In this document: in pieces, positions 1 to 64,000 of the stretch
How positions within the stretch are numbered: position 1 is the stretch's first letter
How the letters are laid out: every line of letters starts with the position of its first letter
Assembly (NCBI RefSeq): GCF_011397635.1
Contig: NC_064753.1
Span: 32,016,322-32,080,321, forward strand
Length of the DNA stretch: 64,000 nt
Direction of reading: 5' to 3'
Source of the DNA: Epinephelus fuscoguttatus
Lineage: Eukaryota > Chordata > Actinopteri > Perciformes > Serranidae
Position numbers and translations under genes: made by a program
Notes under the pieces: model-generated
The model's database searches: none
The model's input: the letters and a program-made list of their open reading frames with translations, nothing else
What the model was told of the DNA's origin: nothing

Positions 1-374
1 GGTGAGGTAGCTGCATCCTTCACCATCTGGCTAACACCTGGGATGCTTCACTGTGGTCACAACAGTGTTCACATGTGCCTCATCACTGCCCAATGAGACG
101 AAGCAGTGAGCTCCAGAGAACCAGAAGGGTCCTCCTTGCTGCCTGTGGCTATTTTCTGCCTCTGTGCGTCTCCTCATGCTTTTCACCCTCCCTTTTGGTT
201 CCTCTGGAGAACAGAGATGCAATCAGAGGGGAGCCAGATCTGAGATATGTATTATCAGAGATGATGCAAGTGATAGATATGTTGTTGAAATAATCTGTTT
301 TCAGTTCATCTGGAGTGACCCCCTTCATATTGCACGCACAAAAGCAGTGTATACACTTTTTGTTTCTTCCACAG

Positions 375-2405
375 GTCCTTTCTACAACATGACTCCTGAG
401 GAGAGGATAGATGCAGACAACAGATCAGTCTACGTAGGAAATGTAAGACTCGTTATCTGATTTTTTTTTTTATTTTTTATTTTTTTTCTTTTCCCCCCAC
501 ACACTGAGCACGTATTTTTCGCACCCCTGATCTGACACACTGTTCAACAAATCCTAGGTAGACTATGGAGCTACTGCAGATGAGCTGGAGATCCATTTCA
601 ACGGCTGTGGTCCTGTCAACCGAGTTACCATCCTGTGTGACAGGTTCTCCGGGCATCCCAAGGGGTGGGTTCAACCTGTGCATGTAATTTATACTACCTG
701 ACACTGTTTGACTGTAGAATACAACTCTTAAACATGCCGGCATCCAAGTTTATTTGTTGTGTCTGTCTTTTTTTTCTTCCTTTTTCACAGCTTTGCTTAC
801 ATTGAATTCTCTGATCGGGACTCTGTGCAGAGTGCTATTGGTCTGCATGAGACTTTGTTCAGAGGAAGAGTCCTTAAGGTGAGAAGCATTATACCACATG
901 TTAGTCTGTAGCAAAAACCTCAAACTAGTTTGAAGCTCAGTGATTGCACATGTCAGGTACTGCACGTGTTTGGTTTGGTCAGATGTGTTTTTAAACTGAC
1001 ATTTTGATAGTATAGCTTAAGTGATGCACATGCAATTGACACTTCCTCTTGTCATGATTCATCATTATCACCCCTGTCAAATTGAGAAATACCATTTGGT
1101 ACTGTGACTACAGATACTGTAACCTTACTCACTGTTTGGTGGAAGTAGAAACACACACACACAAGGTCATGTTATGTGGGGTAGGCTTTATTTCCCCTCT
1201 GGTTTGCTTAATAAGGAAATTATACCAGTCATGGCACCCATTTTCATTTTCCTCATGTTGAGCTGGTTGTTTCGATGTGAATAAATTGCACCTATGTTTC
1301 TATGCATCAGGACTTTTTTTACGATTTAGGTTTATCTGTTCTGTCACTGTTGAATAGCAAACATGACAAACAATCTGACTAAATTTACATGCACAAAAAA
1401 TTATTCCGAAAGACAGTATTCCTACTAAGCAGTTTACATGTCTAATGAAAATGAATATTCCACTAATATTCCCATTTAAATGCAGCCATGTATACTCCAG
1501 TTAATGTGCCCTAGCATGTTGTTTATCACGTCAAAATATGGAAAAGTAGAACGGCTGGAGCCTCTTAGCCATTTTTCCAAAGTTTTCCATTTGTTTTCCA
1601 ACAGTCTCCATCTTTCATTACTTCAACCTCCTTCTTAAAAAAAACACTGTTAATATTCAGTCTCTCATAATGGTTAAATGTAGGTTTGTTTTTTCTTCTG
1701 ACCAGCAACGTGGTCTTTTCTTCTAGGCATGCATCTCTGCACCAGTCTGCAAACTAGTGGCTAGTTGTTTTGTGTAAAGTGCATCCACAACAAGGCCTTG
1801 TGTCGCAAACTACGGTGAAAACCTCAAATAAGATGCATATTATGAATGTGTTGTATACTTGTCGATAGAATGCACCTAAAACCCAAATAATACCAGGATA
1901 TCCCACATCAAAATCGGGGAAACACTTAATTCGTTAAAAAGGCCTAATTTGGAACATCTAAATGAAATTTCCTCTTTACGTGACATTCAGAATAATAGTG
2001 GAATATTTGTGTGCATGTGAACGTAGTTAATCATACTTGACAGCTGAGTCAATCCCAGTGTTCTTTGGCTTGCAGGTTTTGCCCAAGAGGACCAACATGC
2101 CAGGAATCAGCACCACAGACAGGGGAGGACACCGAGGTGGCCACACCCGAGGCAGAGGCCGTGGTTATCGTCCACCCCGCTACCATAACAGCTCTCGAGG
2201 TAGGTTCCGGTACCAGTCCACCAGGCCGCAACATCAGACACCCCACCCTTACTACGGTGGCCCTTCAGTGGGGAAGAGACAGTGGGGACACATGGACTAC
2301 CACGAACAGATGCCTAAACGTTACCCATGTCTTCTTCTCATCACCCCGCCTTCAGAGGAGTTGGGCGCGGGATCGAGTGGACAGCACTACCCTCAACAGC
2401 GCTAG
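375..2405 (+). CDS. pabpn1l: Poly(A)-binding protein nuclear 1-like (embryonic PABP2), 3' part
   Basis: Four exons are visible: 375-442, 558-664, 791-878 and 2076-2405, each with AG/GT borders and matching phases. They encode one RRM. RNP2 (SVYVGN) is in the first exon and RNP1 (KGFAYIEF) spans the second and third. [11 protein letters not shown] linker follows, then an Arg/Gly-rich tail of the kind methylated in PABPN1. Family role (known): it binds poly(A) in the nucleus and stimulates tail extension; the PABPN1L paralogue works in oocytes and early embryos. The N-terminal acidic and coiled-coil exon lies upstream of the window, and bases 1-374 look intronic. The C-terminal end is uncertain. 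The simple open reading stops at 2403-2405, but a good acceptor at 2355 could make a small extra exon. The neighbour trappc2l matches the human order, which favours pabpn1l over pabpn1. Confidence 0.88.
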
Positions 2406-2765
2406 CACCACCCGCAGCATACACACCGCTCAAATGGGTGACTAGAACTGTTAATTTTAAAAAAGTGTTTCCAGGCATTACTGATTGAGTATCATGTGAG
2501 AGAACCAGGATGGACAGAAGTGATGACTTTCTAAGTTGCATCCCTGCAACAGTGCTTCAAGAGATGTGAAGAATGAAGACTGAGGTCAGGGGTGTTGCAT
2601 TATAAGCTTATGTTGCTGTGAATGCATGGGACAATCCTCAAATTGTTATGCAGTTCCGTCTCTTACTGTTTTTACAAACTGATGCGAATGTATTGTGTTG
2701 CTGCCTGCAATGTAATGTACAAATCCTCCCTATGTACAACTTATAAGTTCTTTGCTATGTAAGTG

Positions 2766-2775
2766 AATAAATAAA
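2766..2775 (+). promoter_or_regulatory. pabpn1l poly(A) signal (overlapping AATAAA pair)
   Basis: Two overlapping AATAAA hexamers (2766-2771 and 2770-2775) lie about 360 bp after the stop and just before the end of the convergent trappc2l gene. Bases 2406-2765 would be the 3' UTR. Confidence 0.7.
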
Positions 2776-2844
2776 ACAATGATCCGGTGCTCCATTTGTA
2801 ATGAAATGACACGCATGCAGTGACGTGTGCAACAACAGTCAAGT

Positions 2845-2850
2845 TTTATT
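2845..2850 (-). promoter_or_regulatory. trappc2l poly(A) signal
   Basis: AATAAA on the minus strand, about 100 bp after the trappc2l stop. The cleavage sites of the two convergent genes must fall within roughly 100 bp of each other. Confidence 0.65.
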
Positions 2851-2946
2851 ACTTATGCATTTCAATCATCAAGGCAACATGTAAACAAAAAAAAAAGGAT
2901 AAGGGGTGTTCTGTACAGTGGAGGCTCAGCTGGGACGAAAGGGACC

Positions 2947-5277
2947 TCAGCCAGTTTGCACCATCATTCCAGATACGATGCCATCGAAGGCCCTGGAGAG
3001 TGATTGGTCGACAATTAAACACTGCTAGATTAGGAAAATTTCAGTGACACAAAACTTTCTGAATATCAAGTCAAGAATAAACTCACTTTGACTGAATGGT
3101 GTCCCCGGGATTGTGGAATGGGTTGCACATTACATCGGTAAAAGAGTTGTGTAATTTTCTGAACATCTGCAAAAGAGTTACAAGTCACTTTTTTAAACTC
3201 AAACAAATTGACATCACAAATTGGACATTGGGGGTCATATATCCATGACTGAATCACCATCCTGACAGACAGAGCAAAGTTTGTGGCTGTGTATTAAACA
3301 ATAGGAACGTGGCTTTTGGAGAATTATGCTCGTTAGGTTGTGTTAATAGACATGCAATAGCAACACCTTATGCTGAACTTACACTTCTAATTTCATTGTC
3401 CCGCAATGATGTATTTGAAGAGTCCACGACGATGACAAACTTCACCTTGGAGTTGGTTACATACCCATATCTAGTTCACCAGTTAAGGATATTCAGTTTC
3501 CTGTTAGAGGCTATTTACAGTATGTGGAAGGATTCTAGGTCCACTGACTGTGATACCATTTTATTTCACAGCACTTTTTTTTTTTTTTTTGGAAGAACAT
3601 ACAAAGCATTCACCAATTTTCTCCCCTTATCCCCCACCCCCAAAAGTAAGACAGTAGCAGATAAAGCAATAACCGATATCACACTAACAGCAACAATCAT
3701 AACAAGACAAAGAAACAAAAGAAACGAGAAAGCTCAGTCATCACCAGACAAGGAGGTCAGGGATTCAACATGGTTTAGAAGGGGTTTCAAAGTCTTTCAA
3801 AAAGAATTTAGGAAACCCTTAGAAGAGAATTTGAGTTTTTTCCAGTCTAATGGAAAGTTAAACATCTTTCACCCACCTACTATGAGTTGGAGGATGAACA
3901 TGCCTCCATTTAAGAAGAAAAAGTCGCCTTGCCAACAAGATGGTAAAGGCGAGAACATGTTGCATGCCTTCTGAAGTTTTGGGCTGTAGAGGGACTCTGA
4001 ATAAGGCTAAGAGAGGGCTAGATATAGCGGTGGAGGGTTGCAGCGATATGCTGGTGGTTTCAAGGTATACCGTGATATAAAAGTTGACCGTTATCATATT
4101 GTGTACATTTGCTTTTTTTAATGTAATTGAAAAAAAAATCTACTGAACAGAGAATCTCCCCTTTATTTTGGTTATTTTCTAAGGGTAGACTTTTTACACA
4201 TACTTCCATAAAGAAAATGGATTCAAGTTTCAAATATAGTAATACAACATTTTTTCAACTCACAATAACCCCTCTGTTTTCATTCCTTTAATAAGGGTTA
4301 TTCTTACTGATAATATAAATTCAGTAATACAGTGATAATGTGAAACCGCAATATTTTCTGAGACGGTTATGTACCGTAAAAATATCGTTGCAGCCCTATA
4401 GCAGTGTTCTATGGAGTATTAAGTGTGTTGAAGATTTCAGACCAGAATATATTTAGCTTCTGGCACTGGAACACGGCTGGAGTCTGCACATTCTTATTAA
4501 CAATTCCTATACATGCAGCCATTGGCCACACCATTCAACAACACTATCAGAATTGCAATAGTCTACATGTCTAATATGGGCATTTATAAGGATTCTTACT
4601 GATTGGTAGAGTTGTGTATATGGAGTTGAGTTGTTCAGGTGTAATAAAGATGTGTTGGCAATCTTGTTAAAAACTTAATTAGACTAAGATCACAGTCCAA
4701 ACCCTGCCAAAGAATGATGATCTAATTAAAAGATAAGTCTACGCGTAGACCAGTTATCTTCAAACAAACACAACAAAACAAGGATACACTTTGTAGTCCT
4801 CAGTGGGATAGAGCAGACCCAGGTACAGCTCTCTCTGGTCTCCTATAGACTTGCCCACAGCTGAGATCTTCTCCTCCACCACATCCAGGGAGGTGTGCAC
4901 TGTGTAGTGAAACTTCAGCTCATTTTGGGTGGGCACACTGCGGATATACAGCGGGTAGTTCTGGGAGAGGAAGTTAAAGAGTACAGCCACACAATGATGA
5001 GTCAATGACAAGCATTACTCGCATTAAATGTCAACCTAAATGCAGCAGCTCCACTTGAAACAAGCTAATGTTGTTAGCTTTCTAACATTAGCTCTGCTAG
5101 GGCGTTTTACCCTGCTTTATCCTCCTTCTGGCCTACAGAGACAGACTTTTATTTAAATACGATTATACGAATACGAAAAATATTTTATTATTAATAAACA
5201 GGCTGCGTATAAAACCGGAGACATTTAACATCAGATATCTTTACCTCTTTTGCGATAACTGCTATGCACACCGCCAT
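2947..5277 (-). CDS. trappc2l: Trafficking protein particle complex subunit 2-like
   Basis: Five minus-strand exons: 5245-5277, 4788-4960, 3383-3470, 3087-3166 and 2947-2992. They join in phase to 420 nt (139 aa; human is about 140). The protein starts [11 protein letters not shown], carries the conserved NYPLYIRS and [19 protein letters not shown] stretches, and ends [13 protein letters not shown]. This is a complete longin-like Sedlin fold. Known role: a core subunit of the TRAPP II/III tethering complexes and Rab GEFs that act in ER-Golgi and Golgi traffic. All introns are GT-AG. The second intron (3471-4787) carries a hAT MITE, and the third (3167-3382) is short. The start is the first ATG of the family-typical N-terminus. 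The 5' end faces galns across a short shared promoter region. Confidence 0.95.
3575..4010 (-). repeat. Retroposed fragment with poly(A) tract, unclassified
   Basis: A run of about 17 T on the plus strand (about 3577-3593) reads as a poly(A) tail on the minus strand. Upstream of it are about 400 bp of non-coding text in several broken short frames. This is the shape of a 5'-truncated LINE or other retroposed transcript inside the trappc2l gene. The source is not recognised and no clear target duplication is seen. The plus-strand 221-codon frame across it (3309-3974) is not a gene, because it runs through trappc2l exon 3 and the poly(T). Confidence 0.4.
4033..4398. mobile_element. hAT-type MITE in trappc2l intron 2
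   Basis: The ends are inverted repeats (AGGGTTGCAGCGATAT at the left, AGGGCTGCAACGATAT read inward from the right). The flanks are 8-bp near-identical direct repeats TAGCGGTG (4025-4032) and TAGCAGTG (4399-4406), the hAT hallmark. The interior is AT-rich and non-coding. The one mismatch in the target duplication and the diverged ends suggest an old insertion. Confidence 0.75.
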
Positions 5278-5814
5278 GTTAGTGTTCCTCCTCTGAGCTG
5301 TCAGATGCTGTCACGTGAGACGCTGCATTTAAATGCTGTTGGAAAAATGGCAACACAAACAGAAACATGATTTGAGTACGTGGTTTTTACATATCACACA
5401 TACCGCGTATTTTAGCTGTATTATACATGAACTTATTAGAGCAAGTCATTTTTAAGGTTTTAAGTTGTTTACCAAAAAAGTATTTTGTAACATGGTCCTC
5501 TCTTTGTGATTCGTTGCGACCGATTTCGAACTTGTCAGAAGTCCCTGAATGCACCAACTACCAAGAAATCATTTGACAGATTTTTACAGTTTAACGATTT
5601 AATCATGAAACATAACGCGACCACACACATTCATAAGTCAAGGAAATAAAAATAAATTAGGCTAATACTAATCTAAAATCTTAATTTAATTCAGGCAAAA
5701 ACATCTCGACATAATTACTCTTTCTGTGTATGCGCAATCGCTGCGCTGAATTCTCGCACGAAGGCAAACAAACCACTTCCTCGAAGCTGATGCTCATATG
5801 ACTTCAGCACAGCA
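5278..5814. promoter_or_regulatory. Bidirectional trappc2l/galns promoter interval
   Basis: These 537 bp separate the divergent start codons, so both promoters and 5' UTRs should lie here. The only motif I can name is the E-box GTCACGTGAG at 5310-5319. The galns-proximal part is AT-rich, with no obvious TATA box at a fixed distance. Confidence 0.6.
5310..5319. promoter_or_regulatory. CLEAR-like E-box (TFEB/TFE3 type)
   Basis: GTCACGTGAG differs at one base from the CLEAR consensus GTCACGTGAC, which drives lysosomal genes. It lies 33 bp upstream of the trappc2l ATG and about 500 bp upstream of the galns ATG. Galns is a lysosomal enzyme, so the motif makes sense here; binding is inferred. Confidence 0.5.
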
Positions 5815-8800
5815 ATGCGAATCATGTCTGCCTTAACTCCTGCTCTCTTCTGTGCAATGATATGTTGTTCCTTGACAGAAAAGACAACAAATGTTTCAAC
5901 TCCAAACATCATCATAATGCTCATGGATGACGTAAGTTTTTACCCTATGATTTTTGTGTGTTTTGCCTTTCTGGGTGTGATGTGTATGTATTAACTCTCC
6001 ATTTTTCCCCTCTGCTCTTCAGATGGGTTGGGGGGACTTGGGGGTGTTTGGCCAGCCCTCTAAAGAGACCCCTAACCTGGATGCCATGGCTGCTGAGGGG
6101 ATGCTACTTCCAAATTTCTACACTGCGAGTCCACTCTGTTCCCCTTGTGAGTCACTGTCAGTGTTGTAATATAGAACCTGAACCAGCAGTTCCTGTTTTA
6201 CAAGATGTTAGATGAGCTTATTTTCTGTCTCTCATCAAGGCTTCAGCTTTCTATTTCTATACATTTGTTTTTATTGTCAAGATTCAAGATTGCTTTATTT
6301 GTCTTTAAAGGCTGCCACTTCAAAATACACACGTAGAAACAGACATAAAGTGCATTCAAATGCATGCAACACTGCCTCTCCTTTTACACCTTCCTTTTGT
6401 CATTAGTTTAGGAGATTCGCTGGTAGAGGGATAAATAGTTTTTATACTTATTCTGGTATCATGAGAGGGAGAGGACTTGGGAGGGGTCAAATTTTTTTTG
6501 GCCATAGACCTATCAAGAGCCATTTTTGCCCCCCCAAAAATAAATAAATAAATAAAAACTGTCTGGAGCCACAAAACATTACATAAAAGTAATACAGCCT
6601 TTTAAATTGAATTTAGCCTATCAAGATTAGTAATAGATCTAAATGAGCATTCATTATTATGTTTTTACACAAGGTGGCTGTTCTGCAGTGCACTATTTTT
6701 GATTACTTGGTGCTTTAACTTTGCAGCATTGCTGATGAAAGCAAACAAATTTGTCTGTTAAATGTGTTTTATTTGAGCATGTCGACATGTAACCACATGA
6801 ATGTATCTAAATACACATATGTGCAGTTCGAACGTATGCTCTTTTTCTTTTCTTTTTTTCTGAAGATATACTAAACAAGGCACGGTGGTGCAGTGGTTAG
6901 CACTGTCACCTGACAGCAAGAGGGTTCCTGGTTCAAACACAGGGTGGGGGAGTCCTTCTGTGTGGAGTTTGCATATTCTCCCTGTGTCAGCGTGGGTTTT
7001 CTCTGGGTACCCTGGCTTCCTCTCACAGTCCAAAGACATGCAGGTTAATTGGTGACTCTAAATTGTCCGTAGGTGTGAATGTGAGTGTGAATGGTTGTCT
7101 GTCTCTATGTGTCAGCCCTGTGATAGTCTGGCAACCTGTCAAGGGTGTACCCTGTCTCTTGCCCAATGTCATCTGGGATAGGCTCCAGCCCTCTGCGACC
7201 CTCAAGAGGATAAGCGGTTACAAAAATGGATGGATGGATGGATTTGGAATCCACAGCTAGCATAACTAGGAAGACTCAAGACTACTGTGGCCATTGCTAG
7301 TGATGTTTTTAGTGGAAAAGGCGCTAGACCAGACATATGACACACATTTTAGTTGACGAAATGTGAAATAATTTTTTTACATCGATGTATAGGCTACGCA
7401 TTTTCATAGTTGAAGGATGTAAGAATCACTGTAGGCCTTCAACAATAAATTAAAATGAAAATGTTGAAAAAATAATGATTATTCATGTCACATTTAATTT
7501 TCTGTCAAAGCCACAGGGAGCCACTGCTCCAGACCCTAGCCTTTTAACTATAGTGCTTTTAAAGACAGTAGTTAGTGGAGTTTGCATGTTCTCCCTGTGT
7601 CAGCATGAGTTTTCTCCAGGTACTCCAGCTTCCTCCCACAGTCCAAAGACATGCAGCTTAATTGGTGACTTTAAATTGCCTGAACATGAGCGTGAATGGT
7701 TGTCTGTCTCTATGTGTCAGCCCTGCAATAGTCTGGCAACTGGTCCAGGGTGTACCTGGCTCTTGCCCAACGTCAGCTGGGATAGGCTCCCCCAGCGACC
7801 CCTAACAGGATAAGCAGTTACAGAAAATGAATGAATGAATGAGTTAGATGGGGTGATGCTCCCTCACAGTGATTCTGTGCAGGAAAGCAGGAATTGTTAC
7901 GTCACTGTTGTTAGAAACCTTTTAACTCTATGTTGGTAATTATCATGTTTTTTAGGTAAACTTAATTGAAGGTGTATATACATGTAAAATGCTTTGGATT
8001 CAGAATAAAGTTTGTGAGCATTTTGTTCATGAAAAGTTATACAACCCTTGTGGATGAACTTTAGAAATACCAGGCAGTCAAGCTGAAAAGCTGCTTTTCT
8101 TCTTGTTGAATTGAAATGTGAAGGTACAGAGTTTCACCTGACAGCAGTGATTAGAGTCCATAATTCAGTTGAATCACAGCCATAAATAGCAGTTGGGTGT
8201 AGAAAGGGATATTGGTCTTGGTATTTACAGAAAACAAATGTGTTTGCCAGTAAAAAAGCATTTGAAGGACCACCATTCAGAAATCTTAATGATTTTTTTT
8301 TCTGTCATTTTAATGACAGCCAGGGCCGCACTTCTCAGCGGGAGGCTCCCTGTCAGGAACGGTTTCTATACCACAAATGGCCACGCCAGGAACGGTACAC
8401 TCTCAGTATATCCTTACTGTGCAATTTATCCAGCTGCAAATAATTTCTTGCAGGTTTTCTCATTACTTCGTCCATAATGTACAGTTTGCAATAAAGTCCT
8501 GGAAAGTTCTGTACACTAAATTTTGACCCTTTTTTACAGCATACACACCACAGGAGATAGTGGGAGGAATCTCTGAGGATGAGATTTTAATACCCCAGAT
8601 GCTGAAGAAAAAGGGCTACGTCAGCAAGATAGTTGGCAAGTGGTGAGCTCTTTATCTTTCTGTAATCCAGGTTTTTAGTGGTTTCTGAAGTTTTAGGTTA
8701 TGTTGATGTCGACAGGCTGTGGTGGCTGTGATTGACATCTGTGGAATTGATTCCATGAATTAAAGTTTGTTTGCATGTTTTAACCAGTTTATTACTTAAC

Positions 8801-11800
8801 TTACTGATGATTATTTTCCACAGTATACAGCAATTTTATACTAAATGTTTTAATGTATTTTTCCAACCACTGATGTGCATCCATTTCTGTGTGGTACTAA
8901 AATCTTCCCTTTGTTGCTCTCTTGTAATGTCCCAAGCCATGATTGCTTATTTTAAAGGTTAAGTGTGTAAGATTTAGTGGCATCTAGTGGTAAGGATTGC
9001 AGATTGCAACCGGCTGAAAATTCTCCCTGTTAGAATACCTTCAGTGTTCACTGTTCAGGAAGCTTTTACTGGGCCCTGAATTATCTGCGGAGGTCTCTTC
9101 CTCTCCAAAACAAACAAACCTGGTGATATTAACTTGTGAAAACACTGAATTAAGCAGTTTTATGTTTATAAATTTATATTATAAATTATTATAAATATTA
9201 TATATTTATAAATTATTATTATATATATATAAATTATTATATATAAATATATATTATAAATTTTTATAAATTCGTGTTTCTCCAACACTGTTTGACATGA
9301 TGGAGACGGGCCACTGGGCCAGCACTTGCTAATGTGATCTTTTTTCTCTTTTATTTTAATCAAACAAAACCCCAAATTCATCAACAGACACTCAAGTATT
9401 TATACAAAGAGACATGGAAAGTGCAAACAAACATTTAACATATTAATACTGGCCCTTAATTAACAGACTTTACTGTGACATAGACATGTAAAGGATCTAT
9501 ATAGTTTTTTTTTTTCACTTGGGGCCACATTATCTCCGTCTAAAGCCATGCCCATCAGCACCTTCCCTCCTGGTGCACACGTTGGACCATAACCTGAGAG
9601 CAATCATCACAGTTTACCGTGCAGCACCAGTGGGATCTGCAGTTGCAGGTGCTCATTACCTCCATGCGTCTCTCTTCCACCCTTAGGCAGCATTCATGAC
9701 ACAACCTGTGGATATACCTGTGGTAACTTAAGATCCAGGGGCTGGTTGCACAAAGCACCATAAACTCAGCCATGTTGCGGTTAACAAACTTTAAGCAATT
9801 CCTTAAGTTTAAGACCAAAATATGGAGAAAAACTTAAGGAAACCTGAAGGAGAAGACTCAAGGATGTTTTGTGCAAGCAATTTTATTGAAAGGAATCCTT
9901 AATTTGAAATTAAAAGAAAATCTTGGCTTAAAGTTCTTTATGCAACCAGCCCCAGACATTCAGGAACCACTACAAATACTCAATAAAGCAGTTTGATGTT
10001 GAAAAGTCAGTGTTTTTCATACACTCTCTTCGCGGAGGGGCTGTTAACCACAATGGCCCATACGAAACAGTGGATTGCTCTGTCTAGAGCCAGTGTTTGG
10101 TTTGTCCTTTCTGGGCCACTGTAGAAACATGGCAGACTCAATGCGTGGGGACACACTCCCTATGTACATACTTATTGTATTCCATTTATGACAATATATT
10201 CCCCTAAATCTTACACACTGCACCTTTAAAAGACCTTCACAATATTACCACCAAACACACAACTTTAATGTGATAGATTAGGTTGATAGATAGAAACTGT
10301 TGTGAAGTAAATGGAAATCAATGAGAGCCTAAATGTAGTAACTGCAATCAGACATCAAAATAAGTATGTTGTGCTTTTGAAAATGATTTTTAGTAGCACA
10401 GGTTTGTTTGATCTGCAGTAGTGGTCTACATTTAAATGCACAGAATGCTCCTTCAGTCATCTTAATCTGTCAGTGTGTGAGTGCACTTTGTTTGTCACTA
10501 AAGGCATCTGGGCCACAGACCGCAGTACCTGCCTCTGGAGAAAGGCTTTGATGAATGGTTTGGTGCACCAGACTGCCACTTTGGCCCTTACAACAGCAGC
10601 TTCAGACCTAACATCCCCGTCTACAACAACTCTGAGATGCTTGGCAGGTAGTATCACACACGGGCACTCAGATATACATAACAGCAGACAGATACAGATG
10701 CTGAAAATCTATAAAAATCTTCTTTCCCCCGTGACTCAGTGGAATGGTTTGGCTGGCTGCTCCTCTGGATGAGTTGAGTGTCTCCCCTCCTCTTCCTTCT
10801 CTGTACCAGCTGTGCTTGTGTATTCCATTTTCCGCCCATTTGTTTTCCCCAAAACAGCCATATGTGTATTCAGGGTCATTGGAACTGGCAGCCGGGCGTG
10901 TTTTTCGCTTAGCCGTGGGTTTAATCAGCGCTGCATACCTGGGCCCTGGACAGACATACGCACGCACACACACACATAGACACGCATGCACACAGACACA
11001 CACGCCCTCAAGAGACGGCAGGTTGCGCTGGCTGTGTGCGAGGACACCTGGAGGAAGTGAAGCGTAAGAAAGAGAGATGCCTGTCACTGCTTCTCTGCTC
11101 GCCGCGCTACGCTTCAGCAACACCTCATAACAGTTCCCTCTGCTCAGCTCTGCTGAGACTTCCCAAATATGTCTTTCACCAAAATCTCCTGCAAACACAG
11201 TCCGCAAGAGGGAAATTTGCCTCCGTTGTCTTAATGATATTGTCTGAGGTAGTTTCGGTCAATTTAGAGGCAGATTGAAAGCCCTGACAAAACAATCAGG
11301 TCGTTGTGAAAGAGTCATTTTATGCGGTTGGATAAGCAGAGGAGGAATGGCACAGTGTGGCCTCGGCAGGTATTCAGATGGGATGATAGTTAACTAATAA
11401 TGAAGGTTTATTTATTGAATCATGTCAACCCACTTGTTTTTCAGATACTATGAGGAGTTTAAGATTGACAGGAAGACGGGAGAGTCCAACCTAACACAGA
11501 TGTACTTGAAGGTAAGTTCAGGCCCACCTGTCCTTTCGGAGTCTGTCTCAGATGATACAACACTTTCAGAGGAGCAGAGTGTGTCAGGTACTCCCTAGAA
11601 TATGAAATAGAGTACAAGTTTATTGTCCACCAGAGTGGAAAATCAGGTTTGACTCACCAAAATATAAAAGCACAAAAACATAAATCATCTATTTAACAAA
11701 TTAAAAGCGCAATTAATTTGATCATTACCGTGCTTTTCACCAGCAGAAGTGGATTGTTGACTTTTGCGCACGCTCGTCTTGATTATCTCTGCTGCCTATG

Positions 11801-14800
11801 TCAGTCCCTCCCATTCACTTCCTGAGGGGATCAAAAGCAGCACGCAGAGATACACTGCATGCTTGAGAGGTGTACTTTGTCATCACAAGAAGAAGATGCA
11901 TCTGTCAAGTAGAGCTTTGTAAAGCTCATATTAGCGTGTCTTATGGAGCTAGACTGGTTTCAGTCGTGCTGTTATTAATGTGGAGGATTGTTTGGAAAAT
12001 GCAGTGAGAAAGTCATTTTTTTATACTGTCTGACAGCAGTACTGTGAATCAAGCTACACTAAGTCATTTGACATCTGCACTGACAGTGTTGTGTCACACC
12101 TCCCACTTCTACAGGAAGGGCTTGACTTTATACGTCGCCAGACTGTGGCCCAGCAGCCCTTCTTCCTCTACTGGGCAGCTGACGCCACTCACGCACCTGT
12201 CTATGCCTCCAAACACTTCCTAGGGAGGAGCCAGCGAGGCCGGTACATTATATCCTACCTTGCTGACTCTTTTACTGTCCATCAGATGCATGAGGTAATA
12301 AGTGAATGTATTTCTCATGGGGAATGATTAAAGCTATGGTTGTCTGTAGGTATGGTGATGCAGTGATGGAGCTGGACTACAGTGTCGGTCAGATCTTGTC
12401 ATTGCTGCAGAGTCTGGGCATCGAAAACAACACCTTTGTCTTCTTCACCTCAGACAATGGAGCTGCTCTAATATCTGGCCCAAATGAAAGTAGGCACTGA
12501 ACTCAAATGCACACGTACACACACACACAGTTATTCTTCTGTGAAACCGAGTCAGTTCATTTTTGTCTCAGACACATTTTCTGTCCTGTATGTGTGTGTG
12601 TGATTTGATACATGGATGCATGCCCGTGCTTCTGATTCCTCAGGCGGGAGCAACGGGCCGTTCCTCTGCGGGAAGCAGACCACATTTGAAGGGGGCATGA
12701 GGGAGCCAGCCATTGCCTGGTGGCCTGGACACATCAAAGGAGGCACGGTGAGAATACCCCTGTGATTTAAAGCTTTTACCAAATAAAGCCTCCAATAAAT
12801 TCCAAGACGATCATTCACTTAATCCCCACCATCTTCTCTAGAGACTAGACTAGACTTAGACCCGGGATCCAGAGCCAGTTTTTTCTCTTCTAAGCATTGT
12901 TGCTGCTCCTTAATGTTCTGCCTATCAACAGGTACCAGGAGCTAAACTGTTCTCTGTGCAGCTGTAGGCGATGCACAGGACTATAAAGCAGGGTTGAGAG
13001 TAAAGGAATAATTATTTCACTAATCCTCTCTTTTGAATGATTGTTGCTTTTTGTTTTCATTTGTGTATCGTTTACCACTTTACACGCGCACACTCTGACC
13101 CAGTGGCGCCGTAACCAGTTAATCTCGACTATGCTCAACTTCTGTCGAGCGATTGAACTCCAGAAACACTGAAGATAAACTGTGTGATTGCAGCCATGAA
13201 GCATGTGGGCGCTTTTTTCCACTGTTTCCTCAAATATTTTTTGGCTGGAATTAATGCTCCAAACTCTCTCTTTCCTCCCTCCCCCTCCCCAATTTAACCC
13301 CCCACCCACACCGTGATCCTCTAAGCCTGTGCGTTCTGCAAATGACTTTTAATTGTATTAGGGGCAGCTGTGACACGGGGCTGTGACGCAGAGGGATTTG
13401 GTGGAGGAGCGAGCGGAGGCTGCAGTCTGCAGTAAGCCTTGCCCCTGGCTCATCTCACAGGGGTGTGCTGGGGCCTGATAGCACAGCAGAGTAGCGAGGG
13501 AGAGAGGGATTGGGAGCGTCTTAAGCGGCTAATCTGTTTGTGTGTTTGCTGAGGTTGGATTGAGCCGTAATGAGGACTTCAGTATCTGAATATGCCAGGC
13601 GCTCAGGATAAAGGAACGGGAGGGATGGAGGGGAGGGGAGGGGAGGAGAGGGGGGGTTGGTGGTACAGGGAAGGAAGCAAGGAAGAAGTAAAAGGGGTGG
13701 CTGGTGTAGAAAAGAGAAAAGGAGGAGTGCTAAAGACGCTGGCACTGCCACGCTGCCAGGATTGGTGCTGTGTTCGCAGGGCTTTGCTGCACCTGTGCCA
13801 CTTTATAATTGACCAGTGCGTCTGTGTATGCATGTGCAGGTGTGTAAAACATGTCTGTGTAATTTTTGTTTGATTGTACATGCCCGCACATGTGCTTTTG
13901 TATGTATTTTGGATCAGTTGTATGTGTGACAGACAACTTTCTAGACCAGTGGAAGAGGCACAGAGGTAAATAATAACAGTATCTCTAGCCGTAGGCATAG
14001 ATTCTCAGGGGAGAGGGGTGCAGGGTACACATCCCCATCAATATTTAGAACATATGCATCTGTCCCTCACAATGAACAACATTCCCACCTGAAATTGATG
14101 CAGGAAAGGCACAAATTGGTGCATAAAACTTCACCAGAATGCAGGAACGTTGGTGTTTGTTGTGATATATTTCCTGGAGGAGAACCCCCAACCTCCCCAA
14201 TGTCATATGTGTCCACCCCAACGCTAAAGCGAAATCTGCGCCCTTGTTTGCAGTTGTGCCTCGGCTGTGAGAACGTGGGTCCATAGATCCTCCCTGAAGC
14301 TCTCTGGGATCGTGATGACAAAGCTGCTTTGTTGGAGCTACTGTACTCTACAGCTCCGGATCCATCACTTTGGGAGGGAGGACAGACCAGGCACAGGGTT
14401 TCCCCCCTCAGTTGTTTTGTAGTCCTCTGAAATCTTTGTTGATCTGAGCATTGAAAAGTTCATAAGCTCCAATGGTGGAGACAACAAACAGCCATGCAAG
14501 CCTTTGTTATAGCGGGATTTCAGCAGGTTCATTGTGCTATCTAGGAACAGATTAGGGATGCACGATATTGGATTTTTTTGCCGATATCCGATATGCCGAT
14601 AGGTAACAACTCATTTGACTGATAACTGATAGCGATATCGATATATCTACTTTTTTCCCTACCCAATTTAAGCAATCATTAAGTCCCCCCTGCGGTTGAA
14701 TTAACATCAAATAATGCATGCATACTCTTATCAAGGAGGATCAGTGATAGAAAGATCTGAGTGATGAAACTTGGAAATTTAACTGACTAAATGTGCAGGA

Positions 14801-15472
14801 CGTTGTTGTCATATTTAGGAGGATAGCAGGTGGTGTACAGGAATGAGGGAGCATTGCTGGTCTGAGCAGGTGCATATTCAGCATTCTCCCAGTGCCTGAG
14901 GAGGGCGAGGGGGCCAGGGTGACGAGGGGTGAGCGGCTGCAGGAACAGAGATGGGGAGGCGGGTGGGGTTTCGGCCCCACCACGTTGTCGAGCGTCCCCA
15001 ATCCCTTTTGTTGTGTTTTATCAGGCAGCAGACACACAGGCAGAGTGGCAGAGACGGGGATAGAAGCACTGCCTCCTCAGATAACCAACATCACCACTCA
15101 CGACACAGAAAGAAACGAGAGAAAGAGAGTGTGACGTTAATAGAGAGTGATGAGTCAGTCAAAAAAAGAGAAGAAGAAAGAACAAAGGGTGAAGAAAGAA
15201 TGAAGTTCAGCGTTGACTGCAAACGAGGGCAGAGCTAATGAAGGAAGGAAATAAAAGATGGCAACTCATGAGATAAATTCCACCGTCAGAGCCGTCTAAG
15301 TCTGAAAGTTTTGCTTTTTTTGGTCATGCAAGTTATTACCAACTAAATGTCAGTTTGGCTTCTTCTTGTGTCCTTTTGTCCTGTCTTCTTTAGTGGTTTG
15401 TGTGTGTGTCTGTGTGAGGGGGACTTTGAAAAAAAAGAAAAGAAAAATGAAGTGAAGGACTAAATCTGTTAG

Positions 15473-15523
<51 letters not shown>

Positions 15524-18500
15524 ATGTGTGTGAGAAGGAGAAAGTCTGGATGTGCAGATAGATCATGGAATGCATTGCAAAGCCTTTTCTGTGGCTGGTT
15601 CTGTGGATACAGAAGAAAGAGGGAATTCATTTCAGTGCTAAGGAGCTTGTGTGTGCGAATGTGTGTGCGCCTGTGTCTGTATGTGTGCTGGCTGCCGATA
15701 GGAGCACAGCGGCACATGGCGGTGCAGCTGCAGAGGCCTGATAGTGCTATCTGATTGTGAGCGTGCCGTCTCCCTCTAAGGCTCGCTCAGGAGAGAATGG
15801 AACGGAAGATCAAGGATGACAACGAAAAAATGTCATTTTATCTGAAAATAGTTCAAAGTTTATAAATAAAATAAAGCTTTTCAGTGGGACTGGGAGAAGG
15901 AGATAAAACACCAGCTCGCTCCAGCTCCAGCCGCCTGCTTGCCCGGGCCTTGTCCTCTTCCTACTTTCTCTCCTCTTTTTCTTCGCTCCTCCTTTTTCGT
16001 TTCCTCCCCCCCCAAAAAAAACTAATTTAGAAAGAGAAGCATTTTGGAGGCTTTATAATAAACCTGCAAGCAGAGATTAGAGAGGAGACTGGAGAAATGT
16101 ACCTCTTTCCTACATGTGTACACACAGCAACACATACAAACATCCTATCATGACTGTGCATTCTTCCCTTGTTCACAGTCATGAAGAAAATCCTGCGTAA
16201 AGGAGCGAGCTTGTGGTATTCCTGAACTATAAAACTGTTCATTCCTGATTTGTGAACTTGTAATTATTTGGCACTGATGGCAAAAAGAAGCAAAATCATT
16301 GAGGAGTAATTCTTAGAAACAGTGGTGGAGATATACGCAAAATCATGACTACATTGTTTGTGGTAAGAAGAACAGCACCTGGTAGCACTGCCATTAAAAA
16401 ATGTGTGTTAGTCCTTGAAAGGACACTTTGCCAGTCCTCATTCCCTCAAAGCTCCTCACTTTTAATGATCCTGACTCGCAGGTTGTGTGAAATGGCTTCT
16501 CATACTGTAGATAGTGAATGGAGCTTTTTATTTCTTTGTCCTTATACAGGTGAATTACCAGTTGGCCAGTGTGATGGACCTGTTCACCACCAGTCTGGTT
16601 CTGGCTGGTATCACCCCTCCCGATGACAGAGCCCTGGACGGACTGGACCTGACACCTGTCCTGCTTAGCGGCATGCATACACACCAAGACAGGCAAGCAC
16701 ACACACTAGCTGTAATCTCGAAGAACAGATATCTGCATATGTATGCAGAATCTGTAGGCAACCGGACAAGGTGCTGATATCAGAAGCACTGGTTTCCGTT
16801 TGTGGAGTAGTATTGACCAATCAAAGAAGTGCATAGAGGTGGAACAAACTGGCCAAAATGCAATCTCAGAACACATCAGCTGCAAAATGGCTTTTTAAAT
16901 TTTTCTGCATTCATATGTGTATGAATAAACAATATTTGTTTTCAGAGATTAGCTGAAATGATTGGCGCATGAAAGAGGAAGTCTTGGTCCGCATGTCTGC
17001 TGGTTATACAGGAAACCCCAAAATACTGACACATTCAACCAAATTCTGTTTGAAGCTTACATGGCACATCCTTGCATACTGCACCCTACACCAGTACAAG
17101 ACAAACCCGCTAGTGCTGCAGTTATTTGAACCCTGCTGCATATGATAAGGCTTAGTCTCTATATACAGACTCTACATTCAGTGAATGTAGAGTCTGTAGG
17201 CAAACCCCGGAGATCTTGCCTCCGGAAGAAGAGCGGAAGAGCCCTGGTTTCCGGTTGTAGGCTGTTTGTAGTCCGCGTGATATTGATCAATCACGTTTGA
17301 GCCGGCTGCAGTTGTTGCCAGGTTAAACGCCCCGTGCGGTGAACTAATGAAACATAATTGGCGTCACTGCAAACTCTGAATCCATTGCAAAGGTTCAGCA
17401 TATTTACTTATTATATATAAACGGAAGTCGGAAACGGAAGTTCGCCTCCTCCGCCCAAATCAAACCGGAATGCCAAAAAATCAGGGGTCTGCCCCCAGAG
17501 GCTGCATCGCCATCTGCCAGAAGTCAGGCGCCGAATACAGCCGATGGGTTCCGAGAATGGATAAGGCTTAACGTAGCAATCAGCCACTTTAATCATTTGC
17601 ACAAAGACGTGACTTACCTAATAAGTGACAAGACCCTCACCCTTACCCATAGCTATCTAAATGCTAGCATAGCATTTTCTTAAGAGGTTCCACTTTCGGA
17701 TAAAGGGGCAAAGGGAGCTGATCTTGTTGGTATAGTTGTGATGTAGCTCGTGGGTGAGTTACATAGCTACTCCAGCTGAAGCAATACCTACTCGGAAAGA
17801 CTGACCATTTCCCCTAGAGGCTTATTGTTGTCAGACTGATAGCCAAAGGGTTTCAAGATTGCATTACTTGTTATAGGATTTTACCACTTGGTTAGAGATT
17901 GTTTGGCGTTTGTGTCCTTTACTTTGGGGCAAAAGTCCCCTTCATTTTTTAAACGCTTTTGAGCGGAACAGCAGTGTTAATTTTGTCATGCAAGAGGACA
18001 ACAAGGAGGCTTTTTGAGCCATGCTAACTCTGAGGTTTTCCATCGGTACGTCAACCACTTTGACCAAACGATCTCAGTAACTACGGTAAGTATTACAGTG
18101 GAGTTTTGTGTAGACTTTCATGTCATGGATGGTCCCATTTCCTCTTCCTCTTGTGCCATCATAAGGTCAGAATTGTATTTTGTCCAATACCTATGACCAA
18201 ATACCTGCAAAACTAATGATATTCCCATCAACCTCAACAGGCCGATCTTCTATTACCGAGGAAATCAGCTCATGGCCGTGAGGCTTGGACAATACAAGGC
18301 CCACTATTGGACCTGGAGCAACTCATGGGAAGAGTTTAAAAAGGTAAGATTCCCTTTTAATCCAGCAACTCTGTGCCATCTCTGTTTCCTCAGTTCCTGA
18401 TTTGCACTGCCACATCCTCCCTCTTTGTCTCTCCTAATCTTACTCAAACACACAAACACTTTCACTGTTGGTGTTATCTTGAAAATGGCTCATCAGTTGA

Positions 18501-21500
18501 CTGCTGTGTACATCAGAGCGTAATGAATATTAATGAAGAACCCCCCACATCAGCGAACTTACATCATTCATCAACCAGTTGACTTGTTTGTTCTGACTCC
18601 AGTGGAGATTTTCTTCCTCTGCATTTACATACTGACGTTCCCCGCTGTAGACTTGTTCTTTTGGCACCACGGAGCTCAAAAGGAAGAAAGAAAGGCAGAT
18701 GCCAGCAGTATCTCTCGGTCGTAATTACATCAACTCGGCACTGATTAAATGTATCAGGAGAAAAGTGAAATGTGACACTTGAGAGGCAAAGATCTGTCTC
18801 TCTCTCCTCTGTCCATAAAAACATGTCCTCCTGTCCTCCCATCATGGCTCTGCTTTTCCTGTGATCCAGTTTGTTTTATGCCCCATCGGTCGCTTAAATT
18901 GCTCTCTCCTTCAGGGCCGCTGAATCAATAGCAGCCTCCTTTATCAACTCATGTGAACTGAAGTGGAACTTCACAAATAATAGCGTCTGATTGCCTGTGA
19001 GTTGCCTATCGATTGGTGTGTGTGTACATGAGAGAGGGAGAAAGGACCAGAGAAAACATGTACATGTATGTCCTGTGTGTGTGTTTTATGGGGCCACTGT
19101 TGAGTTCCTCTGAGGGAGCGAGAGTTAAATTGCCAATATGCTTCATGTCATTGTGGCTGAATTCTTTAAGTGTCCATCTCATGTAAACCATAGTGCATTT
19201 TATAAATGTGTTTAACAAAGTCAGACTATGCATGAAATTAGCCTTAGAAGGAAAGTTCTTGTTTAGCCCTTCTCATGCAGGAATAACATGGATTAATGAT
19301 TATTTTAAAATGATCTGGACCCTTTAAACCTTAAAATTACAGGCTTCACTTTAACCTGTCTTGCAACAGAAATACAGAATCAAACTTTGTTTTTACTGAC
19401 ACAAAAATCATGTTTTCCTGCTTGCTCTTCTGCTTTGGTAATACTTTAAAATATAATTTGTTTTTTCTTGGCGCATGGTAAGAAAATAAACAAGGGAAGA
19501 TGTGTGTCTGTGAAGAAGAACAAAATTACAGGTTAATAGCTGGGAGACGTATCGCTCTGTCCTGGCTGTGTTCATGCAGCTCAGCCATGAGGAAAATGAG
19601 AAATTTCACAGGCTTAAATGGCTCTCATCAAACTCTCTTGAGGCAGTGTAGTGATGTTAATATTGCGAAATATAGTTTGTCGTGGCTGTGGCTCCTTTGT
19701 ATCTGGATTGCTGAGTAACCTGTGATACAGTAGCAGCTCGACGGCAGCTGTGATGGCTTTTTTTTTTTACCATGTTGAATGCTTCAAGGTGATCAATGTA
19801 AACTGAAAAATGTTGTTTTCTAGATATCTGTTAGTCCTACACAGGTTACATCAACTGCAGGTTTTTACATGTTTGTAGAATATGTCAAATATACTGATCA
19901 AATCCATAAAGTAGAAAGTAGCAGTGGCCCCTCTGGTATAATAGCTGGGCCCTTCCTGGCAAATATAACTGGAGGCCAACATCACTGTCTTTAGGAAGCT
20001 GTGGCAAACTCAATTTTTAACCTAGTCCCAAGCAAGTTTAACCCTGTCAACACAGCTTGTCTGGAGGGAAGCTAAATAATAATAAAATTGAGCATATTAG
20101 TTCAGGCAGGACACAATATCAAGCTCAGCTCACATCCCAGCTACATCAGCTGATCTCAAACAGCCCGATCAACTGATGGAGCAGCTGATTGATGGAAGGG
20201 AGTCAACTGATAGATCATATGATTCCTTTATATGCAACCAGTTGGCAAATCTCATTCATGGCGCCCTATTTAAACTGCTCTGGCCTGCCTACTGTTGCTG
20301 CTTTGTCTGCAAGCTGCTTTGCAACCCACCTCCACCCCAGCTCCTCCTTTTCATACTGTGTCTGGCTTATCAATGTCATTTCTGTTTGTCATTGATGCTG
20401 CTCTGTTCTGTACCCGGGGAGTCTTTGCTGCTGCTCTCTCTGCCTCAGGCTTTCCATGTAGGCGCATGGAAGGGCAGGGAGGTTTGCCTTCTCTGCTTTA
20501 GGCTTTCTTTATTTGCACGTGGAAGGGCAGAGAGGCCCCAGAACAGAGCATTACCACCAAACATCATACTGCAAATGGAAATTAAGTTTTCTTTGACTTA
20601 AGTGTTCCTGACTGAATTTAGGCTACAGGTTGCGAGGTTGCAAATGGCATTACTATTTTCAAAGGGGTCCCTTCAACGCTTACCTCAAGATATATGAATG
20701 AAAATGGGTTCTATGGTTAACCACGAATCTCCCCTACACTTGAGGCTTGTTCCCAGTAAATGTTTGGTTCCTTTCAATCAATGTACTCCTTTACATTAAT
20801 GCTGTGTGTTAGTCTTTTAAGGAAAAGGACAACCAGCCTAGCTGAAGAACATTGAATCACCTAAAACATGTATGTACAGTTGCATAACACGTGAAAACAG
20901 GATTGTCAAAATGTTAATTGCACCAATATTAGTCTAAGCGCAACAGATAATTAGTAATATAAACAGTGGAATAGGAAACCATAATATATCAGTATGCAGG
21001 TCTTTAACTCTCATATTGACATAGTTTTCAGCTAGCCTGTATACTTCAACAATATAATTGAATTCCTGAAATTCAGTTAAGGCCTTTGGTTATGGTGTGC
21101 CACCCCAAGATTTTTGGTAGACCCATCTGGCCAGTATGAAAATTGTCTGGGGGTGAAACTGGAAAATAGATATGTTTACAGTATAAATAGTTTAAAATAT
21201 TCAGCCACAATCTACATAAAGTGATTGTTCTCCTTCCAAAGCTGCTTTTTACTTTTGGGATCAAAATAGACGCCACATATTTCCTTTCCAAAATCTATCC
21301 CGCCACCGCTGGATGCTCCTGCACTTTATCTTACAATAGCGACTGCTCTGCTCCAGTTTGAAAGCAGCCTAGTTGTATCCATAGCATTAATGTCAGGAGA
21401 GATTCGGAGTTATTGCTGTTATGTCTTGGGTACAAGAGACGGAGTCAGAGAGATGCACACAGCAGGCCTTTCTGGCTGCTCCTCTGGGATGAGTTTTTTT

Positions 21501-21720
21501 TTTCCTTCTTTCTGCATTTCTAAGCTTTTGGCTTCAAAAGACAGGACAAGTCTGGATCAGAGGAGGCTCTGCAGGGCGGGGGGTATCTATCCTTCTCACA
21601 CTCTCTCTTTCTCTCTCTTCTATATGTATTTTTGAGGTACTCCGTTGAGCGATCTCAGAGGGGGGCAGCAACAGTGCCTTACAGATGAATGCTTTCTCGA
21701 TATTAGTTGTGCTCATCAAA

Positions 21721-21757
<37 letters not shown>

Positions 21758-24700
21758 GAAGGAGGGGGCAGATCTCCAGGGGGTTCTGGAGGAGTGAGTG
21801 TGACTCAATCAGGCTGTGATCACTGCCAGGCACACGAGAATGGAGTCAGGGAGCAGGAGCGAAGGCATGGAGAGATGAAGGGGGGAGTGGGGGTGGAGGT
21901 GGAGGTGGGGGTGAGGGGGAGCATAAGGAAGAAAAGTCCTCTATTTTGCCAGTGACTTCGACCCTGTTATGATGCACCAACAGTAGCTGCACAAATAACA
22001 CAACAGATTGGAAGACAATATGCATATAGGCCACACTACAATGACATTCAGCATTGAGCTCAGAGTAGCAGGTGGCTGCGAGCCTAAACATCCAGATCTC
22101 TTTAGCTGAGTGTGTTGTATGTCTTTGTTTTGAATTGCACATGATAAAACACACAGAAAAGTCCTTGTCTGCATGTGTTTCAACTGAAACATTTAACAGA
22201 ATCAAATACAAGCCACTGTAAATGACCAAAGACATTGCAGAGAGCAAAAAAATTACCAAGGGTTGTTGAGAAAATTGGATGGGAATATGTTTTTCTTTTC
22301 TTAGGTTTCACTTGTGGTGCATAAAAACTAAAAGCAAACACTGTGTTGAGTTTCTCAGTAGAGAAAGTCTGAGCTTTGCTGCCAAGACAGGGCAGCTCTG
22401 CTCTTTCCTGAGGGGGGGTTGCAGTCTTATTCCAGCATACATACAGAAGACAGGGCCACTGGACTCAGGCTGGGTGATAAAATGTTCTTAAAGGGATAGT
22501 GCACCCAAAAATGAAAATTCAGCCATAATCTACTCACCCATATGCCGACGGAGGCTCAGGTGAAGTTTTAGAGTCCTCACATCACTTGCGGAGATCCAAG
22601 GGGAGAGGAGGTAGCAACACAACTCCACCTAATGGAGGCTGACGGCACCCCAGATTCAAACATCCAAAAACACATAATTGAAACCACAAAATATCTCCAT
22701 ACTGCTCGTCCGTAGTGATCCAACTGTCCTGAAGCCCCGACGTAAAAAGCTGTTTGGAACAACGTCATTTGAACTTTTTTTTTAGCGTCATTGTAGCCTG
22801 TAGCTGTAACTGCTTCTCTGTGTGCTACGCTCACGTGTGCGCGAGACATGCTTTTGCTGGTCTCGCGCGAATCTGGGGCGCCATAAGCCTCCATTAGGTG
22901 GAGTTGTGTTGCTACCCCCTCTCCCCTTGGATCTCCGGAAGTGATGCGAGGACACTAAAACTTCACTTGAGCCTCCATCGGCATATGGGTGAGGAGATAA
23001 TGGCTGAATTTTCATTTTTGGGTGCACTATTCCTTTAATGGTGTAAAATTAAACTGTAGCAGGTGTGCAGAATAACATCCAATAACTTAAAAAACTGAAG
23101 AGAAAGAAAACTAATCTGAAGGGTTCATTTTTCCTCCTCAAATGTTATCAGTCTATAATCTAATCCATACTCTGCTTGAGTTACATTATGATACACATAC
23201 AAGATCATACACATCTGTAGGTAGTCAGCTAATATTACTTATGTATGTAACAATGTAATTATGAGCCAGTTTGGAGATTGTTCAAATGAAACTATATTAG
23301 CATCAGTGTGTTTCTGTTCAAGTAAAAATTCAAAAAGGTTTGTGTCTTTTTGTGCGATTTCCCCTACAGGGCATCAACTTCTGTCCAGGTCAGGAGGTCC
23401 CGGGTGTGACTACCCACGAGCAGAAAGAGCACACAATGCAACCGATCATTTTCCACCTGGGACGGGATCCTGGGGAGAAGTTCCCCATCAGGTTAGTTCC
23501 TTGGAAACTTCAACTCCGCGTACAGCTGATTTCCAGTCAGAGGACAGAGGTGAGGTGAAGGGAAAAATGAGAGAGGGAGGAGAGTGAAGTCAACCAGGAA
23601 CAAATGAAGAGATGCTGGAAAATGAACCGGAGAGGGGTGAGAATAGGAAAGCAGTTTGCCTGTCGGTAGCACAGACTGTGTATGAGATCAATGCTGATTC
23701 AGTGGCATGAAAAAGAAGGCGTCGGATTGATCCGCTCAGCCAGAGCTCGCCTGATTACACCCACCTCTTTGTGATTGCAAACAGCTCCTTAAAGATCACT
23801 ATCTGGTCCTCAACCCTCCGGTGCACCGCTGCAGGTTAAAATTGCAAGATAAATTGTTCAGGTCTAAATTGAGAGCGAGTGCTGTTTAATGGAGTTTTGT
23901 ATGTCTACGCTCAGAGGAGAGTTAAGAAACGGCAAAAGGATAAGGACGCCAGAGGACACAGACAGTAAAAGCTGAACTAAGACTATTACTAAATAAAGCT
24001 GGGTATATACCGCACCATTTTAGAAATGTTGTGGGTTCCAGTCGTCTGCAATGTAAAGCCAAAGCTCGTGATTTATGTGTCACACTGTGCTGGCTGCCTG
24101 ATCATCAAGTCGTGACCTGAAATAAAAACATAAAGTTTTTTTCTCTGTTTTCCTTTTTTGATACCCTATTTTCTTTGAATTAAATTTGTGTTAACACTGG
24201 ATGGATAAAAATATAATTCAAGCTCAGAATTATTAAGAATTACTATGTATTTGTATCAAGATCAAAAAATCAAGTAAGCTATGAGTTCTTGAGGAATTGA
24301 GATTGATTTTTAATTTTGTGCTCGGCTTAATTTTTGTTAAAAGGATGACAGTTTATTTTATTTTACGTACTTAATGTTAATCCGGTGACATGAGCTGCTT
24401 TGTTTGTTGTGTATATGTATTAAATTGTGTATAAGTGTGTACGACTGTATGTGTGTGGACCTCAGGAAGAATAGCCAGTGCTTTTGCTGGTGCTAATGCG
24501 GATCTGACGAAAAGAAAAGACAGAAAACACAATTGTGAATTAAGATTAGTTTGAAGGATTCGAGGCAGGTAGAAGTTTGTTTACTAGCGGATCTTTTAGA
24601 ACAGAAAGTATTGACAGGCAGCTGAAGATCGTCGGCTATTTCCTGACGTTTCCCTCGTTCGTATCATTCGTGATAGGAGGAGGAGAGAAACTGTTGCCAC

Positions 24701-25573
24701 AGCTTCACCAGTCTGGTGTGTTGTGTCGCCATGACGCATTTAGATGATGTTTGCCACTTGGTGCAGGCGCATTGAGAAAAAAGGCACTGACCTCGGGGAA
24801 TGCCTCTGCTTCAACTGTGTGAGAGCCTGACAACAGCTGATCAAAATTTCTGACATGCCGGAAATTTGTCCGACGGCCCAGTTGATCAGGTCATGATCGG
24901 CTCTCCCCCTCAAAGATGAAAATTGAGTCAGAAACTGGCTTAAAATAGCACAGTGTATGCCCAGCTTAAGGGCACAAAGATAGATGAGCATCATCTCTTA
25001 CTGTGTGCTGTCAATGCAGAACGTTTATTGGATCTTTTAGAAAACATTACGCAATCTGACGACATGACTAATACATTAAGATAATCTCAGGATCCCTTTG
25101 CGCTGCCTCTCGCATTCTGCTCCGGCCTCATCTCCTCTTTGCCTCCTGCTCCAACTCCTTTCAGTTCTGCAGTGAGATTGGATGATAAAACATTAATGTT
25201 GTTTTTCAATTGCCCACCTTTTAGCACTGCTATTCACTTGGAAGAATAGAAAAAAGCCAAACCAATCAATACGCAGCCATGTGTTGTGCCGAGTGCTAGA
25301 TGTGCACACAAACCAAAAATGCGCACTCATTTTTCACCTTTGCAGAGAGGGGTCATCGACTCGGCCCACAAGGTCACCGCCCCCCTCTTCACTGTTCTTC
25401 TCCTATCCACTCCAATCAACACCAGTCATTCCTCTTCCTCTCCAAACTTTTGTCTTACTTTTTGCCTTGTTACTTCTCCCTCTCCACCTCCTGCTGTACA
25501 CCTCGGCTCACTTCTCACCACTCAGCTGCTGTCCCTCTGCATCCACTGGGACCGTCTCCTCCATCCTCGTTAA

Positions 25574-25639
<66 letters not shown>

Positions 25640-25807
25640 ACACATGTGTACGTGTGCGTTTTGTCCGTGTGCTCCTCGGTCCCCCAGCTGGACTGGCTGC
25701 CTGGCCGTCATTAATCTCTGTCTGCACCTAAAGAGCCACTTAAGATGATGTAGGGCCTGTCTGCACACATACCTTCACTACTGTCGCAGGGTGTGATACA
25801 GCAAAGA

Positions 25808-25875
<68 letters not shown>

Positions 25876-26435
25876 TCCTCAGTCTAGAACACTCACCTAG
25901 GAAAACAGTGAGGATTATAATTATGCAATGTAGGAGACAACGTGGGAATAAGGTTCGGTAGATTTTAGGTTGTGGTTGTTTTTCTGCTGTCTTGTAACTG
26001 ATTACAAACAGAGGATTACTTAGAGATGATAAGGGCCGTGTTGGTGGTCCGTCTGTCCAGGATCTACCCAACTCAGCAAGTCTGGATCCTCATTGGATCC
26101 TTTAAAGCCTTTTGCTGCCTTCCACTTCACCCTCCGTCTCTGTGACCCAAGGTACCGAGGTTAACACATCCTACTTTCACGCCACCTACCTCAGCTCACG
26201 TCCCCAGGGCCCCCGGCCATCCAGAGTGTAGTCCCAGCCCCAACGCTGCAGGCAGCCCTTGCACAGTCTGGCCTCATCTGCTGCCTGCCACCATGCTCTT
26301 GTGTCCCCAATCAATAGTCCTTACTGAAGTGCTCAATTTCCACCAGGGTGGAGAAGGAGGGTGGAGGGGAGGGGAAGGCAGGACAGATGTATTTGATTGT
26401 CTCCTCAATTCCCCCACCTTCTGCCACTGTGTGGT

Positions 26436-26498
<63 letters not shown>

Positions 26499-29022
26499 CT
26501 GTGTGTGTGTGTGCCTGTGTGTGCGCTCCAGCAATAGTGTTATGAATCAGTAATCAGAGTGGTGACACACCTGAGCAATGCCCCCATCCCCCTTGGGTGC
26601 CATACATTATAAATCAAAAGACTTCATTTGCATACAGCCTGCTTATTATTCCAGATTTTGCCTCTACACCAGTAAGCTAAGGGTTATAATCATGATAATG
26701 AGCTGTGCTGACTGTAGGCTTTTTATTATTTGTTTGCAGAGGGGGCATAAACAAATGATATTATTAGTTTTTGATTTAGAGGTCTGCAGTGTGAGATTTT
26801 CGGTGCATAGACAAAACAATACAAAACTTAATGTCTTGTGCGAGTTTCTCAGCGCGTCGCGTGCTTTGCATGCAGACTTATATGGGGGAATTGAATACTT
26901 ATGGCAGTCTGATAAATCTCCCTTACATTTACTTCTATTAAGTTGCTTCATCACTTATCACAAAATGAATCACGACAATCAGTAGCGGGCACAGATAGGA
27001 GGGGAATGAAATATCCCTCTCGCTGATCGAGATTGGGCGAAAGCAGAATTTGCGATTTTAGATAGCTGAAGCAATTTAATCTGAATGTCTGATTTTTAAC
27101 CGAGGGGAGTAATCCAGTTTTCCCTATCAGCTGGGGGTCAAAACACGTACATGGTTATCTTATGACGAATGCGGCACACCAGGAGAGAGACTAATTGCAG
27201 CCAGTGCACTACCAGTCGAGTAATTGTAGGGGAAAGTAAAGACTGAGAGTATCAAGGAAAGGAGCAGGTGCTGGCTGATGGAGGAAGCCTTGCTGCCCTG
27301 TGGGAGATCTAAGAGGGAGGGTAGGTGTGAGCTGGACAGGGCCCGGGGTTATTACTCTAATTGACACTTCACCTCACACACATGCACACGTTCCCTAGGG
27401 GCCAATCAGAGGGCTTGGTTTGCAGTGGAGGGAGGATGGAAGGCTGGCACAGGTGCTGCCGGCGAGTGTATCAGGGGTGTAATTGCACTGCTGATATTTG
27501 TCTATCTGTGTGTCACGCCACCAGACGCCCACTCCCCCAACGCACACACACACACACACACACACATAGACACGCGTACACACACAGCCCATTAACCCTA
27601 CAGGTCCTATTGAGAGCAGCGTTCCTTTGAAAGCCTTCGGGGCCGCTGTGTTTTACACACTGAATATAATAATGCACAGAGGTGCTCAGGCTCACCGGTG
27701 TCCAACAGTAGTAATTGAGAGACAGGGGATGGGAGAGGGGTTACATAGTTCACCCTGCTGAGTGCGCTTTCCCAAAGGGTGCCCAAGTGGACAGCCTGTG
27801 TGTGTGTGTGTGTGTGTGTTTATGTTTTTGTCATTGAAAGCTACACCATGTCCTCTCTCTGATATAATGAGTTAAGCGTGGACTGGATACATGTGCACAG
27901 TGCATTCACTACAACACTCCCTGGCAAAAAGGCGAACATTTGGAAATTATGTTCATTTTTGTCTGTGTGTTAGTGTGTGTGGTTGTTTGTTAGGCTTCTC
28001 AGTTCATAGAAAAATGTTTGAGAAAAAAAACAGACTGTGTGTGTTTGCGTTGATGTGGGTAAGCATTATAGGATAATGTACGGGAAAATTGTGTATGAGG
28101 AGGCGAGTTTGTATTTCACCAGTAGATCAATTGAAACTCATTCAGTGTTATCTTAATTGTTGTTGTTAATTACACAATTTAGATACTGATCTCAAATTCT
28201 GACGATTGAGAGATAAATATTTTAAAAACTGATTCATCATCTCAGTCATTTTCCAAGCAAAAATGTCGACCCTTGCTTCTAAAAAGTGTCATGTATCATT
28301 ATAAATTTAATATATTTGGGTTTTGAAGATGTAATGTTTGTTGTTTTAACCTATTTTTTTTTTTACATTAATTTCAATTATTCCCCCCCAAAATCGTGCA
28401 CATAATAGATAATGAAACTAATTGTTAGTCGCAGCCTTTGTGACCATGTGTATTGTGTGTTTGCAGTGTCCTGACTAAGGAGTACCAGGATGTGCTGAGC
28501 AGGATCTCTCCAGTTGTGGAGGAGCATGAGCGGACTCTGGTGCCCGGTGCTCCCCAGCTCAACATGTGTGATAGGGCAGTGATGGTGAGATTTACATAAC
28601 AAACGTACCATGATACACATTAATCGTGTAATTACAAAAACAATAATAATGTTGTGAAAATGGGCAGGTAACTCTTTTCTCAGTAAATCCATAAGCAGGG
28701 GTCCAAAACTATTTAACAGCAGATACGGTTTGTTTCTTTTGGGCCAGCCGCCCTCAAAGCTCGACGTGATTGCACCTGATCTCTCTGTTCTCTGTCCATT
28801 ATGCTTGTACGACAAATAAGTGAATACGTAAGAGAAATTGAGCCCTTATGAAAAAGCTGTGACTCTAAAAGTCTGAATAGAGTTGCTATCTGTTTCTGAG
28901 CCCACAGACTGTTAATGTTTTATTTTCATCCCTGTTTATCACTGTAACTGACCTGCTCCAGAATGTGTATCATGTTTGATGGAATCATATGTTATAACAT
29001 TAATCTGCACCTTTTCTCCTCC

Positions 29023-29090
<68 letters not shown>

Positions 29091-30471
29091 ACATTTCTGA
29101 AAAGAAAATCTCCTGTAGGTTTATGTAAAGGAGCTAAATTGAGCAGTGGCTTTGCCACCTCAGTGCTGCTGCTGTGGGTTCATCTGTGGCATAGCACTGC
29201 CCCCTTGTGGTGGAGAAATAAACCTAATTTCAAGTACAGCTAGAGTGAATAATATTTGGGTGCACTGTGTTATGCTAATACACATATGTTGACTTTTTAT
29301 ATATTATATCTAAAGCATGTCATTATCCATATTGAACTGAAACTGAGATTTGACTACTTAAAGATACACTAGGCAGGATCTTCATTAAAAAAGAAGTAAT
29401 CCCTCTACATCATTACTTAAGACCACATGGCCTCTGCCGCCTCTGTGTTTGGTACATTTATGAGTGTGTACTCCCACAGCACTCAAGTGAGGTCAGGGCT
29501 TTATAAAGAGGAAGTGACCTGTTCCCGACCATAAGCAGAAGGCATCCAAGTTACACAGCGAAAACACCAAACAAGAGCAAACCTGGAGGTTACTTTTACT
29601 TTCACTGGCGAGCGGGTTTTCAAACAGTGACATAGAGTAGTGCATAGTGTACCTTTAAAAGGTTTTTGTGACTTCAGTTAATACTGTAAACGACTGTGCA
29701 GTGTGAAACCTGCTCTGTAATATCACCACTCAGTCATGAACTGATTGTTTTATAAATAAATTTTGCTAAACATGTTACAATTAAATAAACAAGCAATGCA
29801 TACATTTTTAAAATATCATGCATATTTTTTAAAAAATCCTGAACACGTACCCCTGAATCACAGTTCCAATAAGATAAACCTTTTTGTGATACATCTTAAA
29901 CGTGATATTGTGAAACAGACTTGACCACTCGCAGACAACAGCACTGGTTTGTTTTTACCTATAAACAATATTGAGGAAACTTGCAGCCAACCTCTGCACC
30001 CTGCTCTGTGTCAGCTCTGGTAGTTACCAGCTTCGTTCCTCCAAGTGGCTGCTTTATAATGAACCTTGGGTTTAACAGATCTGGGGCAAACTGTAATCTC
30101 CTACTCTGCACCTTGGGCATGGAATTATGTTTAAAAAAGATTGTAAATTAGAAAAACTTATATCCACTGATGAATTTAGGAGCATCATAAAGAATGTGGC
30201 AACAGAGACGTGTGCTTGTTTTTCTTGAGAGGCCACTATGTTTGAATAATCGTTGGCCACCTAATAGTAATATAGTAAGACCCTCATTCCACAGGGCAGG
30301 ACAAAAACAGTAATGCGTCTCCCTGTAATATCTCTGATAACATCATATTCTTGCGCTTACTGTGACATCTGCTCTCTGTTTCAGAACTGGGCCCCCCCAG
30401 GCTGTGAGAAGTTAGGAAAGTGTCTCAAAGTGCCCAAGTCTGCGCCCTGGAAGTGTGACTGGCCGCACTGA
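5815..30471 (+). CDS. galns: N-acetylgalactosamine-6-sulfatase (lysosomal), complete
   Basis: Fourteen exons: 5815-5931, 6023-6146, 8320-8394, 8540-8642, 10504-10647, 11445-11511, 12115-12242, 12350-12489, 12644-12747, 16550-16692, 18241-18343, 23370-23491, 28467-28584 and 30385-30471. They join in frame to 524 aa (human 522). A short hydrophobic signal peptide precedes the sulfatase domain. The metal/active-site set is intact: D38-D39, the CSPSR signature with C78 (to be made formylglycine) and R82, K139, H141, H236 (DATHAP), D288-N289 (TSDNG) and K310. The CSPSR codons are split by intron 2. Role (known): it removes 6-sulfate from GalNAc/Gal of chondroitin-6- and keratan sulfate; loss of the human enzyme causes Morquio A. 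NLT near residue 203 is a likely N-glycan site. The start could be 5815 or 5824 (both in frame after a stop). Intron 10 uses a GC donor. Confidence 0.97.
6879..7243 (+). repeat. tRNA-derived SINE, full length (copy 1)
   Basis: The head has pol III box A (TGGTGCAGTGG, 6886-6896) and box B (GGTTCAAAC, 6930-6938) at tRNA-like spacing. A long body follows (sequence around GTCCAAAGACATGCAGG), ending in a (TGGA)n tail typical of L2-like 3' ends. It lies in galns intron 2. The same family recurs at 7575-7842 and 48897-49245. Confidence 0.8.
7575..7842 (+). repeat. tRNA-derived SINE, 5'-truncated (copy 2)
   Basis: The same body as the copy at 6879-7243, in the same orientation, but lacking the tRNA-like head. 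The tail has mutated to (TGAA)n. It is 330 bp downstream of copy 1 within galns intron 2. Confidence 0.78.
8951..10231. mobile_element. MITE-like element, GTGTGTAAGATTTAG ends (family A, copy 1)
   Basis: The left end (TTTAAAGG then AGTGTGTAAGATTTAG) is the inverted match of the right end (CTAAATCTTACACACTGCACCTTTAAA). About 1.28 kb in galns intron 4. It has no coding capacity. It holds an AT-rich core (9165-9265) and a nested palindromic element at 9738-9955. The related copy at 52189-53251 shares the ends and the internal GTTTGGTTTGTYCWTTCTGG stretch. Confidence 0.7.
9738..9955. mobile_element. Nested MITE, GGGGCTGGTTGCA ends
   Basis: The left end GGGGCTGGTTGCACAAAG matches, as an inverted repeat, the right end, which reads GGGGCTGGTTGCATAAAG inward. 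About 218 bp, non-coding, inside the larger element 8951-10231 and therefore younger than it. Confidence 0.65.
10648..11444 (+). other. galns intron 5, no mobile element recognised
   Basis: The interval holds an imperfect (AC)n stretch (about 10960-11008) within otherwise unique-looking, fairly GC-rich sequence. Long open frames on both strands here carry CA-repeat translations and have no family resemblance. Confidence 0.5.
11512..12114 (+). other. galns intron 6, nothing recognised
   Basis: Unique-looking intronic sequence. I see no repeat ends, no coding signal beyond the flanking exons, and no RNA gene. Confidence 0.4.
13629..13656 (+). other. G-quadruplex-prone G tract
   Basis: Successive GGGG runs separated by single A, then a run of seven G, inside galns intron 9. 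This satisfies the usual four-run quadruplex pattern on the transcribed (RNA-like) strand. Confidence 0.55.
13990..14280. repeat. Dispersed repeat family B, copy 1
   Basis: Shares a series of collinear blocks with 36172-36440: CATATG plus TGTCC, AATGCAGGAA, TGATGCA and ATCTGCGCCCTT-like ends. Length about 290 bp, non-coding, class unknown. It lies in galns intron 9. Confidence 0.5.
14545..14650. repeat. Fragment of a CGATAT-rich dispersed repeat
   Basis: A short segment of repeated GATAT/CGATATCG words, like the 'gggatgcacgatattggat' repeats common in fish. Only one end is recognisable, so it is called a remnant. Confidence 0.35.
15477..15534. repeat. (TG)n microsatellite
   Basis: About 58 bp of near-perfect TG dinucleotides with one CA interruption near the end, in galns intron 9. 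Confidence 0.95.
16693..16698 (+). promoter_or_regulatory. GC-type splice donor of galns intron 10
   Basis: Exon 10 must end CAAGACAG (16692), because exon 11 supplies the G of the Arg codon before PIFYYRG. The intron therefore begins GCAAGC. GC donors normally have a strong AG|GCAAG context, which is present. No in-phase GT lies close by. Confidence 0.8.
16728..16890 (+). repeat. Decayed copy of the 11-bp-TSD element (copy 3)
   Basis: The segment TATGCAGAATCTGTAGGCAA, followed by CTGGTTTCCG and ATTGACCAATCA, parallels the first half of the element at 17155-17559 in order and spacing, with many differences. It starts 36 bp after galns exon 10. The ends are not defined. Confidence 0.45.
17155..17559 (+). 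mobile_element. Unclassified short element with 11-bp target duplication (copy 1)
   Basis: Bounded by exact 11-bp direct repeats GATAAGGCTTA (17144-17154 and 17560-17570). It begins GTCTCTATA and enters at once a perfect 35-bp palindrome (17164-17198), and it ends GATGGGTTCCGAGAATG. There is no terminal inverted repeat, no poly(A) and no coding frame. The reverse complement of 52288-52590 starts and ends with the same sequence. This copy is about 100 bp longer, by two internal segments (after the palindrome and before the end). It lies in galns intron 10. It could be a SINE-like retroposon or a non-autonomous DNA element making 9-11-bp duplications. Confidence 0.7.
18344..20160 (+). other. 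galns intron 11, first part, no element recognised
   Basis: No repeat ends or coding exons are seen. The part around 18850-19010 is GC-balanced, free of simple repeats and could be conserved non-coding sequence, but I cannot compare genomes. Confidence 0.3.
20438..20535 (+). repeat. Two-unit tandem repeat in a repeat-like segment
   Basis: Two diverged 45-bp units (20438-20482 and 20491-20535) share AGGCTTTC then GTGGAAGGGCAG. The surrounding 20140-20590 looks like part of an older dispersed element, with an ATTTAAA box near 20268. I cannot classify it. Confidence 0.4.
20655..20720 (+). repeat. Short dispersed repeat (family C, copy 1)
   Basis: Shares CCTCAAGATATNTGAATGAA and AATGGGTT, in order, with 31770-31850 in the cklf gene, in the same orientation. 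Confidence 0.5.
21723..21756. repeat. (GT)n microsatellite
   Basis: About 17 uninterrupted GT units in galns intron 11. Confidence 0.93.
21880..21919 (+). other. G-rich tract, quadruplex-prone
   Basis: Runs of four to six G alternate with GGAGGT units. At least four G-runs lie within 40 bases on the strand that becomes galns pre-mRNA. Confidence 0.55.
22488..23038. mobile_element. TTAA MITE with very long inverted repeats (family D, copy 1)
   Basis: Starts TTAAAGGGATAGTGCACCC and ends as its inverted copy, with TTAA at both borders (22488-22491 and 23035-23038), as Kolobok or piggyBac elements leave. The arms run about 150 bp each, so the element would fold into a long hairpin. No transposase. 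It is in galns intron 11. A shorter relative is at 38200-38462. Confidence 0.82.
23492..25570 (+). other. galns intron 12, first part, non-repetitive
   Basis: No mobile-element ends and no exon signal. The part 23690-23960 is unique-looking, AT/GC balanced and simple-repeat free, so it is a candidate conserved non-coding block (inference only). Confidence 0.3.
25574..25637. repeat. (GT)n microsatellite
   Basis: About 60 bp of GT units in galns intron 12. It is one of three long CA/GT arrays within 1 kb. Confidence 0.95.
25810..25873. repeat. (CA)n microsatellite
   Basis: About 32 uninterrupted CA units, opposite in strand sense to its neighbours at 25574 and 26440. Confidence 0.95.
26440..26522. 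repeat. (GT)n microsatellite
   Basis: A long GT array with two CCTG-type interruptions at its right end. Confidence 0.94.
27539..27566. repeat. (CA)n microsatellite
   Basis: About 13 CA units in galns intron 12, followed by degenerate CA text to about 27588. Confidence 0.85.
29025..29088. repeat. (GT)n microsatellite
   Basis: About 31 GT units in galns intron 13. Confidence 0.95.
29358..29658. mobile_element. TTAA MITE in galns intron 13
   Basis: The left end TTAAAGATACACTAGGCA pairs with the right end, which reads TTAAAGGTACACTATGCA inward. TTAA stands at both edges. About 300 bp, non-coding. Confidence 0.7.
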
Positions 30472-30862
30472 GACGATGAGGAACCAAAACCTGGAGATGT
30501 GCCTTTCTACAGAACAACAGACAACAGTATTTTTTTAAAAGGATGCATCTTTAAATTCTTTGTAAAATGGTTTGTGCACAATGTTGAGGAGAATGACGTG
30601 AGGTAAAACTAAGGGAATAATGTTGATGTACAACATTACATTGATTATGCAAACTGATTTTCACAGCTGTGATTTTAATGAGCCAACACAAGTTTTACCT
30701 GCTCTGGAGAAGCTCTGCATCAAGAGCCAGACTCATTTTGATGATGTAGAGCAGATATGGGACTGTATTTATTTAGATCTAATGAAATTAATTGTGCCAT
30801 GTTGGATTATTGGATTAATTCTGTGTACTTCTTGTATGCATACGGCAGCATTTGTGGTTTTT

Positions 30863-30868
30863 AATAAA
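30863..30868 (+). promoter_or_regulatory. galns poly(A) signal
   Basis: AATAAA, 392 bp after the galns stop. The implied 3' UTR (30472 to about 30890) carries no recognisable repeat. Confidence 0.75.
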
Positions 30869-31167
30869 CGTATTTTTACTACATTGTATCCTGACTATTT
30901 TTGGACCTCCTTCCATTCAGTTTGACAGATCACCAGCCCTGATCAAAATTACTCTACGGTCCTCTGTCTTTTCCTGTAAAAGTCAGAGCACATACTGAGC
31001 AGAGTAGGTCTGCTTTAGCTTCTTCAGTGAATGTGTCACACAGCTGCTGGTGTAAAAATATTGCGCATAATCGTAGCAACACTCATTTCCTATAAAGCTG
31101 AAAGGAAATTGCATGTTTCAGGAAACAGACAGAGTGAGCAGTCTTCTGCAAGTCAACTTGCACCATC

Positions 31168-33748
31168 ATGTCAGAGGACCAGAGTAAAATACCAGCCATG
31201 GAGGTGGACACTGCTTTTATCAAGTCCAAGAGGGGGATCCTAAAAGTGGCAGAGATGGTGAGACATTTCACACATCATCAAAAGTTTGAAGGTTTTTTCA
31301 ATTTGGGACAGATGCGTTGTGACATCTCAGACGTGACAAGTATAAATCAGAAAGGGGAACAGATACTGTACGTGAGGCAGGGATGAAGAAAGGGCACAAA
31401 ATTCCTTTACCAGAACTAGTTTGTTTATAGCGGTGACCCAGATTGATGCACCTAGAGTATTTTTAGAGGCTGAAGGAGCAACTGGATCAGTTGTATGTAT
31501 AAAAATATGTGATGTGGAAATATTAGCGGAGACTTAGTTCCTCTTTTTCTGTGTAAACTGAGATGTGCAACATGTTTGAAAGAAGGCAGTGAGTGAAACA
31601 GAAGAAGTGATGGTGCTGGGCCTCTGCTTCCTTTGTCCCCTTGTCCTTTAAAGCCTTAAATGAGAAGCTAACTGTAGCCTAACCATACAATGTGTATATG
31701 CAGGTATGCATATGCATGTAAGTATGGCATATTTATTTATTTGTTTTTACATAACTGGCATGGCCATTTTCACAGGCATCCCTCTAACTCTAACCTCAAG
31801 ATATCTGAATGAAAATGGGTTGCACCAGTCTCCTCTTTATGTGACCACTCTTTACAATGCAGTTTTGGGCAAAAACAATGCAGTTTGTTGCATGCAGTAC
31901 AGATAGCTCATTTTCACCTATTGTATTGGAATATTTTTGCATACAGGGGTCCCTGAACAGTCTTGGAAGTGCATGCGATTACAATTCAATCATTTGTCCA
32001 TATTTAAATCCCTAATGATATTTTGTATTACTGCAGTAACCATCTCTGTGTTTGCTGTGTCTCTAGGTGACTCTGCTTGTGGCGTTTGTGTGTTTCGCTG
32101 TAGCATCCAGACCAAAATACATCGCAGCCACAGTGTTGGAGTTTCTGATCACTGCACTTCTGGTGTTGCTGTACATCTTCAAACTCAACAAGAGGCTGAC
32201 TTTCTTCTTTTGGCCTCTTATAGTGGGTGGTGTTTTCTTTTTACAGCACATGCACATCTTAAGTCCACAGTACATGTTGCATTTTTAATGTTCTTGGGTT
32301 TTTTTTCTTCTCCTCAGGATGTTTTAAATTCAGTGTTTGCAGCCGTCTACTTTATCATCTTGAGCCTGTTGGCTGTGAGTACGTACACTGTCACAGGCAC
32401 ACTGGTTGGAGGGGTGAGGAATATTTCTTTCTAATCTATATGGGGAGAGTGGGGTCGGTGGGTCAGGGGGGCGGTTACTAGCAAGTTAGAAAGCAACTAT
32501 GGAGAGGCAGAATTCTGGGAAAATGCACTCCTTGTACATTTTACAAAACTGACCTTTGGCTAAGCCCCGCCCCTTTGTGATAGTCGGAGTAAGCACGGAG
32601 CCCACACTGTAAGTAACTGCACTTCCTGAAGAAATATTATCATATTTTTGGAAAAATGAAACAGTGATTCCAGAGAGAAGCAGACAGAGGGGTCTACAGT
32701 CTGTGTTTGAAGGATATATCCAGGATGTCAAACTGACTCAGCAGCAACAACAGGTTTAAAAGACAAAGATAGTTAGAAGCTAAAGCTGAACTATAGGCTA
32801 CAGGTCACAGTGTAAAAGTGAACCACCACATCACTGCTGATCGCCACACAAGACAATGAATACAAAGGGAAACTTTGCTGATATTGAACCAGCTGTGTGG
32901 CATTGCAGTGTGTGCAGATGAACAGAGTTTGGCTTTGCCCCCGTGCCACTGCCAGCACCTGGACCAGAAGAAGTTAAACAACATTCATCTGCACACACTG
33001 TGATGACACACAGCTGGTTCAATATCAGCAAAGTTCCCCTGCTTCCCTTCACTGGTTCCTGTACAGCAGGGTCGGTCTTTGTTTCACTGTTATAATCACT
33101 AAAAAGCAAAAGCAGCATGTGTATACATTCAGTAGGCTATATCTTCAGTAGCTAGCTAACGTTAGCTAACCCTACACTTTTCAGGGTTTGATTTTGGTTT
33201 TGGAACAGGGAAGAAACATATATCTTTTTCCAACCTCTCCAGGTAACGAGTATCATTAATACACAACATGCCCCAGGCACGACATTTAGCTCCAAATCCA
33301 CAAAATCAGCCTGAAAATGAAGGAAATCATTATGACTGGCCAGTCTGCGTCCATGGGTGGGACTTACCAAAGGGTCAGTTGTGACTTTCACATTTGGGTT
33401 GAAACTTAAGTTGTTAGCAGACACTTGTATCTGTTCAGGGATTAAATTATTTTCATTACTGTTCAAGCAGTCTGTGAGTAATAGGAGGTTATTTAATGTC
33501 AATGCAAAACTGTCCCAACTGACCCCGCTCTCCCCTATTTGCAATATCAGTTCTGTGTTACATGATTTTGTTTTCCCCTGTTTCCCTGGATGTCTTGACA
33601 TGATGCATTCATTTTGAAATCTGCTCTTTATTTGCAGATATTCGGGTTGATATCAGCTGTGGTCCTGTGTGTGGACAGCTACTTGCTTTTCAGGAACATC
33701 ACATTAAATAGGCCAAGAAGTGAAACCCAGACAACAACAACAAATTAA
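31168..33748 (+). CDS. cklf: Chemokine-like factor type MARVEL protein
   Basis: Four exons, 31168-31257, 32067-32222, 32318-32413 and 33638-33748, all phase 0, encode 150 aa. Four hydrophobic helices make a MARVEL domain; FFFWPLIDVLNSVF lies in the region that reads LFWPLLDIINSLV in human CKLF. The C-terminus is short and polar (ends TQTTTTN). Known family role: CKLF/CMTM proteins are tetraspan membrane proteins tied to leukocyte chemotaxis and vesicle traffic. The lengths of exons 2 and 3 (156 and 96 nt) equal those of cmtm3 next door, which supports a tandem duplication. The assignment to CKLF rather than CMTM1 or CMTM2 rests on length and on the FWPL/DxxNS and LTVGG-like similarity, so the symbol is tentative. 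Confidence 0.82.
31770..31850 (+). repeat. Short dispersed repeat (family C, copy 2)
   Basis: Matches 20655-20720 in the same orientation through CCTCAAGATATCTGAATGAA and AATGGGTT. It lies in cklf intron 1. Confidence 0.5.
32440..33538. mobile_element. Transposon filling cklf intron 3
   Basis: The left end GGGGAGAGTGGGGTC is the inverted match of the right end, which reads GGGGAGAGCGGGGTCAG inward. A TAT is present on both flanks. About 1.1 kb without a usable transposase frame, so it is non-autonomous. A foldback (32868-33037) lies inside it. The element takes up nearly the whole intron between two MARVEL exons. Confidence 0.6.
32868..33037. repeat. Foldback with arms of about 54 bp
   Basis: The left arm 32868-32922 and right arm 32984-33037 are inverted copies (both contain TTTGCTGATATTGAACCAGC when read from the outside) around a loop of about 60 bp. 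Few mismatches, so it is either young or selected for pairing. Confidence 0.75.
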
Positions 33749-33958
33749 TAAATCAATTAGGCCTAGTAAATGAGCACAGTGTTGAGCATTAACTAGATCA
33801 AGAAGTCTTCTACCACTAATTTATTTCTCATCTGACATAAGACTGTATTGTACAATATAATCCAAAGTTTGAACCAGTTTTCAGCATATTTAAGATTTCA
33901 GCTGTATTTTGTGCGTATTTGTAAAATTGACATGAATCTGTTGGAAATGACAAACATC

Positions 33959-33964
33959 AATAAA
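33959..33964 (+). promoter_or_regulatory. cklf poly(A) signal
   Basis: AATAAA, 210 bp after the stop and only 295 bp before the cmtm3 ATG. The cmtm3 promoter and 5' UTR must fit in that gap, which contains a TGACGTGG CRE-like word near 34190. Confidence 0.75.
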
Positions 33965-34258
33965 GTTTTATTTTAGCCTTGTGACATCATGAGTTGGATG
34001 TTTCCACTGAGTGGCTGAGGATTGTGTTGTATGCAGCTGGGGGGCATCGCATTTCACATCTGGAGAAAGCAGATGTTGCGCTTTTGGGAGCTGGCGCTGC
34101 GTTTCCGCGCTGTCATTGTTTCCGTTTCCACCTCCGAGAAGCCTCACGCCTCCACATTATCTTTTTTGTTTTGCCTTGAACCCGCTGTGTGACGTGGTAG
34201 TTTGGGGCTATCTGAAGTCTGAGGAGTGTTTGTAGCTTTTTTTTTTCTTTCTCCAACC

Positions 34259-34889
34259 ATGGGGGACATCGAGGCTCCCAACTCGAATCGGCCGCGCCAG
34301 AATGTCCTGCTCTCCATTCTCCCGAGCAAAGAGTTCGCCTCCTCCAGGAAAGGAATGCTGCTCATTGCTGAAGTGGTAAGAAATGACCAGATGGATCTCT
34401 TCTGAAACAAATGAAACTCTTACCGTGCTATTGTTTTACCAAAATGCGCACTAAAGTCAAAGCGCGCTGCGTTTTGGATACTTTTATCTGCCGTTTTCTT
34501 ACAGTTGTGGCAGCTGTGGCAGTGTGCTGCTCTTGTGCACAATTAGAAATAACTTTAAGAGACTTTATAACTGTCATTTTGAATATGGGTCAGTCAGTTT
34601 CCGTCACAAGGTTTCCATTAGTAAAGGGAGGAGCAGTGAGGAGTTGTAGCGGCTATGAGGTAAACTTCAGGGAGCTGGAATAAACATTTAGACTGGATTA
34701 TGAAGACACTGCAGGAAGGCTGACCATCCTGTTCACTGCACAGAGACAATAACGGTCTATCAGTGTGTTGTGCCAGTTTGTATGATTCATATTCAGTTTA
34801 ATCAGCTTATGCAAGTTCATAGAGGAGAAGTTATTTTTCATTGACTGTTCAAGTGAATTTCAGCAGAGCAGGAACTGAAAGACTGTAGG

Positions 34890-34927
<38 letters not shown>

Positions 34928-37900
34928 ATGTGTGTGTGATGGTGTTGGTGGTGAAGGGTTATGGGAAGGGTCTGTAAACCTCTTATATTTGTGTCATGTG
35001 AGCGAGCAGTCATCTTCCTCACAGTCACATCCTTCACTCTGCTGCCATAACATATAGCCTGGAGCACAGTCCTCACTGTGTGTGTGTGTGTGAATGCAGA
35101 GGAGACACAGCCCCTTGCACTCCCACACATGCTCACACACACACACACACACACACACACAATACAGTCTCTTTACTGCTACTCAACAATGTGACTGCGA
35201 TCTTCACCCCTCCAGGCTAAAATGCTTCTAAACCCAAAAGCCCATCAGTCTCTAGTGACAGTACGCAGCAGAAGCGTGTGTTGTGTTGTTTGCATGTAGG
35301 TGAGAGTGCACACTGGTTTGAACTTGAAGTGGTATGACTCGCTTAAGGACTTTTGTGATATAGTGTGCAGGGTGTCAGACCCAACCCCTGCAAAAATCTG
35401 ATATTATATTAAGTTTCAAAGAACGGATATAAATGTGGCTGTTATTTAGATCATGATCTACTAACTAAGTTGATCAAATGAGCTGTGTCACACATGCCTG
35501 TCTTACCACTTCTGCACATGTTACGTACAGGGAAGCCCTGCATATATGGGTGTGTGTGTGTGTGGTAAGAGTGTGTGGTTGCACATGATTTCATGTATCA
35601 TAATTTATGGTTTGTGTGGTTTAACTTTCCTTTGACATCTGAAGGATCATCTTACATGCACAATTATTAAAAACTATTGTAATATCTAGCCATACAAATT
35701 TTGTTTTTCTAGCTCTACCGTAACATAATGTAGGTGAATGAAGTTGGATTTGTGGTGCTCACATCATTGAGAAATTGCACTGAAAAAAGATTTGCACAGC
35801 AGTGTGTATTTACAGAAACAGTGTCGCTGTTACTCTGCGAGATGCACAGAATGGATCAACTTTTCTATGTATTGATATGTAATAATAAGACATTGGATTT
35901 ATATAGCGCTTTTCTGGCTACTCGCAGACACTTTACAGAGAACCAGAACAGCAAAACAAAAGAAAAAAAATCCATAAGAAGGGGAACAATGCAGAGAGGG
36001 AGACGAAGAACACAGTTACACGACACACACATATGTGACATAGTACATCGCCTGGAAAAATCTATTGACAATATGAAAGCCAGAATGTAGCCAACGTCTC
36101 CACAGTGCTGTACATCTCAGCGCTAATCCAGCAAACGAAATACCTGACACATGAACTTGATCCCACTGAAGCAGCATAGGTGTAGATTTTGGGACGATGC
36201 AGAGGACATGCCCCCCTCATTATTTAGAGCATGTGCATTTGCCCCCTCTCCCCCAATAAAAACATGAGGACTTTTACTGATGAAATTAAGGACATTTACA
36301 CCATAAACTGATGCATAAAAAATCCTCACAATGCAGGAAAGTGACGCTGAACATTTCCTGGGAAGGCTCCCAAACCCCTCATTTCATATGTGTCCCTCCC
36401 CCAGTGTTGAAACAAAATCAACGCCCTTGGTTGCAAAACTGAAATGACCACCAATGATGTAATACAACCCCAGATGTTAAGAGGTTAGCTTCCACAGTAT
36501 GACAGTATGGTAAAGTCTCTGACAGCTGACAAATCTATAATGTCTCACATAGTTGTTATATGACCCATCCCTCACTGGAACTACTTTTTTACAGAGGAAA
36601 TAATCCCTTTGAAAACCGTTGACAGTGAAGTCTGTAGATTATCCAAAGTTCATTAAATGTTGTGTATTTTTTCACTGCGATGACCAGAAAAAGAAGTTTC
36701 TTCATTGTAGTTGACAAAGAAATATCCCAAATCTTGGTCAAATATCTCCCTGTTTATATATGTTTAGGTTCAAATGAGAGAATATGTGTTTGTTTGGGCT
36801 TTATTTATTTGATTTTTTTGAGTGAACTAGCCCTTTAAAATGCCAATTGATGCACTGAAAACTAAAGTTTGAGTTTCCATTGTAGTTCAAAGCTGTGAAA
36901 TGGTAGTAAATTGAAGTTTTGAGTGGGTTTACAGTAGGTTTAATCATGGTGTTTACTGTGTGCAACCTCCTCGCAGCAGCCGGGAAGCTTTTCTTCTTGG
37001 AATACAGTATCATGGTCGTATTGTCTTTCTGACACAGTCTTAAGCTTTACAGGCGGCGTTATATGAGCCCACAGCTCAACTGTTAGATGTGAGTAAAGTG
37101 AAAGCAGCCCGTTGCTTTTCCATTCTTGGGAGTATTAGTCAGACATAGATCCTGCTGAGCATGCATTATTATACACAGTGTGTCACACCACAGTGTATTT
37201 CTCATTAGGAGTCTCAGCCAGCAACAGGCCTGATAAGGAATGTGAAATCACAGGGTGTAAACTTAATGTGCTGCTGTTGCTGCAAAAAAAAGGTGGATTC
37301 TTGTAGCGTTTGAAATATTTTCAAAATGCAAACAAGATGTTAATAAAGGGTGCATGGTGTGGTAAATGTGTGCAAAGTGTGCCTCCTCCCTAGGTGGTAT
37401 AAAGTGATTGTCAGCATTCTTAGCTGAGTATGTAATGTGTTTTGGGAGTTTAAAGGCCACATATGAAGTTACAGTAAGTTTCACTACCTGCTGAGTAGAC
37501 TCATCGCATACCTTTTAAGGCTGTGAAAATACGCTCTCTCCCATCTGAGCCCACTTCAACATATGGTTTGTCTTTGCCACAGAGGTTGCAAAACAAACTG
37601 ATTTGGCATTTTACTAAAAATTAACCGCCTACAATTTAGTAACATGAGCATTTAGTTATCATCAGTTATCAGGCAAAATGTCATAAACTCTGTGTCAGAC
37701 TTCTTCAGTGTGACTGAATGTGATTTCCTGCTATTTCTCTCTGTTATTTAATTGTAAATAGAAAATCTTTGGCTTTTGGACTCTAAGCCGAAGAAAACAA
37801 GATGTTTAAAGATGTCTCCGTGGGCCTGTGGGAAGCTGCGATGGGCATTTTTTACTATTGTACTATTTTTATCTGTTTTTATTTGTTGCAGCCCCAGAGC

Positions 37901-40900
37901 AGTCTCAGACTTCAGACTTAAAGCAACATGAAAAAGAATTTGCCTTATTGTTGTGACATGCAGTGGTGGAATATAGGCTAACTCAAGTACTACAGAGTAC
38001 GATTTTTAAGATCCTTCTACTTTACTGGAGTATTTGCATTTTATGCTACTCTACACATCTACTCCATTACATTTTGGTGGCAAATGTTGTACTTTTTTTC
38101 TTCACTACATTTATTTTGACATCTTTAGTTACTTTGCAGATTAAAAATATTCATATAAAATAAAAAATTAACCAATAAAATATGATTTATTATAATAGGT
38201 TAAAGGAATAGTGCACCCAAAAATGAAAATTCAGCCATTATCTACTCACCCATATGCCGTCTACTACGGACGAGCAGTATGGAGATATTTTGTGGTGTCA
38301 ATTATGTGTTTTTGGACGTCGTTGGAGTTGTGTTGCTACCTCCTCTCCCCTTTGATCTCTGCAAGGGATGTGAGGACTCTAAAACTTCACCTGAGCCTCC
38401 ATCGGCATATGATTGAGTAGATAATGGCTGAATTTTCATTTTTGGGTGCACTATCCCTTTAATAAACCAGTGGTTCCCAACTGGTCCAGCCACAAGGTCC
38501 AGATTTCTCCTCAGTCATTAGTTCAAGGTCCACACAGTTTAATATATTCAGCGTCATACTTACGTTTTGCCATATCAGAGCTAGTTTGCTGTCTCTGTTG
38601 AGTATCTGTTCCATTATTCACTCACTTTACAGCAGGAAACAGCACTTCAAAATAAAAGCTCTGTGGTGAAAATGCACTGTACTTCATAATAAAGTGTATT
38701 TTTTTACAAACTTGACATGTTGGTGAGTCACTTGCAGTGACCCATGACACACTTTTGGACCTTCACCCACCAGTTGGGAACCCCTGGGTTAAACTACCCA
38801 GCAGCAAGAAATAAAATTAGCTCCATCGTTACCAGCTGCAACATTTAATACAGTGATACATTACACATTATTTTAAAATGGACCATTCTGCAAAAGAAGT
38901 ACTTTCACTTTTTGTACTTAAAGTATATTTTGATGCTACCACTTTTGTGCTTTTAGTTAAATAAGTTTTTCAGTGCATGGCCTTTACTTGTAAAAGAATA
39001 TTTCTACACTGTAGTATTACTACTTTTACTTGAGTAAAAGAAATGAGTACTTCTTCCACCACTGGTAACATGCCAGATGTAAAGTACAAGGAATAAAGAG
39101 AGCCAGCTTATCCTGTGCTGTTTCACTGCAACATTGTCACCCCAACATCCAAAACTTTATTCTCCATAAGCAAACATGCATGAAAATCTATTGAGGAGCT
39201 CAGAGAGAAGCGTCTGTAGTTCACCTGTAGGTGTTATATGTCTAATTACAGACACAACTCATGGTTCCAGGACAGGATGCTGCTCTGTCGCAGCATTTTT
39301 AAGTGACAGCAGCTGCAGCAGTCGAGTTCAGTCAGGGGGAGTTCCTATAACCTCAGGCCACTGTGGGATGACTGACTGACTGAGACAAAGACAAGATGGC
39401 CGGGCCTGTCTGAGTGTACAGTGTCTGGACTTGCTTTCGTTTGTACTGATATGATCTGTCCAGCGCTTCTAATGGAGAGCATCAAACACAGGGCAGGCTC
39501 ATTTACTGGCATCGTAACGACTAGCTGCGAACACACAGGGCGCGTTTTAACCTCCTCTTTCATTGTTTGTGGGTGTTTGCACGAACATGTTTGTGTGTGA
39601 GACAGAACAAGAGGGATTCAGTGTAACACAAGTCTGTGTGAAGAAACATTGTCTTTTAACAGCTGTATCTCCTTACAGGAAGTGGGCCTGAAGCTGTGAT
39701 TCGCACTCAGACTTACAGCTTCGGGGCAATGTAACATTATCTTAAAGGGAGAAGGTCAAAGAAGATTAAATTTCATTTTATGTATTAGATGGCATTAAAA
39801 TGAAGAGCTGCCTTTGGCCTCATGCAGCTCACTTAGAAACAGATAAATATGTACATACACTCATGAAAGGAGGACAGATAAGTGTCTTTTTCAGTGTCTG
39901 AGTTGTCTTCAATCATAACAGGAAATACAGTTTTTACTTTCCCTTTGCTTCAGTCTCAAGCTTTTCATTGATGTAAACATACAGTACATGTTCAACTTAT
40001 TTTTCTCTATTTTGAATTGTCTCTGTAGGCGCTGACCTTTATATCATTTGTGTGCTTTGCGGCATCCCGAGCGGCAGCCTTTGTGACGGTTCCACTGTTT
40101 GAGTTCCTGGCTGCTCTCTTCTTGCTGTTTGCTTACTCCACCAAATTCAATGAGAGGTTTAAAGGCTTCCTCTGGCCTCTTATGGTGAGAGCAAATTACA
40201 AATTAAACTGATACACGTGCTACTGTACATAACAAAAAAATGTATTCCAGTGATAAAAGAAGAACACGGTCAGATAAAGTTATATTTTCCCTCTGAATCA
40301 TGGTGTTTATTTTCCCTCAAAGGATTTTATGAGATGTGTGACAGCCTCCATCATCTTCTTCATCATCTCCATAATTGCAGTGTCCAAATATGCAGATGGT
40401 TCCTCTAAGGCTGCTGGGGTAAAGTCGACTTTTCAACCATCTCATCATAGCCCATCATGATTTGTGTATTACTAAGTACAACCAACACACTTTGCACTTG
40501 TTCAACACTGTACTGATATCAAATGTCCCTCTTTTCACAGATATTTGGCTTCATTGCCACCATCGTTTTCGCTTTAGATTTTTACCACATTTTCAATGAG
40601 CTGGCCGCTTTCCTAAAGCAAGGAGGAGGAGAGTCCAATGATGAGCCATCAAGGCAGCAAGGTAATACACCAAATAAAAATCTGATACGAGGCCAAATAA
40701 GAACAGCTGTATTAAATAAAATACTGTATATGTTTTTACTTATGGACTTTATTTTTTTTAAAAAAAGAAATGTCTTTACATAACTTAATATGTGAGACAT
40801 GAAATGGCTCAAGTTCCATATTTTGGGATGTTTGTTAACCTCAGGGAAAGGCAACCTGCAGCTCCAGAGCCACATGCTCCCTGTGGCTTTGAAAAAAAAA

Positions 40901-43900
40901 ATGTAAATGAATAACGGTTGTTTTTTAACATTTTAATTTTCATTTATCATCATTATAAACCTTAAGAAATTCTTTAAAAATGTGCAGCCTATACAACAAA
41001 TAAGAAAGATGTTTTAACATTTCATCAACTAAAATGTGCATCATACATTTATAGCCTGGCACCTTTTCCTCTAAATTTTGCCAAACCTCAACAGCAGTAG
41101 CTCGTCTTGAGTATCCCTATCTAGGCTAGCTATGCATTCCAAATCCAAAAACAGGAAAAGTCTTGGAGGAAAATAAAGTATTAAATAGGGCGTGGACGTT
41201 TTTTTTTTTTTGTTTGTTTGTTTTTTTGTTTTTTGTTTTGTTTTTAAGACCAGTGCTGCAAAGTTAAAGTACCGAATAATCATAAAGAGCCACCTTGTGT
41301 TAAAACACATTAATAAATGCTCATTGAGACTTGATAATAATGTTGATAGGCCAATATAGACTTAATAGGCTGTGTTGCCTTCAGATAAAGCTCAAATATG
41401 TTGTGCTAAATGTTGGTGTAGCAATTAGCACTGTCCACTGCCCAGCTGGACAACCCGTTCCCATTCCCAGATTGTCAGTAGGTAGGTAGGTAGGTAGGTA
41501 CTTTATTAATCCTGAAGGAAATTGCATTTTCAGCTGCTCAGACATAAACATAAAAACACAAATCATACACACAGTGCATAAAAACAAAATAAAGTGCTAG
41601 AATAAATAGTAATAAAAATAGGATAAAAATAGCATGACAGTGAGATGTGCAAATATGCAAATGTGCAAATCCCCCCTGCAACTCATCTCCCTCCCCTCTC
41701 CAGTGTTGTGCTGAACAGTCTAATGGCTCTGGGCAGGAACGACCTCCGCAGCCTGTCTGTGGAGCAGTTCAGTGAGAGCAGCCTCCCACTGAATGAGCTC
41801 CTCTGCCCCATAGTCAGTTTATGCAGTGGGTGGCAGCTATTGTCAATGATGGAGAGCAGTTTGGAAATAGTTTTCCTGTCTGCCACCGACACCACAGACT
41901 CCTGCTCTGCACCGATGACAGAGGTGGCCTTCTTGATGAGTTTGTCCATCCTCTGTGTGTCCTTCTGTTTGGTGCTGCCTCCCCAACGCACCACCCCATA
42001 GAAGAGGGCACTGAATACCACAGGCTGGTAGAACATCTGCAGCATTCTCCTGCAGACATTAAAGGATGCCAGTCTCCTCAGGAAATACAGCCTGCTCTGC
42101 ACCTTCTTGTAGACATGATCAGTGCTACCCAGCTTGTCATCCACCTGCAGCCCCAGGTACCTGTAGGAGGCAACCACCTCAATCTCCTCACCGCTGATGT
42201 TAACAGGCAGAAGAGATGGGTGGCGCCTCCTCAAGTCCAGTACCATCTCCTTTGTCATAGTAGTGTTGAGCTGCAGGTGGTTCAGGTGACTCCAGGTGGT
42301 GAAATCCTTGACAAGGGACCTGTACTCTCCCTCATCCCCCCCTCTAATACACCCGACGATGGCAGTGTCATCAGAGAACTTCTGTACATGACAGAGTTAG
42401 GTGTCATGCCTGAAGTCCGCTGTGTAGAGTGTGAAGAGGAGGGGGGGCAGTACAGTCCCCTGTGGCACCCCCGTGCTGCTGGTCACTGTGTCAGATGTTA
42501 TGGACCCAAACCTGACAAATTGAAGTCTGCCAGTGAGGTAATCCGTGATCCAGGACACGAGGGCTGGGTCAACCCACATGGTGGTGAGGCTTTAACACAC
42601 CCATCAGTGTCTGATAACACTGTGCAATGCACCCTTTAGCATCTGTATGAGATGCGCTGGGCTTTCAACTAAACCCTTTTTGCAGAATACTAGACACTGA
42701 GAGCAACTAATGTAGTATGAAGAACAAGAACGTCCACTAAGGGAGGTGATCAACACGGGACTTTCACCCAAGAGACTGCTGTTTGTGTCCTGTGAGAAAC
42801 CAAAAGTCAATGTCATTGCCTCAGCAGTAGCTTTGTTGCCTAAACCTAGAGTAGTTTTATTTGGAAAACACACTGTACACATGTACGAGCGGATACTGAC
42901 AAATCCAAAACTGACACTAGAGGATAATTTAGAGTGTTGGCGTTGAAATCGTAGGGCCACTGACCAAGCTGCCATATTTGACGAGTTAGGAGTGAGAACT
43001 TGTTGAGCTGGATGGATGTCTTATTATTAAGGAACAATACATCAATACCTCATATATAGCATTTATGTTATATATACATATATGTATACTGTATTTGTGT
43101 GTATCTGTAAAAGAATGTTGGATGCATGAAAAGCACCACTGCTGACCACTGAAAAGCACTGCTACATCTTGAGATGTACCCATACCATATCATACCATAC
43201 AAACCCTCTGCCCCTCTCTGGAGTTAAAGGATCAGTCCAACCAAATTTACCTCAGGCAGTATGCATGCAGAGAGTTTTGTTTTTGGTTGCCCAGGTTTTG
43301 AGATACAGTATCTGTCTCTGATATAGAATTTAACTTGTGTCCCTGATAAATGATAAACGAGCTGTCATATCTTTTGTTTTTTGATCTTTCGGGAGTTTTT
43401 TGTTATTTGGTTAAACCCACCCTCTAAACTTGTTATGTTAACTTCAACATTTGATCTGCAGTTTTGTGCATCCTGAACAGATGTAAATAAAATTACTGAG
43501 GCAAACTGTGCTCATGTGACAGACTGAAATTTAGACACAAGATTGGGTTTGTACTTCAACCCCGCTCTTAGGTTTTACCTTTTATTCCAAACTAAAGTGC
43601 ACAAGTTACCACAGAGACATATGCTTAAATATTAGACAACCAACTTTTATGTACACTATATGCCTCCTTCACTTGATATTAAGATAAAGGGGTACTTTAT
43701 TTATCTCCATGGGGGAAATTAGCAGTTTGTACTGTTTCTAACTGTTCGTACATAACTGCAGTGCCAAAAAGTCTCATGGCAGGTTTGTTTTCTATTTTTA
43801 AATCATCATTTCCGGTGCTTTGAGTGACACAAAGGAGATACTTTATATAGCAGTGGTTACACTAGTTTCAGAGAGGGACATTTTGAGACCTCAGTGAATA

Positions 43901-44186
43901 AAATCAAAACTATCACTGTTTGACACCGCTAAGGGGAAATGAATATGCTTTATTGTGATGTGGGCAAAACAACCCTTTAAGCAATAAGTTTAATAAAAGT
44001 TCACTTTTGTTGTTTGGTTTCATGAGAGTAGAAAATCCATTGTGTCCTCTGATTGTTTCAAAGATGGAAACGTCTCCAAGTGCATGATATTATTTGATTA
44101 ATTTCCATACTTTGACTTACTTATGTAACTGGTCCACACTCCTCTTTTGTTTTCCAGATGAGTTTTCAGACTCTGATTCAGACTGA
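34259..44186 (+). CDS. cmtm3: CKLF-like MARVEL transmembrane protein 3
   Basis: Five exons, 34259-34375, 40029-40184, 40323-40418, 40541-40661 and 44158-44186, give 172 aa (human about 182). The MARVEL helices contain FVCFAAS, FLWPLMDFMRCVTASIIFF, SKYADGSSKAAG and IFGFIATIVFALDFY, all close to human CMTM3. The tail ends in acidic Ser/Asp (DEFSDSDSD), the CMTM3 signature. Known role: a tetraspan Golgi/plasma-membrane protein linked to EGFR and cadherin traffic. The ATG has a good context and follows a short leader. Intron 1 is 5.6 kb with nested transposons. Intron 4 (3.5 kb) holds a LINE and separates off the 29-nt last coding exon. Exon sizes and phases match cklf. Confidence 0.94.
34890..34926. 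repeat. (GT)n microsatellite
   Basis: About 18 GT units in cmtm3 intron 1, followed by a TG-rich degenerate stretch. Confidence 0.92.
35134..35161. repeat. (CA)n microsatellite
   Basis: About 14 CA units in cmtm3 intron 1. Confidence 0.9.
36172..36440. repeat. Dispersed repeat family B, copy 2
   Basis: Collinear with 13990-14280: matching blocks include TTATTTAGAGCATGTGCATT (AATATTTAGAACATATGCAT in copy 1), AATGCAGGAA, TTTCATATGTGTCC and ACGCCCTTG. Same orientation. The class is unknown. Confidence 0.5.
38200..38462. mobile_element. TTAA MITE (family D, copy 2), nested
   Basis: TTAA borders and the same first 45 bp as 22488-23038. The interior is shortened and part of it (the segment with CAGTATGGAGATATTTTGTG) is inverted relative to that copy. 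It sits inside the hAT MITE 37961-39064. Confidence 0.8.
38468..38786. mobile_element. hAT-like MITE, CAGTGGTTCCCAACTGG ends, nested
   Basis: The left end CAGTGGTTCCCAACTGG pairs with the right end CCAGTTGGGAACCCCTG. About 320 bp, non-coding, immediately beside the TTAA MITE and inside 37961-39064. The target duplication is unclear because the two insertions abut. Confidence 0.72.
40840..41300. repeat. Remnant of a 'GCAACCTGCAGCTCC' dispersed repeat
   Basis: The left side reads GGCAACCTGCAGCTCCAGAG CCACATG and the right side ends AAAGAGCCACC. Inverted GAGCCAC words and T/A-rich filling suggest a decayed hAT-type MITE in cmtm3 intron 4. The ends are approximate. Confidence 0.4.
41477..42590 (-). 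mobile_element. 5'-truncated LINE with reverse transcriptase C-terminal half
   Basis: The minus strand encodes the second half of a non-LTR reverse transcriptase: motif GVPQGTVLPPLLFTLYTADF (from 42579 downward), then KFSDDTAIV as the catalytic FxDD box, then YRYLGLQVDD and SRLYFLRRLASFNVCRRML, ending near 41683. The frame stays open except for one TAA at 42397-42399 just before the catalytic box. The 3' end is ATAAAG followed by (TACC)n at 41477-41500. The 5' end is cut near 42590. The clade looks CR1/L2/Rex1-like (jockey superclade); it is not resolved further. Cmtm3 intron 4, antisense to the gene. Confidence 0.88.
43224..43980. mobile_element. Possible TTAA element
   Basis: TTAAAGG at 43224 and CCTTTAA at 43974-43980 bound 757 bp of non-coding sequence. 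Only the first 7 bp are clearly inverted. A LINE-tail-like piece (TACTTTATTTATCTCC near 43690) lies inside. Confidence 0.35.
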
Positions 44187-45411
44187 GACCACGGACCACC
44201 ACCATGAGATCTTCACCAGAGGACATGTTAGATCATCCAAAACAAACCTTTGCAGGAGAAACGGCCACTGCTGAGCTATCATCTGCAAACAGTTGTTGGT
44301 TATTTACATACATTTATTGATCGCTGGGGGAGTTAGTCTCCTCGAGTCAAACATGTACAAAGAGGGGGAACCAGATCCTTTTCACTTTGAATCAGTTTCT
44401 TCTGTGGAGCATCCAAAGGTGGAAATGTGTTTAGTCATTTCAAAACATTCGGGTAACAAGTCTAAACTGATGTGCCACATATGTTGGTCTTTTTAAGTTG
44501 CTAATTCACTGGTCATTACAAGTAGTTTTTAGAATAATGCAAACATGCTCTGTTCTTTCTCGTGCCCAAACTCATAAGATGATGTGGGAAACATAAAAAA
44601 TGCCAGCCTGATACTAAAATGATGATAAAGCTGTGAAATTGTTTGGTCTCATTATAGTGAGTTCTTAGAGACTGTTTGTACGATCTGCATGTGGGAGAAT
44701 GTGACTGAATCTAAAATAATGACTGATATTTACTTTTAGGCTTTTGACCCTATTTACACACACATTAAACTACAACACTAGATTCATTTTCTTAGTGAGT
44801 ACTAATACTGAAGTATGTAACTGGGGCACCATCATCATCATCATCATTTATAAATTGACAGTATTACTATAAAGACGTATGTACAGAATATAGAGGAACA
44901 GATTGGTTGCAGGTTGGCTGGTTACAACCTCTGTCCAATCATCTAAACTCTGCAAGAGTGTATTTTTATAATTTGAGGATGTTTCTTTAAATTCAACTTT
45001 AGGGTCAGCAGCTTTCCTGTGACCATGACAACCTTTTTGGGGCTGCTGTAACATTGTTTATATGTCCCAAAACCTTTTATGTTTCAGAGTTGTGATGAAT
45101 CTTAGCAACCAAACCTGTTGCATTAACCCAAAGTCTGAGAGACTCTCTGCTCTTGTGTTTTAGTTTGTCTGCTGTACAACCTGTGTGTGTGTGTGAATAA
45201 TAACAGTGTATTGAAGCCACTTAATGCATTAGTATTTTTGTTGTGAATCTTTTTTTTTTTTTTTGTATTGAAAAGTAACTTTGCTTGCTGTGGTTGTGCA
45301 TTCACTTTTTTTGGGGGCGGATGTATGTTGGATTCTTCAGTTCTTCCACTGCCACTACTGAAGACTTAGCCGCACCAGAACACCACGGTGACTGTTGATG
45401 TAATAAACACT

Positions 45412-45447
45412 GCACTGCATGAGTGTTACAACAGCACTGTGAATAAA
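45412..45447 (+). promoter_or_regulatory. Candidate cmtm3 poly(A) signals
   Basis: AATAAA at 45412-45417 and again at 45442-45447, about 1.25 kb after the stop. The implied 3' UTR (44187 to about 45465) has a short (ATC)n near 44831 and no mobile element. Confidence 0.5.
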
Positions 45448-46309
45448 ACATGGATGAAACAGTTGCTCTAATTTCCATGTGGGATTTTGACTGTTGAGAG
45501 CCATTGCCATATTTAGTGAATGTTCTCAAAGTTGCTGTTACATCCAATAATTATCCACTGTTGTACCTTTTTTATGTGAGAGCTGTATGAGCACCGGCCT
45601 TAATGATGCCATTCAATGTGTGATGTTAAATCTTTGCTGTCTTGTTAAAACCATGTATCTCCAAAACATTAACTTTTCACAAGCTCAGATAAACAGTCAT
45701 GGAAACTTTGTGGTATGTTTCAAACAGTCCAGTTGGGTTTGAATGTTTTTTTTTATCCCAAGAAGTAGAAGAACTTTCACCCATACAGGAACATTTAAAG
45801 TGGAAAAACTTGTTGGCACTACTTCCACAAAGACGACCAGATCCCTTTTTATTTTCCTCAGAACCTACCAACCACAGTTACCACAGTTGCTTTGGTTGTT
45901 TGGTTTATCATTTCCGCTACTGGAGATAGTAACTTTGTGCCACAGTGCACACTAGAATGATGGGCCCTAGTGCTCGCTATCGTGCATGAATTGTCTTGAC
46001 ACAAATAGAGACTTGACATTGGACAACATTAACGTACCTATTACCCAGCAATCCCTATTGCATATCTGACAAAAATATGAAAGAAAGTAAGAAATTAATC
46101 ATTTAACTGAATGTTTTTACAGTATATTTATATATTTTATAGGTTATATAGAAAAAACGTATAATTTTTGTTTGGATAACTACTGAAAAAAAGAAAACCT
46201 TGAGGCAGATGGGTTTGCCTTTTTGAGGAACTATATAGCAAATGGCACCATTTTTAAATTAATATTATTCTTTTTTTAAATTTATTAATCTTTCAACACA
46301 GGTATATAT

Positions 46310-46660
46310 CCATGGTGGCAATCTGTATCACTTGCAAGGGCCCCATCTCTAAAAGGGCCCCTCCACCCCAGAGGTCCCAGTGCAATCGAACTTGGCATGA
46401 ATGATGCCCCAGAATGGGACCAGATCAGTTCGCCTGATTCTGACTGCTGACACTGCCATCACCGGGCCATTATCAGAAATGACCTGGCCCAGCATCGGCC
46501 CAAACTCGGCATACCGGATGCAATTAGCCGGGCCGCATCCCGTTGCCTGACTCGGCTGAGACTCAGTATGAATTGACACCCCGGAATTGGGCTAAATCAG
46601 CTGGCCCGATTCCAGCTGCTGACACTGCCATCACTGAGGACAGACATATAAACACCTGGG
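46310..46660. repeat. Decayed two-unit satellite-like repeat
   Basis: Two units of about 190 bp share GACACTGCCATCAC (46450 and 46620 areas), GGGCC/GGCCCGATTC words and CAGCTGCTGACAC. It is GC-rich compared with its surroundings. It lies in the convergent gap between cmtm3 and cmtm4. Confidence 0.5.
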
Positions 46661-47070
46661 AAAATACTCACAACCGCTTCTGTGGTAGTTCATGCTACAA
46701 AAGGTGCCACCAGGACCACATTTTGCCATTAAGACACACACAGAGACTCACAAAATTAAAAACAATACCAGCCATCACGATGTTCTTGCAGCAGGTAATG
46801 ACAAGTTAAAGCAAAAAATTTTCCATTTCCACTTTAATCCTTCAGGCTATCACTAAATCTGGAGATACATGGTTTTCATTGGACAGCAACAAAAGTCAAC
46901 CATACCCCTTTGCTGTGAATACACAATTTAAAAATAATATCAAAATCAAGACAAACACATCACCGTTTGTGAATGAGGTCCCTTGAAGTTTTTTTTAATG
47001 GTTTGCCCTTCTGTGCAAAAAAATGTTTGAATAAAAAAAAGTGAACTATTTTTAATAATGTCCAAATCAC

Positions 47071-47076
47071 TTTATT
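47071..47076 (-). promoter_or_regulatory. Candidate distal cmtm4 poly(A) signal
   Basis: Minus-strand AATAAA. Using it would give a 3.5-kb 3' UTR that includes the hAT/SINE nest at 48629-49662. Nearer hexamers at 48212-48217 and 49678-49683 are alternatives. Confidence 0.3.
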
Positions 47077-48628
47077 TAAATCATCACTATAAACTGATGT
47101 GAAGCCTTTTGCGAATGTTTTAAATACAAAAATACAGCTAAGTACGGCTCCATGCTGTACAAGACAGTTCATGTTGTAATCAAAGCACACAGAATCAAAA
47201 AGGAAACAGAAGAGCGTCTCGCCTCTAAGTTCATTCAAACAGTCACTGATCATCTTCACTGTTTAAAGCACAATCTGGAAACTAGTGGAAAGCATTTATT
47301 CTCTTCCCCATAAATACAAATAGTTCATAACATACTGTAGCATAAAGGTGTATATAGAGAGCTGCAGCTTGATAGAGTTCGACAGATATGATGGTCAGTT
47401 TATATTGTCAGAGAGCACAATGCACTTGCATGACTGTGTTGCAAGGTCTGCAGTACAAATGTTTATGTGGATATCTTTACATTACACTCAGAAACAAATC
47501 CATCGATGCAAGAGAAAGACAGGATAACAAATATGATTGTCTGTTCATAAAGTCACCAAACCAGGAGATTAAACAGTTCTACATATGTAAGTGACATGAG
47601 AAAAGCATGATTACTCAAGCTCTTTGTGTGGTGTGGAAACTTTTCAGGCTTGTTAAAGAAGCCATACAGTTTTTATTTTTCATTTAAACCCACAGTCAAA
47701 CACATTCCCCTCTCTCACTGCTGTAGTTATGTGGCTGCACAGTCAGTCCTCTACACCAGGAGATGGAGCCATAGAGTCGATTTAGACCCTGCACACTCAC
47801 CCAATATACATACATTGGTCTCAAACAACAAAGAAAACACACACGTGTGTAACTGTAGTGTAAATTCAATACATCAGAGCCACGTAAGACATCAAAAATC
47901 AAGTTGACATTTCTTCCTTCATCTTAAAAAACAAATGTTGATGTGTCGTTTCAACATTCAGCCTCCTGTTTGTCAAGTGCACTGGCCGAAAAACAGAAAA
48001 ACATTAGCGACAAATCTGTTTAGCGCTCTGTATGCGTGAGCTTCATAACAGCTGCAGTGTGGAATGATAGAGATTTCATAATACATGACGTGTGTGATAA
48101 TATACTGTAGATACATATGCTGCATGCAGATATTTCAATTCAACCAAATACAGAGTGAAAGCTGTGACGACAATGCTAGAAGTACCACATTTTTATCCCA
48201 CCGTCTCAACCTTTATTACTCTTACTTTTAAAATGAATTTCCATTCTCTGTGATAGTCCCATCATGTCTAATAAAAGGCAGGCATTAAGAAATGCAGTTT
48301 GAAGCACTCTGTGATTTCATTTCAAAAGTTTGCTTAAGAATTAAAGATGGAAGGAGCGTGTCAATACCTGAGATAGTCAGCAGGCTAAGGGCACCTACTG
48401 ATGTTTTAAAATGAATCTCACTGATGTACCGTCAACAATCGTGTCACCCGAAGCGTTGGATACATGCAAAAGTAACAAGATACTGACTACCTTATTAGCG
48501 CCTGACACAACCTACTCCTGGCTCACAGTGTTGACCCATCACAGACCTCAAAAACAAAATTCTAGGAATGCTGATGTGAATATTTATGGTTAGTTTACAC
48601 ACAAAATGGGAAAAAGCAGGTGGAATGG

Positions 48629-49662
48629 CAGAGGTGGGACCAAGTCATTAAGTCTAAAGTCTTTGCACTCAAGTCCCAAATCAAGTCCCAAGTCTTAAAC
48701 TCTGAGTTTTGAGTCTCGACAAAGTCACCAAACGTAATGCCATTTTAACAACATAGTAATACCGTTAGCTAAGCTTTAGCTTGCTATGCTAATATTAGCC
48801 TTGACTTACTGTTCTTTGTGCAACTTTAAATGTTGGACAAAGCTGGAAGTTGTTGTGTCATTGTCTTTAATTTTCATCCCGCATGTTTTGCATAGTCATT
48901 CATACATTTCTGCTTATCCTGTTGAGGGTTGCGGGGAGCTGGAGCCTATCCCAGCTGACATTGGGCAAGAGGCAGGGTGTGGACAGGTCGCCAGACTATC
49001 ACAGGGCTGACACATAGAGACAGACAAACATTCACACTTACACCTACAGGCAATTTAGAGTCACCAATTAACCTGAATGTCTTTGGACTCTGGGAGGAAG
49101 CCGGAGTACCTGGAGAAAACCACGCTGACACAGGGAGAACATGTAAACTCTGCACAGAAGGGCTCCCCCACCCTGGACTCGGACCAGGAACGAACTTCGA
49201 ACCTCTTACTGTGAGGTGACAATGCTAACCACTGCACTACTGTGCAATTCTTTTTTTTGTTGACCACCATGTAGTTTTTGCACACAAATAAAATTATCTT
49301 TGGTAGCGTAACGTTCTTCATGGTTCTCTCCTGCAACTTGACTGAATGCTGTCAGACTGGTTTCAAACAAAGTGGATCTGACGAATTAAGTGTCAACTTG
49401 CTGGAAATGAACAGCGCTATCGTACGTTGAATCAAGAAATAAATCAATTTGTGGCTCTCTTTTTAAATAATCTTTGGGTTAGGGGGAAGGTATCAAGTAT
49501 TTTGAAGTCAGGCTCAAGTCTAAGTGAAATCACAAGTCATGGGTGTTAAAGCTCAACTTAAGCAGCAAGTCTTTTTTGATTTTGTCAAGTTGAGTCTTAA
49601 GTCATCAAATTAGTGACTTGAGTCTTGAGTCCCAGTCATGTGATCTGCGTCCAGAACCTCTG
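48629..49662. mobile_element. hAT MITE with exact 8-bp target duplication
   Basis: Flanked by perfect TGGAATGG repeats (48621-48628 and 49663-49670). The ends are CAGAGGT and ACCTCTG. The body is full of AAGTC/CAAGTC words on the left and GACTTGAGTC on the right, as in the fish 'caagtcaagtc' hAT repeats. A SINE (48897-49245, minus) is inserted in it. Confidence 0.83.
48897..49245 (-). repeat. tRNA-derived SINE, full length (copy 3), nested
   Basis: The reverse complement begins GCACAGTAGTGCAGTGG (box A) and carries a GGTTCGAAG box B, the same body as 6879-7243, and a short ATG-rich tail. It lies inside the hAT MITE 48629-49662 and so inserted after it. Confidence 0.8.
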
Positions 49663-50546
49663 TGGAATGGAGTATTTTTTATTGTGGTCTCACAACTGTG
49701 TCAAACCCACTGCATGCATTTGTGTTACAACAAAGTAAATCTTCTTCACTCACTTCAAAATGTGGACCTTTTGTTGTCTTTTCTGCAGTTAAGAATGACC
49801 CTGTACTGTTGCTGCATCACTGCTGGCAGGAAAGATCTTAGAAGTGGCCAAAGGTTGAATGTTAAAGGCATTTGTAAAGTTAGTCAAGACTAAGGGGAAA
49901 CAAACATGATTAAAATATCTAATGTCAGCCTTGCCCACAGGTAGAAACTAAAGGCTGATGTCAGTATCTAAGATGAACAGTGAAGTCGTGATGCTTCTGT
50001 TGTGCTGTGGGTTACTGTGTGCTGCTGGTCCAGTGGCTTCCTGAATCCATGATCACATTTGTTACCACAGACTTCACAGACAGCGGCATGAAATATTGTA
50101 AGCAAACTGTACAAAAGCTGACCTTCTTTAACTCTTCACAGTGAAACACAAAACTTTCTCAAAAGCCAACACCTACACCAGAACAGGAGTTGGAGCACGG
50201 GCTCTTCGTGAAAGTCATCTTTCATACTGACTTTAAAGTTATGTGGATGAAAAGTTTTACAGAGAATACCTTCAATCCTGACTGGAGCTCTTCACTTCAG
50301 AGTCTTTAAGTGTCACTGAAGCCTGATAAACAATGCCTCAGTGCTCATCTGTGACCGTAAATGAAGATGTATTCAGTGGCTGGGCGGGCAGAAAGCGCAG
50401 CTGAGGTGTTGTAACGAGAAGTCAAAAGCATGTGGCGAGTTTGAGATGAGCCCTTCCACTCACGACTTGATTAAAATACTGAGTCCATCTCAGTCAGCTG
50501 CCCGTAGTGTGGCTTTCCTTTAGTCTGTCTGATTGTCTGCCAGTGC

Positions 50547-64000
<13,454 letters not shown>

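Follow-up and report, generated by a model that had tools for sequence, protein, structure and literature searches.

The window, by which we mean the whole 64,000-nucleotide stretch of DNA that was analysed, contains two copies of a short interspersed element, each flanked by its own direct repeat. Copy A, 405 bp long, occupies 17155-17559 on the forward strand between exact repeats of GATAAGGCTTA at 17144-17154 and 17560-17570. Copy B, 303 bp long, lies on the reverse strand at 52288-52590 between exact repeats of TAGGAAAACTA (as read on the forward strand), at 52277-52287 beside the 3' end of the element and at 52591-52601 beside its head. The limits of both copies come from their end-to-end alignment and from nhmmer. 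The two copies align over their whole length, with 278 identities in 298 aligned positions; copy B is missing 60, 44 and 3 bp and copy A 5 bp, and the losses from copy B, which include the second arm of a palindrome described below and a 44-bp inner stretch, leave both of its termini in place. The translation of 16550-16684 matches N-acetylgalactosamine-6-sulfatase (chain 4fdi_A, E 2e-13), which places copy A downstream of a GALNS-like exon and probably within an intron.

Copy B interrupts another interspersed repeat. On the left, its flank aligns with 8953-9027 (84% over 75 bp); on the right, the sequence from 52604, just after the duplication, aligns with 10093-10170 (77% over 81 bp). As neither of these other repeat copies spans the exact empty site, the arrangement supports insertion rather than proves it. 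The interrupted repeat (52150-52690) has two further partial copies, at 8950-9027 and 10093-10231; the segment 8950-8989 of the first recurs in inverted form at 10192-10231 in the second (85% over 40 bp). The window also holds another interspersed repeat in three copies that are 83-84% alike (6880-7240, 7575-7841 and 48896-49245). The repeats are in keeping with the teleost host implied by the first-pass annotation.

The first-pass annotation had claimed that exact 11-bp target duplications, different at each insertion, flank independent copies with a shared start and end, and that two such unlinked insertions define a real transposing unit. The data bear this out. Across flanks that took in 30 bp of outer and 3 bp of inner sequence at each element end, 11 bp was the longest exact repeat common to both, in copy A and in copy B alike; of 20,000 pairs of 33-bp stretches drawn at random from the same window, 250-600 bp apart, only 10 shared 11 bp or more, a chance of about 5e-4 per copy. 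The duplications are thus exact, equal in length and above chance, and copies A and B, aligned end to end, represent two separate insertions of a real transposing unit with identical ends. The duplications are indeed two distinct sequences, yet their difference is not complete: read in the orientation of copy A, each closes with YTA and has an A as its next base (n = 2), a slight shared part. The element opens with GTCTCTATAT and ends with GGGTTCCSAGAATG; the head shows no match to the other terminus, CATTCTSGGA, and AGAATG and, on the other strand, TATAGAGAC directly adjoin the duplications.

Upstream of copy A and on the same strand, 16716-16823 holds an old, diverged relative of the element that is colinear with positions 2-139 of that copy; counted to 16877, the end of a weak further match, it lies about 280 bp from copy A. 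A search with a profile built from the two copies detects 16736-16823 (E 6.2e-4), followed by a colinear but weak match at 16836-16877 (E 2.1). Local alignment of 16700-17144 with copy A scores 25.5, against 17.0 for the best of 500 dinucleotide shuffles; with copy B, where a good deal of the aligned region is missing, the score is 17.0 and is equalled in 1 of 500. The alignment with copy A opens at the second base of the element, which gives independent support for its start, and the 60-bp region absent from copy B is present in the relative, so that this gap is a deletion in B. Copy A may lie in or beside this older relative. A search for a target duplication of the relative, in which left stretches ending at 16708-16723 were compared with the downstream DNA minus copy A, yielded no clear candidate: five overlapping matches of 9/11 fell at two places (16948-16950 and 16871-16872), while 26 of 100 shuffles gave as many places and 60 of 100 gave at least one.

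Near the head of copy A stands a perfect palindrome of 35 bp (17164-17198, forward strand), with 17-nt arms that are 100% complementary, 9 bp from the element terminus. Folded as single-stranded DNA it forms a 16-bp stem (z -7.4, with none of 200 shuffles as good). The palindrome reported by the first-pass annotation is therefore real and perfect in copy A, but it is whole in that copy only, copy B having lost the second arm. The head of the old relative (16725-16755, forward strand) forms a hairpin in the corresponding position (z -5.1, equalled by none of 200 shuffles), with the letters of the stem partly different and the pairing largely kept, and from this we conclude that the hairpin is a feature of the head of the family and not an accident of copy A. 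In the alignment of the two stems 13 pairs are invariant, two of these being present in A alone owing to a gap, two pairs are altered on both sides with pairing kept, and pairing is lost in one; paired cells make up 96.7% of the total, a share that drops to 56.7% or less once the partner is shifted by 1-3 columns. The count of paired changes was matched in 132 of 500 shuffles of just these two sequences and by itself is weak proof, and repair between the arms can also keep them alike without selection. The other end of the element has no hairpin in either copy, its fold being equalled by 149 of 200 shuffles in one and 187 of 200 in the other.

The base composition of the copies suggests their relative ages. 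The observed/expected ratio of CpG is 0.92 in copy A and 1.20 in copy B, against 0.36 in the window, and 6 of the 20 differences between A and B are transitions in a CpG context. The stretch of the relative (16715-17144) has a ratio of 0.33. Since A and B are CpG-rich whereas this stretch is CpG-poor, the two copies look like much younger insertions than the old relative. Both CpG-rich copies (17155-17559 and 52288-52590) contain CGGAAGT-like words, which we presume to resemble ETS sites, and on both features the element may have promoter-like activity.

The features that would place the element in a familiar class were also sought. The first-pass annotation had described it as having neither inverted ends, nor a tail, nor pol III boxes, and the tests support each of these absences, for the pol III boxes in the sense of none above chance. 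The best inverted 25-mer within the outer 60 bp was equalled in 15 of 300 shuffles for copy A and 262 of 300 for copy B; thus, of the features of a strict MITE, the element has the shortness, the lack of a gene and the target duplication, and terminal inverted repeats are absent. The best direct 25-mer match between the 3' terminus and the head was 17/25 in A (1 of 300 shuffles) and 14/25 in B (55 of 300), and this likeness, weak in A and not convincing in B, was rejected as a pair of terminal repeats. On either strand, the best pol III A box had one mismatch in A (198 of 300 shuffles) and two in B (300 of 300), and the best B box two in A (83 of 300) and three in B (246 of 300). Neither copy has an A-rich or short-repeat tail in either orientation. 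No tRNA was found, and at the gathering score no Rfam family matched anywhere in the window; at E up to 1, the regions 16650-17650 and 52200-52700 gave two chance-level matches only, one of mir-2070 to the palindrome (19.3 bits against a cut-off of 95) and one of a bacterial leader (13.6 bits against 37.8). Among all 13 stop-free pieces of copy A of at least 30 aa, Pfam found no domain at its cut-off; the two sub-threshold matches, to PspC (E 0.15) and DUF1899 (E 0.074), are read as chance, and a coding remnant in copy A was rejected. Patterns for the head and core had no hit in viral and genome contigs, and whole copy A had no match among phages and plasmids; these are collections of prokaryotes and viruses and say nothing about fish.

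We favour the view, to which we give a probability of roughly 0.55, that the element is a short, non-autonomous DNA transposon with two dissimilar ends, one of a family that a DDE transposase supplied in trans mobilises; this enzyme would make long duplications in the manner of MULEs. What argues for insertion as DNA by such an enzyme is the combination of equal, exact duplications, preserved ends, the inner deletion in copy B and the lack of any mark of RNA copying. The loss of inner DNA (60 and 44 bp in copy B) with both ends retained is usual in DNA transposons. That the intermediate is DNA and not RNA, that the enzyme is of the DDE type and from a MULE-like group, and that the hairpin has any role at all, are steps that we infer. 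In the proposed mechanism a transposase encoded elsewhere would recognise ends that differ from each other, a plain one and one whose nearby palindrome can form a hairpin, excise the gene-less element and insert it at a cut staggered by 11 bp, the repair of which would leave the 11-bp duplication; the nearest known mechanism would be that of the MULE/IS256 group. Against this reading stand the small number of readable duplications (n = 2), the equal length of which may be chance, the lack of a clear duplication at the old relative, the absence of terminal inverted repeats and the fact that no autonomous partner was seen in the window.

The same duplications could have arisen through reverse transcription. 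Copies driven by a LINE can also carry duplications of 11 bp, a length within their usual range, and the element might be a SINE-like retroposon, transcribed from an external or atypical promoter, whose 3' end a LINE enzyme recognises and reverse transcribes at a nick. That end would perhaps be the hairpin end, with the element read on the minus strand of copy A, and the 11 bp would reflect chance or a near-fixed stagger of the LINE endonuclease. In this reading direction each duplication starts with TA and is preceded by a T (n = 2), and a putative LINE relic is present in the window. We regard this explanation as unlikely, if a serious one, because the pol III boxes are at the level of shuffles, RNA-family matches at cut-off and tRNAs are absent, a tail is missing whichever way the element is read, both copies are free of truncation at their ends, and the duplication length is the same in both copies (11 bp, n = 2). 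The LINE relic, named from its translation, lies on the minus strand at 41683-42396, within 41500-42396, and its 3' end consists of CTAC repeats that, by eye, are unlike either end of the element; the relic was accordingly rejected as a partner. Pfam names a piece of this relic ALKBH8_N (E 2.9e-8), perhaps because the model picks up LINE ends.

Two foldback elements are also present in the window, at 22485-23039 (arms of 170 bp, 93%) and 38200-38465 (arms of 60 bp, 95%), both ending in TTAAAGGRATAGTGCACCCAAAAATGAAAATTCAGCC, and they look like a common TTAA-type fish MITE. The first of these was considered as a long-ended partner and set aside as unrelated, its ends being TTAAAGG... and the longest exact repeat in its flanks 6 bp.

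A hairpin close to one end recalls a further group of elements. In the available text of PMC3627910, Helitron2 elements combine a hairpin near the end with short asymmetric inverted repeats, one of them terminal and the other set about 20 bp in from the opposite end, and show paired changes in the stem, as here; a Helitron2-like or other HUH-type element would move by transfer of a single strand. Read on the minus strand, the 5' CATTC...GAA of our element partly matches, in inverted form, a site 20 bp from the hairpin end (8/11 by eye), and a 25-nt comparison at that offset gives 15/25 in copy A, a geometry close to that of Helitron2 (PMC3627910); some non-autonomous Helitron2 copies in Chlamydomonas even carry duplications of 7-19 bp, according to the same excerpts. 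This inverted match is, however, not clearly above chance by the shuffles given above, and the hairpin is confined to one end of our element, whereas Helitron2 has hairpins at both. Helitron2 insertions whose 5' boundary coincides with that of the consensus have no duplication (PMC3627910), whereas copies A and B are complete-ended and flanked by 11 bp, and the 5' end of our element lacks a T. We reject Helitron2 on the duplications and consider an origin of this kind very unlikely.

Measured by the length of its duplications, the element stands closest to the MULE/IS256 group among those described. The excerpts of PMC6446971 give MULE target duplications as 8-11 bp, a range that includes the two exact 11-bp duplications seen here, and report that some MULEs lack inverted repeats: Curupira is listed without inverted ends, and VANDAL elements lack them or have short, degenerate ones. 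Our element resembles these in having no matching terminal inverted repeats. Curupira and VANDAL are, in contrast, autonomous, with a transposase and, where the excerpted text gives a length, with 9-bp duplications, whereas our element has no gene, duplicates 11 bp and bears a hairpin at one end only. Its host is moreover fish-like and so belongs to a group in which MULEs are disputed: vertebrate MULEs are listed in the parts consulted of PMC4746887 and PMC9004415, while those of PMC6446971 hold that vertebrate MuDR reports in Repbase are probably misidentified and need re-evaluation. According to the available portion of PMC3706591, hAT, Kolobok, P and MuDR elements make duplications of 4-10 bp, below the 11 bp found here, and this, like the doubt over vertebrate MuDR reports, counts against the reading that we favour.

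Two other systems share parts of this pattern. The excerpts of PMC3627910 describe MCi-2 of the fungus Mucor circinelloides as having duplications of 11 or 12 bp, no recognisable inverted repeats and no known class, all of which it has in common with our element; it is nevertheless large, with a shared 3' part of 6 kb, encodes Fanzor, and has duplications that follow ATAATTNNNN(N), a pattern found at neither copy A nor copy B. Dada elements are DDE transposons with zebrafish among their hosts, and Dada-U1 and Dada-U6 lack terminal inverted repeats while having short sub-terminal ones, as excerpted from PMC3706591. There Dada is said to duplicate 6-7 bp and to target small RNA genes, whereas copy A lies near a GALNS-like exon, copy B lies in another repeat, and no RNA family matches the window at cut-off; on the duplications (11 bp against 6-7 bp) we reject Dada. 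A vertebrate lineage of DNA transposons outside the described superfamilies, with a conserved hairpin head at one end and a plain terminus at the other, a constant 11-bp stagger and a hairpin selected for its shape and not its letters, is a further reading, and we think it improbable.

The suggestion of the first-pass annotation that the family is undescribed or poorly described does not follow from the features that are absent, as MULEs without inverted repeats are in print (PMC6446971, in excerpt). Nor is the combination of 11-12 bp duplications with a lack of recognisable inverted repeats new, having been seen before in the unclassified MCi-2 (PMC3627910, likewise in excerpt). Two flanked copies are too few to settle the class of the element or to show novelty. 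Under the Repbase rule, as given in the available text of PMC4455052, the classification of non-autonomous elements rests mainly on their terminal sequences and target duplications, so that placing this element would take a comparison with a library of ends. The family is likely to be named already in Repbase or Dfam under the name of a fish species, in whatever class, and this would be compatible with any of the readings above. Common fish repeats are usually catalogued, and two good copies and an old relative within 64 kb suggest a common repeat. The family did not appear among the matches listed in the literature, as judged from titles and the openings of abstracts; six words of 14-16 letters from the element were absent from the literature searched, to which we attach no weight since a consensus is seldom printed.

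The finding is a sound but small observation, and its meaning depends on the duplications of further copies. If these vary in length, the family would be SINE-like without the usual promoter, and odd in another way. Should many copies all turn out to carry an 11-bp duplication, the family would need a transposase whose presence in fish is disputed, given the call to re-evaluate vertebrate MuDR reports (PMC6446971, in excerpt), and a passenger element with known ends would then serve as bait for finding the relative that carries the enzyme.
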